Assembly: GCF_000711985.1 (NCBI RefSeq)
Contig: NZ_KL544005.1
Span: 1,315,970 to 1,379,969, forward strand
Origin: Rheinheimera texasensis DSM 17496
GTDB lineage: Bacteria > Pseudomonadota > Gammaproteobacteria > Enterobacterales > Alteromonadaceae
Length of the DNA stretch: 64,000 nucleotides
Direction: 5' to 3'
Shown: in pieces, positions 1 through 64,000 of the stretch
Layout of the letters: the number at the start of each line of letters is the position of its first letter
How positions within the stretch are numbered: position 1 is the first letter of the stretch
The notes under the pieces: model-generated
Told to the model about the DNA's origin: nothing
The model's database searches: none
Seen by the model: only the letters and a program-made list of their open reading frames with translations
Position numbers and translations under genes: made by a program

Positions 1-115
1 GCACCTGATATTCCGCAGCAAGCACGTCCGCGACAGGCTGCCAGATCGCATGATTTAAACCCCAGCCATGAATGAGCACTACTGTCGGTTTGGTATTTTC
101 AGCATTCAGCGTCAT
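1..115 (-). CDS. bioH: BioH-type carboxylesterase, 5' end only (partial)
   Basis: The minus strand from 115 gives MTLNAENTKPTVVLIHGW and continues out of the window, so only about 38 N-terminal residues are visible. The VVLIHGWGLN stretch is the first beta strand and oxyanion loop of an alpha/beta hydrolase. It fits BioH, which cleaves pimeloyl-ACP methyl ester in biotin synthesis. The start lies back to back with gntX/comF, the arrangement known from E. coli (bioH-gntX-nfuA), which supports the call more than the short sequence does. The catalytic serine and the rest of the triad lie outside the window. Confidence 0.75.
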   Translation of the reverse strand, partial: MTLNAENTKPTVVLIHGWGLNHAIWQPVADVLAAEYQV

Positions 116-154
116 AGTTAAATTTATGTAAAATATCTAATCACAAGGATTGTG

Positions 155-952
155 ATGGCCATTCAGATCACTATTGTGCCTGCGTTAAAGCAGCTGCTGC
201 AGCGCTTTTTGCACCTTTGCCTGCCAAATTGTTGTTTATGGTGTGATTTTCCGGTGCATCAGCCCGGCGAACAGCTTTGTGATCACTGTCAGGTCGCTTT
301 ACCGCGGCTGTACTGGTCTTTAAACGGCAATGCGCTGCAGCTGCCGGCAATCAACAGAGGGCTGCAGGCGCCGCAGTTTGATGCGGTCTGGAGTTTAAGC
401 TGGTATCAGCAGCCCTGGAGTCATTTTATCAGCGCGTGGAAGTTGCAGCAGGAACTGGCCTGCGGCCAGCTGTTACGCCAGCAGCTGGCACTGGCTCTGC
501 CGCACTGGCGCTTGCAGGACCAGTTCGCTGCGGTGGCTTATGTACCGATGCATGCCAAACGGCTGCGTGAGCGCGGTTTTAATCAGTCCCGACAGCTTGC
601 AGCCACAGTAGCTGCAGTCAGCGGCTTGCCGTTGCTGCATGTTTTTGTTGCGCAAAGTCATCTACCGCATCAGCTTGGCGCCAGCGCCAGTGCGCGCCGG
701 GCTCAGCTGCGCCGCCAGTTCCGGCTCAAATCACCGGCGGACGCAACATTACCCACGCAAATATTGCTGGTTGACGATGTGCTGACCACAGGCGCAACGC
801 TGAATCAGCTCAGTCGACTGTTGCGAAAGGCCGGCGTGCAGCGAGTTGGCGTAGTCACACTGGCCATCACACCGGCGCCCGGTACTCAGACCTGGCTCTA
901 CTCGTCGCCGTCACCACTGTCGTCGCCAGAGTCGAACAACTTGCCAAAATAA
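155..952 (+). CDS. gntX: ComF/GntX family phosphoribosyltransferase-like protein
   Basis: The 265-residue protein has an N-terminal double zinc-finger-like part, with Cys near residues 22-30 (CLPNCCLWC) and 42-45 (CDHC). A C-terminal type I phosphoribosyltransferase domain follows, with the PRPP loop ILLVDDVLTTGAT at about 203-215. ComF acts in DNA uptake in competent bacteria; E. coli GntX supports use of extracellular DNA. GTG at 152 and ATG at 155 are both possible starts. AAGGA lies 5 nt before the ATG but only 2 nt before the GTG, so I take the ATG. The last 55 nt overlap the convergent M14 peptidase gene. Only 36 bp separate it from bioH, so the two divergent promoters must be very compact. 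Confidence 0.85.
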   Translation: MAIQITIVPALKQLLQRFLHLCLPNCCLWCDFPVHQPGEQLCDHCQVALPRLYWSLNGNALQLPAINRGLQAPQFDAVWSLSWYQQPWSHFISAWKLQQELACGQLLRQQLALALPHWRLQDQFAAVAYVPMHAKRLRERGFNQSRQLAATVAAVSGLPLLHVFVAQSHLPHQLGASASARRAQLRRQFRLKSPADATLPTQILLVDDVLTTGATLNQLSRLLRKAGVQRVGVVTLAITPAPGTQTWLYSSPSPLSSPESNNLPK

Positions 953-3441
953 AGGCTGTTAACCAATAACCGGCCTGAGCCGACAAAATAACCGCGGAAT
1001 ACCGGGTTGTCTGTCATCGCGACAATACGCCCTTCGCCAACATTGTGCGCCAGCACTGTGGCGCTATTACGAAATACATTGACCAGCGCCGGATCGGCAT
1101 AACCGGCTAACTGTGCCTGATCGCTATAACGAGCGACGGTAACAAAAGGCTGTTCAGCCGGCTCCATCAATAACAGATCATTTTTAAACACCGGCAGTTG
1201 CTGACGCGGCAAGCCAAAAGTCAGTGGATGGCTCAGATCGACGTCAGTCTGGAAAATCGCTCCTGCAATACGCTGACGACCAGCCAACTGTTCTTTGTCC
1301 TGGTAAGCTGGCGCGGTCATAGTGACTAAGGCTCTTAACTCGCTGGCTTTTTTCAGCTTGGCTTGCAGCAGATTTTTTTCCGCCAGCCAACTGACTGCCG
1401 CTTTTTGTGCCCACAACACACCGCCTTGTTCCAGCCAGCCTTTCAACTGCGCCACTTCGGCATCGCCCCAGCTGTTGTAATTGCCATCCGGTAACAGAAT
1501 ATGGCTGTAGCGTGCCAGATCGAGGCGTTTCAGCCGTGCCGGTTCGGCCATCGATGGTGATACGCCCGCCAGACGCTCAATGGCAAACCACAGTTCACCG
1601 GCTTCCGTTGAATTGATGCCAGGGCCTGCCACCAATAAAACCTCCGGCAACACCAGCGGTTTGACCTGATTACTGCCCAAATCCTGGCCTTGCGGCGTCA
1701 GGCCTGAAGTTAATGCACTGAGCGCTAACGGCTGTTTCTGGGCAAATTCGCGTAGCTTTTGCTGCCAGCCTTCAGCTTGCAAACCCGCGGGCAGCAGCAC
1801 AGTACCTGCAGCAAACTGCTGAACACCTTGTGCCGTCATAGCACTGAATGCCTTCGGCGCCACTCTGAGCTGAAAACCTGCCTGCAATAAACGCGCAGTT
1901 TGCACTGGTGCCTGTTGATCAGCCCATGGCAGCGCATAAGCGTAAGCACCATCATTAAACGTCTGTGCTGTGGCTGCAGGTTCGGTCCAGGCTTCAGCTG
2001 CAAGTTCTGACGGCGCTTTGCGGCTGGCGGCAAAATCGATGTTGTAGGCGTACGGCAAGGTCCAGGCTGACACGTCATAAAAGGTGTTGTCGCGGAAATT
2101 GGTATCCGTATTAAAGGCCGCTTTGAGCAGGTTGTACTGGCTTTGTTCTACCGGCACGAAATAACTGTGGCCGGCCTCAAAGGTTTTGCCGTTAATCTGG
2201 AAATCTTCGGTCAGTGCATAAGCGGCAATTTGGTGTTGTTTTAACAACTTCAATAGTGCCGCAAGCCGGCTTTGATCGGCCGCTTCACGCAACAAATAAC
2301 CACGCACCGGATCAAGCCGGGCCTGCTCTTTGGACTTCTGCGCAAACTGATACTGCGCTTGTTGTAAATCCTGTTTATGCGCTACGGCGCCATTGAGCGT
2401 TGAAAACGACGTGCGGTACTGATTGTCGATGGCAAAGCTAAAACTGAGTTCCGACTGCAGGCTCTCCTGCAGGTGGCCCCGGCTGCTGCCTTGCTCGAAC
2501 AAAATGCCAACACTGCCGTGCACATCCGGGTATGTGGAGCCTTTACCAACATAAAAATCGTCGAAAGCTTCTTCAGTGAAATATAGCCGGTTCACCTCGT
2601 CCAGTGCTTTGGCATGGAATTGCGCCAGCTGATTGGTCAGTTTGATAGTCGATTCCGGTGCAAAGGGGCTGTTACGGCTTGGAATGCCGGGCTGGAAAAA
2701 GAAGGTGCTGTTGGTGCCCATCTCATGAAAATCCGCCACTATTTGTGGCCGCCAGCGGTGGAACTGCGCGATACGGGCCCGGCTTTCCGGATGCTGCAGT
2801 AACAACCAATCACGGTTTAAATCAAACCAATAGTGGTTCGGCCGGCCATTCGGCCATGGCTCAACATGCTCCCGATGTTGCGGATCTGCAACCGGTGCAG
2901 TGCCCTGATGCATATTGACCCAAGTCGCAAAACGGTCGTTACCGTCCGGATTCAGGCTGGGTTGCAGCAAAATAATGCTGTTGTCGAGCAGGTTTTTGAC
3001 CGCCGGATCTGTCGAAGTCAGCAGCTGATGAACAACCCGCAGCGAGGCATTGGCGCCGCTGGCTTCATTGCCGTGGATGCTGTAACCGAGCCAGACGATA
3101 GCTGGCAGCGTCGGATCAGGTTGTTTTTCACCGCGACTGACCGCGAGGTGCGCTTCGCGAATTTGCTCCAGTCGCTGCATATTGGCGGCAGAACTCAGAA
3201 TAAGCTGCAATAAAGGCCGCTGCTCGTGGGTCCGGCCAATAATGTCAAAGCGGGTGCGATCCGGCGCTGCTGCAGCGGCGGCACGCAAATAAGCCTCGAG
3301 CTGGTCATGGCGCGCATGCCACTGACCGGGTTCAAAGCCCAGCACCTCCGACGGAGCGGGCACCACAGGGGCATTCTGTGCCTGCAGCACAGGATGAAAA
3401 AATGCAGTCGCCATCAACAGAGAAAGAGTAAAAGTTCGCAC
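898..3441 (-). CDS. Secreted M14-family zinc metallocarboxypeptidase
   Basis: The 847-residue protein begins with a clear signal peptide (MRTFTLSLLMATAFFHPVLQAQ). The M14 zinc site is visible: HGNE at about 123-126 as the HxxE pair, NPDGNDRF near 164-171, and the third ligand in ADFHEMG near His239. A candidate catalytic Glu lies in ILFEQGSSRG. The C-terminal half resembles the class I glutamine amidotransferase-like extension seen in many long M14 proteins and has no motif I can assign. The GTG start is chosen because AGGAGG lies 7 nt upstream. The C-terminus is acidic (DSGDDSGDGDE) and is encoded where the gene overlaps comF by 55 nt tail to tail. It probably degrades peptides in the periplasm or outside the cell. 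Confidence 0.85.
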   Translation of the reverse strand: MRTFTLSLLMATAFFHPVLQAQNAPVVPAPSEVLGFEPGQWHARHDQLEAYLRAAAAAAPDRTRFDIIGRTHEQRPLLQLILSSAANMQRLEQIREAHLAVSRGEKQPDPTLPAIVWLGYSIHGNEASGANASLRVVHQLLTSTDPAVKNLLDNSIILLQPSLNPDGNDRFATWVNMHQGTAPVADPQHREHVEPWPNGRPNHYWFDLNRDWLLLQHPESRARIAQFHRWRPQIVADFHEMGTNSTFFFQPGIPSRNSPFAPESTIKLTNQLAQFHAKALDEVNRLYFTEEAFDDFYVGKGSTYPDVHGSVGILFEQGSSRGHLQESLQSELSFSFAIDNQYRTSFSTLNGAVAHKQDLQQAQYQFAQKSKEQARLDPVRGYLLREAADQSRLAALLKLLKQHQIAAYALTEDFQINGKTFEAGHSYFVPVEQSQYNLLKAAFNTDTNFRDNTFYDVSAWTLPYAYNIDFAASRKAPSELAAEAWTEPAATAQTFNDGAYAYALPWADQQAPVQTARLLQAGFQLRVAPKAFSAMTAQGVQQFAAGTVLLPAGLQAEGWQQKLREFAQKQPLALSALTSGLTPQGQDLGSNQVKPLVLPEVLLVAGPGINSTEAGELWFAIERLAGVSPSMAEPARLKRLDLARYSHILLPDGNYNSWGDAEVAQLKGWLEQGGVLWAQKAAVSWLAEKNLLQAKLKKASELRALVTMTAPAYQDKEQLAGRQRIAGAIFQTDVDLSHPLTFGLPRQQLPVFKNDLLLMEPAEQPFVTVARYSDQAQLAGYADPALVNVFRNSATVLAHNVGEGRIVAMTDNPVFRGYFVGSGRLLVNSLYFGKLFDSGDDSGDGDE

Positions 3442-3481
3442 CGGCTATCCTCCTGAAAACTAAGTATTCACCTTAGCAATA

Positions 3482-3507
3482 AAGCCTGCTGCCACTCAAG
3501 CAGGCTT
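3482..3507. repeat. Perfect 9-bp inverted repeat between the M14 gene and nfuA
   Basis: AAGCCTGCT at 3482-3490 pairs perfectly with AGCAGGCTT at 3499-3507 across an 8-nt loop. Neither strand carries a long T tract after it, so it is not a standard intrinsic terminator. It sits between divergent genes, upstream of both starts, and could be an operator or a leader hairpin. No regulator is recognised. Confidence 0.5.
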
Positions 3508-3539
3508 GGCAAGGCCGGTTTGCGGGCGTATCATAGGCA

Positions 3540-3564
3540 TTAACCTAGTAATTTAGTCAGGTAC
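3540..3564 (+). promoter_or_regulatory. IscR type 1-like operator before nfuA
   Basis: Aligned to the published E. coli type 1 IscR consensus (ATASYYGACTRWWWYAGTCRRSTAT), this 25-bp stretch matches at 20 positions by my hand count. The right half AGTCAGGTAC matches 9 of 10; the left half carries two changes in GACT (TAGT). It ends 5 nt before the nfuA start codon and overlaps the likely ribosome-binding site, so binding would be expected to repress. In E. coli, nfuA is a known IscR target. That [2Fe-2S]-IscR binds here is inferred. Confidence 0.55.
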
Positions 3565-3569
3565 TACTG

Positions 3570-4148
3570 ATGATCATCATCTCCGAATCGGCGCAAGCGC
3601 ATTTTGTTAAACTGTTAGAAAAGCAGGCCAGCGGCACCAACATCCGGGTGTTTGTGGTCAATCCCGGCACGGCTTCCGCGGAATGTGGCGTGTCTTATTG
3701 CCCGCCGGATGCGGTCGAATCAACAGACCTGACGGTGCCTTTTAACGGCTTTGACGCCATCATCGATGCCGACAGCAAACCGTTCTTGGTCGACGCAGAA
3801 ATCGATTTTGTTACCGATCAGATGGGTTCGCAGCTGACGTTAAAAGCGCCGAATGCCAAAGTGCGCAAGGTGAGTGACAACGCTCCGCTGAAAGAACGGG
3901 TGCAGTATGTCATCGACGCCGAGATTAATCCGCAATTAGCCAATCACGGTGGCCGGGTGTCTGTGGTTGAACTGACTGACAGCGGCGTTGCTGTGCTGCA
4001 GTTTGGCGGTGGCTGTAACGGTTGTTCTCAAGTCGACTTAACCTTAAAAGAAGGCATCGAAAAAGAACTGCTGAATCGCTTCCACGGTGAATTGTCTGGT
4101 GTGCGTGATGTGACTGACCACCAGCGCGGCGAGCATTCGTACTATTAA
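3570..4148 (+). CDS. nfuA: Fe-S biogenesis protein NfuA
   Basis: The 192-residue protein has the full NfuA layout: an N-terminal degenerate A-type domain (about 1-100) and a C-terminal NifU-like domain with GGGCNGC. The cluster-binding cysteines fall at 149 and 152. Two NfuA chains bridge a [4Fe-4S] cluster at these cysteines and pass it to target enzymes, notably under oxidative stress or iron limitation. Length and cysteine positions agree with the E. coli protein. The ATG at 3570 follows AGG with 8 nt spacing. An IscR-like site lies immediately upstream, and an intrinsic terminator 24 nt downstream probably ends the transcript. Confidence 0.95.
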
Positions 4149-4151
4149 GCT

Positions 4152-4385
4152 ATGCCCAAACTTCCTCTGACAGCGGCCCAATGTGGCCGCTTTTTTGTTA
4201 AAGGTCTGGTGCTGTTTTGGCTGCTGTTGGTCGCGCTGTGGCTGATACCTGCGGAGCAGACTCTGATACTTTTGCTGGTGAAATGGATATGGCTTGGCTG
4301 TTTTGTCCTGACCCTTACCAGTTATCTGCTGATATTGTTACAACGCATCGGTGTTGCGTTATTGCAGGAGTCTGACGATGAATAA
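4152..4385 (+). CDS. Small two-helix membrane protein (unknown)
   Basis: The open frame gives 77 residues with two hydrophobic helices (about 18-33 and 37-62) and an acidic end (QESDDE). I do not recognise the family. It begins 3 nt after the nfuA stop, without a clear Shine-Dalgarno sequence, and its stop overlaps the next gene by 8 nt (ATGAATAA). An intrinsic terminator hairpin falls on codons 8-15. A shorter form starting at GTG 4209, with AAAGG 4 nt upstream, would begin after the terminator, give 58 residues and keep both helices. I cannot decide between the two starts from sequence alone. Coupling to the deacetylase gene suggests a related envelope role. Confidence 0.6.
   Translation: MPKLPLTAAQCGRFFVKGLVLFWLLLVALWLIPAEQTLILLLVKWIWLGCFVLTLTSYLLILLQRIGVALLQESDDE
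4173..4196 (+). terminator. Intrinsic terminator of nfuA, inside the next open frame
   Basis: GCGGCC (4173-4178) pairs with GGCCGC (4185-4190) around the loop CAATGT and is followed directly by six T residues. This is a textbook rho-independent terminator 24 nt after the nfuA stop. It lies within the first codons of the downstream small membrane-protein frame. Confidence 0.8.
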
Positions 4386-5406
4386 ATTGCTCGCCCTCGT
4401 TTTTGCGCTCGCCGTTGTGTTGTGCAATTCTGCTACGTCTCATGCTGCTATTATTTTGCAATACCACCATGTCGCCACTGACACACCGCGCAGCACCAGC
4501 GTGACGCCGTCAGAATTCCGCCAGCAAATGCAGCATTTAAAAGATTTGGGTTATCAGGTGGTCAGTCTGGACGTCATTATCAATGGCCTGATCCAGCAAA
4601 AACCGGTGCCGGACAATGCCGTCGCTATTACTTTCGACGATGGCTTTGCCAATGTTTTCACTAATGCCCGGCCGATATTAAAAGAATTCAATTACCCCTA
4701 CACCATGTTTCTGGGTCCTGCGCTGATTGACCGTCGTGAAGGCCCGGTTTTGAGCTGGGCACAAATCCAGACTATGCAGCAGGAAGGCGTGATCATCGCC
4801 AATCACAGCTCTTACCATCACCGTCTGGCCGTGCCAAACAAAGGCGAAACTAAAGCTGAGTGGCGGCAACGGGTAAAAACCGACATCCTGCTGGCGCAGC
4901 AACAACTGGAAGAAAAGCTCGGACAACAACGCAAATGGCTGGCGTATCCTTATGGCGATTTCAGTGCCGAACTGGAACAGCTGGTGAGTGAACTGGGTTT
5001 TATCGGTATAGGTCAACAATCAGGAGCCGTTGGACCGGGCGTCGCGCTGACCCGTATCCCGCGTTATCCCTCATCCAGTCAGTTTGCCGCGATGAAACAC
5101 TTTGTGCCTAAGCTCAAAACTCTGGCGCTGCCTGTGACAGATTACAGCGGCGCAGATCCGGTCAGCCGCCAGAACCCGCCACTGCTGACGCTCAGCGTCG
5201 ACAGCAGCGATTTTAAGCCGAAGAACCTGCATTGTTTCTTTGATGGCAAAGCGTTACCAGTCAAATGGCTGGATGCGGATACTTTTAGTGTGCAGGCTAC
5301 TGCGCCACTCAAGCTTTATCACAACAGATACAACTGCACTGCACCAAGCATAGGTAAACCGGGTTATTTTTACTGGTTCTCGCAGCCCTGGGTATTTGTT
5401 AAATAA
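4378..5406 (+). CDS. Secreted polysaccharide deacetylase (NodB/CE4 type)
   Basis: The 342-residue protein starts with a signal peptide (MNKLLALVFALAVVLC...SHA), followed by a polysaccharide deacetylase domain. AITFDDGFANVF near 80-92 supplies the catalytic and metal-binding Asp pair, and NHSSYHHRL near 140-148 supplies the HxxxH metal ligands. AYPYGDFS near 190 is the third family motif. CE4 enzymes remove N-acetyl or O-acetyl groups from glycans such as peptidoglycan or poly-N-acetylglucosamine; the substrate here is unknown. The residues after about 245 form an extra domain I cannot name. The ATG at 4378 is chosen over the upstream in-frame start because GGAG and the signal peptide follow it properly. 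It overlaps the preceding gene by 8 nt. Confidence 0.85.
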   Translation: MNKLLALVFALAVVLCNSATSHAAIILQYHHVATDTPRSTSVTPSEFRQQMQHLKDLGYQVVSLDVIINGLIQQKPVPDNAVAITFDDGFANVFTNARPILKEFNYPYTMFLGPALIDRREGPVLSWAQIQTMQQEGVIIANHSSYHHRLAVPNKGETKAEWRQRVKTDILLAQQQLEEKLGQQRKWLAYPYGDFSAELEQLVSELGFIGIGQQSGAVGPGVALTRIPRYPSSSQFAAMKHFVPKLKTLALPVTDYSGADPVSRQNPPLLTLSVDSSDFKPKNLHCFFDGKALPVKWLDADTFSVQATAPLKLYHNRYNCTAPSIGKPGYFYWFSQPWVFVK

Positions 5407-5414
5407 CTCACTGT

Positions 5415-6062
5415 TTAAGGCGCAAAAGCCTTCAGCACTTCCGGAAAGTCGCGCAGTAACTGTGTTTTAGTCACCACTGGCACTGCGTTTTGCTCCAGTG
5501 ACATTTCCGGTTTAAACATTGCTACCAGCTGACCCTTTGGGTTGAGCAGCACAATGGACGCGCTGTGATCGACGCGGTAATCCTCGTCCGTCGTGGTGCT
5601 GATGGCATACATCAGACCCAGTTCTCGGACAAATGGGAACAGTTGATCATGATTTGCTGTCAGCCCGACGATGGCCGGTTGTTCAAAGTACCCCACGTAA
5701 TTGCCAAGCTGCGCTACGGTGTCGCGTTTTGGATCCACCGACACAAACCAGAGTTGCAGCTTTTGGCCAGCCGGCAAAGCTTCGCTTAATGCAGCATAAC
5801 TGCCAGACAACATCGCCATGGTCATCGGACAAATATCAGGGCAAAAAGTGTAGCCAACAAAAGCCAAAGTCCAGTGGTCATTTAACTGCTCACGGCTCAC
5901 AGGCTTGCCAGTATGGCTGGTGAGCTGAAAAGACTTCATCTCGCGTGGCGTCGGGTAAATCAACACGTTGGAAAACTCAGCCGGCACCTGTAACTGCCGG
6001 TATACCAAAACACCAGCGGCTAAGGCTGCAACCAATAACAAAACTGCCCAGACTTTTTGCAT
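5415..6062 (-). CDS. sco: SCO1/SenC/PrrC-type copper chaperone for cytochrome oxidase
   Basis: This 215-residue, membrane-anchored thioredoxin-fold protein has one N-terminal helix (about 4-22). The copper-binding CxxxC lies in TFCPDICPM near 73-79, and the partner His is in VDHSASIVL near 168. SCO proteins deliver or reduce copper for the CuA centre of oxidase subunit II on the periplasmic side. It is the last gene of the oxidase assembly operon, 9 bp after ctaB, with GGGAG before its ATG. Confidence 0.93.
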   Translation of the reverse strand: MQKVWAVLLLVAALAAGVLVYRQLQVPAEFSNVLIYPTPREMKSFQLTSHTGKPVSREQLNDHWTLAFVGYTFCPDICPMTMAMLSGSYAALSEALPAGQKLQLWFVSVDPKRDTVAQLGNYVGYFEQPAIVGLTANHDQLFPFVRELGLMYAISTTTDEDYRVDHSASIVLLNPKGQLVAMFKPEMSLEQNAVPVVTKTQLLRDFPEVLKAFAP

Positions 6063-6071
6063 ATTACTCCC

Positions 6072-6980
6072 TTAGTTCCAGCGCCAGAACCATTGCTGGT
6101 CCAGGATCAGCACTAAGAATAACAACATCAGATGGTAAATGGAAAAACGAAAAGTCTGCATGGCTTGTTTTGGATCAATACCAAATTTCAGCCGCCAGGC
6201 ATGCAGCATAAAACCAAGGTTGAGGCCGAGACTGCCGATGAGATAGACCAAGCCAGACATCCCCACCAGATAGGGCATTAAGCAGACCAGCGTCAGCAAC
6301 AGCGTGTACAACAAGATCGCGGTTTTAGTGAATTCAATCCCATGGGTGACCGGTAACATCGGCATATTCACTTTGGCGTAATCGTCGCGCCGGTGAATTG
6401 CCAACGCCCAAAAATGCGGCGGCGTCCAGGCAAAAATAATCATCACCAGCAGCCAGGGTTCCGCCGACAAAGTCCCGGTAATACTGGTCCAGCCTAACAA
6501 CGGCGGCATAGCGCCAGCTAAACCACCTATGACGATGTTCTGCGGTGTGGCGCGCTTCAGGAACATGGTGTAGACACCGGCATAACCAAACAAACTGGCC
6601 AGCGTTAACCAGGCGGTTAGCGGATTGACGAATTCATACAACAACGCAAAACCGGCAATCGCCAGACTCAAGGCAAAAGCCAGCGCCTGCTGTGGGCTGA
6701 CCCTTCCTGTCGCCACCGGGCGACGTTGTGTCCTGGCCATTTTTGCGTCAATGTTTTGGTCCAGTACATGATTCAGAGCTGCTGCTGCGGCTGACAACAG
6801 ACCAATGCCAGTTAAGGCAATTAACATCAGCCCTGGTTGTGATGCAGTGGCTGGTGCCAGCCACATGCCCACCCAGGCAGTTAACAACAGCAAAGCCACA
6901 ACTTTTGGTTTAGTTAGCTGGTAATAGTCACGCCAGGTCTGGCGAAGCTCCTGCACCATTGCGATTCTGCTGATGTTCAT
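6072..6980 (-). CDS. ctaB: Protoheme IX farnesyltransferase (heme O synthase)
   Basis: The 302-residue polytopic membrane enzyme (also named cyoE) converts heme B to heme O by adding a farnesyl group. The UbiA-superfamily prenyl-diphosphate motifs are visible: [19 protein letters not shown] near 70-90 and [13 protein letters not shown] near 195-210. I count about nine hydrophobic segments. The start at 6980 is preferred over an upstream in-frame codon because AGGAG lies 6 nt before it. This ATG shares four bases with the ctaA stop (ATGA), so translation is probably coupled to heme A synthase, the next step of the pathway. Confidence 0.95.
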
Positions 6981-8029
6981 GCCGGACTCCTGCCTGAAGA
7001 AAGGTATTGAGGTGCAGTGCCTGCGACTGGTGCCTGACACTGCTGTCGTAAGCCATAACGGGCCAGTACAGTTGCCGCCAGCAAGTTCGCCGCGACGAAG
7101 TTATGCGCCACCGCGTTAGGCAGTGGTAACAACCACCATATATTCAAAACACCGAGGCAGAACTGCAATAACAAGAGCAATAACACCCACTGCGCCTGTC
7201 GTCGGTGCAATTGCGCTGCCGATACTGGCAAAGTGCGACTGAAACGCCACAGTTGCCAGGCAAAAAATCCAACCACCAGCACGGTCATAATTGCACCGAG
7301 CCGATGGCTCACATGGATGGTTTGCCGTGCTTCTTTACTCATCACGCCAAACTCATAGTTGTCGTGTCCCAAATGCAAGTCAAAAGCTTCAGCAATTCGT
7401 AACTGGCTGGTCCAGCCGCTATGGCAAAGCGGCAATTCCACACAGGCCAAAGCCGCATAGTTCGCCGAGGTCCAGCCGCCCAGAGCAATTTGACCGACTA
7501 ACACCGCGCAGGCTAATGTGCCTGCCCGCCGCAACCGTAGTGGCACGACGAGAGCAGAGCTGTCCGTCTGTGTTAGCTGCCGACGATATAGCCACAACAG
7601 CGTCAGCAAGGTAAAACCACCGAGTAAATGCCCCATCACTACCAACGGAAATAAATTCAGCGTTACTGTCCACATTCCCAGCGCAGCCTGAAACACCACC
7701 AGCAGCAATAAGCTGGCTGGCAATAACTGCACTTTGCGTTGTTGCCAGCAACTCAGCAGAAAAATACCGGCGATAACCAGCCCCAGTGTGCCGGCAAAAT
7801 ACCGATGCACCATCTCGTTACGCGCTTTGTGCGGTTCCAGAGGCCGCTCAGGAAAACGGCTGGCGGCAATCTCAGCATGATGGTCCTGTGGCACCTGTAA
7901 AAAACCATAGCAACCCGGCCAATCCGGACATCCCAGACCGGCGTCAGTCAGTCGGGTATAGGCTCCCAACACAATCACGACCATGGTTAGAACAATGGCA
8001 AAGCTGACAAGTCTTCTTATCCACATCAT
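6977..8029 (-). CDS. ctaA: Heme A synthase (COX15/CtaA)
   Basis: The 350-residue membrane protein has eight predicted helices in two four-helix halves. The COX15/CtaA signature is at the N-terminus ([20 protein letters not shown]), and conserved heme-binding His residues appear in HRYFAG, MGHLLGG and VSHRLGA. It oxidises the heme O methyl group to the formyl group of heme A, which aa3-type oxidases need. It overlaps both neighbours by 4 nt (ATGA junctions). Length is normal for the proteobacterial form. The product feeds the oxidase encoded upstream in the same operon. Confidence 0.95.
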
Positions 8030-8541
8030 GTTGGCCCCCGGTCAAATTTCAGCAGTTTTTGTAGATCTGCCATGACATCCTTACCTAGCAAAGGTAACTG
8101 CTCGGCTGCATCTGGTAGCGGATAATGCAACAGCGCTAAACCTTGCTGGTCGACAATCATCAGGCTACCCGCTGCCAGCCCGGCGAAAGAACGCTGGATA
8201 AAACTCATCTGTGGGTTGTCAGGCGTTTGCCTTGCGGTACCTTCTGTCAGCACCACCAAATCCAATTGATCCTGTTTGCGGCCAAGTGCCAAATCTATTT
8301 GTTGCATCAAATGCTCAACTGCCACACAAGCTGGGTCACAGTGCTGGGGCTGCAAATACACCAAACGCCAGTGCGCCTGTGATGGTGTGATCGCCGGCAG
8401 TAACCGCACTTCCTGATCAAACCAAATACCCTTGTTGTTGACCCCGGCCTGATACCAGCCGCTTTTTAACATCACTAGCGCCAACAGCACCGGCACAGCG
8501 GCAACCAACAGAAACAAACTCAGGAAACGTTGTTTACTCAT
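8026..8541 (-). CDS. Membrane-anchored thioredoxin-like protein of the oxidase cluster (unknown)
   Basis: The 171-residue protein has one N-terminal helix (about 7-24) and then a soluble part facing the periplasm. QHCDPACVAV near 67-76 is a CxxxC pair placed where SCO-type proteins bind copper. IVDQQGLALLHYPL further on resembles the end of a thioredoxin fold. A gene of this size commonly lies between surf1 and ctaA in gammaproteobacterial oxidase clusters. A role in redox or copper handling of the oxidase is inferred. It overlaps surf1 by 8 nt and ctaA by 4 nt, so it is part of the assembly operon. Confidence 0.75.
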   Translation of the reverse strand: MSKQRFLSLFLLVAAVPVLLALVMLKSGWYQAGVNNKGIWFDQEVRLLPAITPSQAHWRLVYLQPQHCDPACVAVEHLMQQIDLALGRKQDQLDLVVLTEGTARQTPDNPQMSFIQRSFAGLAAGSLMIVDQQGLALLHYPLPDAAEQLPLLGKDVMADLQKLLKFDRGPT

Positions 8542-9262
8542 GCTGACCTCGCTGATATCTGACTGCTAAGGCAACAAACACCACAGCTACAGCCAGCAGT
8601 GCCCATTGCAGCGCATAAGCACGGTGCTTTTCCGGTGGCAGGGTCACCGGCTTATAGTGCGGAATAAAACTGCTTTGTTGCTGATAAAACACAGCGTCTG
8701 CCAGCCGGAGACCACTGGCTTCAGCCAGTTGTAGTGGCAATACCGCCTGGATCCGCTGCGGATAGCCGTTACCACTTTCGATATTCTGCCCAAGCAAGAA
8801 AGGCCGTGGCTCTGTGCGCAGCACACCCTGTAATTCGATGACTTCCGGAATGGCAACCTGAGGTAGATCCGCCCGGTCCGATCGCCCTTCTATCCAGCCT
8901 AAATTCAGCAAAAACTTGTTGTCTTGCGCCTGCACCGGAACCACAACGTCGTAACCCACTCTGCCATTGACGATTTGATTGTCCAGCAACCAGATGTAAG
9001 GCGACAACCAACGTACCTGCCCCCTGAGAGGCGCACCGTCCAGCGCAGGCAAGCTCAACTCCTTCAGCTGTGTAACCGGCACCCCATCCTGTTGCTGCCA
9101 GCTGGCAATTTGCTGTAACTGCCGGGTTTTCTCCTCTGCCCGCTGCCATTGCCACCAGGCCAACTTGCTTAACAGTAAAAATGCCGCCACAGTTATCAGC
9201 ACAGCGAAATACTGCCATGACTTTGCGGCAGAAGTTGCTGACAAATCTGTGGGTTGCGTCAT
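8534..9262 (-). CDS. surf1: SURF1 family oxidase assembly protein
   Basis: The 242-residue protein has two transmembrane helices, near 20-38 and 215-235, flanking a periplasmic domain, the SURF1 layout. Family motifs include LAWWQWQRAEEK after helix 1, LDNQIVNGRVGYDVVVPV in the middle and YALQWALLAVAV at the end. SURF1 helps insert heme A into subunit I. ATG at 9262 has AGGTG 7 nt upstream and is preferred to ATG 9277, which would overlap the start of the divergent DUF2909 gene. The two start codons are only 13 bp apart, so each promoter must lie in the other gene. Confidence 0.9.
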   Translation of the reverse strand: MTQPTDLSATSAAKSWQYFAVLITVAAFLLLSKLAWWQWQRAEEKTRQLQQIASWQQQDGVPVTQLKELSLPALDGAPLRGQVRWLSPYIWLLDNQIVNGRVGYDVVVPVQAQDNKFLLNLGWIEGRSDRADLPQVAIPEVIELQGVLRTEPRPFLLGQNIESGNGYPQRIQAVLPLQLAEASGLRLADAVFYQQQSSFIPHYKPVTLPPEKHRAYALQWALLAVAVVFVALAVRYQRGQHE

Positions 9263-9275
9263 AAGGACACCTGTC

Positions 9276-9485
9276 ATGCTGATTAAAATTGTGTTGGTCG
9301 CTTTATTAGTTTTTGTTGTCTTTCAGCTGTTTCGCGCTTTATATCTGATGTTAAAAAATGATCCGAATCAGGCGTCGATGTCGAAGCATCTGGGTCGGCG
9401 GGTGATGTTCTCCGTCGTTGTCATGGCGCTGATTATTCTGGCTTTGGCCATGGGCTGGATTGAACCTCATCAACGGCCATACTAA
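9276..9485 (+). CDS. DUF2909 family twin-helix membrane protein
   Basis: The 69-residue protein has two transmembrane helices (about 2-22 and 43-60) joined by a basic loop with SMSKHLGRRVMFS, ending in GWIEPHQRPY. This fits the DUF2909 family, often found beside cytochrome oxidase assembly genes on the opposite strand, as here. AAGGA lies 8 nt before the ATG at 9276. Function is unknown; the constant neighbourhood suggests a link to oxidase biogenesis. It is divergent from surf1 and convergent with coxC. Confidence 0.85.
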   Translation: MLIKIVLVALLVFVVFQLFRALYLMLKNDPNQASMSKHLGRRVMFSVVVMALIILALAMGWIEPHQRPY

Positions 9486-9496
9486 ACCCGCCCGAA

Positions 9497-9520
9497 AGAC
9501 CCTGCGACCTTGCAGGGTCT
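9497..9520. terminator. Stem-loop between convergent DUF2909 and coxC
   Basis: AGACCCTGC (9497-9505) pairs perfectly with GCAGGGTCT (9512-9520) over a 6-nt loop, midway between two converging genes. No T tract follows on either strand, so it is a weak terminator at best; it could instead protect transcript 3' ends. Confidence 0.4.
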
Positions 9521-9533
9521 GCCCTCACCGGCG

Positions 9534-10415
9534 CTATAACACATACACAAACACGAACAAACACAACCAGACTACATCGACAAAATGCCAGTACCAGGCT
9601 GCCGCCTGAAAACCAAAATGGTTATGTGCGGTAAAATGGTTTTTCAGCATGATCCGCAGCCAAATCACAGTCAGGAAGATGGCTCCTAAAGTCACATGTA
9701 AGCCATGAAAACCGGTTAGCAAAAAGAAAGTATTCCCATAAATACCAGAGTCCAGACGCAGATTCAGGTCCTGATAGGCATGCATATATTCATAGGCCTG
9801 CAGCCCCAGAAAACTGGCGCCAAGCAAGATGGTCAGCAAAAGCATCAGCCGCAATTGCAGGCGCTTCCCTTGCTCCAATGCCACATGGGCAAACTGCAGT
9901 GTGACTGAAGATGCCAGCAGGATTAATGTGTTGTATAGCGGTAACCCTTGCCAGGGCATCGCAGTTGTTTCGATCCCGCCCGGCGTTTTGGTCATCGGCC
10001 AGTGGGCACTGAATTCAGGCCACAGGATCTCAGCAGTCATCGCATTGTTACTTTCGCCGTCAAGCCATGGCATCGCAATCATCCGGGCATAAAACAACGC
10101 ACCAAAAAAAGCAAAAAAGAACATGACTTCGGAGAAAATAAACCAGCTCATCCCCTGCCGGAATGACCTGTCCATTTGATCGCTGTACAAGCCGCCCATT
10201 GATTCATCAATCACATTACGAAACCAGCCGACCAGCATAAACAGTAGCAAAGCCACACCGGCCAACAGCATGTATTCGCCGTGGCCTTGCTTATCGCGGG
10301 TCACTTCGTTGACAAAATGTCCGGCACCTAATGCCAGTAAAAACAGCGCTACTGCGCCGACGATCGGCCATGGGCTTTGTTCCGGTACGTAATAATGTTG
10401 ATATGTCTTGGCCAT
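9534..10415 (-). CDS. coxC: Cytochrome c oxidase subunit III
   Basis: The 293-residue, seven-helix protein carries typical subunit III sequence: SWFIFSEVMFFFAFFGALFY near 90-110, ending in WYWHFVDVVWLCLFVFVYVL. FHGLHVTLG holds another conserved His pair. Subunit III stabilises the heme-copper core of the aa3 oxidase. ATG 10415 is chosen, with GGGGAAG overlapping the ctaG stop just upstream; the longer frame starting MRLFIRRGSN lacks a ribosome-binding site. One base separates it from ctaG. Confidence 0.95.
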   Translation of the reverse strand: MAKTYQHYYVPEQSPWPIVGAVALFLLALGAGHFVNEVTRDKQGHGEYMLLAGVALLLFMLVGWFRNVIDESMGGLYSDQMDRSFRQGMSWFIFSEVMFFFAFFGALFYARMIAMPWLDGESNNAMTAEILWPEFSAHWPMTKTPGGIETTAMPWQGLPLYNTLILLASSVTLQFAHVALEQGKRLQLRLMLLLTILLGASFLGLQAYEYMHAYQDLNLRLDSGIYGNTFFLLTGFHGLHVTLGAIFLTVIWLRIMLKNHFTAHNHFGFQAAAWYWHFVDVVWLCLFVFVYVL

Positions 10416-10416
10416 G

Positions 10417-10983
10417 TTACTTCCCCGTCTGATAAACAGCCGCACCTGTCGCGGCCGGACTATGCTGGGTTACGTCATACATCGTGTAAGACAGCGTGAT
10501 GGTTGAAAATTGTTCCGGCAACGCCGGGTCAACATAAAACTGCAGTGGCATCATCAGCTTCTCGCCAGCTTTGAGTGTTTGGCGCTGAAAGCAAAAGCAT
10601 TCCATTTTGTTAAAATATAAAGCGGCCTGACCCGGCGACACTGAGGGTACCGCCTGTGCAACCATCAGCGCTGAAGTCGGATTCTCAGCGGCATAGTGCA
10701 CGACTTTAATTTCACCCGGATGTACCTGAATCTGCCGGATCTCCGGTTCAAACCGCCATGGCATTTTCGGATCCGGCTTGGCTAAAAACTCAATAGTGAT
10801 AGTGCGCTGCTGATCCTTAATAGCCCGATCAGCAGTCGCAGCCATAGTGCTGGTTTTACCATTGAGTCCGGTCAGGTCACAAAACACGTCATACAATGGC
10901 ACCAGCGCAAACCCAAACCCAAACATCAATACAGTGATGATTAGCAGTTTGCGTAATAACGGCAGATGGTCTGGTGCCTGCAT
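10417..10983 (-). CDS. ctaG: Cytochrome c oxidase assembly protein CtaG/Cox11
   Basis: The 188-residue protein has one N-terminal membrane anchor (about 11-32) and a periplasmic beta-sandwich. The copper-binding CFCFQ motif is present (KMECFCFQRQTL near 125-136), as is PLYDVFCDLTGLNG after the helix. Cox11 delivers copper to the CuB site of subunit I. AGGA lies 7 nt before the ATG. The gene lies between coxA and coxC, its usual place. Confidence 0.95.
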   Translation of the reverse strand: MQAPDHLPLLRKLLIITVLMFGFGFALVPLYDVFCDLTGLNGKTSTMAATADRAIKDQQRTITIEFLAKPDPKMPWRFEPEIRQIQVHPGEIKVVHYAAENPTSALMVAQAVPSVSPGQAALYFNKMECFCFQRQTLKAGEKLMMPLQFYVDPALPEQFSTITLSYTMYDVTQHSPAATGAAVYQTGK

Positions 10984-10992
10984 GATGCTGTC

Positions 10993-12600
10993 CTATTTCA
11001 CATCCGGAGGTGTGGTAAAACTGTGGTATGGCGGCGGAGATGTCAGCTGCCATTCCAAACCTTCGGCACCTTCCCATACCTGATTGGTCGCCGGCTTACC
11101 GCCGTTAATACATTTGACTATCACCCACAAAAACAGTAGCTGTGACAGACCAAAGGCAAATCCGCCGATACTGATCAGCGCATTAAAGTCAGCAAACTGC
11201 AGGGCATAATCCGGAATGCGCCGTGGCATGCCCGCCAGTCCGACAAAATGCATCGGGAAGAACAACAAGTTGACCGAGATCAGTGAACACCAGAAATGCC
11301 ACTGCCCCAATGTCTCGTCGTACATATGGCCAGTCCATTTTGGCAACCAGTAATAAGCCGCCGCAATAATCGAGAAAATGGCTCCGGTCACCAGCACATA
11401 GTGGAAATGCGCTACGACAAAGTAAGTATCATGGTATTGGAAATCCGCCGGAGTGATCGCCAGCATCAGCCCGGAAAAACCGCCAATGGTAAACAACACG
11501 ATAAAGGCGATCGCGAACATCATAGGCACTTCAAAGGTCAAAGCTCCGCGCCACATAGTGGCAACCCAGTTAAAGACTTTGACCCCGGTCGGCACTGCAA
11601 TCAACATGGTGCAGTACATGAAAAACAGCTCTGCGAACACCGGCATCCCGGTGGTAAACATGTGGTGCGCCCACACCAGAAAAGACAACAATGCAATACT
11701 GGAAGTGGCATACACCATCGAAGCATAACCAAATAACGGCTTGCGGGAAAAAGTCGGCACTATGCTGGAGACGATGCCAAAAGCCGGCAGAATCATGATG
11801 TAGACTTCAGGGTGACCGAAGAACCAGAAAATATGCTGGAACAAGACCGGGTCGCCACCACCGGCGGCATCAAAGAAACTGGTACCAAAGTACTTGTCGG
11901 TCAGCACCATAGTCACTGTTCCGGCCAGCACCGGCATTACCGCAATCAGCAGAAAGGCAGTGATCAGCCAGGTCCAGACAAACAGCGGCATTTTCATCCA
12001 TGTCATCCCCGGGGCACGCAGGTTAAAAATGGTCACTATGACGTTGATCGCGCCCATGATAGAGGAAATACCCATAATATGGACAGAAAATACAAATAGT
12101 GCCGTGCTGTCGCCACTGTATTTGGTCGAAAGCGGTGCATAAAAGGTCCAGCCAAAACCAGGACCGCCACCTTCCATAAACAATGACATCAGCAGAATGG
12201 CAAAGGCGAATGGCAGGATCCAAAAACTCCAGTTGTTCATCCGCGGCAACGCCATATCCGGCGCGCCTATCATCATGGGAATGAGCCAGTTTGCCAAGCC
12301 AGTAAAGGCTGGCATCACGGCACCAAACACCATGATCAGCCCATGCACAGTGGTCATCTGGTTGAAAAAATCCGGTTGTACCAATTGCAACCCTGGCTGA
12401 AATAATTCAGCACGGATCACCATCGCCATTAATCCGCCAATGAAAAACATCGTCAAAGCAAACAACAGGTATAAAGTCCCGATATCTTTGTGATTCGTCG
12501 TATAAAACCAACGCTTAAAGCCAGCCGGCGGATGATGGTGGCCATGATCTGCATCGTGCGGTCCGGCATGCTGATGGGTGTCTGTTGAGATGGTGCTCAT
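10993..12600 (-). CDS. coxA: Cytochrome c oxidase subunit I (aa3 type)
   Basis: The 535-residue, twelve-helix catalytic subunit binds heme a and the heme a3-CuB pair. Visible motifs are TTVHGLIMVFGA (heme a ligand), IFWFFGHPEVYIMILPAFG (CuB His and the His-Tyr pair of the K channel) and HDTYFVVAHFHYVLV (heme a and a3 ligands). The family is A-type: the K-pathway Glu in the HPEVY helix is present. AAGGAG lies 6 nt before the ATG. The N-terminus is His-rich (HQHAGPHDADHGHHH). It reduces oxygen to water and pumps protons. Confidence 0.98.
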   Translation of the reverse strand: MSTISTDTHQHAGPHDADHGHHHPPAGFKRWFYTTNHKDIGTLYLLFALTMFFIGGLMAMVIRAELFQPGLQLVQPDFFNQMTTVHGLIMVFGAVMPAFTGLANWLIPMMIGAPDMALPRMNNWSFWILPFAFAILLMSLFMEGGGPGFGWTFYAPLSTKYSGDSTALFVFSVHIMGISSIMGAINVIVTIFNLRAPGMTWMKMPLFVWTWLITAFLLIAVMPVLAGTVTMVLTDKYFGTSFFDAAGGGDPVLFQHIFWFFGHPEVYIMILPAFGIVSSIVPTFSRKPLFGYASMVYATSSIALLSFLVWAHHMFTTGMPVFAELFFMYCTMLIAVPTGVKVFNWVATMWRGALTFEVPMMFAIAFIVLFTIGGFSGLMLAITPADFQYHDTYFVVAHFHYVLVTGAIFSIIAAAYYWLPKWTGHMYDETLGQWHFWCSLISVNLLFFPMHFVGLAGMPRRIPDYALQFADFNALISIGGFAFGLSQLLFLWVIVKCINGGKPATNQVWEGAEGLEWQLTSPPPYHSFTTPPDVK

Positions 12601-12603
12601 GCC

Positions 12604-13752
12604 TTACTCCTTCTGTCCGTTTTTGGCTGCTTGAATATCTGCAGCCTGGACCAGATCGCCGGTGTTGTTGTCCCAGGCATTACGCTCGTACGTAATGACG
12701 GCAGCAATTTCCTGCAAACTCAGTTGTTTGCCAAATGCCTGCATCGCAGTCCCGGCTTTTCCGTTCAGAACAATTTGAATATGGTCTGATTTTCGGCCAG
12801 TTTCAGTAGCCATTTTGCTGCCTTTTAAAGCCGGGAACACGCCGGGTAAACCAGTGCCCGTTGGTTGATGACAAGCCGCGCAATAGCCCTGATAGACTTT
12901 TTCGCCCATTGCCATAGCGTCAGTCATGCTCATTTGCATCGACAGCAACTCCTGCTCTGCGGCTTTCAGCTTGGCAAGTCGTTCTCCTTCGACCCGTATC
13001 CAGCTATCAAAATCCTCAGGAGTCTTCGCAACAACCACAATTGGCATAAAACCATGGTCCTTGCCACACAGCTCCGCGCACTGCCCGCGGTAAGTACCCG
13101 GTTGATCTACCTGAGTCCAGGCTTCGTTGATAAAGCCTGGATTGGCATCTTTTTTCACAGCAAACGCCGGCACCCACCAGGAGTGGATCACGTCATCAGA
13201 GGTCATGAGAAACCGTACTTTCTTGCCGGTAGGAATAACCAGAGGCCGGTCGACCTCAAGCAGATAGTTTTCGTTTTTGCGCAGTTTGTTTTGGATTTGT
13301 TTGGCTGGTGTCGCAAGCAGCGAATAGTACTCAACCGGATATTCAAGGTATTTGTAATGCCATTTCCATTGGGAACCAGTAACCAGGACTGTGACTTCTG
13401 ATTTGCTGGTATCTTCCATGGCAATGAGGGTTCGGGTCGCAGGAATCGCCATCAGAACCAGAATGACGACGGGAATTGCGGTCCAAAGCAGTTCAACTTT
13501 GGTGCTTTCATGAAATTGCGCAGGCTGCACACCTTTTGCTTTGCGATGATGAAGAATGGACCAAAACATGGCACCAAAAACCACCAGGCCAATGGCGCAG
13601 CAAATGTAGAAAATAGTCATGTGCAGGTCATAGACCTTCTGACTGATTTCCGTTACCCCCCGGGTCATGTTCAGGGGCATTTCTGCGGCGATAGCCGAAT
13701 CGACACACAACAAGGCAAGCAGCGAGCAACGATGATACATCGTGTTCGCCAC
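12604..13752 (-). CDS. coxB: Cytochrome c oxidase subunit II with fused cytochrome c domain
   Basis: The 382-residue protein has a signal sequence, two membrane helices (about 40-60 and 90-108) and a periplasmic cupredoxin domain. The CuA ligands are in CAELCGKDHGFMP near 215-227. After about residue 275 comes an extra c-type cytochrome domain with CAACH, a downstream PALKGSKM region and a Met ligand. Such caa3-like fusions can take electrons from soluble donors through the tethered heme. A GTG start is used: GAGGAG lies 7 nt before it, whereas the ATG four codons later is poorly placed. It is the first gene of the operon. Confidence 0.95.
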   Translation of the reverse strand: MANTMYHRCSLLALLCVDSAIAAEMPLNMTRGVTEISQKVYDLHMTIFYICCAIGLVVFGAMFWSILHHRKAKGVQPAQFHESTKVELLWTAIPVVILVLMAIPATRTLIAMEDTSKSEVTVLVTGSQWKWHYKYLEYPVEYYSLLATPAKQIQNKLRKNENYLLEVDRPLVIPTGKKVRFLMTSDDVIHSWWVPAFAVKKDANPGFINEAWTQVDQPGTYRGQCAELCGKDHGFMPIVVVAKTPEDFDSWIRVEGERLAKLKAAEQELLSMQMSMTDAMAMGEKVYQGYCAACHQPTGTGLPGVFPALKGSKMATETGRKSDHIQIVLNGKAGTAMQAFGKQLSLQEIAAVITYERNAWDNNTGDLVQAADIQAAKNGQKE

Positions 13753-13768
13753 AGCACGTCTCCTCTGT

Positions 13769-13785
13769 CAGTTTTGCAAAAACTG
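13769..13785. repeat. Short inverted repeat in the coxB leader
   Basis: CAGTTTT (13769-13775) and AAAACTG (13779-13785) form a perfect 7-bp inverted repeat with a 3-nt loop. It lies just upstream of the coxB ribosome-binding site (minus strand). It may be a leader hairpin or an operator. The remaining lexA-coxB gap shows AT-rich sequence but no promoter I trust. Confidence 0.35.
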
Positions 13786-13948
13786 TTGCCAGAATCCGAC
13801 GCGCCCACAACTTTGCATCCCGATTCTGCAACTTATCGTTGTTATTTTTTCCTGTAAGAAACCAGCCTTGATCTTTTATCTGACCATTTGTTTTGGCAGG
13901 TTCTGCTTAAGAATTAGACATAATCGACAAAAAGCCAAGGAAAGAACG

Positions 13949-13985
13949 AAAAAAAAGCGCCTTAGTCAAAAAAACTAAGGCGCTT
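13949..13985 (-). terminator. Intrinsic terminator of lexA
   Basis: On the minus strand a 12-bp perfect stem (AAGCGCCTTAGT, 13974-13985 with 13955-13966) is followed by a run of at least eight T residues. It lies about 30 nt after the lexA stop and separates lexA from the oxidase operon. Confidence 0.9.
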
Positions 13986-14014
13986 CTCTCTAATACAATG
14001 ATTTTAATTATAAA

Positions 14015-14647
14015 TCACCAGGTCTGAGTCCGTACAACACCTACAGCTAAACCTTCTATCGCAAAAAACTGCTGGGTTAAATCTACTTTTATCACATTAA
14101 AGTCGCTGTTTTCGGGGTGTAAGTAAACAAACTGGCCATCTTTGCGGAATCGCTTCACTGTGACATCTTCATCGACTCTGGCAACAATCACTTCTCCCTG
14201 ACGGGCCTCAGTTGTTTTATGCACGGCAAGCAAATCGCCGTCCAGAATTCCGATATCTTTCATGCTCATACCAGAAACCTTTAACAGGAAATCTGCCGGT
14301 GGATGAAACAGATTGGCGTCTATCTGGTGGTATTGTTCGATATGCTGAGTTGCCAGAATCGGCTGACCGGCGGCAACCCGACCGACCAATGGTAAACCCT
14401 GAATTTCCGGTTCGTTTGCTGCATCATCTGCAGCGTCGTCCACCAGCCGGATCCCTCTTGAGGTCCCGGGCAACATCTCAATAAAGCCTTTTTTTGCCAG
14501 CGCTTTTAAATGTTCTTCAGCGGCATTTGCGGATTTGAATCCTAGTTGCGTGGCAATTTCAGCACGGGTTGGTGGCATACCGGTCTGGGCCTGATAATCT
14601 TTCAGAAGTTGCAAAATTTCGGCTTGTCTTGGTGTCAGTGGTCGCAT
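14015..14647 (-). CDS. lexA: LexA, SOS response repressor
   Basis: The 210-residue protein has an N-terminal winged helix ([16 protein letters not shown]; recognition region [20 protein letters not shown]). The C-terminal S24 peptidase domain has an Ala-Gly self-cleavage site in RVAAGQP near 93-94, the nucleophile Ser128 in SGMSMKD and the general base Lys165 in DVTVKR. RecA filaments stimulate self-cleavage and release SOS genes. Two LexA boxes lie directly upstream, so it autoregulates. It is divergent from plsB without an intervening dgkA; E. coli has dgkA between the two. Confidence 0.98.
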
Positions 14648-14651
14648 GGTG

Positions 14652-14667
14652 CTGAATGCCTATACAG
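14652..14667 (-). promoter_or_regulatory. SOS box 1 (LexA operator)
   Basis: On the minus strand this is CTGTATAGGCATTCAG, a CTG-N10-CAG LexA box. It ends 5 nt from the lexA start codon. Its centre is 22 bp from the second box, so the repressors lie on nearly the same DNA face. Confidence 0.8.
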
Positions 14668-14673
14668 TGAATA

Positions 14674-14689
14674 CTGGGAGTATATACAG
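14674..14689 (-). promoter_or_regulatory. SOS box 2 (LexA operator)
   Basis: On the minus strand this is CTGTATATACTCCCAG, with a near-consensus left half (CTGTATATA) and a CTG-N10-CAG core. Two spaced boxes at lexA resemble the E. coli lexA promoter. The box lies 112 bp before divergent plsB, so an effect on plsB cannot be excluded. Confidence 0.9.
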
Positions 14690-14801
14690 TGAATTCTGCT
14701 GTGCCAAGCCTATCCCTGCACATTTTACTGGTAAGACCTGAATTTGGCGCTGTTTTTCAATCCGTGCTAAAGTAGCGGGCTGTCTGTGTCGCAGGTTCCT
14801 T

Positions 14802-17225
14802 ATGTTTGCCCGATTAAAATTTCTGGCCAGGTTATTATATTGGCCACTTAAACCACTGGTGCAATGCAAAATTGTCGCCACGAATACCCAGACTGGTACC
14901 AGCGACCAGCCGCTGTTTTACATCACCAAAGTGTCTTCCGCCACTGACCTTGCGACTTTGATGCGGGTTTGTCGCCAATTGGGTTTGCCGGCACCCGACG
15001 ACGAAGTGCAGTTAGGCCATGTGCGTTTGCCGAGAACTCTTTATCTGGAAAACCCGAAAACCCTGAGTGGTCATCAACACCCCAGCACAGCATTGCAAAT
15101 TGGCCAGCAAATGCTGCAAGCGCATCTGGACCCTGCGCAAAATGCTCAGCTGATACCTGTTTCAATCAATTGGGGACGAGCGCCAGGCAAAGAAGCCAGT
15201 GTCAAAGCCATCATCGGTGAACAGGCCGCGCCGAACTGGCTGCAAAAACTGTTTATTGTACTGATTTCTGGCCGGCACACTTTAGTGCAGTTCTCCAATC
15301 CCTTGTCTCTGCGGGAGATGACCACAAAATACGGCACCAGCGAGGACACCGCGCACAAACTGCTGCGACTGGCCCGGTTTCAGTTTTATCGCCAGCAGCT
15401 CGCCGCTACAGGCCCGAGACAACCGGACAGAGGCGCCTTATTCAACGCATTGTTAGGCTCGGCCTCAGTCCGCCAGGCCATCGAAGAAGAAGCCGCACAA
15501 AAACAAATCCCGCCGACAGCTGCGCGCCAGGAAGCTTTGCTGTTACTGGAAGAAATCGCAGCCGATCAACGCGAGTCCACAGTCAGAGTGGGTGACCGTT
15601 TTTTACGCTGGTTATTCAGTAAGTTATATACCGGCATTCAAATCCGCAATAACGAGCAGGTCAGGGATTTGGCGCAACGAGGCCACGAAATTGTCTATCT
15701 GCCCTGTCATCGCAGCCATATGGATTATTTGCTGCTGAGTTATGTAATTTACCAGCAAGGCCTGGCTTCGCCGCATATTGCCGCCGGCATTAACCTGAAT
15801 TTCTGGCCTATCGGTAAACTGTTCCGCCGCGGTGGCGCATTTTTTATCCGTCGCAGTTTTAGCGGGAACAAACTGTATTCCACAGTGTTTCGCGAATATC
15901 TGACTCAATTATTCCGCAAAGGCTACGCAGTTAAATATTACAGTGAAGGCGGGCGCAGCCGCACCGGCCGGCTGTTACAGCCAAAAACCGGCATGCTGGC
16001 GATGACCATTCAGGCCATGCTGCGCGGTATAGACCGTCCGGTCACAATTGTGCCGGTGTATCTCGGCTATGAACACGTGATGGAAGTCGGCACTTATCTG
16101 CGTGAATTAAAAGGCCTGAATAAAACCAAAGAGTCTGCTTTTGGCATTCTTAAAGCTGCCACCAAGCTGCGCAATTATGGTTTTGGCTTCGTGAATTTTG
16201 GTGAGCCACTGTCGGTCAACCAGTATTTACAGCAACAAGTGCCGGACTGGAAAAGTGCCATAGATCCGCTGGAACCAGCGAAACCAGAGTGGTTGAATCC
16301 ATTGGTCGCCGACCTGGCACATCAGGTCATGTTGCGAATCAACCAAAGTGCGGCCGTCAACAGTGTGAACCTACTGGCAACCTGTTTGCTGTCTGCACCG
16401 CAGCAGGTGATGCCGGAGCAACAGCTGTTAACTCAAATGTCGTTATATCGCCGTCTGCTACAGCAGGTGCCCTATCATCCAAATGTCAGTTTTGCTGACG
16501 GTGAGGTGAGTGACTGGCTACGCCATGCGCAGCGCCTGCAAAAAGTGCAGATTGACCAGGATAATTTCGGCGCTCTGGTGCGGTTTGCCCCGCATGACCA
16601 AGTGTTGATGAGTTATTACCGCAGCAATATCAGCCACTTGTTTATGATCCCTGCCATTTTGGCTACCGCATTATTACGCCAGCAGTCCACCGCGACACAA
16701 CTATTGCAGCTGTGCCAGCAACTCCAGCCATTGCTCGAGCAGGAATTGTTCCTGCAGCCACAGCATTTACAAAATTATGTCGAAGGCATCTTGTTGTTTT
16801 TGCAGCAGGAAAAACTCATTTATGTCGAGCAGGCCGGTGCGGAATATCACCTCAGTCTACAGAGCTGTGCTCAGCTGGAACTGCTGGCAACTCTGGCCGA
16901 TGGCATGCTGCAACGTCATGCGATGGTTCTGCAGTTAATCGCAGACTCGGAGCCGATGGAGCGGGATGAGTTAGAGCAAAAGGCACATCAGCTGGCACTG
17001 CGGTTGTTGACGTTACACGGGCTGGATGCGCCGGAGTTTCATGACAAGAAGCTTTTTGTCACGCTGATTAACGCTTTAAAAGATCAGGGGTATCTGCATG
17101 TTGATGCAGAGCATAAACTGCGGCCAGCCGCCAGATTTTCTGCGCTGGAAGCTGCCGTTTATCAGTTATTGCCGGCGACTGTCAGCGCCAGCATCCGTCA
17201 GATTGGTGCATCTGCGGCGTCTTAG
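14802..17225 (+). CDS. plsB: Glycerol-3-phosphate 1-O-acyltransferase PlsB
   Basis: The 807-residue inner-membrane enzyme makes lysophosphatidate from glycerol-3-phosphate and acyl-ACP or acyl-CoA, the first step of phospholipid synthesis. The four acyltransferase blocks are clear near residues 300-425: CHRSHMDYLL (HxxxxD), GGAFFIRRSF, YYSEGGRSRTGR and PVTIVPVYLGYE. Length matches E. coli PlsB (807). AGG lies 6 nt before the ATG. A GC-rich hairpin follows the stop. Confidence 0.97.
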   Translation: MFARLKFLARLLYWPLKPLVQCKIVATNTQTGTSDQPLFYITKVSSATDLATLMRVCRQLGLPAPDDEVQLGHVRLPRTLYLENPKTLSGHQHPSTALQIGQQMLQAHLDPAQNAQLIPVSINWGRAPGKEASVKAIIGEQAAPNWLQKLFIVLISGRHTLVQFSNPLSLREMTTKYGTSEDTAHKLLRLARFQFYRQQLAATGPRQPDRGALFNALLGSASVRQAIEEEAAQKQIPPTAARQEALLLLEEIAADQRESTVRVGDRFLRWLFSKLYTGIQIRNNEQVRDLAQRGHEIVYLPCHRSHMDYLLLSYVIYQQGLASPHIAAGINLNFWPIGKLFRRGGAFFIRRSFSGNKLYSTVFREYLTQLFRKGYAVKYYSEGGRSRTGRLLQPKTGMLAMTIQAMLRGIDRPVTIVPVYLGYEHVMEVGTYLRELKGLNKTKESAFGILKAATKLRNYGFGFVNFGEPLSVNQYLQQQVPDWKSAIDPLEPAKPEWLNPLVADLAHQVMLRINQSAAVNSVNLLATCLLSAPQQVMPEQQLLTQMSLYRRLLQQVPYHPNVSFADGEVSDWLRHAQRLQKVQIDQDNFGALVRFAPHDQVLMSYYRSNISHLFMIPAILATALLRQQSTATQLLQLCQQLQPLLEQELFLQPQHLQNYVEGILLFLQQEKLIYVEQAGAEYHLSLQSCAQLELLATLADGMLQRHAMVLQLIADSEPMERDELEQKAHQLALRLLTLHGLDAPEFHDKKLFVTLINALKDQGYLHVDAEHKLRPAARFSALEAAVYQLLPATVSASIRQIGASAAS

Positions 17226-17230
17226 CGGTT

Positions 17231-17248
17231 GGGGCGACTACTCGCCCC
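17231..17248. terminator. GC hairpin between convergent plsB and tesB
   Basis: GGGGCGA (17231-17237) pairs with TCGCCCC (17242-17248) over a 4-nt loop. The right arm covers the end of tesB. On the plus strand it is followed by TCGCTTTCTC, a poor T tract, so termination strength is doubtful. Confidence 0.4.
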
Positions 17249-18113
17249 TCGCTTTCTCATAACTGCGGATCACGCCTTCCTGCATAGTCGATGCGACCAA
17301 AGTGCCGGCGCGGTTAAAGAACTGACCGCGCACCAGTCCTCTGGCGCCGGACGCGCTTGGGCTATCCACCGCATACAGCAGCCAGTCATCAAAGCGAAAA
17401 TCTTCATGAAACCACATGGCATGGTCTATGGTCGCAACCTGCATATTTGGCGCCATAAACGACTTGCCATGCGGCTGAAGTGCAGTCGGCAAAAAGTTAA
17501 AATCGGAGGCATAAGCCAATAAATATTTGTGCACCCGCAGGTCATCCGGCATGGCGCCATTCGCCTTAAACCAGACATAACGTTTGGCCTGACTGACCAG
17601 GGGTTTAAATGGATTATGGAAAGCCACAGAACGCATCTCAATGGGCTTTTCGCAGATAAATTTACTGCGGATAGATTCCGGGATCAGCCCGGCGTTCTCG
17701 CGATAAAACTCCAGATCTGACACTAAATCTTCTGGTTGCGGCACCTGCGGCATTAAATCCTGATGAGCAAAACCCGGCTCATCTGCCTGAAAGGATGCGG
17801 TCATGTAGAATATCGGTTTGCCATACTGAATAGCACTGACCCGGCGTGTGCTGAAACTTTTGCCATCGCGGATATTTTCGACTTCGTACACTATCGGGCG
17901 CGCCGCATCACCCGGGCGCAAAAAATACGAGTGAAAAGAGTGCACTTTGCGGTCTTCCGGAATAGTTTCTTTGGCTGCAGACAGCGCCTGCCCCATCACC
18001 TGACCACCAAACACTGCTTTGAACCCGAGGTCCTGGCTCTGGCCACGATATAGTCCGTACTCGATGGTTTCTAACTTTAATAATGATAATAGGTCTGACA
18101 GTACCTGGCTCAT
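17238..18113 (-). CDS. tesB: Acyl-CoA thioesterase II (TesB)
   Basis: The 291-residue double-hotdog thioesterase hydrolyses acyl-CoA to free acid and CoA. Features include [18 protein letters not shown] at the N-terminus, [10 protein letters not shown] near 65 and a C-terminal block with [12 protein letters not shown] and REGN-like [17 protein letters not shown]. Size matches E. coli TesB (286). The start at 18113 has GGGGAG 5 nt upstream; the longer frame (MVLIAACCR...) lacks such a site. It forms a minus-strand pair with the small lipoprotein gene upstream. Confidence 0.95.
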
Positions 18114-18188
18114 CGCTGCTCCCCGAGAATCCTGATGGACACATATTCTGCAGCAAGCAGCGATAAGAACCAAGTTCTAATGGCCAGA

Positions 18189-18506
18189 TCAGCGACCGCC
18201 GCCACCACCACCCAGGCTTTGTTGCAAGGAACGGTCATTCACCATTCGCTCAGCCTGCTTACGCTCTTCTTCCTGCTGCGCAACAGTTTTGCAGACTTTT
18301 ACGGCCCGGTTACTGCCAAGCACTTTTTCTTTACGACACACCAAGGCACTTTTATCCGTGTCCTTGGTATAAGCTTTGACAACCGTTACTTTGGCAGGTG
18401 CAGCATTGCTCCCTGTTGTCTTAGTGTCTTGTGCGGACTGCGGCGTTGATGTACAGGCGGTCAGACTCAGACAACCCAGTAATAGCATCCATTTCGGCTG
18501 GAACAT
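18189..18506 (-). CDS. Small lipoprotein (unknown)
   Basis: The 105-residue protein has a clear lipoprotein signal with lipobox LTAC near 16-19. It continues with a Thr/Ser/Ala-rich linker and a basic part holding two cysteines (SALVCRKEK and AVKVCKTV) that could form a disulfide. It ends in a glycine run (SLGGGGGGR). AGGAG lies 6 nt before the ATG. I do not recognise a family. The gene lies 75 bp upstream of tesB on the same strand and diverges from the EVE gene. Confidence 0.75.
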   Translation of the reverse strand: MFQPKWMLLLGCLSLTACTSTPQSAQDTKTTGSNAAPAKVTVVKAYTKDTDKSALVCRKEKVLGSNRAVKVCKTVAQQEEERKQAERMVNDRSLQQSLGGGGGGR

Positions 18507-18622
18507 TGCATTCTCCTGTTATCAATAATGCAACATCCAACTTACGCGTTCAGGCCTTGCGGTGCAAGTGTACAACTGCTAATTTACCTACATTGACTAC
18601 AAAAATTGAGCTAAGTGACAGG

Positions 18623-19096
18623 ATGTACTGGGTTTTTAAAACGGAACCGGCGGAATGCAGTATCCTGGACATTCAGGCTGCAGGCCCGAAGGGCGTGGTC
18701 TGGGAAGGTGTCCGAAACTATCAGGCCCGCAATTTTCTGCGTGATCAGGTGAAGATTGGCGATCAGGTCCTCATTCATCACTCCAGCTGTGCTCATGTCG
18801 GCATTGCCGGTGTCGGGGTTATTTTGGCCGAGGCTTATCCTGATCCAAGCCAGTTTCAACCTCGTAGCTTATATTACGACGCTAAGTCAACACCTGAGAA
18901 AGCGCCATGGGTTGCTGTGCAGGTTGGCTTCGTCGAACAATTCAGCAAAGTGCTGAGTATGACCGAGCTTCGTCAAATCTATGGCTTAGCCGACATGCAA
19001 TTGCTGAAAAAAGGCAACAGATTATCGATTATTCCGGCAACAAAAGCAGAGTTTGACCTTGTACTTTGTGTAGCAAAGGCTTACAGTGAAAGTTGA
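18623..19096 (+). CDS. EVE domain protein
   Basis: The 157-residue protein is a single EVE (PUA-like) domain: MYWVFKTEPAECSILDI at the start, VWEGVRNYQARNFLRD near 28-43, and GDQVLIHHSS near 48-57. EVE domains bind modified bases in DNA or RNA; stand-alone forms are widespread in proteobacteria and have no settled role. A long upstream extension of the frame overlaps the divergent lipoprotein gene and is rejected. No restriction or defence gene is nearby. Confidence 0.9.
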   Translation: MYWVFKTEPAECSILDIQAAGPKGVVWEGVRNYQARNFLRDQVKIGDQVLIHHSSCAHVGIAGVGVILAEAYPDPSQFQPRSLYYDAKSTPEKAPWVAVQVGFVEQFSKVLSMTELRQIYGLADMQLLKKGNRLSIIPATKAEFDLVLCVAKAYSES

Positions 19097-19142
19097 GTCT
19101 TTCACCAACCTTGGTTATTAAACTGAAACGGAGTTGTTAAAA

Positions 19143-19382
19143 ATGGTTGCAGTGACCGAAGACAGACGCGCTGAAGAAAAGAATCTGGACTATTTTTGGG
19201 ACCGGCTGAATGTCGCTCAGAAGTTTTCAGTCTCTGAATTGCAACGTTTCGGTTATGAACTGGCTTTTGTCCGTCGTAGCCCGAGTTTCAGCATGGCGGT
19301 GTTGAAATCTGGCGAACGGCTGGCTGCAGTAGATCAGGATGGGCAGATTGATACAGCCCCGTCGATCGCACTGCGTAACTAA
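19143..19382 (+). CDS. Small conserved-looking protein (unknown)
   Basis: The frame encodes 79 residues: a charged N-terminus (TEDRRAEEKNLDYFWDRL) and a compact second half (RFGYELAFVRRSPSFSMAVL) with no membrane segment or signal. GGAG lies 9 nt before the ATG at 19143; the upstream in-frame TTG is badly spaced. It follows the EVE gene after 46 bp on the same strand. Codon use looks like that of its neighbours. No function is proposed. Confidence 0.7.
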   Translation: MVAVTEDRRAEEKNLDYFWDRLNVAQKFSVSELQRFGYELAFVRRSPSFSMAVLKSGERLAAVDQDGQIDTAPSIALRN

Positions 19383-19386
19383 ATAA

Positions 19387-19905
19387 TTATCCTGCTAATT
19401 CTGGCTGACCCGGCCTTTGTTCTTTATGTGAATATTCTTTTGTCAGCAAATACATTTGCTGACACATCTGCAAGTAACCTGCAAAACTCTGTTTCTGCCA
19501 GCCGGTGATCAATCGGCCATGCCGGCCGATAGTGGCCTCAAAAGCCGCTATTTCGATATCTGCGTGAAGTTTCAGTGCCCGTTGCAATGCGGCTTTGAAA
19601 CTCATCCGACGGCCAGACATCTCCTTACATAAGGTGGGGATCAACTGTATCGCGATTTCAAACTGGTACAACTCGTCCTCTGGCATTCGGCTCAATCTGC
19701 GCGCGGCGCCAAGCTGTAACAGCAAAAACTGACTGAATTCTTCGGCAAGTTCGTAAGTAATTTGCTGAAACTGCACAGATTCCTGGTCCAGCATTTTGAA
19801 CTGTACCAACAACCTTTTGTGCTCCGAGGCCAGGCTGTCAGTCCTGACTATCATCACAACCATCAGCACAATCAGGCATGCAATAGCCAACACCCACCAA
19901 ATCAC
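19387..19905 (-). CDS. Membrane-anchored protein, possibly DUF2489
   Basis: The 172-residue protein has one N-terminal helix (IWWVLAIACLIVLMVVMIV) followed by a helical cytoplasmic part rich in Gln, Leu and Glu. GTG is the likely start, with GGGA 7 nt upstream. It resembles the DUF2489 group of gammaproteobacterial proteins in size and layout, but I cannot confirm this by eye. It converges with the 79-residue gene with a gap of only 4 bp. Confidence 0.65.
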   Translation of the reverse strand: MIWWVLAIACLIVLMVVMIVRTDSLASEHKRLLVQFKMLDQESVQFQQITYELAEEFSQFLLLQLGAARRLSRMPEDELYQFEIAIQLIPTLCKEMSGRRMSFKAALQRALKLHADIEIAAFEATIGRHGRLITGWQKQSFAGYLQMCQQMYLLTKEYSHKEQRPGQPELAG

Positions 19906-19956
19906 CGCGACATCCCAGATTACAATAACAATAATTTATTGAAATTTAACATAAAA

Positions 19957-19986
19957 GGCCGTTGCTCAGCCAGTGCTGAGCAACGG
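19957..19986 (-). terminator. Intrinsic terminator of the DUF885 gene
   Basis: On the minus strand a perfect 12-bp stem (CCGTTGCTCAGC with GCTGAGCAACGG) and a 4-nt loop are followed by CCTTTTAT. It begins 10 nt after the DUF885 stop codon. Confidence 0.75.
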
Positions 19987-19996
19987 TTTGTTCCAT

Positions 19997-21724
19997 TTAA
20001 CCACGCTGAACCCGGGCGATATACAAGTCTATTTGCTGTTCCAGCACCGACAGCGGCACACTGCCGTTGGATAACACAGCGTCATGGAATTCACGTACAT
20101 TGAATTTGTCACCCAGTGCTTTTTCGGCTTTTTGTCGCAAACGTTTGATGGTCAGCTCGCCGAGTTTGTAAGACAACGCCTGCGCCGGCCAGCTGATGTA
20201 CCGGTCAACTTCCGTTGTTACGTTATGCATCGATAGAGCAGTGTTTTGAGCAAGGAAATCAATGGCTTGCTGCCGGCTCCAGCCCATTGTATGCATGCCG
20301 GTATCCACGACCAGACGACAGGCACGCCACATTTCATAAGTCAGACGGCCAAAATTACTGTAGGGGTCGGTATAAAAACCCACTTCCAGCCCAAGATACT
20401 CAGAATACAGTCCCCAGCCCTCACCAAAAGCCGAGGTATAAAAACTACGGCGGTACACCGGCAGGCTTTCCTGCTCGTTAGCGAGAGCCACCTGCAGATG
20501 GTGACCCGGCACCGCCTCATGCAGCGTCAACGCTTCCAGTTCATATAAAGGACGGCGGTCCAGAGCGTAAGTATTCACCCAATAAAAACCCGGCTCACCC
20601 GCTGCGCGGCCACCGGCATAACGGCCCGTGGTGTATTTGGGAGCTATTTCAGCCGGTACCGGTTCAACGCCATATGGCGTGCGTGGCAGCGTTTTGAATA
20701 ACTTCGGTAGTTGCGCGTCGATTTTCTTCGACAAATAAGCCGCTTCTTTTAATAATTGTTCTGGTTTTGTCACATAAAATTGCGGATCAGTCCGCAGGAA
20801 CTGGACAAACTCGGCAAAACTGCCTTTAAAGCCGGTTTGCTGAATCACCTGCTGCATTTCGGCGCGGATGCGGGCGACTTCCTGCAAACCAATCTGATGC
20901 ACTTGCTGCGGCGTCATTTTTAACGTGGTGTAGTGCTCCAGACGATTCTGGTAATAGACGGCACCATCCGGTAAAGCTACGGCCGCAATATTGTCCCGCG
21001 CACCAGGAACATATTGGGTTGTAAAGAAATCCAGGTATTGCTGATACACCGGCGTGATTTGCTGACTGATCAACGCACTGGCCTGTTGCTGTAGAGCCTG
21101 CCAGCGCGCCGGGTCGATGCCGGCCGGTTGTTTCAGCAGCGGCCGGTAGAACGGGCTTTGTTGCGGAGCTGTGCTGATAAAAGATTTGATGCTGTCTTCA
21201 TATCCGGCTAACACGGCCTTTGGCTGCGTATAGCCTTTGGCCAGCCCCTGTCGCATCCAGTCCATTTGCTGCTGCATATACAGTGGCAGCGCAGCCAGTT
21301 TTTCCAGATATGTCTGCAGGTCTTTTTCGGTTTTTACAGACGACATATTCAGCATAAACAGCACGTCACTGTGGAAACCGGATTCCGCTGTCAGTGGCAT
21401 GTAGTGCGCACCAAAGCGGTATTCGTCAATGTCGTTTTGTACGCGGTACTGTAAAATCGCCAAGTTTATTTTTTGCTGTTCTGACAAACCACTGGCATCG
21501 GTTTTATTCAACTCTGCCAACAATGCCAGTCGCTGCTGCTGCGCCTTTTCCAGCGCTGCCGGAGACATATCTGGCAAACCTGACTTGGTATTGGTCTGGA
21601 CCTGTTCAACACGCTGCCACCAGTCGTTAGCAAAACGGTCAAAATCAGCAGGAGTTGAGGCTGGTTGCTGCGCGCAGGCCATCAACGCAGCACAACACAG
21701 CGAAACCAATAATTTTTGTTTCAT
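19997..21724 (-). CDS. DUF885 family lipoprotein (putative metallohydrolase)
   Basis: The 575-residue protein begins with a lipoprotein signal (MKQKLLVSLCCAALMACAQ; lipobox LMAC). The DUF885 zinc-like signature HEAVPGHHLQ occurs near 410-420, followed by FGEGWGLYSEYL with a likely third ligand. These proteins resemble M32-like metallopeptidases in the HExxH-type site, but few have been tested. The ATG at 21724 is preferred to the upstream TTG because the signal peptide starts there. It is probably exported to the outer membrane or periplasm. A strong hairpin terminator follows. Confidence 0.88.
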   Translation of the reverse strand: MKQKLLVSLCCAALMACAQQPASTPADFDRFANDWWQRVEQVQTNTKSGLPDMSPAALEKAQQQRLALLAELNKTDASGLSEQQKINLAILQYRVQNDIDEYRFGAHYMPLTAESGFHSDVLFMLNMSSVKTEKDLQTYLEKLAALPLYMQQQMDWMRQGLAKGYTQPKAVLAGYEDSIKSFISTAPQQSPFYRPLLKQPAGIDPARWQALQQQASALISQQITPVYQQYLDFFTTQYVPGARDNIAAVALPDGAVYYQNRLEHYTTLKMTPQQVHQIGLQEVARIRAEMQQVIQQTGFKGSFAEFVQFLRTDPQFYVTKPEQLLKEAAYLSKKIDAQLPKLFKTLPRTPYGVEPVPAEIAPKYTTGRYAGGRAAGEPGFYWVNTYALDRRPLYELEALTLHEAVPGHHLQVALANEQESLPVYRRSFYTSAFGEGWGLYSEYLGLEVGFYTDPYSNFGRLTYEMWRACRLVVDTGMHTMGWSRQQAIDFLAQNTALSMHNVTTEVDRYISWPAQALSYKLGELTIKRLRQKAEKALGDKFNVREFHDAVLSNGSVPLSVLEQQIDLYIARVQRG

Positions 21725-22056
21725 TTCTGGCAATCCAAATGGCTATATGACAGCACTGATTGTATACAATTCTGCACGTCGTTCAGTTGCTAACCGGCTC
21801 AGATTTCTGCCTTTTGAGCGGATTTTATGCACAGAGTCAGAATCATGAATAACGTGGCTAAGACAAATATCTGAATATTCAGAAAAAAATCCATTATTGC
21901 CGCAAAAAAGGCTTGGCGGCTTCAGGTTGTCCCGTTATTTTAGGTGTGACAGCGCTGTAATTTTTTGCGCGCGCTTGCGTTGGCATGGCTTTTCCGTAAC
22001 ATATCGGCCTTAAGTTACGCTAAGTCTATGCAGTATCCATTGGAGTTTTACTTGGC
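21725..22056. other. 332-bp intergenic region between divergent genes
   Basis: The region lies between the DUF885 lipoprotein (minus) and a diguanylate cyclase (plus). It holds a perfect 12-bp palindrome (ATTGTATACAAT, 21759-21770), 34 bp before the lipoprotein start, which contains a TATACA -10-like element. On the plus strand, TTGCGT followed after 16 nt by TAACAT (near 21978-22005) could be the cyclase promoter. I see no ORF with a ribosome-binding site and no RNA gene. Confidence 0.5.
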
Positions 22057-23073
22057 ATGATGTATCAGGATTCAATCGAGCAAGCCAGCGAGAAGGCGGC
22101 GTTAGCCATAGCCTTCTTGCAGCGGCATCGTTTGGCCGCACACCCGGTAAACTTCACTGTTGCCTACGAATATATCAGCGGCGTGATCGCTGAACTTTGT
22201 CAGGCCATCGAAGATAAACTGACCGCCCGTATCCCGTTCGACGATTTTGTCATGACGGAACTGTACAGCAATTACATTGTACCGACCGGCCGGCAAAACG
22301 AAGCCATGATTGCTGCCGTGTATAAAATGGTCAATGCGCTGAATCAGCAGTCTGAACAAGCTGGTGAAGCTATTCATGATTATATTGATGTGCTGGATCA
22401 CGGTCTGGTTGCGCTGAAAACCGAGACACCGGTACAGGCACGTGAAACTATCGGCCGTATTCTATCCGCGACCTACGAACTCAAAGCCAGTCAGCAAAAA
22501 CTGCGTGACCAGCTGTTGAAATCAAATGAACAGAGTTATCAATTACGCGCCGAGCTGGAGCAATTAAAACGTGAGCGGCATGTCGATGCCTTAACCGGCC
22601 TCTACAACCGGCTGGCGATGCAGGAACATATCGACCAGTGGCTGGCCGAAAACCCGCACCGCCGTATCGCTGCCATCGCCGTAGATCTCGACCACTTTAA
22701 GCAATTTAATCAGGATTACGGCTACAACATCGGTGACGTGATCCTGTCAAAAGTAGCGAAAAAAATCAGTGCTTATGTACAGGAAAGCGGGCTGCCGGTC
22801 CGTGCCGGTGGCGAAGAATTCCTGATCCTGCTGCCGGATGTCGACCTGCGTACCGCCAGTGAAATCGCCGAACAAGTACGCCGCGGCGTGGAAAAGCTGC
22901 GTTTTGTGTCATCGCGCAGCAAAAAAGCACTACCGAAAGTCACCATTTCGCTGGGTGTGGCCTTATATCAGGCGCAGGAAAACTGGCACCAGTTCTTAGC
23001 CCGCTCCAATCAGGTGCTGAATGTCGCGAAAAAACGTGGCCGCAATCAGGTTGCCACCGAAGCGATGCTGTAA
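22057..23073 (+). CDS. Diguanylate cyclase (GGDEF domain)
   Basis: The 338-residue soluble protein has an N-terminal all-helical region of about 170 residues, ending in a coiled coil (SQQKLRDQLLKSNEQ), and a C-terminal GGDEF domain. The active-site signature reads RAGGEEF, with DLDHFKQFNQDYG as the metal/substrate motif. It should make cyclic di-GMP. The inhibitory I-site RxxD five residues before GGEEF is absent (ESGLPVRA), so feedback inhibition is not expected. The helical N-terminal part is common in cytosolic cyclases and senses an unknown signal. It is followed after 9 bp by an AlkC-like gene. Confidence 0.93.
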   Translation: MMYQDSIEQASEKAALAIAFLQRHRLAAHPVNFTVAYEYISGVIAELCQAIEDKLTARIPFDDFVMTELYSNYIVPTGRQNEAMIAAVYKMVNALNQQSEQAGEAIHDYIDVLDHGLVALKTETPVQARETIGRILSATYELKASQQKLRDQLLKSNEQSYQLRAELEQLKRERHVDALTGLYNRLAMQEHIDQWLAENPHRRIAAIAVDLDHFKQFNQDYGYNIGDVILSKVAKKISAYVQESGLPVRAGGEEFLILLPDVDLRTASEIAEQVRRGVEKLRFVSSRSKKALPKVTISLGVALYQAQENWHQFLARSNQVLNVAKKRGRNQVATEAML

Positions 23074-23082
23074 ACCCGCCGC

Positions 23083-24165
23083 ATGAGCGCGCCGCTGCTA
23101 AAAGACTTTTTAGACCTTGCTTTGTTGCAACGACTGGCGGCTAACGTCAGTCAGCACCATCCCAGCTTTAACGCCGACACATTTATAAGCACGCTCTGGG
23201 ACTCTGCCTACACCGAACTGAGTCTGAAACAGCGAGTCCGCCGCATCGCCACCACTTTGTATCAACAGCTGGATTTGCCATTCGCTCACTGCTGCGAGTT
23301 ACTGAAACCGGTCAGCAGCGAAATCCGTGGCTTGCCCGGTTTTATCTTTCCGGACATCGTTGAGCAGTTTGGCCTCGGCGATTTTGCCACTTCGATGCAA
23401 GCGCTGGCGCATTTCACCTGTTACTCCACCGGCGAATTTGCCATCCGGCCTTTTCTGCAACGTTACCCGCAGCAAAGTATGCAACAGCTGCAGCAATGGG
23501 CAGGGTCAGACAATATGCATTTGCGCCGGCTGGCTTCTGAAGGCTGCCGGCCCCGTCTGCCCTGGGGGCAAAAACTGCCACAATTTATTGCTGACCCAAC
23601 GCCGTTATTCCCGCTGTTACAGCGTTTAAAGCAGGACCCGGAAGATTACGTCCGACGCAGTGTGGCCAACAATCTGAACGATATCAGCAAAGACCACCCC
23701 GACCTGGTGCTGCAGCTGGCGCAGCAGTGGCATGGCCAGCACCGCCACACCGACTGGATCCTGAAACATGCCTTGCGCGGCCTGTTAAAACAGCGCCAGC
23801 CGCAGGCGCTGCAGTTATTTGGCTGCAATATCCGCGCGCTGGACGCCAGCCTGACCCTGGCTCAGCAACAGCTGAATTATGGAGAAGTGCTGAATTTTGC
23901 CGCACAGCTCACGCTGCATGACGGCCCCGCGCCGCTAAGGGTTGAATATGCAATTGATTTTGCTTCGAAAAACGGCAGCAAAAGACACAAAGTATTCCAA
24001 TGGCTACAACGGGAAGCCGGCCCCGGCACGCTAAAGCTACAAAAATCTTATCGTTTCAGCGACCTGACGACCCGCCGGCATTATGGCGGCGCCCATCAGC
24101 TGCACCTGATCGTCAACGGTAACATCGTCGTATCTGCCACATTCGATTTGATCCGCGACAATTGA
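23083..24165 (+). CDS. alkC: AlkC-type DNA alkylation repair protein
   Basis: The 360-residue protein is built of HEAT-like helical repeats. Signature stretches are RRLASEGCRPRLPWG near 150-164 and VRRSVANNLNDISKDHP near 185-201, as in AlkC-type glycosylases. These flip-free glycosylases remove N3- and N7-alkylated bases from DNA. The C-terminal 100 residues (from about 255) look like the extra Ig-like domain found in one AlkC subgroup (DFASKNGSKRHKVFQW). It starts 9 bp after the cyclase gene and may share its transcript. No Ada-like regulator is near. Confidence 0.85.
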   Translation: MSAPLLKDFLDLALLQRLAANVSQHHPSFNADTFISTLWDSAYTELSLKQRVRRIATTLYQQLDLPFAHCCELLKPVSSEIRGLPGFIFPDIVEQFGLGDFATSMQALAHFTCYSTGEFAIRPFLQRYPQQSMQQLQQWAGSDNMHLRRLASEGCRPRLPWGQKLPQFIADPTPLFPLLQRLKQDPEDYVRRSVANNLNDISKDHPDLVLQLAQQWHGQHRHTDWILKHALRGLLKQRQPQALQLFGCNIRALDASLTLAQQQLNYGEVLNFAAQLTLHDGPAPLRVEYAIDFASKNGSKRHKVFQWLQREAGPGTLKLQKSYRFSDLTTRRHYGGAHQLHLIVNGNIVVSATFDLIRDN

Positions 24166-24179
24166 TCCACCGCTTTGGG

Positions 24180-24208
24180 TTGGACTCTGCAGTGGGATCT
24201 TTTACACT
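24180..24208 (+). promoter_or_regulatory. Possible sigma-70 promoter of ubiE
   Basis: TTGGAC (24180-24185) and TACACT (24203-24208) are separated by 17 bp, 32 bp before the ubiE start. Matches to consensus are only moderate (3/6 and 4/6), so the call rests on spacing and position. Confidence 0.4.
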
Positions 24209-24240
24209 AGCGCCACATTCTTTCTGGCTAAGGTTATTTC

Positions 24241-25008
24241 ATGTCCGAACAACAGCATTCCGGCACCCAAGACAGTACGCATTTTGGTTTTAAAACTGTT
24301 GCCCGTGACGAAAAGGTTTCGATGGTTGCCAATGTCTTTCATAGTGTCGCGGCCAAATACGATGTAATGAATGACCTGATGTCACTGGGCATCCACCGGC
24401 TGTGGAAACGCTTCACCATTGATTGCAGTGGTGTCCGGCCTGGTCAGAAAGTACTGGATTTAGCCGGCGGCACCGGTGATTTGACCGCCTTATTTTCCCG
24501 TCGGGTCGGTCCAACCGGTCAGGTGATTTTGGCTGATATCAACGAATCGATGCTGAATGTTGGCAAAGATAAACTGCGTGACCTGGGTCTGGTCAACAAT
24601 ATCAGCTATGTACAGGCTAACGCCGAAGCACTGCCTTTTGCCGACAACAGTTTTGACATCATCACTATCGCTTTTGGCCTGCGTAACGTCACCGACAAAG
24701 ACGCCGCACTACGTTCAATGTTCCGCGTGCTGAAACCGGGTGGCCGCTTATTGGTGCTCGAGTTTTCCAAACCGACCGAAGCCTGGCTCAGCAAAGTGTA
24801 TGACCTGTACTCTTTTAAACTGTTGCCGGCGATGGGTCAGCTGGTCGCCAACGACCGCGAGTCTTATCAGTATCTGGCTGAATCTATCCGCATGCACCCC
24901 GACCAGGACACGCTGAAACAGATGATGCAGCAGGCCGGCTTTGCTGAAACCAGCTATCACAATCTGACCGGGGGTATTGTCGCCCTGCACCGTGGTTATA
25001 AATTCTGA
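24241..25008 (+). CDS. ubiE: Ubiquinone/menaquinone C-methyltransferase UbiE
   Basis: The 255-residue class I SAM methyltransferase has the SAM motif [12 protein letters not shown] near 76-87. The UbiE signatures are [18 protein letters not shown] near 40-57 and a C-terminal [15 protein letters not shown]. It methylates the demethyl-quinol ring in ubiquinone, and in menaquinone if made. AAGG lies 7 nt before the ATG. It leads the conserved ubiE-ubiJ-ubiB operon. Confidence 0.97.
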
Positions 25009-25018
25009 CGAGCACATC

Positions 25019-25645
25019 ATGCTGAAACTGTTATTGCCCGGTTTATTGTGCACTGTTGCGGAAAAAGTGCTGAATCCGGTGATAGGTATGGACCCGGATG
25101 CGCATACACGCCTGAATCGGCTGCAGGGTAAGCAGTTTGCCGTGCGGTTACGCGGCATTCCGCTGCGGCTGGTGTTTACCGCGCAGCAAAACGGCATCTG
25201 GCTGAACAGCCACGACGAACCGGTCGATTGCAGCATTAGCGCTGATTTGTCGGCCTTGCAGCAGTTATCAGACCCCAGCCAGCTGACCCGTTTGATCCGC
25301 GAGGACAAACTGCAGATCGATGGCGACCTGCAAACGCTGCAACAGTTTTCGCAGTTCTTTCAGCAACTGAACCCGGATTGGCAGGAACGTCTATCGATCT
25401 ATCTGGGTGATGCTATGGCGCACAAAGCCACGAACGGTATTCAGTTGCTGCAGCGCAGTATCAGGCAATATCTGCAGCAGAGTGACCACAACTTGCGCGA
25501 ACTGGCACAGGATGAACTACGGCTGACGCCGGTCGCGGCCGAAGTGCAGCAATTCAGCCAGGATGTCAGTGCTGTCGCTGCCCGCACCGAACTTTTACAA
25601 CGCCAGCTAGCTGGCCTGCTTTCGCAGTCACGGGCCTTCGCATGA
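25019..25645 (+). CDS. ubiJ: Ubiquinone biosynthesis accessory factor UbiJ
   Basis: The 208-residue protein has an N-terminal SCP2 lipid-binding domain (about 15-115, including [14 protein letters not shown] and [14 protein letters not shown]) and a helical tail. UbiJ binds ubiquinone intermediates in the soluble Ubi complex with UbiK. ATG 25019 is 10 bp after ubiE; a longer frame overlapping ubiE is rejected. The last 4 nt overlap the start of ubiB. Confidence 0.93.
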
Positions 25646-27270
25646 GCATCAGCCGTTTTTATCAAATCATTAAAACCTTATTGCAACACGGCCTCGATGA
25701 GCTGATCCCGGCGCAGTGGCGCCCCTGGTGGCTGAAGCCACTTCGGGTCATTTCATTCTGGCTGCGAAACCGCCATCCGGAACAAAGTCCGGGCGTGCGG
25801 TTGCGGCTGGCGCTGCAAAGCCTAGGGCCGGTCTGGGTCAAATTTGGTCAGATGCTGTCGACCCGGCGCGATTTGTTTCCGCCAGAGCTGGCTGATGAGC
25901 TGGCTAAACTACAGGACAAAGTCGCCCCCTTTGACGGCCAAAAGGCACAGCAGCTGATTGAACAGGCTCTTGGCCTTAAAAATATCAACGAATTATTCAG
26001 CGACTTTGCCGTGGCACCGCTGGCTTCGGCCTCTATCGCGCAGGTTCATACCGCGCGCTTACGTCTGGCAGATGGTTCAGCGCCGGAAGTGGTGATTAAA
26101 GTGATCCGGCCGGACATTGAGCAACAAATTCAGGCCGATTTGGAACTGATGGCAGATCTTGCCATCGCCGCCGCGAAGTTTTTGCCCGACGGCAAGCGGC
26201 TGAGACCGCGTGAAGTGGTGGCAGAGTACCGCAAAACCATTCTCGACGAGCTGGATTTACAACGCGAAGCCGCCAACGCTATTCAGCTGCGCCGCAACTT
26301 CGAAGGCTCCGAATCCCTGTATATTCCCTTTGTTTACAGCGACCATAGTCGGAAAAATGTTATGGTGATGGAGCGCATTTACGGCATCCCGGTATCGGAT
26401 ACTGAGCGCCTGATTGCCAACGGCACCGATATGGAATTGCTGGCCAAACGCGGCGTTGAAGTGTTTTTCACTCAGGTGTTCCGCGACAGTTTTTTCCATG
26501 CCGATATGCATCCCGGCAATATCTTTGTGGCGCCGGACAAACCACATAACCCGCAATACATCGGTATCGATTGTGGCATCGTCGGCACGCTGAACCGAGA
26601 AGATAAACGGTATCTGGCGGAGAATTTTGTCGCCTTTTTTAATCGGGATTACCGTAAAGTGGCTGAATTGCATGTCGATTCGGGCTGGGTCCCGGCAGAT
26701 ACCTCTATTGAAGAATTTGAAAGCGCGATACGTACTGTTTGTGAACCGATATTCCAAAAGCCGCTGGCCGAGATCTCCTTTGGCCAGGTACTGCTGAATC
26801 TGTTTAATACCGCACGTCGTTTTAACATGCAGGTGCAACCGCAGCTGGTGCTGTTGCAAAAAACCTTGTTATATATCGAAGGCTTAGGCCGGCAGCTTTA
26901 TCCGCAGCTCGACCTGTGGAAAACCGCCAAGCCGTTCCTGGAAAACTGGGTCAAACAACAAATGGGCCCTTGGGCTATGTTGCGGCAAATCAAAGAGAAT
27001 CTGCCGTTTTGGGCCGAGAAACTGCCGGAAATGCCTACGCTGCTGCATAGCTATCTGCAGCAACAACCGCGTTCACAACAACAGTTACTGGCCCAGTTAC
27101 AACTACTGCAGCAAACACAACAACAGCAAGGTCGTAGCCTGAAACTGATGATTGTGGCAGCGGCGTTGATTATCAGCGCCACGCTGTTATTGGCGCTCGG
27201 CCACCATACGCTGGCTCTCGGCGCTTTTACCCTGGCTGTAGCTGGTGCGGGTAAAGCAATATTGTCATAA
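25642..27270 (+). CDS. ubiB: UbiB, atypical ABC1/ADCK-family kinase-like protein
   Basis: The 542-residue protein has the family KxGQ motif ([18 protein letters not shown] near 71-88), the Ala-rich nucleotide loop [12 protein letters not shown] near 124-135 and the HADMHPGN catalytic-loop segment near 287-294. Two C-terminal helices anchor it in the membrane (about 493-540). UbiB is needed for ubiquinone synthesis, probably as an ATPase that extracts precursors. The ATG overlaps the ubiJ stop (ATGA). Confidence 0.97.
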
Positions 27271-27370
27271 TTTTTTTATAGAATCGGCGCAGGGATCTGA
27301 ACCGGGCATGGAGTTCGGGCAGATAACAAGCGTATACTGGAACAGTTTTTAGTCTGAGGAAGCATATATC

Positions 27371-27673
27371 ATGGGTCTTGGTGGCATTAGTATTTGGCAG
27401 TTGCTGATTATTCTGGTGATTATCGTGTTGTTGTTTGGCACCAAACGTCTGCGCAACATCGGCAACGATCTCGGCTCTGCGATCCGCGGTTTCCGCAGTT
27501 CAATCAAAGATCCGGAAGAGCCTGCTGAACAGGACGCGACTTTTCCGGCTGAAGTAAAACGCGACGCTGCGGTGACCGCTCAGCCAGCCGCAACACAGCC
27601 AGTAGCGCCAGCTGCGCCGGCTACTCCGGCTCAAAGCGCGGCTCCGGTGAATCAGGTACAAGATAAGCACTGA
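27371..27673 (+). CDS. tatA: Sec-independent translocase subunit TatA
   Basis: The 100-residue protein has a short N-terminal helix ([18 protein letters not shown]), the [20 protein letters not shown] hinge and amphipathic helix, and a disordered Ala/Pro-rich tail. TatA oligomers form the pore for folded proteins. GAGGA precedes the ATG by 10 nt. A TATACT element at 27333-27338 may be a -10 box. The stop shares one base with the tatB start. Confidence 0.96.
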
Positions 27674-28116
27674 TGAGCTTCTGGGAACTGGTTGTTGTTG
27701 GCGTCGTTGCTTTGCTGGTGCTAGGGCCGGAGAAGCTACCCGGCGCTATCCGCACTGTGACAGGCACCATCCGTTCTATCCGCGAATTCGGCCATCAGAT
27801 GAAATCTGAATTGTCTGATGAGCTGCGGGTACATGAACTGCATGAAAAACTGCGGCAGGCCGAAGAAAAAGGCCTGCTTGGTTTATCTGCAGACGAAATC
27901 AATGCACTGGCGGAACTGCGCCAGGCCGCCGCGGATGTGAATAGTCCGTACAGCAAGCCCGCACAAGCTGCGACCGACATCCCGGCACAACTGCCTGCGG
28001 CTATACCAGCTGCAGGTACACCCCCTGCAGTAGCAGCACCGTCGGTGCCGGCTGCAGTCGCCCCTTCCAGTGGTCAACCAACAGCACAAGTGAATGAGCA
28101 AAAAACACCGACATGA
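27673..28116 (+). CDS. tatB: Sec-independent translocase subunit TatB
   Basis: The 147-residue protein has an N-terminal helix with the conserved Glu (SFWELVVVGVVALLVLGPEKLP), an amphipathic helix (AIRTVTGTIRSIREFG) and a low-complexity Ala/Pro tail. With TatC it binds twin-arginine signal peptides. Its last 23 nt overlap the tatC frame. Confidence 0.96.
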   Translation: MSFWELVVVGVVALLVLGPEKLPGAIRTVTGTIRSIREFGHQMKSELSDELRVHELHEKLRQAEEKGLLGLSADEINALAELRQAAADVNSPYSKPAQAATDIPAQLPAAIPAAGTPPAVAAPSVPAAVAPSSGQPTAQVNEQKTPT

Positions 28117-28882
28117 CCCCAACAGCCTGATGGGGCATCTGATTGAACTGCGCAACAGATTGCTGAAATCGATTGCCGCAGTCGTTTTGTTATTCCTGAG
28201 TCTGGCGTATTTTGCCAATGACATCTATCACCTGCTGGCCATGCCGCTGTTAGCATCGTTGCCCAAAGGCACGACGATGATCGCGACCGGTGTCGCTTCC
28301 ACTTTTTTTGTGCCCTTTAAGCTGACATTTATTGTCGCTTTTGTGTTGGCGATTCCATATGTGTTGTATCAAATCTGGAGCTTCATTGCGCCGGCGCTGT
28401 ACAACAAAGAAAAACATCTGATAGCGCCACTGATCGTCTCGTCGACGCTGTTGTTTTATCTGGGAATTTCCTTCGCTTATTTCTTTGTGTTTCCGCTGGT
28501 ATTTGGCTTTTTTACCAGTGTCACGCCCGAAGGCGTGGTCAATGCGCCGGACATCAGCACCTATCTCGATTTTGTCCTGCAGATGTTTTTTGCCTTTGGC
28601 CTGAGTTTTGAAATTCCGGTTGCCATGTTGTTGTTAATTTGGTCAGGCGTGATGGACAGAGCAGCGCTGATTGAAAAGCGGCCGTATTTTATTGTCATCG
28701 CCTTTGTCGTCGCGATGTTTTTAACACCGCCGGATGTACTGTCGCAAACGCTGTTGGCCGTGCCAATGTGTATTTTATATGAAATCGGCATTTGGCTAGG
28801 TCGCTTCTACGAACGACCAGCCGATGAAGCAGACGAAGCAGACGAAGCAGTCACGGAAGAAAAAATTGATGAAAAGAGCTGA
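28094..28882 (+). CDS. tatC: Sec-independent translocase subunit TatC
   Basis: The 262-residue, six-helix receptor begins with the typical LMGHLIELRNRLLKS. FGLSFEIPVAMLLL and ATFVVAMFLTPPDVLSQTLLA-like segments are present (FVVAMFLTPPDVLSQ). The acidic tail carries three 9-bp repeats coding for (Asp-Glu-Ala)n. It recognises the twin-arginine motif. The start lies 23 nt inside tatB. Only one base separates its stop from the next gene. Confidence 0.96.
   Translation: MSKKHRHDPNSLMGHLIELRNRLLKSIAAVVLLFLSLAYFANDIYHLLAMPLLASLPKGTTMIATGVASTFFVPFKLTFIVAFVLAIPYVLYQIWSFIAPALYNKEKHLIAPLIVSSTLLFYLGISFAYFFVFPLVFGFFTSVTPEGVVNAPDISTYLDFVLQMFFAFGLSFEIPVAMLLLIWSGVMDRAALIEKRPYFIVIAFVVAMFLTPPDVLSQTLLAVPMCILYEIGIWLGRFYERPADEADEADEAVTEEKIDEKS
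28823..28849 (+). repeat. 9-bp tandem repeat in the tatC tail
   Basis: Three units, GATGAAGCA, GACGAAGCA and GACGAAGCA, code for DEADEADEA in the cytoplasmic tail of TatC. The unit is a multiple of three, so copy-number change would keep the frame. Confidence 0.85.
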
Positions 28883-28883
28883 T

Positions 28884-29369
28884 ATGCGCAAACTCATTGC
28901 CTTGTCATTTTTTGGTCTGATTGGATCAGTCACTGCCGCAGAAAGTCTGCAACAATGTCGCGCTATTATGGACGCCAGTGCCCGCTTGCAATGTTACGAT
29001 CAATATGTCGATACGCAGAGTGCCAAGAGCGTCAGCGCCAAAGCACCAGATGCAGTTGCAGCGACGGCAGCAGCCAAGGTCACTGAACCAGTAAAAACAG
29101 CACGTGATGAAGCCTTGTTCGGTACCAGCGGTGAGACTATCGAATCCAAAATCGCCGACCTGAATGTACAGGTGCAAAGTATCAGCACAGATTCACGACA
29201 AAAACTGCTGCTGACCATGCAAAATGGCCAACGTTGGCAGCAGCTTGATAATGGGTTTCTGAAAGTCAGTCAGGGCGACAATTGTGTGATCAGCAGCGGC
29301 GTCTTTGGTTCATACACGATGAAATGCCAACAGGGCACTAAATCGATCCGGGTTAAACGCGTCCGCTGA
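28884..29369 (+). CDS. Secreted protein, tandem paralogue A (unknown)
   Basis: The 161-residue protein has a signal peptide (MRKLIALSFFGLIGSVTAA). Next comes a motif CRAIMDASARLQCYDQY near 25-41, an Ala-rich linker, and a C-terminal domain with DLNVQVQSI, LTMQNGQRWQQ and GVFGSYTMKC. The Cys...ARLxCYD motif is found in many small exported proteins, including some linked to type VI secretion, without known function. It starts one base after tatC, and AAAGAG lies 5 nt upstream. It is clearly related to the next gene. Confidence 0.8.
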   Translation: MRKLIALSFFGLIGSVTAAESLQQCRAIMDASARLQCYDQYVDTQSAKSVSAKAPDAVAATAAAKVTEPVKTARDEALFGTSGETIESKIADLNVQVQSISTDSRQKLLLTMQNGQRWQQLDNGFLKVSQGDNCVISSGVFGSYTMKCQQGTKSIRVKRVR

Positions 29370-29425
29370 AAACAAGCCGTCAGCGAAGTGCGGCAGCAAC
29401 CGGGCCCTTAGGTCTTAGGAGAGAT

Positions 29426-29923
29426 ATGCGAATTCTGAGTACTCTGCCCCTGTTTTTATTGCTGAGCAGCCAAGTGCTTGCAGCTGATTTGCCCACGGCA
29501 TTACACAACTGCTTGCAGCTGGCAGAAGACCATGCCCGCCTGCAATGCTATGACCAACTGGCACGCAGCACCCAACAACTCACTGCAACGCCTGCAAAGC
29601 CTGCAAAGCCTGCAAAGCCTGCAAAGCCTGCAACGCCAACGGTGCAGGTCGCAGCAGATCCTGTCCAGAGCTTTGGTCTGGAAAACCGCGCGCCGGAGCA
29701 GCAGGTCGAAGACCTGAGACTGACAGCCAAAACAGTCCGCATCACGTCAAAAGGCCGGCTCGAAATCAATATGCAGAATGGTCAGATATGGCTGCAAACC
29801 GATGACAGCCGGTTAGATGTGAAACCCGGCGATGTTTGCACTATCACCCGCGCAACTTTTGGATCTTTCCTGCTCGATAACGGCCGTAGTAACCGCAAAA
29901 TCCGGGTTCGTCGTGTCGACTGA
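29426..29923 (+). CDS. Secreted protein, tandem paralogue B (unknown)
   Basis: The 165-residue protein has a signal peptide (MRILSTLPLFLLLSSQVLAA) and the motif CLQLAEDHARLQCYDQL. A linker of Ala-Lys-Pro repeats follows, then a C-terminal domain with DLRLTAKTVRI, INMQNGQIWLQ and ATFGSFLLD, ending KIRVRRVD. It shares all four blocks with the preceding gene, which ends IRVKRVR. AGGAGA lies upstream of the ATG. Its end overlaps tatD by 11 nt. Function is unknown. Confidence 0.8.
   Translation: MRILSTLPLFLLLSSQVLAADLPTALHNCLQLAEDHARLQCYDQLARSTQQLTATPAKPAKPAKPAKPATPTVQVAADPVQSFGLENRAPEQQVEDLRLTAKTVRITSKGRLEINMQNGQIWLQTDDSRLDVKPGDVCTITRATFGSFLLDNGRSNRKIRVRRVD
29591..29635 (+). repeat. 9-bp tandem repeat in paralogue B linker
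   Basis: Four exact copies of CCTGCAAAG and a fifth variant (CCTGCAACG) code for a Pro-Ala-Lys linker. Unit length keeps the reading frame. Replication slippage could change linker length between strains. Confidence 0.9.
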
Positions 29924-30708
29924 TCCCAGCCGCTGGTTTGATGCAGGCGTCAATTTATTCAGCGCTCAGTTCGACCACGACAGAACACAGGTCGTCAGTC
30001 AGGCTCAGGCGGCAGGTGTCAGCGAATTATTGCTGATCAGCAGTGACCTTGCTGAGACCCAACTCAATCTGCAATTTTGCGCTGAACATCCTGGTAGTTT
30101 CACCACCGCCGGAGTACACCCGCACCAGGCCGATCACGTCAGTACCGATTGGCTGCAGCAACTCGAACTGCTGTTGCAGAAGCCGGCCGTGGTTGCTGTC
30201 GGTGAATGTGGCCTGGACTATAACCGGATGTTCTCAGCCAAACAGCAACAGTTACGCGTGTTTTCTGCACAACTTTCCCTTGCCAAACAATATGCAAAAG
30301 CGGTTTACTTGCATGAACGGGACGCTTTTGCCGACCAAATCGATTTATTGCAGGCACATCAGATAGACCATGGTATCGCCCATTGTTTTACCGGTGATGC
30401 GACACAACTGCGGGCGTATCTCGATTTGGGCTTATATATTGGCATTACCGGCTGGCTCTGTGACGAGCGGCGCGGTACGGACTTACAACAAGCGTTGAAA
30501 TTTGTACCGCTGGACCGTCTGGTCCTGGAAACGGATGCACCTTATTTGTTACCGCGTAATTTAACGGACAAACCGAAAAACCGCCGCAACGAGCCGGCCT
30601 TTTTGCCCGCTATCGGGGCCAAAGTCGCTGCTTTACTGCAGTTGGATATCTCACTGGTAGCAAGCGCCAGCCGGGCCAATAGCCTGAAATTATTCGGGAT
30701 CACCGCCG

Positions 30709-30716
<8 letters not shown>
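29913..30716 (+). CDS. tatD: TatD family 3'-exonuclease/metal-dependent hydrolase
   Basis: The 267-residue TIM-barrel hydrolase has TatD motifs: WFDAGVNLFSAQFDHD at the start, TTAGVHPHQAD near 60-70, AVGECGLDY near 93-101, HCFTGD near 152 and LVLETDAPYLLPR near 202-214. TatD degrades 3' ends of DNA and RNA. The start is GTG 29913, because the family begins just before WFDAGVN; GGG lies 6 nt upstream. It overlaps paralogue B by 11 nt and the next gene by 8 nt. Confidence 0.92.
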
Positions 30717-32527
<1,811 letters not shown>

Positions 32528-32544
32528 TTTCAGCCGGAAAAGAC

Positions 32545-32571
32545 AAAGGCCGCGTTTGCGGCCTTTTTGTT
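32545..32571 (+). terminator. Intrinsic terminator of hemB
   Basis: AAAGGCCGC (32545-32553) pairs with GCGGCCTTT (32558-32566) over a GTTT loop and runs into T residues. It ends the tat-hemB unit and separates it from convergent ppx/gppA. Confidence 0.88.
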
Positions 32572-32586
32572 ATGCAACATGGTGCT

Positions 32587-34131
32587 TTAGCGCACTTGCA
32601 ATTGCCAGCCTGCGGCCTGCTGATAAGCCACTTCTTGCTCCAACTCTGCGCGCATTAACGGATGTTGCTCCAGCCAGCCTTTGGGCAGCGCTACTATTAA
32701 TACTTCGGCCTGCGCACTGATCTGCACTTCCGGCAATGCTTCATGTTTACGCCGCATCGACAAAATCACTGCCAGCCGCAGCAAACGGGTCAGTCGCACC
32801 GCCAACAACACTGACGTCATGGTTTGGCGGGCAATCACATCGCGCTGAATATCAGAACGATGATTAAACACCAGCGCCATCAGCAACTGTTGCTGCGCCC
32901 GGGTAAAACCTGGTAATTCGGTATGACTGATTATGTAGGCGCCGTGATGGTGGTGATTTTTATATTCGATCAGCAAGCCAAGCTCATGCAGCAACGCGCC
33001 GGCTCTGAGCATACTCAAGCCTTCAAACTTGGCCAGATTCCACTGATCCTGCAGCTGATGCGCCAGTTGCAGTGCCATTTCAGCGACGCGGTTGGCATGT
33101 TGCTGGTCGATGTAATAACGCACCATCAGACTGGCAATCGTACGGTTACGCACGTCAGTATGCTGCAGCTGCGGCAGCATGCCGTACAAGATACCTTCGC
33201 GCAGTGCCCCACCGGACAAGGTCATGCCGGGAATATGTAACTGCCGGAACAAGCCGATTAAAATGGCCAGGCCAGAGGCAAATACCTGCTTGCGTTCCTG
33301 TGCCAGACCGACAATGTCCAGTTTATCGATTTGGCCACAGGCAATGCTCTGTTGCATGATGGTTTCCAGTCGCGCCAGCGTGATCACCTCATCCATGCCC
33401 TGCCCAACCAGAATTTCCTGCATCGCCTGCACAGTGCCGGATGCGCCTACCGACAGCTGCCAGCCGGTACCGAGAAATTGCTGCGCGATGCTAGCGGTTT
33501 CTGCTTCTGCCGCGGCAATGGCTGCATTAAAATTGTCTTCGCTGAGCAAACCATCACTGAAATAACGGTCGAGATAAGTGACACAGCCCATATGCAGACT
33601 GGCCAGATGCAATGGAGAAAAGCCGTGGCCGATGACCATTTCGGTCGAAGCGCCACCAATATCAATGACAAGGCGGTTGCTGTCAGAACTGGAGGTATGT
33701 GCCACGCCCAAATAGATCAGCCGTGCTTCTTCTTCGCCGGAAATAACTTCGATACGATGGCCGAGAATTTTCTCTGCTTCTGCCAGAAAAACTTTGACGT
33801 TATGGGCGAGGCGTAAAGTGGCGGTGCCAACGATGCGGATGTTTTGCGATGGAATGTCTTGCAGGCGTTCAGCAAACAGCGCCAGGCATTCCCAACCGCG
33901 GGTCATGGCTTTTTTACTGAGCACCAGGCTGTCATTCAGGCCACTGGCCAGGCGTACTTTGCGTTTAACCCGGCCTATCACCTGCACACTGCCGCCAACA
34001 ACTTTCACCATCAACATGTGAAAGCTGTTGGAGCCGAGATCAATCACAGCATAGATATCCTGATGCTGTGTACTCGCCGGCAGCACAAAGCCGGTCTCAA
34101 CGAGGTCGGGTGCGAGCTGGTCTTGGTCCAT
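32587..34131 (-). CDS. gppA: Ppx/GppA phosphatase (exopolyphosphatase or pppGpp hydrolase)
   Basis: The 514-residue protein has the ASKHA fold: [17 protein letters not shown] at the N-terminus, [13 protein letters not shown] near 145 and [14 protein letters not shown] near 165. It also has a C-terminal HD-like helical domain ([21 protein letters not shown]). Ppx and GppA cannot be told apart by eye; the position after rhlB matches E. coli gppA. The ATG 34131 is preferred to GTG 34149. It overlaps rhlB by 35 nt, which implies coupled translation. Confidence 0.88.
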
Positions 34132-35383
34132 TCGGCGTTCCACGGCCACCGGTACGGCTCTGGCCTGGTCTTGGTTGTCCCATCCGGCGACGCACGCGTG
34201 GTTTTGGCACCACTAAATCTGTCAGCAAGGCGCTGGCATCATATTGTGTGACCGGAATGGAATGCTTGATGTAGTCTTCAATCGCAGTCAGATTCAGCGC
34301 ATAACGTTCGCAGGCAAAACTGATGGCCTTGCCGCTTTCGCCGGCACGGCCGGTACGGCCAATCCGGTGCACGTAATCTTCGCAGTCGTCCGGCAGGTCA
34401 AAGTTAAATACGTGACTGACTTTCGGAATATGCAGACCACGGGCCGCGACGTCTGTCGCTACCAGAATATCCAGCTTACCGCTGGTGAAATCGTCGAGGA
34501 TTTTTAAGCGTTTTTTCTGGATCACATCGCCGGTCAACATACCAACCCGATGGCCATCGGCCTCGAGCCAGGCAAAAATGTCTTCGCACCAGTGTTTGGT
34601 ATTGGCAAACACAATGGCCTTATCCGGCCACTCTTCTTCCATCAGCGATAACAACAACGGAATTTTGTGCTCGCTGGACGGATAAAACAGCTCTTCGGTG
34701 ATGCGGCTGCCGGTCATTTGCTCCGGCGCAATATGAATGTGTTCCGGCTGGTTCATCTGTTCAAATGCCAGTTCCTGCACCTTATAAGATAAAGTGGCAG
34801 AAAACAGCAAACTCAGGCGCTCAGTGGCCGGTGGCATGCGGCGGAACATAAAACGAATGTCTTTGATAAAACCGAGGTCAAACATGCGGTCGGCTTCATC
34901 AAGCACCACCACCTGGATTTGCGACAGGTCGTACAGGCCTTGTTTCAGGTAGTCAATCAGCCGGCCTGTGGTACCGATCAGAATATCAGCGCCTTTTTCC
35001 AGCAGCTGACGTTGAGAATCGTAACCCTCGCCCCCATAAATCAAAGCAAGCTTAAATCCGGCGCTTTTCGCCAGCGCTTCAGCGTCATTATGAATTTGCA
35101 CGGCCAGTTCACGGGTCGGCGCCATAATAATAGCGCGCGGCTGACCTGAACCTTTTGGCTCATGATTCAGTAAATAGTGAAAAGTGGCTGTCAGAAAGGC
35201 CAGGGTTTTCCCGGTGCCGGTCTGGGCCTGTCCGGCGATGTCTTTGCCGGCTAATGCCAACGGCAAAGTCTGCGCCTGAATGGGCGTACAATATTGGTAG
35301 CCTTGTGCAGTCAGGGCCTCGAGAATTTGAGGCGCCAGTGCGAAGTCGGCAAACTTATGTGTCGTGAGATGTGTTTTATTCAT
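34097..35383 (-). CDS. rhlB: DEAD-box RNA helicase RhlB
   Basis: The 428-residue protein has every DEAD-box motif: Q motif near [29 protein letters not shown] in [13 protein letters not shown] in LLFSATL, and [10 protein letters not shown]. The C-terminal tail is basic and Gly/Pro/Arg-rich, the RNase E-binding and RNA-binding part in relatives. RhlB unwinds RNA for the degradosome. The start [16 protein letters not shown] matches the family; a longer frame upstream is rejected. It is divergent from trxA, as in E. coli. Confidence 0.95.
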
Positions 35384-35492
35384 AGCCACTAAGCATAACC
35401 GTTGCGCTTGCAATAAGGAACAGTCCGGATAAAATTGAAGCGAGTTTTTTAACAGCAAATTCAGGCCTTACCGGCAATGCGGTCAGGTTCGG

Positions 35493-35498
35493 TATAAT
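35493..35498 (+). promoter_or_regulatory. -10 element of trxA
   Basis: A perfect TATAAT lies 49 bp before the trxA start. The best -35 candidate (TTACCG at 35468-35473) is 19 bp away and weak, so the promoter may depend on other features. Confidence 0.55.
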
Positions 35499-35547
35499 GG
35501 CAGAACAGCCGCACAGTATCAGTGGCCCTGCCCCAGCGGAGAGAGTA

Positions 35548-35874
35548 ATGAGCGATAAAATTTTACAAGTGACCGACGACAGCTTTGAAGCGGACGTGTT
35601 ACAGGCAGCAGGCCCGGTGCTGGTTGATTTCTGGGCTGAGTGGTGTGGTCCTTGCAAAATGATTGCACCGATCCTGCACGACGTTGCGGAAGAATATTCA
35701 GGCAAAGTCACAGTGGCCAAGGTCAATATCGACCATAACCCGAACACACCACCAAAATTCCAGATCCGCGGCATCCCAACTTTGCTGCTGTTCAAAAACG
35801 GCCAGGTTGCGGCGACTAAAGTCGGCGCCCTGTCGAAAACCCAGTTAAAAGAGTTCCTGGATAGCAATATCTAA
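35548..35874 (+). CDS. trxA: Thioredoxin 1
   Basis: The 108-residue protein has the active site [11 protein letters not shown] with Cys33 and Cys36, and the cis-Pro loop [13 protein letters not shown]. It reduces disulfides in ribonucleotide reductase and many other targets. ATG 35548 has GGAG 6 nt upstream. A strong terminator follows, and rho is next, the same order as in E. coli. Confidence 0.98.
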
Positions 35875-35887
35875 CCGAACTTCAGCG

Positions 35888-35918
35888 AAAAGGCGTATTT
35901 TTTATACGCCTTTTTTTT
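35888..35918 (+). terminator. Intrinsic terminator of trxA
   Basis: GGCGTAT (35892-35898) pairs with ATACGCC (35904-35910) over a T5 loop, followed by eight T residues; four A residues upstream extend the stem. Confidence 0.92.
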
Positions 35919-35920
35919 GT

Positions 35921-35947
35921 TTGACCTAGACGGCCAAAACTTATCCT
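35921..35947 (+). promoter_or_regulatory. Possible rho promoter
   Basis: TTGACC (35921-35926) is a 5/6 -35 match just after the trxA terminator. TATCCT (35942-35947) follows after 15 bp, which is short. It would give a rho leader of over 100 nt, consistent with the autoregulated leader known for E. coli rho. Confidence 0.35.
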
Positions 35948-36066
35948 GCTAAGGTGTGATCCAGCAACTTTTCTAAAACCCGCTTGTTCGTTGACCAATC
36001 CAAACTCTTACCCATTTGCTCAGCGAAAAGCTTTCTTTCCGTTTTGATACACAAGAATCCATCAAT

Positions 36067-37335
36067 ATGCATTTAACCGAACTGAAACTGAAGCCGATTA
36101 ACGAGCTGGTTGATCTGGCGGAGTCCATGGGTCTGGAAAACATGGCCCGTCTGCGCAAGCAGGACATCATTTTCGCCATCCTGAAATCTCACGCCAAAAA
36201 CGGCGAAGAAATCTACGGCGACGGTGTTGTGGAAATTCTGTCCGACGGCTTTGGTTTCCTGCGTTCTGCCGACAGTTCTTACCTGGCCGGCCCCGACGAT
36301 ATCTATGTATCACCAAGCCAAATCCGCCGTTTTAACCTGCGTACCGGCGACAGCATCTCTGGCCTTATCCGGCCACCGAAAGAAGGCGAACGTTATTTCG
36401 CCCTGCTCAAAGTCAACGAAGTAAACTTCGGCCGCCCGGAGCAGGCACGAAACAAAATTCTGTTCGAAAACTTAACCCCGTTACACGCCAATTCGCGCCT
36501 GCGGATGGAACGTGGTAACGGCAGTAAAGAAGATATCACTGCCCGCGTATTGGATCTGGCCTCACCGATTGGCCGTGGTCAGCGTGGTCTGATTGTCGCA
36601 CCGCCAAAAGCTGGTAAAACCATTCTGTTACAGAACATCGCCCAATCCATCGCTTCCAATTATCCGGAATGTGTATTGATGGTGTTGCTGATTGACGAGC
36701 GTCCGGAAGAAGTCACCGAGATGCAGCGGATGGTCAAAGGCGAAGTCGTCGCATCGACGTTCGACGAACCAGCCAGCCGTCACGTGCAAGTTGCTGAAAT
36801 GGTGATCGAAAAAGCCAAGCGCTTAGTTGAACACAAAAAAGACGTCATCATTTTACTCGACTCTATTACCCGTCTGGCCCGTGCTTACAACACCGTGATC
36901 CCAAGTTCAGGCAAAGTCCTGACCGGTGGTGTCGACGCCAACGCTCTGCACAAACCAAAACGTTTCTTTGGTGCAGCACGTAACGTCGAAGAAGGCGGCA
37001 GCCTGACCATTATCGCCACTGCGCTGGTTGATACCGGTTCGAAGATGGACGAAGTGATTTACGAAGAATTTAAAGGCACAGGTAACATGGAACTGCACCT
37101 GTCGCGCAAAATTGCTGAACGCCGTGTCTTCCCGGCGATTGATTTCAACCGCTCTGGTACCCGTCGTGAAGAATTGCTGACCAGCCAGGAAGAACTGCAA
37201 AAAATGTGGATCCTGCGCAAAATCCTCAATCCGATGGATGAAACCGACTGCATGGAATTCCTCATCGATAAACTGTCGATGACCAAAACCAATGACGAAT
37301 TCTTCGACTCGATGAAACGGGCGAAAAACAGTTAA
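36067..37335 (+). CDS. rho: Transcription termination factor Rho
   Basis: The 422-residue hexameric RNA helicase has an N-terminal RNA-binding fold ([17 protein letters not shown] near 51-67). The P-loop APPKAGKT is at about 178-185, Walker B is [15 protein letters not shown], and the Q and R loops follow. Length is near that of E. coli Rho (419). The start [14 protein letters not shown] is typical; the longer frame is rejected. Its leader of about 150 bp after trxA shows no convincing leader peptide. Confidence 0.98.
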
Positions 37336-37340
37336 TCCCG

Positions 37341-37366
37341 AAACCGGCCTCTGTGCCGGTTTTTTT
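37341..37366 (+). terminator. Intrinsic terminator of rho
   Basis: AACCGGC (37342-37348) pairs with GCCGGTT (37355-37361) over a CTCTGT loop and runs into T residues. It starts 6 nt after the rho stop. Confidence 0.85.
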
Positions 37367-37509
37367 ATAACTAAGGTGCAGAAAAAGGAACTGGCTATGA
37401 CTGGTGTTGGGCTGCTGTGGCAGACCAGTGACAGCCGGATCCAGCCGTGGATATCTGGTGGTATCTGCGCCGCTGACAGTCACGGGAGTTGGGCCCGGAG
37501 CTGTTGGTG

Positions 37510-37529
37510 TACAAGAGTCACCTCTTGTA
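37510..37529. promoter_or_regulatory. Inverted repeat upstream of ndh (possible operator)
   Basis: TACAAGAG (37510-37517) and CTCTTGTA (37522-37529) form a perfect 8-bp inverted repeat with a 4-nt centre, 28 bp before the ndh start. No T tract follows, so it is not a terminator. It could be an operator or an mRNA hairpin. It does not fit the FNR site known at E. coli ndh. Confidence 0.5.
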
Positions 37530-37557
37530 TCTCGATGACAAACAAAGGTTAGGAAAC

Positions 37558-38853
37558 ATGGCAAATCCCCGTATTCTTGTAATTGGCGGTGGTGCTGGTG
37601 GGCTTGAACTGGCAACCAGTCTGGGTAACAAACTCGGCAAATCCGGCCGGGCCGCAATTACCCTGGTCGACCGCAATCCGACACACATCTGGAAACCACT
37701 GCTGCACGAAGTAGCGACTGGTACTCTGGATGTCGATATTGACCAAATCACTTATCGCGCTCACGCCAGTGCGCACCATTTTGAATTTCAGCTCGGCACT
37801 ATGACCGGGCTGGACCGGGAGCAGCGTCAGGTGATCCTGGCCCCGCTGACAGACGAGCAAGGTGAAGAAGTGCTGGCTGAACGCCGTATCAGCTATGACT
37901 ATCTGGTACTGGCAATTGGCAGTATTTCTAATCACTTTAATACCCCGGGCGTTGCCGAGAATTGTATTTTCCTCGACAGTCCGGCGCAGGCGCATCGCTT
38001 CCAGCGCCGATTGCTCGAAGCCTATATCAAACTGAATTCACCGCAGCATCCGAAAGAAAACCTGAATATCGCGATTGTTGGCGCCGGCGCCACCGGTGTA
38101 GAACTCTCTGCAGAACTACACCATGCCGCCAAAGAGCTGAATCAATACGGTTTTAATGAGATGAAACGCGACCGGCTGAAGATCACTGTGGTTGAAGCCG
38201 GCCCGCGTATTCTGCCGGCCTTGCCGGAGCGGATTGCCGCGGCGGCACATCAGGAGCTGGTCAAACTCGGGGTTGATGTCCGTGTCGCAACCAAAGTCAC
38301 GGCTGCAACTGAACACGGCCTGCAACTCGGCGACGAATTCCTGCCGGCTGAGCTGATGGTCTGGGCGGCGGGCATCAAAGCACCGGATTTCCTGAAAGAT
38401 TTGGCTGGCCTTGAAAACAACCGGCTGAATCAGCTGCTGGTACTGCCGACCTTACAAACCACCCGCGACAGCCAGATTTATGTCATCGGTGATGCGGCCG
38501 GTTGTCCGCTGCCGGACAACAAATGGGTACCGCCACGGGCGCAGTCCGCGCATCAGATGGCGTCGCATGTCGCGAAAAACCTGCTGGCTGCCCTCAATGG
38601 CAAACCGCAGACCGCTTACCAATATAAAGACCACGGCTCACTGATTTCACTCAGCCGTTTTGGCACTGTCGGCAGCCTGATGGGGAATCTGGTTGGTGGC
38701 GCTATGATGATTGAAGGCCGGATAGCCCGGATGGCTTATATCTCATTGTACCGGATGCATCAGGTCGCTTTGCATGGCTGGCTGCGCACTATCGCCATTT
38801 CGGTGATTGGTCGGATTAATAAAATTATCCGGCCAAGGTTGAAGCTGCACTAA
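37558..38853 (+). CDS. ndh: Type II NADH dehydrogenase (NDH-2)
   Basis: The 431-residue flavoprotein has an N-terminal FAD fold ([18 protein letters not shown]), a central NADH fold ([17 protein letters not shown] near 170-186), the FAD-binding block IYVIGDAAG near 306, and a C-terminal amphipathic part for membrane attachment. NDH-2 passes electrons from NADH to ubiquinone without pumping protons. AGGA precedes the ATG closely. A terminator follows. With the aa3 oxidase and ubiquinone genes it completes an aerobic electron route seen in this window. Confidence 0.94.
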
Positions 38854-38876
38854 TCCGCGCTAAGCTGCCATCGACA

Positions 38877-38907
38877 AAACAGGGACTAAAACGGTCCCTG
38901 TTTTTTT
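38877..38907 (+). terminator. Intrinsic terminator of ndh
   Basis: ACAGGGAC (38879-38886) pairs with GTCCCTGT (38894-38901) over a 7-nt loop, followed by seven T residues. Confidence 0.9.
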
Positions 38908-39003
38908 ACCAGACTTTCAGTAAAGCTTGCGCTAAGACAACTTCCTGCAACGAAAACATCCCTACACTGTGCGCCGAATCCTGAGACTCAACACGGAGCT
39001 GTT

Positions 39004-40074
39004 ATGCACACTTCTTTGCACAAAGTTTATATTCCGCAAACCGCCAAAGATAACCAATATCTGCTGGCCGAACTGCAGGTCAGCGAAGCATTGCTGGCGC
39101 AATATGAAGATCAGGCACATTGTTACAAAGCATTGGGTCAGCTGTTTTTCACCTTGTGCCAGCAAGCTGGGCTGCGCCACGTCAGTTTTATCGCCAACGA
39201 CAAATTACCGGTCGTGCGTTATCACACAGAAGCTTTCAGCTTTCAGACCCAGGACCAAATCCTGTTTTTTTATAATCCGCGTTATCACGAAGCGCAGCAC
39301 AGTTTTGTCGACCCTTATCACCGCGCCCGCAAGATCAGCCTGTTGTTTCTGGCGACCGGTACGGAAATTCGGCCGCAGGCCGCTGCTTTCCACCAACAAG
39401 TGGTTGCGGTGGTACAACAATTCCGCCAACGGCTGCCGCTGCCGGATCAGCATATGAAGCTGCGTGACCATCAGCATTTGTCTTATGACTTATTCGCCCG
39501 GCAAAAAGGCTGTAACGACAGTTACGGTTATAAACTACGCGACTTAGAACAACGCTATGCGGCCCGCGATGTACAAGTGCCGCCAGCGCATCAAACGATG
39601 AACTACGCCATCGTCAGCCTGCCATTCAGCCGCAAAATCAAAGAAGTACTGGGAGTAGACCCGGAGCAGATGCCACCCTGGTCCGGCTTATTTGTCCGGC
39701 TTGAACAGCTGCTGACCGAAGCCGCCAGCGCGCATCAGCTGAACCATATTGCGTTGGTGGCGGATGGTACTTTGCCACTGGTTCGGAACAGTCATTTGGA
39801 CAAAGCCCGCGCCGGTCGCGAGCTGCGCATGCTGAATTTTGATTTAACCAGCCCGCTGCTGCAGCTGCAAAGCCACTGGCAACCGGATATTTTGCCCGAC
39901 ACCGTCCATCTGGTATTTGCCGCAGGCCGCGACGACAGCTCAGAATGGGGTTACGGTCGTTTTATGAATCAGGTCGAAGCAGCGCTGAAACAGTTATGTC
40001 GCAATCTGGCATTACAAGGTGATACCGACGACTGCGTGATCCGCTTCCATCAGCACCTGAGTTATACGCTGTAA
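39004..40074 (+). CDS. DUF3083-like protein made of two related halves (unknown)
   Basis: The 356-residue soluble protein has no signal or membrane segment. The two halves look related: LRHVSFIANDKLPVVRYHTE and FRQRLPLPDQ...HQHLSYDLF in the first, LNHIALVADGTLPLVRNSHL and LCRNLALQGD...HQHLSYTL in the second. Size and taxonomic setting resemble DUF3083 of Alteromonadales and relatives, though I could not verify this. GGAG lies 5 nt before the ATG. It stands alone between terminators and overlaps thpR tail to tail by 13 nt. Confidence 0.8.
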   Translation: MHTSLHKVYIPQTAKDNQYLLAELQVSEALLAQYEDQAHCYKALGQLFFTLCQQAGLRHVSFIANDKLPVVRYHTEAFSFQTQDQILFFYNPRYHEAQHSFVDPYHRARKISLLFLATGTEIRPQAAAFHQQVVAVVQQFRQRLPLPDQHMKLRDHQHLSYDLFARQKGCNDSYGYKLRDLEQRYAARDVQVPPAHQTMNYAIVSLPFSRKIKEVLGVDPEQMPPWSGLFVRLEQLLTEAASAHQLNHIALVADGTLPLVRNSHLDKARAGRELRMLNFDLTSPLLQLQSHWQPDILPDTVHLVFAAGRDDSSEWGYGRFMNQVEAALKQLCRNLALQGDTDDCVIRFHQHLSYTL

Positions 40075-40625
40075 CCCGCCTGCAATGGCAATGACGCCAG
40101 TATCGGGTATCGTACCCCGGCTGGCGTGGAGACGGATTGATACAGGTGCAGCTGCGTTGGTTCTACCGATAACACCGGCAATGTTATTGGCGGCTCCGGC
40201 CGCTGTCGGGCCTGGCGCGCCAGCGTGACATGCGGATGCAACTGATGTTGCGGCGGCGGATAACCGGCCAGTGCGGCTGCCTGGTCAATCACTTTATCCA
40301 GCTGCTGTAACGCCGGGTCTGTGACAGGCCCGGCCAGACACAAGACTTTCGCTCCCGGCCAACATAACAGCTCGTCCAATCTGACAGTGAATGCCGGCAG
40401 TGTCGCCGCCGCCAGCTGCAACCATAACTGCCGGGCCTGACTTTCACTGCTTTGCCCTAGAAACCTCAGCGTCAGATGCAGATTTTGCAGCGGCACCGGT
40501 TTCACTAAGGGCGGCAATGTTGCCAGCACAGCGGCCATTTGCTGCTGTTGCGCCGGATTTAACCCAACGCCAACAAATAACCGGCAGTCACCGCCAGGCC
40601 AGCAGAATTGAGCTTCAGTCGGCAA
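40062..40625 (-). CDS. thpR: RNA 2',3'-cyclic phosphodiesterase (2H family, LigT/ThpR)
   Basis: The 187-residue protein has both 2H catalytic motifs: HLTLRFLG near 62-69 and HPHVTLARQ near 142-150. It hydrolyses 2',3'-cyclic phosphates on RNA and can ligate tRNA halves in vitro. No ATG fits: the upstream ATG would run far into the isochorismatase gene. TTG 40625 has AGAGG 6 nt upstream and gives a normal N-terminus (CRLFVGVGLNPAQQ). It overlaps the upstream gene by 11 nt. Confidence 0.85.
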   Translation of the reverse strand: MPTEAQFCWPGGDCRLFVGVGLNPAQQQQMAAVLATLPPLVKPVPLQNLHLTLRFLGQSSESQARQLWLQLAAATLPAFTVRLDELLCWPGAKVLCLAGPVTDPALQQLDKVIDQAAALAGYPPPQHQLHPHVTLARQARQRPEPPITLPVLSVEPTQLHLYQSVSTPAGVRYPILASLPLQAGYSV

Positions 40626-41154
40626 ATACCACCTCTGCCGCCGGGACAGGCCGGATCGGCACGCCAAAACTACGTACAGCGCCGAGTGTCGCATTGTGAT
40701 GGGCACGGATTTGGGCTGCAGCTAAATGCGGCTTGTCATGTGTGGTGTGACTGTCGGCAACTAAATCAACGGCATAACCATGGGCGGCAGCGCTACGTAC
40801 CGTGGTATCAACACAAAACTCGCTGGCATAACCAGCAATCACTAAGCGGGTGATTTGATGCTGTTGCAGTAATTGATGTAAATCGGTGCGTAAAAATGCA
40901 TCGGGCGTGGTTTTGCGCACTAGTAAATCATCTGTGGCGCACTGTAAGCCCTCGACCAGCTGCCAACCGGGGCTTTGGTAAGCCAGCACAGAATCCGGAG
41001 CCTCGTGACAAACAAATATCACCGGGCGCTGTGCCTGACGAGCGGCTTGGTACAGCAGCCGCAAACGTTGCAGCACGGCGGCATAATCATCCGGCAGCCG
41101 ATCGGCAAACAAGCCCTGTTGCATGTCGATAATCAGTAATGCACTGCCTGACAT
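40615..41154 (-). CDS. Isochorismatase-family cysteine hydrolase
   Basis: The 179-residue protein has the family triad: Asp in ALLIIDMQQG near residue 10, Lys in VRKTTPDAF near 80 and Cys in YASEFCVDTTVR near 114. Substrates in this family range from nicotinamide to N-carbamoyl amines and isochorismate; I cannot choose one. The C-terminus is AAEVVFAD. AGGGAA lies 6 nt before the ATG. It is translationally coupled to thpR. Confidence 0.9.
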   Translation of the reverse strand: MSGSALLIIDMQQGLFADRLPDDYAAVLQRLRLLYQAARQAQRPVIFVCHEAPDSVLAYQSPGWQLVEGLQCATDDLLVRKTTPDAFLRTDLHQLLQQHQITRLVIAGYASEFCVDTTVRSAAAHGYAVDLVADSHTTHDKPHLAAAQIRAHHNATLGAVRSFGVPIRPVPAAEVVFAD

Positions 41155-41230
41155 CAGCTATTCCCTGGTAAAAATTCATCGCTGCTACTTTGCCGATGAT
41201 ATGCCGTTTTCACAAGACGCCAATCCAAAC

Positions 41231-41257
41231 AAAAAAGCCTGCGACTGCAGGCTTTTT
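41231..41257 (-). terminator. Intrinsic terminator after deoA (bidirectional in form)
   Basis: A perfect 11-bp stem (AAAAAGCCTGC, 41232-41242, with 41247-41257) and a 4-nt loop carry T runs on both strands. It lies 18 bp after the deoA stop on the minus strand. Confidence 0.88.
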
Positions 41258-41274
41258 GTAAGCGAATATCACAT

Positions 41275-42591
41275 TTAATCAATCACTTTATGCACAATCG
41301 GCTGCAGGCTGACGGCGCTGTCGCTAAACTGCAGCGCAGCTAAGTACTCTGCAGACGCTTTGGCTGCCGCTTCAACCGATGCGGCATGCACCCGCGCCAG
41401 AACGTCACCCGCGGCGACTTTCGAGCCCAGCGCCTGCACGTCGCTGAAACCAACCACAGGGTCAATCACCTGCGCCGGATGTGCCCGGCCGCCGCCTAAG
41501 CGCACCACCGCCATGCCCACCGCAGTGGTATCACTGGTTGCCAGATAACCGGCTTGTGGCGCGACGATATCCTGCACCACAGGCGCTTTGCCCAGATACA
41601 GCTCTGGTTTTTCCAGCAAATCAGCTGGGCCGCCCATAGCCGAGACCATCTGCGCGAAAATTTCCGCGGCTTTACCGGAAGTTAAGCTGTGCTCCAGCGC
41701 CGCCATGGCGCTGGCTTTGTCCGCAAATAAACCAGCCAGTTGCAGCATGCTGGCCCCCAGTTCCAATGTGACCTGATGCAGCCGTGGCTCGCGGTATTTA
41801 CCGGTCAGATAATCCAGCGTTTCCAGCACTTCCAGCACATTACCGGCACTGCTACCGAGACATTCGTTCATGTCGGTCAACAAAGCTTGCGTCGGTACGC
41901 CGGCGCCTTTGGCAGTATTCACAATGCTTTGTGCCAGCGCAGAAGCATCGTCGATATTTTTCATAATGGCGCCGGAGCCGATTTTGACGTCCATCGTTAA
42001 AACATCGAGGCCCGCCGCCAGCTTTTTCGACAAAATTGAGGCGGTGATCAGCGGAATAGACTCCACGGTCGCCGTCACATCCCGAATCAGATATAACCGA
42101 CGGTCGGCCGGCGCTAATTCGGCGCTTTGACCGACAATGACACAACCTAAGCGCGCAACTTCACGCTGAATCACGGCCAACGGCTGGGTGCAGCTGTAGC
42201 CTGGAATAGTTTCCAGTTTATCCACAGTGCCACCGGTATGACCCAAACCACGACCGGCAATCATTGGCACGTAAGCGCCACAGGCTGCAATCATTGGCGC
42301 CAGCATCAGGCTGACTTTGTCGCCAACACCACCGGTTGAATGTTTGTCGACCACCGGGCCATTCAGTTTGCCCTGCCAGTTCAGCACAGCGCCGGAATCA
42401 CGCATGGCGCGGGTCAGCGCAACCGTCTCTTCAGTCGCCATGCCATTTAAATAAATCGCCATGGCAAGCGCCGCCGTCTGGCCTTCGCTGAAACTGTTGT
42501 CAGTCAGGCCTGTGACAAACTGCTGAATCGCCGCTTCCGGTAGCTTGCCGCCATTGCGTTTTAACTTGATGATTTCCTGCGGTAAATACAT
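41275..42591 (-). CDS. deoA: Thymidine phosphorylase
   Basis: The 438-residue enzyme splits thymidine to thymine and deoxyribose-1-phosphate. The phosphate-binding signature VDKHSTGGVGDKVSL is near 81-95. It has the glycosyltransferase family 3 layout, with an all-helical domain first. AAGGA lies 6 nt before the ATG. It shares an operon with cdd (9-bp gap) but is not followed by deoB or deoD, unlike the E. coli deo operon. Confidence 0.97.
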   Translation of the reverse strand: MYLPQEIIKLKRNGGKLPEAAIQQFVTGLTDNSFSEGQTAALAMAIYLNGMATEETVALTRAMRDSGAVLNWQGKLNGPVVDKHSTGGVGDKVSLMLAPMIAACGAYVPMIAGRGLGHTGGTVDKLETIPGYSCTQPLAVIQREVARLGCVIVGQSAELAPADRRLYLIRDVTATVESIPLITASILSKKLAAGLDVLTMDVKIGSGAIMKNIDDASALAQSIVNTAKGAGVPTQALLTDMNECLGSSAGNVLEVLETLDYLTGKYREPRLHQVTLELGASMLQLAGLFADKASAMAALEHSLTSGKAAEIFAQMVSAMGGPADLLEKPELYLGKAPVVQDIVAPQAGYLATSDTTAVGMAVVRLGGGRAHPAQVIDPVVGFSDVQALGSKVAAGDVLARVHAASVEAAAKASAEYLAALQFSDSAVSLQPIVHKVID

Positions 42592-42600
42592 AAAGAGTCC

Positions 42601-43029
42601 TTAGGATTTAACCTTGGTGCTGGCCGCCAGATAAGTCGGCGTAAAGGCATCCGGCAGCAGTTCGGCCAGGGTCCAGCTTTGCAATGCACCTAAATGGTTA
42701 CAGCTGGCCACCGGGCTGTCCGGCGTGAAGAATTCGGCAATGACCTGACGGCAAATGCCACAAGGCGGCGTCAGTTTGTCTTGCGGGGTATAAACGACCA
42801 AAGCGTCAAACTGACGTTCACCGGCGACCACGGCCGAAGCAATGGCATTACGTTCGGCACAGGTGGTGCCGCCATAAGAAGCGTTTTCAACGTTACAGCC
42901 GGTGTAAATCCGGCCTGAGCTGGCTAGAATGGCAACGCCAACCGGGAAATGACTATAAGGCGCGTAGGCCTGTTCCGACGCGGCTTTGGCCTGTAATTGC
43001 AGTGTTGCCCAATCGATAGTTTTGTTCAT
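42601..43029 (-). CDS. cdd: Cytidine deaminase
   Basis: The 142-residue enzyme is the short tetrameric type. Zinc ligands and catalytic Glu are in YGGTTCAERNAI (CAE) and PPCGICRQV (PCxxC). CNVENASYGG binds the nucleoside. It turns cytidine and deoxycytidine into uridine forms, feeding the pyrimidine salvage shared with deoA. ATG 43029 starts the family-typical N-terminus; a longer frame upstream is not supported. Confidence 0.95.
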   Translation of the reverse strand: MNKTIDWATLQLQAKAASEQAYAPYSHFPVGVAILASSGRIYTGCNVENASYGGTTCAERNAIASAVVAGERQFDALVVYTPQDKLTPPCGICRQVIAEFFTPDSPVASCNHLGALQSWTLAELLPDAFTPTYLAASTKVKS

Positions 43030-43230
43030 CCTTAATCTCACAGGATAGTTCGGGCAGCCTGTTATGCGCCGAAAAACAAAAAGAATCAAGTGTTGTGGCG
43101 CTACTGTGGTTTAACTGGCGAAAATATCAACACCGTTGCCAGCTCAGCGTGTTTCCCACACCAAGGCCGCACTTGTCCCGGCACCGACTTCCTATCACAA
43201 TGCTATCCGACTAACGGAGTGCAACAGGCA

Positions 43231-43941
43231 ATGACGCAGATTTTGTTACTGGAAGACGAACCGGGCATCGCAGATGCAGTGATCTATAGCCTGCAGGCGG
43301 AAGGCTGGACTGTGCACTGGTGTACTTTACTGGCTGAAGCCCGCCAACGCTGGGCCCAGGCCGACTTATTACTGCTCGACGTGGGCCTGCCTGATGGCAA
43401 CGGTTTTGAATTCTGCAAAGAGATCCGGCGCAGCAGCGAAGTCCCGGTCATTTTTCTGACCGCCCGCCATGATGAAACCGATCGGGTGGTCGGGCTGGAG
43501 ATAGGTGCCGACGATTATGTGATCAAACCATTCAGTCCACGCGAACTGGTGGCCAGAGTCAAAGCCAATCTCAAACGCTGGCAGCGTCCGGTCACCGCAG
43601 CAACGCAACAAAACCAGTCTCAGCAGAGTATTGGCGATTTTGTCTGGCAGCCACAGGTTTGCCGGATCAGCTGCTGTGCACAGGTGCTGGACCTGACAGC
43701 GCTGGAATACAAACTATTAAGTCATTTTCTGCAGCAGCCGAATCAGGTACACAGCCGTGAACAGTTGCTGGCCGCTGGCGATATTGCGCAGAGCAGTCAA
43801 TACGAGCGCAATATCGATACCCATATTAAAAGTCTGCGCGCCAAACTGCGCCGTTGCAGTGACCGGCAGTATCTGCTGACACAACGCGGTTTTGGGTATC
43901 TCTGTGTGCCGGCAGGTCAGCTGGACAGCGGCCCATGCTGA
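43231..43941 (+). CDS. creB: Response regulator CreB (OmpR/PhoB family)
   Basis: The 236-residue protein has a receiver domain with phosphoacceptor Asp50 (LLLLDVGLPDG), acidic pair ED at 9-10, switch Thr in VIFLTARHDE and Lys in DDYVIKPFSPREL. A winged-helix output domain follows (LTALEYKLLSHFLQ, and RNIDTHIKSLRAKL). The creBCD gene order identifies it as CreB, a regulator linked to carbon metabolism and, in relatives, beta-lactam response. A longer frame upstream is rejected because the family begins at MTQILLLEDE. The stop overlaps creC by 7 nt. Confidence 0.9.
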   Translation: MTQILLLEDEPGIADAVIYSLQAEGWTVHWCTLLAEARQRWAQADLLLLDVGLPDGNGFEFCKEIRRSSEVPVIFLTARHDETDRVVGLEIGADDYVIKPFSPRELVARVKANLKRWQRPVTAATQQNQSQQSIGDFVWQPQVCRISCCAQVLDLTALEYKLLSHFLQQPNQVHSREQLLAAGDIAQSSQYERNIDTHIKSLRAKLRRCSDRQYLLTQRGFGYLCVPAGQLDSGPC

Positions 43942-45413
43942 ACCCATCCCATCCGCTGTGGCGCCATCTGCGGCTGCCGTTCGCGCTGCGGTTGTTCCTG
44001 TTGTATTTTGCTTTTGTCGGCCTGACCGGGTATCTGGTGCTCAGTGTACTGGCCGAACAGATAAAGCCCGGTTTTCGCCAGGCCAGCGAAGAAAGCCTTA
44101 TTGATGCCAGTCAGCATCTGGCCGATCTGGTCGCGCCTCATCTCAGCCAAGGCCGGCTGACGAACCCGCAAGTCGAACAGATGTTGCGCCAATATGGCCA
44201 GCGCAGTGCCCGGCCAGAGCTGTGGGGCCTGCAGCGTACCCCGCCGGACCACCGCATCTACCTGACCGATCAGCTGGGCATAGTACAATTTGACAGCAAA
44301 GACCTGGCTGTTGGCGCCGATTATTCGCGCTGGAACGATGTGTATCGCACGCTGCGCGGTCTGTATGGCGCACGCTCCAGTCCGGCCAGCGACCAGCCGG
44401 GCGCACCGACTGTCATGCATGTGGCTGCGCCGGTACGCGCATCGGACGGTCAGATCATTGGTGTTTTGACCCTCGCCAAAAGCAATCAAAGCCTGCAACC
44501 ATTTATCGATCGCAGCGAGCGTTATTTACTCGAACGGGGCATAGCCCTGATGTTATTGGGCTTGCTGTTTGGCGGGTTGCTGACCTGGCGTCTGCAAAGT
44601 GGCCTGAACCGCTTGCGCCAATATATTCAGGGTCTGCATGCCGGACTGCGGCTGGCGCCACCCAAATTCCGGCTGTTTTTTGAGTTTGGCGATCTTGCCA
44701 CTGCCCTCGACACATTCCGCGCCAAACTGGAAGGCAAAGCGCTGCGTGATGAAGCGCTGCAAACGTTAACCCACGAACTGAAAAGCCCGCTGACGGCGAT
44801 CCGGGCAGCCACTGAAATCCTCGGCAATCCGCTCCCTGAAGCAGACCGGCAGAAATTTCTCGGCCACATCCGCAACGAATCAGACCGGCTTAACCGGCTG
44901 AGTGAGCAACTGCTGGCCATTTCCGCCCTGGAGCAGCTGCCGCACCTGCCGCAGCCGGTGCCGGTCGCACTGGACCTGCTGGTCCGTCAGTTGCTGGAGA
45001 GCAACAGTGCCAGACTTGCGACAATGCAGGTGCAGCTGCAACTTGAACTAACACCGCAACAACTGGCCGGCGATGCCTCGCTGTTACGTCAGGCGCTGCA
45101 ACATTTGCTGGATAATGCGCTGGACTTTATGCCCAGTGGCGGCTGGCTGCGACTGACGCTGCAATCACAGCAGCAGAAATTATGCCTGCAGCTGGCCAAT
45201 CAGGGACCGCAGATCCCGGACTTTGCCCTGGCGCGGCTTGGTGAAAAATTTTTCTCACTGCCAAGGCCGGCCGGCAGCGCTAATGCCGGTCGCAAAAGCA
45301 CCGGTCTGGGGTTGTGTTTTGTCCGTCAGGTGCTCGCGCTGCATCAGGGAGATTTGCAATTTGAGAATCTGCCCGACGGGGTTCAGATCAGCATCTGGCT
45401 GCCGTCGCTGTGA
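43935..45413 (+). CDS. creC: Sensor histidine kinase CreC
   Basis: The 492-residue protein has helix 1 near 17-38, a periplasmic sensor part of about 150 residues and helix 2 near 195-215. A HAMP-like linker and a kinase core follow, with H-box QTLTHELKSPLTAIRAA near 276-292, N-box LDNALDFMPSGG and G-box STGLGLCFVRQ. It phosphorylates CreB. The signal sensed is not known. It starts inside the creB end (ATGCTGA overlap). Confidence 0.92.
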   Translation: MLNPSHPLWRHLRLPFALRLFLLYFAFVGLTGYLVLSVLAEQIKPGFRQASEESLIDASQHLADLVAPHLSQGRLTNPQVEQMLRQYGQRSARPELWGLQRTPPDHRIYLTDQLGIVQFDSKDLAVGADYSRWNDVYRTLRGLYGARSSPASDQPGAPTVMHVAAPVRASDGQIIGVLTLAKSNQSLQPFIDRSERYLLERGIALMLLGLLFGGLLTWRLQSGLNRLRQYIQGLHAGLRLAPPKFRLFFEFGDLATALDTFRAKLEGKALRDEALQTLTHELKSPLTAIRAATEILGNPLPEADRQKFLGHIRNESDRLNRLSEQLLAISALEQLPHLPQPVPVALDLLVRQLLESNSARLATMQVQLQLELTPQQLAGDASLLRQALQHLLDNALDFMPSGGWLRLTLQSQQQKLCLQLANQGPQIPDFALARLGEKFFSLPRPAGSANAGRKSTGLGLCFVRQVLALHQGDLQFENLPDGVQISIWLPSL

Positions 45414-45418
45414 AAAAA

Positions 45419-45456
45419 CTCCATCAAAACTCCACATAAGCTCCAGCCCGGCTCCA
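45419..45456 (+). promoter_or_regulatory. Four CTCCA repeats with 11-bp period (candidate CreB operator)
   Basis: CTCCA occurs at 45419, 45430, 45441 and 45452, exactly 11 bp apart (N6 spacers), in the creC-creD gap. The E. coli CreB site is a pair of TTCAC pentamers with the same N6 spacing. The bases differ but the geometry is identical and doubled. GACAAT at 45478-45483 could be the -10 box, placing the last repeat near -40. Confidence 0.6.
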
Positions 45457-45520
45457 CCCGGGGTTTGCTGCCAGGCGCGACAATTGCGCCGTGATCAGGC
45501 AAAACCCCGGAGGAATCCCA

Positions 45521-46852
45521 ATGCTGAAACATAAAATAATTCTGGTCGCCGCACTGATAGCCTTGCTCTGGCTGCCGGTCGGTGTGATCCACAATCTGGT
45601 ACTGGAACGTGCCGAACTCAATCAGCAGGTACAACAGCAAATTGCCGACAGCAGTAGCGGTCCTCAGTTGCTGAGCGGGCCGCTGCTGGTGCTGGAACTT
45701 GAAGCCATGCCGGTTCTGTCCACAGACAAAAGCAGTGTCCAGCGCCAATATCTGCTGCAACAGCCCGACGAACTACAACTGAGCAGCGAGGTGCAGACCG
45801 AACAACGCAGCCGCGGTTTATACCGTGCAAGGGTTTATCAGAGTCAGCATCAGATTAAAGCCAGCTTTACCGCGATTGCGGCCGAACTGTTGGCCAATAC
45901 CGCAGCAGGGCAGGCTGATGCACCCCGGATAAAGGCCGCCTGGATCAGTTTCGCCGTCAATGACAGCCGCGGTTTTACCCGCTTACCACAACTCAAACTG
46001 AATGGTGAACTGCAGCAATTTGCTTCCGGCAGTAAACTCAGTTTTCTGCCGGAAGGTTTTCACCTGCCGCTGCCGGTGAGCCAGCTGCAGCAAGCAATGA
46101 ACCTGGAGCTGTCGGTGGAACTGCAGGGCAGCAGCAGTCTCAGTGTGTTGCCGGTCGCACGCAGCAGTCGTTGGCAATTGCGCAGTAACTGGCCGGATCC
46201 GGCGTTTCAGGGCCGTTACCTGCCGCTTCAACGTGAAATCAGTCCGTCCGGGTTTATTGCCAGCTGGCAAAGCAGTGAATTATCTAACCCGGCCGGACTG
46301 GAGCTAAGCCGCTGCTTTGGCCAGCCAAGCTGTAAAGCACTGACGGAACAGGCATTCAGTGTCAGTCTGATTGAAGCAGTCGACCCCTATCAGCAAACCG
46401 AACGGGCCATCAAGTATGCCATTCTGGTGATAGTGCTTAGTTTTGCCTGGTTTTATCTGGCGGAATTGCTGAGCCCTACCCGCTTCCAGCTACATCCGAT
46501 GCATTATTTACTGGTCGGGCTCACGCTGGTGATGTTCTATTTACTGCTGTTGTCACTGTCTGAACTAGTTGGCTTTCTGGCGGCCTATTGGCTGGCGAGT
46601 CTGGCGTGTGCGTTCTTGCTATATGGCTATCTGGCTGCGGTATTGCAAAGTCTGCAGCGCAGTCTGGCGGTCACAGCCGCTTATCTGCTGCTGCAGGGCC
46701 TTTTATATCTGATTTTGCAGGCAGAAACTTTTGCCCTGCTCAGTGGCACACTGCTGTTATTCGCCACTTTAGCAGTACTGATGCTCAGTACCCGCCGGCT
46801 GAACTGGCAACAGGTCTGGCAAAGCCAAACGTCACCAGGCGACGGGAACTGA
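45521..46852 (+). CDS. creD: Inner membrane protein CreD
   Basis: The 443-residue protein has one N-terminal helix, a periplasmic domain of about 270 residues (HNLVLERAELNQQVQQQ, then SGPLLVLEL), and five or six C-terminal helices starting near 305 (AIKYAILVIVLSFAWFYL). FYLAELLSPTRFQLHPMHYLLVGL is the conserved CreD segment. It is the usual target of CreBC. GGAGG lies 7 nt before ATG 45521. Its end converges with the MFS gene, 10 bp apart. Confidence 0.92.
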   Translation: MLKHKIILVAALIALLWLPVGVIHNLVLERAELNQQVQQQIADSSSGPQLLSGPLLVLELEAMPVLSTDKSSVQRQYLLQQPDELQLSSEVQTEQRSRGLYRARVYQSQHQIKASFTAIAAELLANTAAGQADAPRIKAAWISFAVNDSRGFTRLPQLKLNGELQQFASGSKLSFLPEGFHLPLPVSQLQQAMNLELSVELQGSSSLSVLPVARSSRWQLRSNWPDPAFQGRYLPLQREISPSGFIASWQSSELSNPAGLELSRCFGQPSCKALTEQAFSVSLIEAVDPYQQTERAIKYAILVIVLSFAWFYLAELLSPTRFQLHPMHYLLVGLTLVMFYLLLLSLSELVGFLAAYWLASLACAFLLYGYLAAVLQSLQRSLAVTAAYLLLQGLLYLILQAETFALLSGTLLLFATLAVLMLSTRRLNWQQVWQSQTSPGDGN

Positions 46853-46862
46853 GGCCATGCGT

Positions 46863-48032
46863 TCAGCCGGCTGCTTTGATCGCCAGCCGGCTGAACCACC
46901 AGACCGACGCAAATAACCAGACGGCCAGCAGCGGCAACATCCAGAAAGCCTGGCCAATACCAGCGTGTTGCGCCCACAATCCGGTACCCAAACCCGCTAG
47001 TTGACAACCGAGTGAGCTGGCAATATTCGACAATCCCGACAACACCGGGCCATTGTCGGCATCCAAATCCATCGCCGTCGACAACAACAGCGGATAAACA
47101 CCACCAAGACCAAGACCCAACAGTAAGTTACCCAGCGCCAGCCCTGTTGCACTGTCCATCACTTTCACCAGTAGAGCACCGCTGAACATCAACAGGATCA
47201 GGATGCGCAGCAATTTTTTACTGCCAAGCAGCGGAATAAACCAGGCAAAACCGAGGCGGCTAATCACCATACCGCCGGTGAAAAATGCAAAGATAAGCCG
47301 CGCCTGCTCGGTATCAAAAGGTAGAGCCGCACTAGCGTAACTGACAAACCAATTGCCATTGCCCCATTCCACAGCACCATAACCAAACATGGCAAAGGCC
47401 AGCGCCCAGAACACTGGTTTTTTCAGCACAGCCCGGTAAGACAAACTGCGTCGCACAGTGTCGGAATAGCCAGCCAACTCCAGCTGTTGCCGGGATAACC
47501 AGAACGCATAACCCGCCAACCCAACTAAACTCAACGCCATCAACCGAACCGGCCAGCGCCAGTCGTCCTGCCACCAGTACAGCACTACGACCATAAACGG
47601 CGCGGCCAGCGTGCCAAGGCTAAACATAAAGTCCATCAGCCCCATCATTTTGGCGCGTTTATTGGCATGCAGACGGGCGATCAGCGTGTGGCCTATCGTG
47701 AACATCACAGAAGCCAGCAGGCCAAACAAAAAGATGCCGGCAAACAGCTGCCAGCGTTGTTGCAGCAGTGAAATACCCAGCAATATCACGGTTTCTGTCA
47801 GCGCCAACACGGCAAATAAACGCAGGAACTCAAACTTCTGCACATATTTGCCGCCAATAAAAGCACCGCTGATAGTGCCCAACGCCATGGTCATGAAAAA
47901 CCAGCCACTCTGCGCCGGCTCCAGCTGCAGTTCACGACTCAAATCAGGTAGCAGAATACCCCACAGAATGATCAGGATCCCGAGCAGAAAAAAGCCACCA
48001 AAAATCATCGCGGTGGGGTGAAAACGGGACAT
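46863..48032 (-). CDS. MFS transporter (substrate unknown)
   Basis: The 389-residue protein has about twelve hydrophobic segments and MFS loops, such as LIARLHANKRAKMMGLMDFMF between helices and GGKYVQKFEFLRLFAV after helix 2. It resembles sugar or FucP/YfkF-like exporters only loosely, and no substrate can be named. ATG 48032 has GGAG 8 nt upstream; six extra codons upstream are not supported. Confidence 0.85.
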   Translation of the reverse strand: MSRFHPTAMIFGGFFLLGILIILWGILLPDLSRELQLEPAQSGWFFMTMALGTISGAFIGGKYVQKFEFLRLFAVLALTETVILLGISLLQQRWQLFAGIFLFGLLASVMFTIGHTLIARLHANKRAKMMGLMDFMFSLGTLAAPFMVVVLYWWQDDWRWPVRLMALSLVGLAGYAFWLSRQQLELAGYSDTVRRSLSYRAVLKKPVFWALAFAMFGYGAVEWGNGNWFVSYASAALPFDTEQARLIFAFFTGGMVISRLGFAWFIPLLGSKKLLRILILLMFSGALLVKVMDSATGLALGNLLLGLGLGGVYPLLLSTAMDLDADNGPVLSGLSNIASSLGCQLAGLGTGLWAQHAGIGQAFWMLPLLAVWLFASVWWFSRLAIKAAG

Positions 48033-48142
48033 AAGCTGAACTCCGGACAAACAAATCAGATGGCTAAGCGGCTATTATAACCATGTAAGCGCTTAACCGG
48101 CAGCGTTTGTAGAGAAAACAACCAGAGTTCGTGAAGTTTCGT

Positions 48143-48172
48143 AAAAAACGAAGCTGCGCCGGGCGACGCAGC
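48143..48172 (-). terminator. Intrinsic terminator of the M9-like lipoprotein gene
   Basis: On the minus strand GCTGCG and CGCAGC form a stem with an 8-nt loop, followed by TTCG and six T residues, just after the stop codon of the long lipoprotein gene. Confidence 0.6.
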
Positions 48173-48185
48173 CTAGTCGTGGCGC

Positions 48186-51100
48186 TTAACGATGTAACTC
48201 GCGGTCTGGCCGCTCCGCCGGACGCAGCGGCCGTTGCGCCGGGAACGATCGCTGCTGCAGATGTTGCAGACTATGCGCATCCAGTCGCTGCAACTCCTCA
48301 TTGAATTGCTGCAGGTTGTATAGGGTATCTGCTGCACCAGGCTTATTCAGCTGCTCCACCAGCGCCTGCACAAAACGGGCAAATGGCTCGCTATGTTCAG
48401 TTACCAGACGATTTTCCAAATCACGCACACAATGTGCATTGCCTTGTTTCAAGCAGTCAGCCATTGCCAGATGTAACGCAGGCTGTTGTTTCACCAGGTA
48501 ATAATGCAGCGCATAACTCCAGTGATACGTCAGGTCACGGTTTTCATAATTGTTGCGGAATAAAGTATTCAGATCCGGCCTTTTGTCCGCCGGCGTATTG
48601 CGCAGCACAGCAAATCCGCGTGGGAACTGGTCGCCCCAGGCCACCCACTCCGCCAGACCTTCCGCCCACCAGCTGTTAATCATCTGCTGCGACGCTGGAA
48701 AATCGCCTTTTTGGATAAAACGACCATCCAGATAATGGGTATATTCGTGTTCCAGATTCCACACCCACCACTTGTTATCCGTCACCTGCTGATAAGCAAA
48801 ATAACGCGGCTGGTTTTGCGGGTCGGCCGGATTGCCTTCCAGGTACAAACCGCCATTATTGGTATCAATGCCGTACAACAAGCCAGCATAGTCTTGGTAA
48901 TGGCTTGAGCTGTTGAAGATCACCGCTTCAAGTTCGTCATTGTGGTCATCCGGCAATGGCTGATTGGCGGTTTTCATCAGCTGATGGAAACGGCTGGTGG
49001 TCTGGTCCAGCGCGCCACAGACCGCCTGACGCTGGTCGCTGTCGAGCTGATCATAAGTCAGCCGAACCGGCACTGCGCATTGGGCTGAGCCCGCTAACAC
49101 ATCCGCGATATTCAGTTTCAGACATACATCTGCCAAAGATCCCTGACACAAATTCAATGCTTGTTCTGGCTCACGATACCCCAGAGAACGCTGTAAGAAA
49201 TGGCCATAAAACCGCGCCCGTAACTGCTGTTGCTGCGACGCGGTCCAGGCTGGCAGCGCCTGCCGGTAAATACCCGCCAGCGTTGCAATCACCTGTGGCT
49301 TTTGCGGATCTGAACTCTTGTACCACAAACTGCTTGCGACATTGTTCAGGTTATTCAGGATCCAGAACGGGTTGGAATTATTCGGTTCAATCAACGGCTG
49401 AGTAGTTCCAAGCTGGATTAACAGCTGGCTCACGCGTTCAAGCAGAAAAACAGGTGCTGAAACTTCAAAGTTGGCATACAACAGCCGGTACAGATAATCC
49501 ATCAGTTCATAAAAGGCCTTCGCATTTTCATAAGGCAGCTTGGTCAGGTTTGGCCGTTGATACAGACTGACCGCCAGCAACACCGGTGACATGGACTGGA
49601 GCCGCTCCGTTTCCATCGTGCTGTGATATTGCAACATGTACACCACGTCGCTATACAACCGCTGCAGCTGTGCGCCGCTGAGCGAAGTGCTGTAAAAACC
49701 CGGCATTTGTTGCAAATGACGGCCAACAGTCGTCAGTTGCTGCCACTGTGCCGGTTGCCAGACATCATCTGCGAGGGTATTGGCTTTAAAATAGTAACTT
49801 CGCAGATAGTACCCAAGCCGATAGAGCAATAAATCACTGCTGTCACCGCGCAATATCAGCGAATCCAATGCACGTAGCGCCTGATAAGCAGTGGTCTGGC
49901 TGTGATCACTGATCTCAGTAAATGGGTCTTTACCGTCCAGAATTGGTTTCAGCTCAGGCGGAAAATCCGCTACGCTTTGCCATTCCGGCGCCAGGGCCGC
50001 ATTGCTCGCATCATTGTGCAGCAAAGACTGTTCACTGTAATCCAGCTCAATCCGGGCTTGACGGGGTTTGCCGTCTGCATCCTGAAACTGCACAACAAAC
50101 CGGTCTTTTAGCACGGTATTGCTGGCCGGCGTATAGCTAAACCGACCGGGTTCGAGCTGCACTTTGCCTTGCCGGGGCGCCAACACCAAGCTTAATTCAC
50201 CAGCGAGTGGCTGCCCCCCCACTACCGGTACATCGCTCTGCCGGATATTGCCAGCTAACGACTGGCCCGGTTCACCGAATAATTGATAGCTGCTGCCAGA
50301 CAACACCGGCCGCGGCTGCATTTTCAGCTCGATCTGCACTGTGGTTGACTTCAGGCTGCCGTCCGAAGCTTGTACACTAAAAGCCTGGTTCGCCTGCGAC
50401 CCGGCAGCTGCCAGATATCGGAATTTGCCATCCGGTTGCAGTTGCAGTTCGCCTGCTGTGGGAGGTGTCACCACAGCAAAACTCAGCGGATCATTGTTCA
50501 CATCCGTTGCGTGCACTTGACCATCAACAAAATGATCCTGCTGCACAACAAGCTGCAGCGGTTCAACTACGGGTGCCTGATTGACAAAAGGTGTCAGGTT
50601 GAGCACCAACTGCTGGTAACTCTTTAAGCTGCCATCACTGACCTGCACGTCTAGCTGTACCTGAGTTACCGTTTCCTGCCGGTCGACAAAATAACTGAAC
50701 TGGCCATTTTCCTGCAGACTGAATTGCCCTACAGGCACCGTACTGAGCTGGCTGAAGGTCAGTACGTCATTGTCGGCATCCAGCGCCTGCAACTGGCCCT
50801 GGAACCTGGCGCCTTTACTGAGGGTAAAATGTTGCGGACTCACCTGCGGTGCGGTATTCGGCGGGTCTAGCAATTGAAAGGTCACTTTGGCGCCGATAGT
50901 CGATTTGTCTGCATACACCAGATAAAACTCCAGCTGGTCAGTACTGGCTGGCTCTTTTTTGCTGACGGTATAACTAAACAATCCATCTTGGCTAACCTTG
51001 AACTCACCATGTTTAGGCTTGCTATATAAGACAAACCTGACCTGATCATCCGGATGGTACAGAGCGGGCAACTGCCCGGTCAGCGTCTGGCCTTTCAGCA

Positions 51101-52067
51101 CAGAAAACTGTGCCGGCAAGGGGTCAGGGTTACCCGCTTTGGCGCTGTGCAATAAAGTCAGCAACGCTTCGCTTGAATAAGCACTGCCATCATGCACGCG
51201 GAAGCGGATTTGCTGCGGCTCAGCGCCGGGTTTATAGCTGGCATCCAGCTGAAAACGGCCATCCGGTTGTAGCTGCAGGTAAGGACTGGCAGCACTGTCG
51301 ACCAGACTAAAACTCAGCTTGTCGCCGTCCGGGTCTATCGCCTGCAGCTGACCAGTTTGTGTCTGGCCAGTTTTGACCTGCACAAAAGCCGGCTGCGCCA
51401 CCGGCGACTGGTTTTGTGCATCACTCAGACTGAATTGGATTTGTGCCGTCGGACTCTCCGCATGATCGAGCCGGATCTCAACGATGTCGGTCAGCTCTTT
51501 GGCCTGACGTGGCGCCATATAAACAAAATTACCGGCACTGTCGGCACTGAAGTAACCAGTGGCATTTTTTTGCACCTGAAACCGGACTTTCTCCCCTTCA
51601 GCTGTTTGCGCCTGTAACTTGCCGCTGAACTGCCGGCCTTTGCTGACCTGATAACTGGCGGGAACAGGCTGAGGTTTGCCCGGACTTGGGGCTAAATTGA
51701 TATCAAAGACGGCGGCCGCTGATTTCAGCTGACCATCTGATGCAGTCACACTAAAACTGACAGTGCGGGCCGGCAATAACGCGGGGATTTCATAACGAAA
51801 ACTACCATCGGCCTGTAAATCGAGCTTACCAAAGGCCGGGGACTGTACCAGCTGGAAACTGATGGCATCCTGCTCGGCGTCTTTCGCCTGCAAACGCCCT
51901 TCCAGTTTGCTGCCGGACCAGCCTTGTAATGGCGCAACCGTAATCACCGGCGCGGTATTCTGCTTTTGTACTATGTCCGGTTTGTTACTGGTCGCAGCGC
52001 CGCGACCGCCGCCACAACCGCTCAGCAATAACAAACATAAGCCGTTGAATAAAAATCCCTTTCTCAT
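48186..52067 (-). CDS. Giant lipoprotein with tandem Ig/cadherin-like repeats and M9-collagenase-like domain
   Basis: The 1293-residue protein starts with a lipoprotein signal (lipobox LLSGC near 15-19) and a Gly-rich spacer. About seven repeats of 85-95 residues follow (roughly 36-670), with motifs such as LQALDADNDVLTFSQL and QVSDGSLKSYQQLVL, typical of tandem cadherin-like or Ig-like folds that often bind calcium. The C-terminal half contains a gluzincin site, WNLEHEYTHYLDGRF with HEYTH near 1107-1111 and a downstream Glu in WWAEGLAEWVAWG, as in M9 collagenases. It is likely exposed at the cell surface and degrades proteins. ATG 52067 is chosen because the lipoprotein signal begins there. 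A 112-bp AT-rich gap precedes it. Confidence 0.85.
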   Translation of the reverse strand: MRKGFLFNGLCLLLLSGCGGGRGAATSNKPDIVQKQNTAPVITVAPLQGWSGSKLEGRLQAKDAEQDAISFQLVQSPAFGKLDLQADGSFRYEIPALLPARTVSFSVTASDGQLKSAAAVFDINLAPSPGKPQPVPASYQVSKGRQFSGKLQAQTAEGEKVRFQVQKNATGYFSADSAGNFVYMAPRQAKELTDIVEIRLDHAESPTAQIQFSLSDAQNQSPVAQPAFVQVKTGQTQTGQLQAIDPDGDKLSFSLVDSAASPYLQLQPDGRFQLDASYKPGAEPQQIRFRVHDGSAYSSEALLTLLHSAKAGNPDPLPAQFSVLKGQTLTGQLPALYHPDDQVRFVLYSKPKHGEFKVSQDGLFSYTVSKKEPASTDQLEFYLVYADKSTIGAKVTFQLLDPPNTAPQVSPQHFTLSKGARFQGQLQALDADNDVLTFSQLSTVPVGQFSLQENGQFSYFVDRQETVTQVQLDVQVSDGSLKSYQQLVLNLTPFVNQAPVVEPLQLVVQQDHFVDGQVHATDVNNDPLSFAVVTPPTAGELQLQPDGKFRYLAAAGSQANQAFSVQASDGSLKSTTVQIELKMQPRPVLSGSSYQLFGEPGQSLAGNIRQSDVPVVGGQPLAGELSLVLAPRQGKVQLEPGRFSYTPASNTVLKDRFVVQFQDADGKPRQARIELDYSEQSLLHNDASNAALAPEWQSVADFPPELKPILDGKDPFTEISDHSQTTAYQALRALDSLILRGDSSDLLLYRLGYYLRSYYFKANTLADDVWQPAQWQQLTTVGRHLQQMPGFYSTSLSGAQLQRLYSDVVYMLQYHSTMETERLQSMSPVLLAVSLYQRPNLTKLPYENAKAFYELMDYLYRLLYANFEVSAPVFLLERVSQLLIQLGTTQPLIEPNNSNPFWILNNLNNVASSLWYKSSDPQKPQVIATLAGIYRQALPAWTASQQQQLRARFYGHFLQRSLGYREPEQALNLCQGSLADVCLKLNIADVLAGSAQCAVPVRLTYDQLDSDQRQAVCGALDQTTSRFHQLMKTANQPLPDDHNDELEAVIFNSSSHYQDYAGLLYGIDTNNGGLYLEGNPADPQNQPRYFAYQQVTDNKWWVWNLEHEYTHYLDGRFIQKGDFPASQQMINSWWAEGLAEWVAWGDQFPRGFAVLRNTPADKRPDLNTLFRNNYENRDLTYHWSYALHYYLVKQQPALHLAMADCLKQGNAHCVRDLENRLVTEHSEPFARFVQALVEQLNKPGAADTLYNLQQFNEELQRLDAHSLQHLQQRSFPAQRPLRPAERPDRELHR

Positions 52068-52179
52068 CTTATTTGCTGCAACCCAGATTAATAAAGCAGC
52101 AAAGTTAGCGAATGGAAAAGCAAAAAACAATCAAAAATATTACATTTTATTGTTTTTATTTTTCCATTTACTGACGCAA

Positions 52180-54069
52180 TTACACCTTAAATTTCAGCAC
52201 CATGGCTTCGAGCTGATCAAATTGCTGTTGTAAGGCCCGGCACTCCTGCAAGGTCGCCTGCAGATTCTGCTGCCCTTGTGCCGACAGGGCACTGATTTGG
52301 TGAATATCATGGTCCAGCGAATGGATCACGCTGTTTTGTTGCTCAGTGGCATCAGCGACCGCATGATTAGCACCATCAATGGCGTCTATCGCCTGATTGA
52401 CCTGCTGCATGCGTGTGCCGGCTTCACTGGCGAGCGCCACACTGCGCCCGGAATCAGCGATACTGGCCTTCATCACACTGACCGCACTGGCTGAACCGGC
52501 CTGCAACTGGGCAATAATAGTCTGAACCTGCTGTGTCGATTGTTGCGTACGCTGTGCCAGTTGCCGCACCTCATCTGCAACGACGGCAAAGCCCCGGCCG
52601 GCATCACCAGCCCGCGCCGCTTCAATCGCAGCATTTAGTGCTAATAAATTGGTTTGCTCTGACACCCCACGGATCACCTCCAGCACCTGGCCGATACTGG
52701 CGGTGTATTGCTCCAGACTATCCATGGTTTGCTGCGCTTCAGCCATTTTGGCTGCCAAGGCCTCAATTGCCTGAATATTCTGGTTCAACACCTGCTGGCT
52801 TTGGGCTGCAGTCTGATTTGCCGCACTGGCCAGCTCAGATGCCTGCCCGGCATTGCCGGAGATACCGGCGGCACTGGAGGATAACTCGTTAATCGCGGTA
52901 GCGACGCTATCAGTGCGCTGCACTTGCTCGCTGTACATTTGCATAGTGGACTGAGTTTGCTGCACCAGGCTGTGGATAGACTGATCAAGGCTCGCCGTGG
53001 TGCTTTTCACCTGACGGATGGAACTATGGATTTTCTCGACAAACTGATTAAAGGCATGCGACAAGCGGCCAAACTCGTCATCATTCTGCACAGTCAGGCG
53101 GCGGGTTAAATCCCCTTCACCCTGCGCAATGTCTTCAATCGCCTGATTCAGCACCACCATAGGCCGCATTAGTCCCTGCAACAGCAGTTTCATCAGCACC
53201 ACTATCGCAATCACTCCGAGGATGATGTACAGCAATGCCATATTGCGGAATGTGTCGACCGAGGCGTACACCAGCTGCGGATCGACCACCACGCCTAAAT
53301 ACCAGTTGACGTTTTTGATGCCGGTCACCGGGATAAAAGACACCAACCGCTGCTGCCCGGCGATACTGATTTCAGCAAAGCTTTTTTGCAGCGGCAAAGC
53401 TTTACCAAAATACGCCGCCATCGGTTTGTCATTTTGTTGTTTGTCCGGGTGGCTGAGAATGCGGCCCTGTTCGTCCAGTAAAATGGCAAAACCAAAGCCG
53501 AGGAAATCAATTTCATTGACGATGCGGCTAATCGTCTGCATATCGACATCGCCACCGGCCACCCCGCTGAACTGTCCGTCCTTTTGTACCGGCACTACTG
53601 CGGTCAGGGTCAGGTCATTGGTGGTTGCATCAATATATGGGGTGGTAAATGCGGTATCGCGTTTTTGCTCGCCGAGCTGATACCAGGGCCGGCCGGTCGG
53701 GTCATAATCTGCCGGCAACTGGATAGAAGGGTCGTCCAGCAAAAAGGTCCGGTCTGCGGTGCCAATATAAACGTTTTTAAAGCCGCCAGCGCTGCGGGCA
53801 TCCTGCAAACGGCGGATAGTCGTAGCTTTGTCATCACTGGCCTGATGGCCGTCGGCGACAGCTTTGACTATTTGCAGCCGTGCATTCAGCCAGTTGGCAA
53901 TATTACGCGACACGGACTCCGACACTTCGGTCAGCACAGCCTCAAGCTGGCCATGCGTCTGCCCGCGTAACAATACAAAGTTATTGATGGTAAACAAACC
54001 CAGTACGGTAACCAGCAGCACTGAAGCTGCCAACGTGACTTTAGTGGTGAACTTAAATGTTTGAAACAT
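52180..54069 (-). CDS. Methyl-accepting chemotaxis protein with dCache-type sensor
   Basis: The 629-residue receptor has helix 1 near 9-29, a large periplasmic Cache domain ([13 protein letters not shown] and [15 protein letters not shown], typical dCache stretches) and helix 2 near 280-302. HAMP and the signalling hairpin follow, with [20 protein letters not shown] at its tip region. It should report ligands, often amino acids for this Cache form, to CheA and CheW. AAGG lies 7 nt before ATG 54069. There is no C-terminal CheR-binding pentapeptide. Confidence 0.95.
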
Positions 54070-54209
54070 AGGTACGCCTTTGTTTTTATTTCGGTTTGTG
54101 CTTTTCCTTTGTAACAAAAGCCAACCGCAAAGTCTCGTGCCTGTCTTGCAAATATACTGTTGAGCCCGGCCAAACGGCCCACACCGCAGGTGGCGCCATC
54201 AGCTGAAAC

Positions 54210-54998
54210 TTATTCAGCTGTCAGACTAAATGCATCGGCATCCAGTGCCGCCGGGAACTGCCGGCGAAATTGTTGCAGTGCAGGCAAATCCAGCCGGTGG
54301 CGCAAAACCCCGGCTTCACCCGGCGGCAGTTCAGCCAGCGGCTCTCCCAGATAATTCAGGATCACCGAATCGCCGCTGTAGCCATGGCCGTTACCGTCAA
54401 CGCCAACCCGGTTACACCCCAGCACATAGGCCTGATTTTCTATCGCCCGCGCCTGCAATAAAGTGCTCCAGATCCGGCTGCGCGCCGCTGGCCAGTTCGC
54501 CACATAAAGTATTGCGTCGTAATCATTTTGATTGCGGGAGAACACCGGAAACCGCAGGTCGTAGCAGACCTGCAACAACAAACGAAAGCCTTTGTATTCA
54601 ACAATGACCCGGCGTTGGCCCGGCTGGTAATGTAAATCTTCACCGGCCATGCGGAATAAATGCCGTTTATCGTAATAAGCGATTTTGCCTTCCGGCTGCA
54701 CCCACAACAAGCGGTTGTAAATGCCAGCATCGGTCGCCACCGCCATAGAGCCACAAATCACCGCGCCAAGCTGGTGCGCCTGCTGCTGCAGCCACTGCAC
54801 TGTAGCGCCTTGCATGGTTTCAGCGATGTGCTGGCTTTGCATAGAAAAGCCGCTGTTAAAAGTCTCTGGCAGAATAATCAAATCAGCGCCAGACGCCTGC
54901 CATAACAAAGGTTGCAGTAATTCACGATTGGCGGCGGCATCCTGCCAGACCAGTTCGGTCTGGATAATAGCAACGTCTAAAGCTTCGGCTGTGGACAT
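54210..54998 (-). CDS. Omega-amidase, nitrilase superfamily (YafV/Nit2)
   Basis: The 262-residue carbon-nitrogen hydrolase has the Glu-Lys-Cys triad: LPETFNSGF near 43-51, YDKRHLF near 110 and QVCYDLRFP near 143-151. Nit2/YafV enzymes hydrolyse 2-oxoglutaramate and 2-oxosuccinamate left by glutamine or asparagine transaminases. It lies 10 bp after a glutamine-type aminotransferase gene, which fits that role exactly. AAGGAG lies 6 nt before the ATG. Confidence 0.92.
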   Translation of the reverse strand: MSTAEALDVAIIQTELVWQDAAANRELLQPLLWQASGADLIILPETFNSGFSMQSQHIAETMQGATVQWLQQQAHQLGAVICGSMAVATDAGIYNRLLWVQPEGKIAYYDKRHLFRMAGEDLHYQPGQRRVIVEYKGFRLLLQVCYDLRFPVFSRNQNDYDAILYVANWPAARSRIWSTLLQARAIENQAYVLGCNRVGVDGNGHGYSGDSVILNYLGEPLAELPPGEAGVLRHRLDLPALQQFRRQFPAALDADAFSLTAE

Positions 54999-55008
54999 CG
55001 AAAGCTCC

Positions 55009-56169
55009 TTATTGGCCGGATTGACGCAGCGTCTGCAACCTGGAGGCGGCCTGCGCTAATGTGTCGGGCTGTTTGGCGAAACAAAACCGGATGATCCGGC
55101 TGTCTTGTTCCTGCCGAGAAAATACCGACAGCGGAATAGCAGCCACACCCACTTCGGTGGTCAGCCAGTCACAAAACTCCAGATCAGGGAGGTTACTGAC
55201 CGCGCTATAGTCCACCAGCTGAAAATAGGTACCTTCACAAGGCAACAGCTGCAACGCCGAACTGCTGAGTAACTGGCGGAAGTTGTCGCGTTTGTGCTGA
55301 TAAAAGGCCGCAAGGCCAGTCACAAGCTCTGGCGCTGTATCGAGTAATTCCGCGATGGCATATTGCGCCGGGGTAAAGCTGGAGAAAGTCACATACTGAT
55401 GGATTTTGCGAAACTCTACGCTGAGTAATTTCGGCGCTGTGCAATAACCCAGTTTCCAGCCGGTGACATGAAAAGTTTTGCCAAAAGACGACACGATAAA
55501 ACTACGCTCGGCCAGCGCCGCATATTGCCGCGCACTTTGCGCCACCCGGCCATCAAACACCATATGTTCGTAGACTTCATCACTGATGCAAAACAGGCCG
55601 TGACGCTGCACCAGATCCGCCAGCGCCTGCCAGTCCAGCTCAGTAAACACCATGCCGGTCGGATTATGCGGGCTGTTGACGATTATCAGCCGGGTGCGGT
55701 CACTGATGCGACGCTCTACGGCAGCCCAGTCGACGCGGTAATCCGGCGCACAAAGCTGAATATGCACAGTTTTTCCGCCAGCCAGCTCGACTGCCGGCTG
55801 ATAACTATCGTAGGCCGGGTCAAATACAATCACTTCATCGCCGCTGCGTACCACGGCCTGAATGGCAACAAACAAAGCTTCAGTCGCGCCGCTGGTGATG
55901 GTGATTTCGGCCTCAGCACAGACCTGCACGCCATAAGTGCGCTGGATCAGGCCGCTGATTTGTTGTCTGAGTTCTAACACGCCCGGCATCGGCGCATATT
56001 GGTTGCGCCCGGCCATTACCTGTTGCTGCAGCTCGGCGAGTAAACGGGGTTCGACCGGAAAATCCGGGAAGCCCTGCGACAAATTCAGCGCGCCATGTTG
56101 CTGCGCCAGCTGCGACATCCGCGTAAAAATGGTCGTCCCGACCGTCGGTAATTTACTTTTCAGTTCCAT
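55009..56169 (-). CDS. Class I aminotransferase of the YbdL/methionine type
   Basis: The 386-residue PLP enzyme has NLSQGFPDFPVEPRLL near 28-43, SGATEALFVAIQA near 92, NSPHNPTGMVF near 170 and the PLP lysine in SSFGKTFHVTGWKLGYC near 230. YbdL uses methionine and 2-oxo-4-methylthiobutyrate, with glutamine as a good donor in methionine salvage. It is paired with the omega-amidase and diverges from mtnB, supporting a salvage role. AAGG lies 7 nt before the ATG. Confidence 0.9.
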   Translation of the reverse strand: MELKSKLPTVGTTIFTRMSQLAQQHGALNLSQGFPDFPVEPRLLAELQQQVMAGRNQYAPMPGVLELRQQISGLIQRTYGVQVCAEAEITITSGATEALFVAIQAVVRSGDEVIVFDPAYDSYQPAVELAGGKTVHIQLCAPDYRVDWAAVERRISDRTRLIIVNSPHNPTGMVFTELDWQALADLVQRHGLFCISDEVYEHMVFDGRVAQSARQYAALAERSFIVSSFGKTFHVTGWKLGYCTAPKLLSVEFRKIHQYVTFSSFTPAQYAIAELLDTAPELVTGLAAFYQHKRDNFRQLLSSSALQLLPCEGTYFQLVDYSAVSNLPDLEFCDWLTTEVGVAAIPLSVFSRQEQDSRIIRFCFAKQPDTLAQAASRLQTLRQSGQ

Positions 56170-56270
56170 CAGGGGGCCTTCACTGCGCTGCGTTACGAAT
56201 GGGCCATGCTAGCACTTCAGGGCGCACCCGACTATCCGACCAGCAGCTGGCCCGACAGGCGAAAAACGAC

Positions 56271-56299
56271 TTGGCCGGTTTTTTATCCGATGCTATCAT
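56271..56299 (+). promoter_or_regulatory. Sigma-70 promoter of mtnB
   Basis: TTGGCC (56271-56276) and TATCAT (56294-56299) are separated by 17 bp. The -10 matches consensus at 5 of 6 positions. Predicted transcription would start near 56306, inside the MetJ-like array. Confidence 0.55.
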
Positions 56300-56302
56300 T
56301 CC

Positions 56303-56334
56303 AGACAGTTTCACGTATAGACGTCTAAACATAA
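56303..56334 (+). promoter_or_regulatory. MetJ-box-like array before mtnB
   Basis: Four consecutive 8-bp units read AGACAGTT, TCACGTAT, AGACGTCT and AAACATAA. Compared with the MetJ consensus AGACGTCT they match 5, 5, 8 and 4 of 8. The perfect unit lies at 56319-56326. The array covers the predicted start site and ends 2 nt before the mtnB ATG, a good position for repression by MetJ with SAM. Confidence 0.65.
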
Positions 56335-56336
56335 AG

Positions 56337-56963
56337 ATGAACATAGCAACCAGCCACCATTTGAATCCATATGCCATCCAGCTCTGCACTATTGGCCGCT
56401 GGATCGCACAAAAAAACTGGTTACCAGCTACCAGTGGTCATTTGTCGATCCGGGCGGCGGAACACAGCTGTTTAGTTACAGGCCACAAAGACAATGCCGA
56501 ATTCAGCCCGCAGGATCTGCGTACCGTCAGCTGGGCCGATGGCGATTTGCGCTGCAGCAGCGGGTCGGCTGCAGACACCGCGCTGCATGTTGCGCTGTAC
56601 CAGCTTTTTCCGCAGTGTAAAGCGGTGTTGCATTCGCATTCGCTCAGCAGCACAGTGTTTTCCCGCGTGATCCGCGCCGACGGATATCCAATAAGCGGTT
56701 ATGAGATGCAAAAAGGCCTGGCCGGCTGTGAGCATGCCGATCAGGCGGTGCAGCTGGTCATTCTGGACAACGCGCCGCAAGTGCCGGAACTGGCTGCACA
56801 GCTGCGCCAGCGCGCCGGCGAACTGCGATCCGCAGTGCTGGTGCGCGGTCATGGTCTGTATGTCTGGGGCGACACGCCGGAACAGGCCAAACGCCAGTTG
56901 GAAAGCTGGGAGTTTCTAATTTCCTGTGAATTAGAACGGCTGAAAATCGCCGGCGGCGTCTGA
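56337..56963 (+). CDS. mtnB: Methylthioribulose-1-phosphate dehydratase MtnB
   Basis: The 208-residue class II aldolase-fold enzyme has the MtnB N-terminal LPATSGHLSIR near 31-41, zinc ligands in LHSHSLSSTVFSR near 98-110 and VRGHGLYVWG near 168, and the catalytic Glu in SGYEMQKGL. It dehydrates methylthioribulose-1-phosphate in methionine salvage. ATG 56337 is the only family-consistent start; the Shine-Dalgarno sequence is weak (AAAG). No mtnC or mtnD follows, unlike the common mtnBCD layout. Confidence 0.92.
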   Translation: MNIATSHHLNPYAIQLCTIGRWIAQKNWLPATSGHLSIRAAEHSCLVTGHKDNAEFSPQDLRTVSWADGDLRCSSGSAADTALHVALYQLFPQCKAVLHSHSLSSTVFSRVIRADGYPISGYEMQKGLAGCEHADQAVQLVILDNAPQVPELAAQLRQRAGELRSAVLVRGHGLYVWGDTPEQAKRQLESWEFLISCELERLKIAGGV

Positions 56964-56983
56964 GACGCCGCTCTGGCTGAGTT

Positions 56984-58276
56984 CTAACTTAAAAACACAA
57001 TCTTCAGCACAAACAACGCCGTCAACAGCCAGATACTCCAGCTGACTTCGCGGTGTTTACCGCACAGCGCTTTGGTCAGCGCATAAGTGATAAACGCCAG
57101 CGCGATACCATGCGCAATCGAAAACGTCAGCGGCGTCAGCAGCAACACCACAGTAACAGGTGCCGCTTCGGTGATATCGTGCCAGTCGATTTCTTGCAGG
57201 TTAAATAACATCAGCACCGCGACGTAAAAAATCGCGCCAGTCGTCGCGTAGACCGGCACCATCGCCGCCAGCGGCGCAATAAACACACAAAGCGCAAATA
57301 ACAGTCCGACCACCACCGCAGTAAGTCCGGTCCGGCCACCGGCCGCGACGCCAGCTGCACTTTCAACATAGCTGGTGGTGGTAGACGTACCAAGCGCAGC
57401 ACCGGCCACTGCCGCCAGACTGTCCGCCGCTAATGCGCCGCCAAGACGTTCAACATTACCGTCTTTATCCGCCAGGCCGGCTTTTTGTGTCACCGCCAGC
57501 AAAGTGCCGGAGTTATCAAAAATATCGACGAATAAAAAAGCAAAAATGACGCTGAGCAACGCCACATCCAATGCCGCTGCGATATCCATTTGCAGGAAAG
57601 TTGGCGCTAACGACGGTGGCATTGCCACCAGGCCCTGATAAGCCACATCACCACGCCAGAGTGCAACCGCGGTCATCAGCAGCACCACTCCCAGCACAGC
57701 ACCGTGCCAGCCACGGGCATGGCCGGCGGCAATCAGGAAAAAGCCCAGAATCGATAACAACGGCGTGGCGCTGGTTAAATCCCCCAGCGTCACCAGTGTC
57801 GCTGGATGGGCGACAATAATGCCGGCATTTTTCAACGCGATCATCGCCAGAAAAGCACCGATACCAGTGGCAATCCCCAGTTTCAGCGTGCGCGGGATCA
57901 CATTGATAATCCACTCCCGCACTTTAAACAGGCTCAGCAGCAAAAACAGCACGCCGGCAATAAACACAGCGCCTAAAGCCGTCTGCCAGCTGTGGCCCAT
58001 GCCAAGCACCACGCCATAAGTGAAAAAGGCATTGAGGCCCATACCCGGCGCCAGCGCTATTGGATAGTTCGCAATCACGCCCATCAACATCGAACCCACA
58101 GCGGCCGCCAGACAAGTGGCGACAAACACCGCGCCTTTGTCCATACCGGCTTCGGCCAGCATCGCCGGATTGACGAAAATGATATAGGCCATCGTGAAAA
58201 ACGTGGTCAGCCCCGCCACCACTTCGCGGCGCACAGTGGTGCCGTGGGCGGTTAGTTTAAATAAAGTATCCAGCAT
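56984..58276 (-). CDS. NCS2-family purine permease (AzgA/PbuG type)
   Basis: The 430-residue protein has twelve or more helices. AzgA-type features are GLTTFFTMAYIIFVNPAML near 21-39, GMGLNAFFTYG near 75 and GTSTTTSYVESAAGVAAGG near 290. It should import adenine, guanine or hypoxanthine by proton symport. A PurR-like site lies about 67 bp upstream. The longer reading upstream is not supported. It faces mtnB tail to tail. Confidence 0.93.
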   Translation of the reverse strand: MLDTLFKLTAHGTTVRREVVAGLTTFFTMAYIIFVNPAMLAEAGMDKGAVFVATCLAAAVGSMLMGVIANYPIALAPGMGLNAFFTYGVVLGMGHSWQTALGAVFIAGVLFLLLSLFKVREWIINVIPRTLKLGIATGIGAFLAMIALKNAGIIVAHPATLVTLGDLTSATPLLSILGFFLIAAGHARGWHGAVLGVVLLMTAVALWRGDVAYQGLVAMPPSLAPTFLQMDIAAALDVALLSVIFAFLFVDIFDNSGTLLAVTQKAGLADKDGNVERLGGALAADSLAAVAGAALGTSTTTSYVESAAGVAAGGRTGLTAVVVGLLFALCVFIAPLAAMVPVYATTGAIFYVAVLMLFNLQEIDWHDITEAAPVTVVLLLTPLTFSIAHGIALAFITYALTKALCGKHREVSWSIWLLTALFVLKIVFLS

Positions 58277-58342
58277 GATAGTTCCGCTTCAGAGCATCAG
58301 TTGTTGTGAAAACGCCAGACTCACTTATGCCATTGAGTCCAG

Positions 58343-58358
58343 AGCAAATCAATGCGAT
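58343..58358. promoter_or_regulatory. Weak PurR-box-like site before the purine permease
   Basis: The 16-bp stretch GAGCAAATCAATGCGA matches the PurR consensus ACGCAAACGTTTGCGT at 9 positions, including the GCAAA and TGCG half-site cores. Its position before a purine permease fits, but the match is marginal. Confidence 0.25.
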
Positions 58359-58477
58359 TGTCACGGCAAAAGCCAGCGGCAAAGCCGCAATCGTGAGCAA
58401 AAATCCTTTACATCTGTCGGACTGCCGGAGACTATAAATCCGTGCTGACACAACGACGGGCCAGGGAAGAAGCCAAT

Positions 58478-58885
58478 ATGCAGATGACATCTCAAACACA
58501 TAGCCGTAACGGTAAATTATTGTTAGGCCTGGTAGTTCTGACCATGCTGGCCGTTGTGACCGGTGTGTGTATCGACCTCGGCGCCCGATTTTATTTGGGC
58601 GCTCTGGCCCTCACCCCACTATTACTGAGCGCCATCGTTATTTATCACAGTCTGCTGACTGCCAGATTGCAGCGGGCATCGGGCTATTGGCTGGCGCCGG
58701 TCTGTGTGCTGATGGCCTGGAGCTATCTGTCTTTGCTGTTTGGTCAGCTGAGCGGCCAGTTCCAGCCTGATGCACTCGGCAGCTTAGTCTGGTTCACGCT
58801 GCCGTTAGGCCATGGCTTGCTGCTGTTGATGGCCGTTGCGCTGTATCTGGTTTGTAAACCATTGATCAACAAGTATCTGAAATGA
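58478..58885 (+). CDS. Four-helix membrane protein (unknown)
   Basis: The 135-residue protein has four hydrophobic helices: LLLGLVVLTMLAVVTGV, FYLGALALTPLLLSAIV, YWLAPVCVLMAWSYLSLLF and TLPLGHGLLLLMAVALYLV. No family is recognised. ATG 58478 has a purine-rich AGGGAAGAAG upstream; a GTG 12 codons earlier is possible. Its stop overlaps the glutaminase start by 4 nt, so the two are translated together, which hints at a link to glutamine metabolism or transport. Confidence 0.75.
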   Translation: MQMTSQTHSRNGKLLLGLVVLTMLAVVTGVCIDLGARFYLGALALTPLLLSAIVIYHSLLTARLQRASGYWLAPVCVLMAWSYLSLLFGQLSGQFQPDALGSLVWFTLPLGHGLLLLMAVALYLVCKPLINKYLK

Positions 58886-59826
58886 CCATATCCGCAGAAA
58901 CCCAATCCACACCAAACTATCAGGCCATTCTCGACCAAATCTGGTCCGAAGTTGCCCCGCGCCTCGGTGAAGGCAAAGTCGCCAGTTATATTCCGCAGCT
59001 GGCGACAGTGCCGCTGGCGCAGTTTGGTATGGCGGTTTATACGCTGGATGGCCGGTTGTTTACCACAGGACAGGCACAAACGCGCTTTTCTGCACAGTCG
59101 GTGACCAAGTTATTTGCGCTGGCGCTGGCCTACACCCGTGAAGGCGATGCGATTTGGCAGCGCCTCGGTAAAGAGCCATCCGGTACGGCATTTAATTCGT
59201 TGGTGCAGCTCGAATATGAACGTGGTAAACCACGCAATCCTTTTATCAATGCCGGCGCTTTAGTCATCACCGACATTCTGGCCAGCCGCTTTGTTGATTC
59301 CGAAATCGCCGTGTTGCAGTTTATCCGCCAGCTCTGTGGCAGCACTACGCCGGATTTTGATTTAAAAGTGGCACAGTCAGAATTACAAACCGCACACCGC
59401 AACTACGCCATTGCGCATCTCATTAAAGATTTTGGCAATCTGCACAATACGGTGTCGGCCGTGGTACGCAGTTACTGCCGGCAATGTTCTATCACGCTGA
59501 ACTGTGAAGAACTGGCCAAAGCGGCGGCTTTTCTCGCCAATCACGGCACTGTGCCGTGGAACAACCAGCAAATTCTCGACCACAGCAGCGCTAAACGCAT
59601 CAGCGCCGTGATGCTGACCTGCGGCACTTATGACGCCGCTGGCGAGTTTGCTTATCGTGTTGGCCTGCCGGCTAAAAGTGGCGTTGGCGGTGGTATTGTC
59701 GCGGTGATCCCGGGTGAGGCGGCGGTGGCGGTCTGGTCACCGGGCTTAGATGCCAGCCATAACTCAGCGCTTGGCACTTATGCACTGGCGCGGTTGACCG
59801 ATTTAACCTGGCATTCAATTTTCTGA
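58882..59826 (+). CDS. glsB: Glutaminase
   Basis: The 314-residue serine-dependent glutaminase has the SxxK pair in FSAQSVTKLFALAL near 70-83, RNPFINAGALVITD near 113-126 and KSGVGGGIVAVIPG near the end. It converts glutamine to glutamate and ammonia. Length is typical of GlsB (about 308). The ATG shares four bases with the preceding stop. A short hairpin (59837-59851) without a T tract follows the stop. Confidence 0.96.
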   Translation: MTISAETQSTPNYQAILDQIWSEVAPRLGEGKVASYIPQLATVPLAQFGMAVYTLDGRLFTTGQAQTRFSAQSVTKLFALALAYTREGDAIWQRLGKEPSGTAFNSLVQLEYERGKPRNPFINAGALVITDILASRFVDSEIAVLQFIRQLCGSTTPDFDLKVAQSELQTAHRNYAIAHLIKDFGNLHNTVSAVVRSYCRQCSITLNCEELAKAAAFLANHGTVPWNNQQILDHSSAKRISAVMLTCGTYDAAGEFAYRVGLPAKSGVGGGIVAVIPGEAAVAVWSPGLDASHNSALGTYALARLTDLTWHSIF

Positions 59827-59970
59827 GCTGCACAGCGCACCAAACTGGTGCATTACTGCGCCAAGCTCAGGCACCTGCAGCTAACAACACAGTGTAAATA
59901 TATGATTTAATTAAACTTAAACCTTTGCACAGCCCTTGCATTGAAAGCGTTTTCCTTGCGGAGTTTTGTT

Positions 59971-60849
59971 ATGGCGGTGCATACCCCTTTACGCGGCCTG
60001 CGCTGTTTTTGTGTCGCAGCCGAGTGCCTGAGTTTTAAAGATACCGCGCGTCAGTTGTATCTGACGCCTTCTGCTGTCAGCCATCAAATCAAACAACTGG
60101 AAGAACAGCTGGGGTTCTCTTTGTTTGAGCGTCAAACCCGCGCTGTGGTGTTAAGCCGGCAAGGCCAGCAGTTTTATCAGGCGATCAAACCTTTGCTGCA
60201 AGGCATTGAAAGTACAGTGCAGGAATTTTGTCAGCAGCAACGCGAGCAGAAAGTCAGCATCACGCTGCCGGAGTTTTTTGCCAGCGAGTTTTTTGTGCCG
60301 CGTTTAGTTGGCTGGTCTGAACTACACCCGGACATCAACTTACAGCTGGAAACAGTGAAAAGCCGCAGTGATCAGGGCCGCCACACTGACCTGCAAATAG
60401 TGCTGGCCAGCAGCAAACCGACCGACAAAACCAGCTATCAGCTGTTCCCCATCAGCTACGTGCCGGCCTGTAACCCGGAATGGTTTGAAAAACTGCAAAA
60501 CGAAGAACAGTCGCCGCTAGAGCAAGTCCCGCTGATTGTGCATCAGGCGCGGCCCTGGTGCTGGCATCAGTGGGCTGATCAGGCCGGTTTTGATGACTTC
60601 CGCCCCAAACAAATTATCCAACTCGACAGTATGTTCAGCGTCGCCCGTGCCGCGCAGCAAGGCCTTGGCGTTGCCCTCATCCCATTGCCCATCAGCACCG
60701 CCTGGTTTGACAGCGGCAGCCTGGTACGGTTGTACGAAGAAGAGCTGCGTACCCGCGACCATTATTATCTGATCCAACATGAAAGCGCCGAGCACAGACC
60801 AGAAATTCAGTTGTTGATTGACTGGGTACTGGCGCGATTCCAGCTATAG
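59971..60849 (+). CDS. LysR-family transcriptional regulator (GcvA-like)
   Basis: The 292-residue protein has an N-terminal helix-turn-helix (SFKDTARQLYLTPSAVSHQIKQLEEQLG) and a two-lobed effector domain. LRGLRCFCVAAECLSFKD resembles GcvA-type LysR members. GGAG lies 7 nt before ATG 59971; the TTG start upstream is rejected. The target genes are unknown. It lies downstream of glsB in the same direction, with a 144-bp gap holding an AT-rich palindrome (TTTAATTAAA, 59906-59915). Confidence 0.9.
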   Translation: MAVHTPLRGLRCFCVAAECLSFKDTARQLYLTPSAVSHQIKQLEEQLGFSLFERQTRAVVLSRQGQQFYQAIKPLLQGIESTVQEFCQQQREQKVSITLPEFFASEFFVPRLVGWSELHPDINLQLETVKSRSDQGRHTDLQIVLASSKPTDKTSYQLFPISYVPACNPEWFEKLQNEEQSPLEQVPLIVHQARPWCWHQWADQAGFDDFRPKQIIQLDSMFSVARAAQQGLGVALIPLPISTAWFDSGSLVRLYEEELRTRDHYYLIQHESAEHRPEIQLLIDWVLARFQL

Positions 60850-60986
60850 AACATATCTCCCCCGCGCCGACAGCTGAATTTGTATCAGCTGTCGGCTGCA
60901 ATTTTCTCGTTTGTCAGTAAGCCGGGAACAGCTCTACCATTCATCTCAACAGCAGTACGGACTGCTGTGTGATGGAGGAACATCTG

Positions 60987-61439
60987 ATGAACACAAAAAC
61001 TGCAACTTTAATCCGCTCTGCTTTGGTCCTGGGCTTTTTGACGGCGGCGTTTGCCAGCCAGGCAAGCAGCTACAAAATGGTCCAGCTGAAGGACGACGCA
61101 CAGCATCAGGCCGACCTTCCGACACCACAGGAAATGAAGTTTGATGACGCGATGAACCGCTGTGTGCAACTGACTACCACTGCAACTTTGCAGGCGCAGG
61201 CCGCCTGTCATCAGGCCGTCATGCACTCGCGCTACGCTGCCGGCACTCATGGCAAAGCCAGCCGCACCTTAAAAGCTTACGCCTATAACAACAGAGGCGT
61301 ACAGAAGCTGAAGCAGCAGGACAAAGTGGGTGCCTTAGCTGACTTCCAGATGGCGGTTGAGCTGAACGCGGATGAGATCACCAAGCACAACCTGTCGCTG
61401 CTGGTGAAACAACTGAACAGCAGCCCGAGCGCCGAATAA
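60987..61439 (+). CDS. Secreted protein with TPR-like region (unknown)
   Basis: The 150-residue protein has a signal peptide (cleavage near SQASS, 27-31). A short N-terminal part follows with two cysteines (MNRCVQLTT and AACHQAV), then one tetratricopeptide-like unit (AYNNRGVQKLKQQDKVGALADFQ...). GGAGG lies 8 nt before ATG 60987. Such proteins may be periplasmic adaptors; no function is known. Confidence 0.8.
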   Translation: MNTKTATLIRSALVLGFLTAAFASQASSYKMVQLKDDAQHQADLPTPQEMKFDDAMNRCVQLTTTATLQAQAACHQAVMHSRYAAGTHGKASRTLKAYAYNNRGVQKLKQQDKVGALADFQMAVELNADEITKHNLSLLVKQLNSSPSAE

Positions 61440-61483
61440 ACCTGGCGGGGCTTGCAGGCTAACTTGCAGAGATAAAGGAGCGC

Positions 61484-61669
61484 ATGATGATGAAAGCCAG
61501 CGAATCCATTTTACTCAGTCAGACCAGCAATATCGCCCTGTGTTTGCGTGGGCTGTATCAGGAGCTGCTGAGCATAGTGCAACTGTGCCGCCACATCGCA
61601 GTCAGTCAGTGGGACCCGGAGCAGGAAAGACGGAAGCTCAGGTTGCAGATGCGACAGCGTCAGCACTGA
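61484..61669 (+). CDS. Small protein of 61 residues (unknown)
   Basis: The frame is preceded by a strong AAGGAG and starts with three ATG codons (61484, 61487, 61490); the spacing is best for the second or third. The product has a helical centre with Leu/Ile and Cys (IALCLRGLYQELLSIVQLC) and a basic Arg/Gln tail. A terminator follows 36 bp after its stop. It lies 44 bp after the TPR-like gene, probably on the same transcript. Confidence 0.6.
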   Translation: MMMKASESILLSQTSNIALCLRGLYQELLSIVQLCRHIAVSQWDPEQERRKLRLQMRQRQH

Positions 61670-61704
61670 ACTGCCGCTTCGCTTCAGAGCATGAACCCTG
61701 CGTA

Positions 61705-61749
61705 CGGCGCAGTTTGGTCAGGTGAGCCCGGCCAGCTGCGCCGTTTTTA
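61705..61749 (+). terminator. Intrinsic terminator after the small gene
   Basis: CGGCGCAG (61705-61712) pairs with CTGCGCCG (61736-61743) around a 23-nt loop that can itself fold, and is followed by TTTTTATTT. Confidence 0.65.
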
Positions 61750-61790
61750 TTTGCCTCTACGCTGCGGTCTGTCCGCCCGACATGAAAAAG

Positions 61791-61819
61791 TTGGGCCACC
61801 TGAGCGCACATGGCATAAT
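61791..61819 (+). promoter_or_regulatory. Possible promoter of the DUF3010 gene
   Basis: TTGGGC (61791-61796) and CATAAT (61814-61819) are 17 bp apart, 34 bp before the DUF3010 start. The -10 matches 5 of 6. Confidence 0.45.
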
Positions 61820-61853
61820 ATCCGGCTAATCAGTTCAGACAGGCGGGTTCAAC

Positions 61854-62276
61854 ATGCGGATTTGTGGCGTAGATATCACTGGCAACGATGCCATTTTGTG
61901 TTTGATGGAATTTAAAGACGGCCTGATGTCCCTGCCGGATTGCCGCACTGTGCGGGTGCAGCTGGTGAAAGATCAGGAACTCGAAAACATGCGTAAGTTC
62001 CAGTTCGCCATGGCCAAGCTGGCCGAAGACTACAAAATTGAAAAATTCGTCATCCGCGAACGCGCGCAAAAAGGCAAATTTGCCGGCTCTGCGGTGGGTT
62101 TTAAAATCGAAGCAGCGTTGCAGCTGATCCCCACAGTCGACACTGTGATCGCCACCAACGCCGCAATGAAGCTGAAACTGGCGGCCAATCCAATCCCAAT
62201 TGATTTTAAAGAAACCGGCTTAAAAGGTTTTCAGGAAGTGGCTTTCACCACAGCCTACGCCTACCTCATCAACTAA
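61854..62276 (+). CDS. DUF3010 family protein
   Basis: The 140-residue soluble protein starts MRICGVDITGNDAILCLMEF and contains FVIRERAQKGKFAGSAVGFK, features I associate with DUF3010. The opening GVDITGNDA and later acidic and basic residues recall an RNase H-like fold, but no catalytic set is proven. It has its own promoter and terminator context. It ends 9 bp before the flavin reductase, tail to tail. Confidence 0.8.
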   Translation: MRICGVDITGNDAILCLMEFKDGLMSLPDCRTVRVQLVKDQELENMRKFQFAMAKLAEDYKIEKFVIRERAQKGKFAGSAVGFKIEAALQLIPTVDTVIATNAAMKLKLAANPIPIDFKETGLKGFQEVAFTTAYAYLIN

Positions 62277-62285
62277 ACCCTTTGC

Positions 62286-62918
62286 TTACCGCCTTGGCGT
62301 GGCCTGATTCGGCCGCGCCAGCGTCAGGTTGTCGTCGTGCTGAGTATGGCAATACCATTGGCCGCCCAGGCGTGCCAGCCAGTCAATTTGATCATGCCGG
62401 ATGCGGCCTTCGCTGTTAAGCAGACTGTCATCGATATGCAAACACAGCACTTTGGCCAGAATCAGATCGCAGGCCGGAACGTCCACCGGATAGGCGCTTA
62501 AACTCACACACTCACATTCAAAACTGACCAGGCTATGCGACAGCCGTGGTGGCTGCACTTTCAACGCCGGCACAGTGACGATTTGCAGCGCCTCGATTTC
62601 ACTGACATCCGGCGCATAATCACCGGCCGTGGCGTTCATCAGCGCTAAATCGCCGGGGCTTACCAAATGCACCACCAGCTGGCCGGTCGCGGCAATATTG
62701 CGCGCCGTGTCTTTTTGCGCACCACCGGCTTTGCGGTTCACTGACAACATCAGCGTCGGCGGCGCATCACAGACTAGCTGAAAAAAGCTAAATGGCGCCA
62801 GATTGCTCTGGCCGTTTTCATTCACAGTGCTGACCCAGGCGATAGGCCTGGGCACTATGGTGCCGGCGAGCAACGGATACAGCTCGGCCGCCGTTAAGGT
62901 GTTGCAATCGAACATCAT
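62286..62918 (-). CDS. Flavin reductase family protein (DIM6/NTAB)
   Basis: The 210-residue protein has the split-barrel flavin-binding fold: GTIVPRPIAWVSTVNENG near 19-36, NLAPFSFFQLVCDAPPTLML near 38-58 and KDTARNIAATGQLVVH near 69. It should bind FMN and reduce flavins or act in an oxidoreductase pair. Its start overlaps the symporter stop (ATGATG). Substrate is unknown. Confidence 0.9.
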   Translation of the reverse strand: MMFDCNTLTAAELYPLLAGTIVPRPIAWVSTVNENGQSNLAPFSFFQLVCDAPPTLMLSVNRKAGGAQKDTARNIAATGQLVVHLVSPGDLALMNATAGDYAPDVSEIEALQIVTVPALKVQPPRLSHSLVSFECECVSLSAYPVDVPACDLILAKVLCLHIDDSLLNSEGRIRHDQIDWLARLGGQWYCHTQHDDNLTLARPNQATPRR

Positions 62919-64000
62919 GCGGCCGGTGCCTCTTTTTTCACTGTGGCCGTTTTACCGGCGGCGATTTTCTTCAGGTAAACCTGTAAATCTTGCCGCACTT
63001 CCGGCAATAACAGATAAAGCGCCAGAATATTCGGCACTGCCATCAGGAAAATCATCGAGTCAATAAAATCAAATACCGCCAACACATTTGGCACCGCGCC
63101 CATCGCCACCACCGAACAAATCAGTACTTTGTAGAGACGAATGCTGTGTTTGGTTTCACCAAATAAAAAGCCCCAGCCTTTTTGGCCGTAATAGGCCCAG
63201 CTGACCACTGTGGAGTAACCGAATAGTAACAGCGCCACCATCAGTACCATCGGGAACCATTCGAATGCGGTCGCGAAGGCGTAAGAAGAGATTTGCACGC
63301 CATCGAGGCCGGTTTGCAAATAAGCGCCGGTGATGACGATTAACAGCGCCGAAATAGTACAAATCACCACAGTGTCGATGAAGGGTTCCAGCAGCCCGAC
63401 AAAACCCTCGGATACCGGATCGTTGGTGCGTGCGGCAGCGTGGGCTATTGGGGAAGAGCCGATACCAGCTTCGTTCGAATACGCGGCGCGGCGAAAGCCC
63501 TGAATAATCACGCCAATCATGCCGCCGTAGGCGGCTTCCGGCGCAAAAGCGCCTTTGACAATAGTCCAGATAGCTGCCGGAATTTCGGTGTAATTCAGGC
63601 CAATCACCGTCAGCGCGCCCACGACATAAATCGCACACATCGCCGGTACCAGTTTTTCGGTGACGCGGGCAATGCCTTTGATACCACCGATGATGACGAG
63701 GCCCACCAGCAGCGCATAGATAAACCCAAATAACCAGGCATTATCAAAACCAGTGACGGTTTTGACCTGCGAAAAGCCTTGATTCACGTGAACAAAACCG
63801 GCCGAGCCAAACACACAGGCCAGCGCAAAAAAGCCGGCCAGTATTTTACCAAGACGTGGCAGACCATATTTTTCCAGCGCCGCTTTGATGTAATACATCG
63901 GGCCACCGGCAACTGTGCCGTCCGGCAAAATCTGCCGGTATTTCACCGCCAGCGTGCATTCAACAAATTTGGTGGTCATGCCCAAAAAGCCGGCGACAAT
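62915..64000 (-). CDS. Alanine/sodium symporter, AGCS family (5' end cut by window)
   Basis: The visible 361 codons run out of the window at 64000; the frame stays open through IVAGFLGMTTKFVE, so the real start lies beyond. About eight helices are visible. Family stretches include GGPMYYIKAALEKYG, AAYSNEAGIGSSPIAHAAA (the AGCS signature) and DPVSEGFVGLLEPFIDT. It imports alanine or glycine with sodium. The tail is rich in Lys and Ala. It overlaps the flavin reductase gene by 4 nt. Confidence 0.92.
   Translation of the reverse strand: MVAGFLGMTTKFVECTLAVKYRQILPDGTVAGGPMYYIKAALEKYGLPRLGKILAGFFALACVFGSAGFVHVNQGFSQVKTVTGFDNAWLFGFIYALLVGLVIIGGIKGIARVTEKLVPAMCAIYVVGALTVIGLNYTEIPAAIWTIVKGAFAPEAAYGGMIGVIIQGFRRAAYSNEAGIGSSPIAHAAARTNDPVSEGFVGLLEPFIDTVVICTISALLIVITGAYLQTGLDGVQISSYAFATAFEWFPMVLMVALLLFGYSTVVSWAYYGQKGWGFLFGETKHSIRLYKVLICSVVAMGAVPNVLAVFDFIDSMIFLMAVPNILALYLLLPEVRQDLQVYLKKIAAGKTATVKKEAPAA

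Follow-up and report, generated by a model that had tools for sequence, protein, structure and literature searches.

The Pho box of PhoB consists of direct repeats with a pitch of approximately 11 bp. These repeats are read by a recognition helix homologous to that of CreB, and residue 194 of PhoB is aligned with the same position of CreB; the unit of the Pho box, however, has another sequence than that of the array described here and serves another regulator. The cre/blr tag, described for CreB of Escherichia coli and BlrA of Aeromonas, has the sequence TTCAC-N6-TTCAC (extracts of PMC3660660). For Stenotrophomonas maltophilia, extracts of PMC4689548 give a putative tag TTCAC-N6-TTCAA, which has the same geometry as the locus of the present study and lies equally far from the start of creD (-80 to -65) but is of the T-type spelling, with two units described there.

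The stretch of 64,000 nucleotides of Rheinheimera texasensis DSM 17496 that was analysed here (the window) carries four copies of CTCCA in the gap between creC and creD, separated by the six-base spacers TCAAAA, CATAAG and GCCCGG (Table 1). All positions of this exact 11-bp spacing as listed in the original prediction were confirmed. Like the cre/blr tag, the array is a direct repeat of 11-bp pitch that precedes creD and is linked to creBC, and in register it has the same core. The literal TTCAC-N6-TTCAC is absent, the units being CTCCA followed by C, T or G, with one consistent in-register difference; the array was filed as a variant and not as a literal cre tag. Copies 3 and 4 are located at -80 to -65 relative to the creD ATG. 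CTCCA-N6-CTCCA matches the window three times, always within the array (0.03 matches expected from shuffles), and in a scan of pitches 8 to 15 four copies of one pentamer at pitch 11 were found in the array only. The array score of the window was 23.9, the highest of 100 shuffles reaching 19.7. Other four-copy pentamers of the same scan have pitch 9 and derive from a tandem repeat of a 9-bp unit near 29583, where several pentamers occur four times around CTGCAAGCC (approximately 29583-29600).

Table 1 Features of the creBC-creD locus (positions in the window)
Feature	Position	Strand	Details
creB	43231..43941	+	response regulator; Asn194 in recognition helix (RNIDTHIK), Gln218 (E. coli position 219) in wing
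creC	43935..45413	+	sensor histidine kinase; stop at 45413
CreB-box-like array, CTCCA-N6-CTCCA-N6-CTCCA-N6-CTCCA	45419..45456	+	four units: 45419-45423, 45430-45434, 45441-45445, 45452-45456
Fifth grid position, GTTTG	45463..45467	+	no recognisable unit (alignment and inference)
GACAAT	45479..45484	+	probable -10 element (alignment; same spacing in G009 and G006)
creD	45521..46852	+	inner-membrane protein; presumably the gene controlled by the array; ATG at 45521

The three flanking genes are full-length open frames. CreC scored 519 bits against an NCBIfam cut-off of 356 and CreD 426 bits against 275, the latter being also matched by the Pfam CreD family. CreB remained slightly below its cut-off (268.7 bits, NF008296 cut-off 273); this family was its top hit among 84. 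The protein carries the Receiver and Trans_reg_C domains of the OmpR/PhoB family. We consider the four-copy array to be very probably a CreB landing site, and the complete explanation, in which it would be the operator for CreB control of creD in a lineage-specific spelling, to be highly probable. The original prediction is partly supported: a CreB site with E. coli-like geometry is very probable, and the 11-bp direct repeats are conserved in relatives.

Sequences upstream of creD were compared for 122 loci (120 fetched stretches, E. coli K-12 and the window). The stretch includes creC at 76 of these loci and lacks it at 42; four were set aside (L109, L219, L227 and L233, in which contig ends shorten the stretches and no creC was seen). 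A motif search on the 76 creC loci (best of 41 starts) yielded a tandem array with the unit core CxxCA. The learnt motif sets the units in another register, therefore the literal comparison of TTCAC with CTCCA, which is one base out of register, was rejected. Read in register, the window units CTCCAT, CTCCAC, CTCCAG and CTCCAC differ from CTTCAC of E. coli by one consistent base change, T to C at the third base; of the changed bases that had been proposed, this single one stands. The notion that twice the copies are a peculiarity of the lineage had to be given up. E. coli K-12 has the units CTTCAC, CTTCAC, CTTCAA and TCCCAC with steps of 11-10-11 bp, which are also present in 13 of 13 f18 loci and in 19 of 19 f25 loci, and in all of these the third and fourth units are less perfect and are reached via one 10-bp step. 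Steps of 11-11-11 bp, as in the window, were found in all 19 loci of genera with Asn194 in CreB (the window's genus, f1g43, f6, f11 and f16) and in most other loci. The four-unit array is general and not confined to the lineage of the window, the special feature of which is four perfect CTCCA units as compared to E. coli, where two units are perfect and two weaker. Units 3 and 4 of E. coli may already have been described in the original tag papers (Avison 2000, 2001, 2004). In ten f6 genomes (L268-L270, L272-L278) creC reaches its stop codon only 5-7 bases after the start of the first unit, and the operator thus overlaps the end of creC. The creC-creD gap of genus f25g85 (19 loci, L150-L196) extends over approximately 1.0-1.6 kb in 17 of 19 loci and has room for another gene.

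The sequence of the recognition helix is RTVDTHIK in CreB of E. coli and RNIDTHIK in that of the window. Position 194 aligns with Thr194 of PhoB, which makes a van der Waals contact with thymines, and Arg219 of PhoB contacts bases between the half-sites (both from extracts of PMC3973317); beside the conserved Arg of the wing, E. coli CreB has His219 and the window CreB Gln218. Five genera with Asn194 and Lys or Gln at position 219 contribute 13 arrays (for two of these, G009 with an interrupted creB and G020 at a contig end, no CreB residue was read in the alignment), and unit base 3 is C in 51 of their 52 units, 42 of which are exactly CTCCA. Ten further f6 genomes, which are close kin of genomes already used, all have Asn194 and Lys219 and a C in 40 of 40 units. 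At the 38 loci with Thr194, 76 first and second units were counted, and 74 of them have T at this position. In counts by genus, restricted to units that have a CA core, C goes with Asn194 plus Lys or Gln (20/20), T with Thr194 (35/50) and A with Ala194 and Val194 (11/19 and 11/17, together 22/36), and Ser194 has C four times and T three times; these counts are taken from the best-scoring array of each genus and the counts by locus from all loci of the named groups, L237 and L238 being omitted from both. Third bases are mixed in genus f16g30, which has Asn194 and His219 (A 10, C 9, T 2 in 21 core units). This genus and G009 weaken the wing residue 219 as a candidate for a strict partner of base 3: since the interrupted creB of G009 encodes Asn194 and a His in the wing, yet the genome has four CTCCA units, the wing residue is no strict partner.

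The covariation of residue 194 with base 3 is suggestive. In a CreC tree, calculated by a quick method, with long branches, from 46 of the 76 loci (genera other than the window's own represented by no more than two rows each; L237, L238 and L100 left out, and L096 left out of the trait counts), the 13 Asn194 rows group together as a single clade with a support of 96. As far as the tree shows, the change has a single origin, and the covariation does not count as independent evidence. A test on independent pairs (Asn194 with Lys or Gln219 against C) found only two pairs, which agreed in nearly all pairings (p 0.5), and for Thr194 against T the same test gave no support either way. The earlier suggestion that CreB specificity may differ holds in that a residue expected to touch bases differs in this lineage, and is tempered by the covariation being confined to one clade. 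We lean slightly towards Asn194 being the cause of a changed base preference (Thr with T to Asn with C).

Alternatively, CreB might bind the array but read base 3 only weakly, and T, C and A would then reflect lineage drift under shared descent with specificity unchanged. The single clade of the Asn194 rows would be in agreement with this, as would the mixed bases in f16g30, in the Ala/Val194 genera and in units 3 and 4 of T-type arrays, the one CTTCAT among the CTCCA units of G006, and the binding of Salmonella CreB to a promoter without typical cre tag that is mentioned in extracts of PMC7873081. However, C is kept in the 52 and 40 units counted above with a single exception while the spacers vary among the arrays, and the changed residue aligns with a base-contacting residue of PhoB, so that we regard weak reading of base 3 as possible but rather doubtful. 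To a fuller model we assign an even chance. In this model CreB and its operator would have evolved in concert, Thr194 being replaced by Asn and T by C in all repeats, and the boxes of this CreB branch would be orthogonal to the cre tag of E. coli; the operator would comprise four half-sites in two phasings (11-11-11 or, in the f25 and E. coli-like lineages, 11-10-11), and in part of Rheinheimera the array would have slid by one repeat relative to the promoter.

Across genera the array tracked creBC. The unit score used was hand-weighted after the motif had been seen and treats T, C and A at base 3 alike. Of the 32 genera that have creBC near creD, 23 reached a mean array score of at least 20, but none of the 21 genera without creBC did (AUC 0.946, p 2.6e-8; three genomes with creC elsewhere left out, L237 and L238 kept). 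The remaining nine of the 32 genera score under 20, and no array was seen in genus f158g353 (L237, L238), in which creBC is present. Pitch 11 was best in the creBC genera (20.1, versus 16.4-17.8 at pitches 8-10 and 12-14), and the genera without creBC likewise had a slight maximum there (16.1 versus 14.9-15.2). If one locus per genus is taken and nothing removed, two of 24 creBC-less genera exceed 20, namely those of G397 and G1012. When the 42 creBC-less genomes were searched for CreC, only G397, G1012 and G801 had a match exceeding the cut-off. The first two have the two top array scores among the 42 creC-less loci, and their CreB helices, encoded away from creD, read ERTVDTHIK and DRVIDTHIK, respectively; G801 has no array over 18. 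The other 39 loci (L113, L114, L148, L171, L193-L195, L197-L211 and others) have a creD relative in a genome without creC over the family cut-off, and none of their genera averages an array score of 20. Arrays with CTTCAC-type units go with creBC rather than with creD alone. Because the array tracks creBC, including the two genomes with creC elsewhere, it is most likely a CreB operator. That some other regulator of the OmpR/PhoB family, for example PhoB, binds the array and the adjacent creBC is not its controller is conceivable, as family members bind tandem repeats (extracts of PMC3973317 and PMC4832192), but this is very unlikely given that the array follows creBC, including two genomes in which creBC is encoded elsewhere, and that the spelling of the units goes with CreB residue 194.

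In the mechanism proposed for a CreB operator, phosphorylated CreB, a winged-helix regulator of the OmpR/PhoB type, would bind as two head-to-tail dimers, placed side by side on the same DNA face and covering the four direct repeats of 11 bp. Bound CreB would then recruit RNA polymerase to a creD promoter that lacks a good -35 box and probably has GACAAT as its -10 element. The lineage differs in having C for T at unit base 3 (CTCCA versus CTTCA), matched by Asn194 in place of Thr in CreB. We infer binding, the number of dimers and activation of creD from the regulator family and from the CreBC-dependent creD expression reported for E. coli and Pseudomonas aeruginosa. According to extracts of PMC4689548, creD of S. 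maltophilia rises upon inactivation of creBC, which counts against the activation model.

The GACAAT that had been noted downstream of the last copy is present, but the gap amounts to 22 bases, i.e. two 11-bp steps, and not to 21. A consensus promoter and terminator scan of 45380-45560 found nothing. The usual -10 place has its first base 11 bases downstream of base 5 of the last unit, and across 31 genera (L237 and L238 omitted) it has A at the second position in 29 and T at the sixth in 24. GACAAT of the window, G009 and G006 is found one 11-bp step beyond this place. When aligned by promoter, the corresponding slot is occupied by CTCCA in G013, by GTTTG in the window and by ACTCA in G006, which suggests a displacement of the array by one unit.

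The occurrence of creD is patchy: a match was found in 6 of 22 genomes at genus level, in 18 of 295 sampled at family level, in 91 of 394 at order level and in 34 of 369 at class level. Alignment of the upstream regions from relatives, as had been suggested for checking the prediction, showed the repeats to be conserved in all six creD-bearing genomes of the genus. Four CTCCA units are found in the window, G009, G013 and G004, whereas G006 has CTTCA and three CTCCA and G020 three CTCCA and CACCA. The closest relative found, a Rheinheimera metagenome-assembled genome, has a CreD 91% identical to that of the window; in four of the six genomes CreD is just 41-45% identical and three or four CTCCA units are still present. 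The 16 creD-less genomes of the genus had scattered single pairs only, and no overlapping CTCCA pairs were listed for them. In the Rheinheimera metagenome-assembled genome, apparently G009 (L037:1309-3421), the DNA-binding domain of CreB is interrupted by a 374-aa frame (2025-3149) that is transposase-like as judged by eye, and the creD array is intact. The persistence of this array and the displaced GACAAT could be taken to mean that the repeats are a relic or a chance tandem repeat without present function in the window genome, which is highly improbable in view of the low expectation from shuffles, the retention of the array next to such divergent CreD proteins and the open, full-length creB, creC and creD of the window.

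The kind of site is known as cre/blr tag. As far as the literature matches listed show, the four-unit anatomy with two phasings across lineages and the link of spelling to residue 194 are new; no paper among those matches deals with a CTCCA-type CreB site or with CreB residue 194. If the interpretation is correct, the two-unit cre tag represents half of an operator, the CreB sites of entire lineages escape searches for TTCAC-N6-TTCAC, and residue 194 provides a compact and testable case of an OmpR-family regulator and its site changing together.

Seven occurrences of CTCCA-N6-CTCCA were detected in the whole genome (4.59 Mb). The genome search that had been proposed thus recovered the creD array, which accounts for three of them, but of the four remaining pairs three are located within open frames. 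The fourth (L005:1501-1516) is a lone pair lying between two divergently oriented frames, one of which starts at the pair or directly after it, and is a possible second site; no spacer equal to its own was found in the genus listing. A wider CTCCA regulon was considered and rejected: a three-unit pattern with up to two mismatches matched in the window genome the creD array and one two-mismatch site only. Because of this pattern search and the placement of the other pairs we claim no target beyond creD. Elsewhere in the window, the minus strand encodes at 48186-52130 a frame of 1314 amino acids with cadherin-like-looking repeats and a HEYTH motif near the C-terminus, which by its sequence looks like a secreted peptidase.
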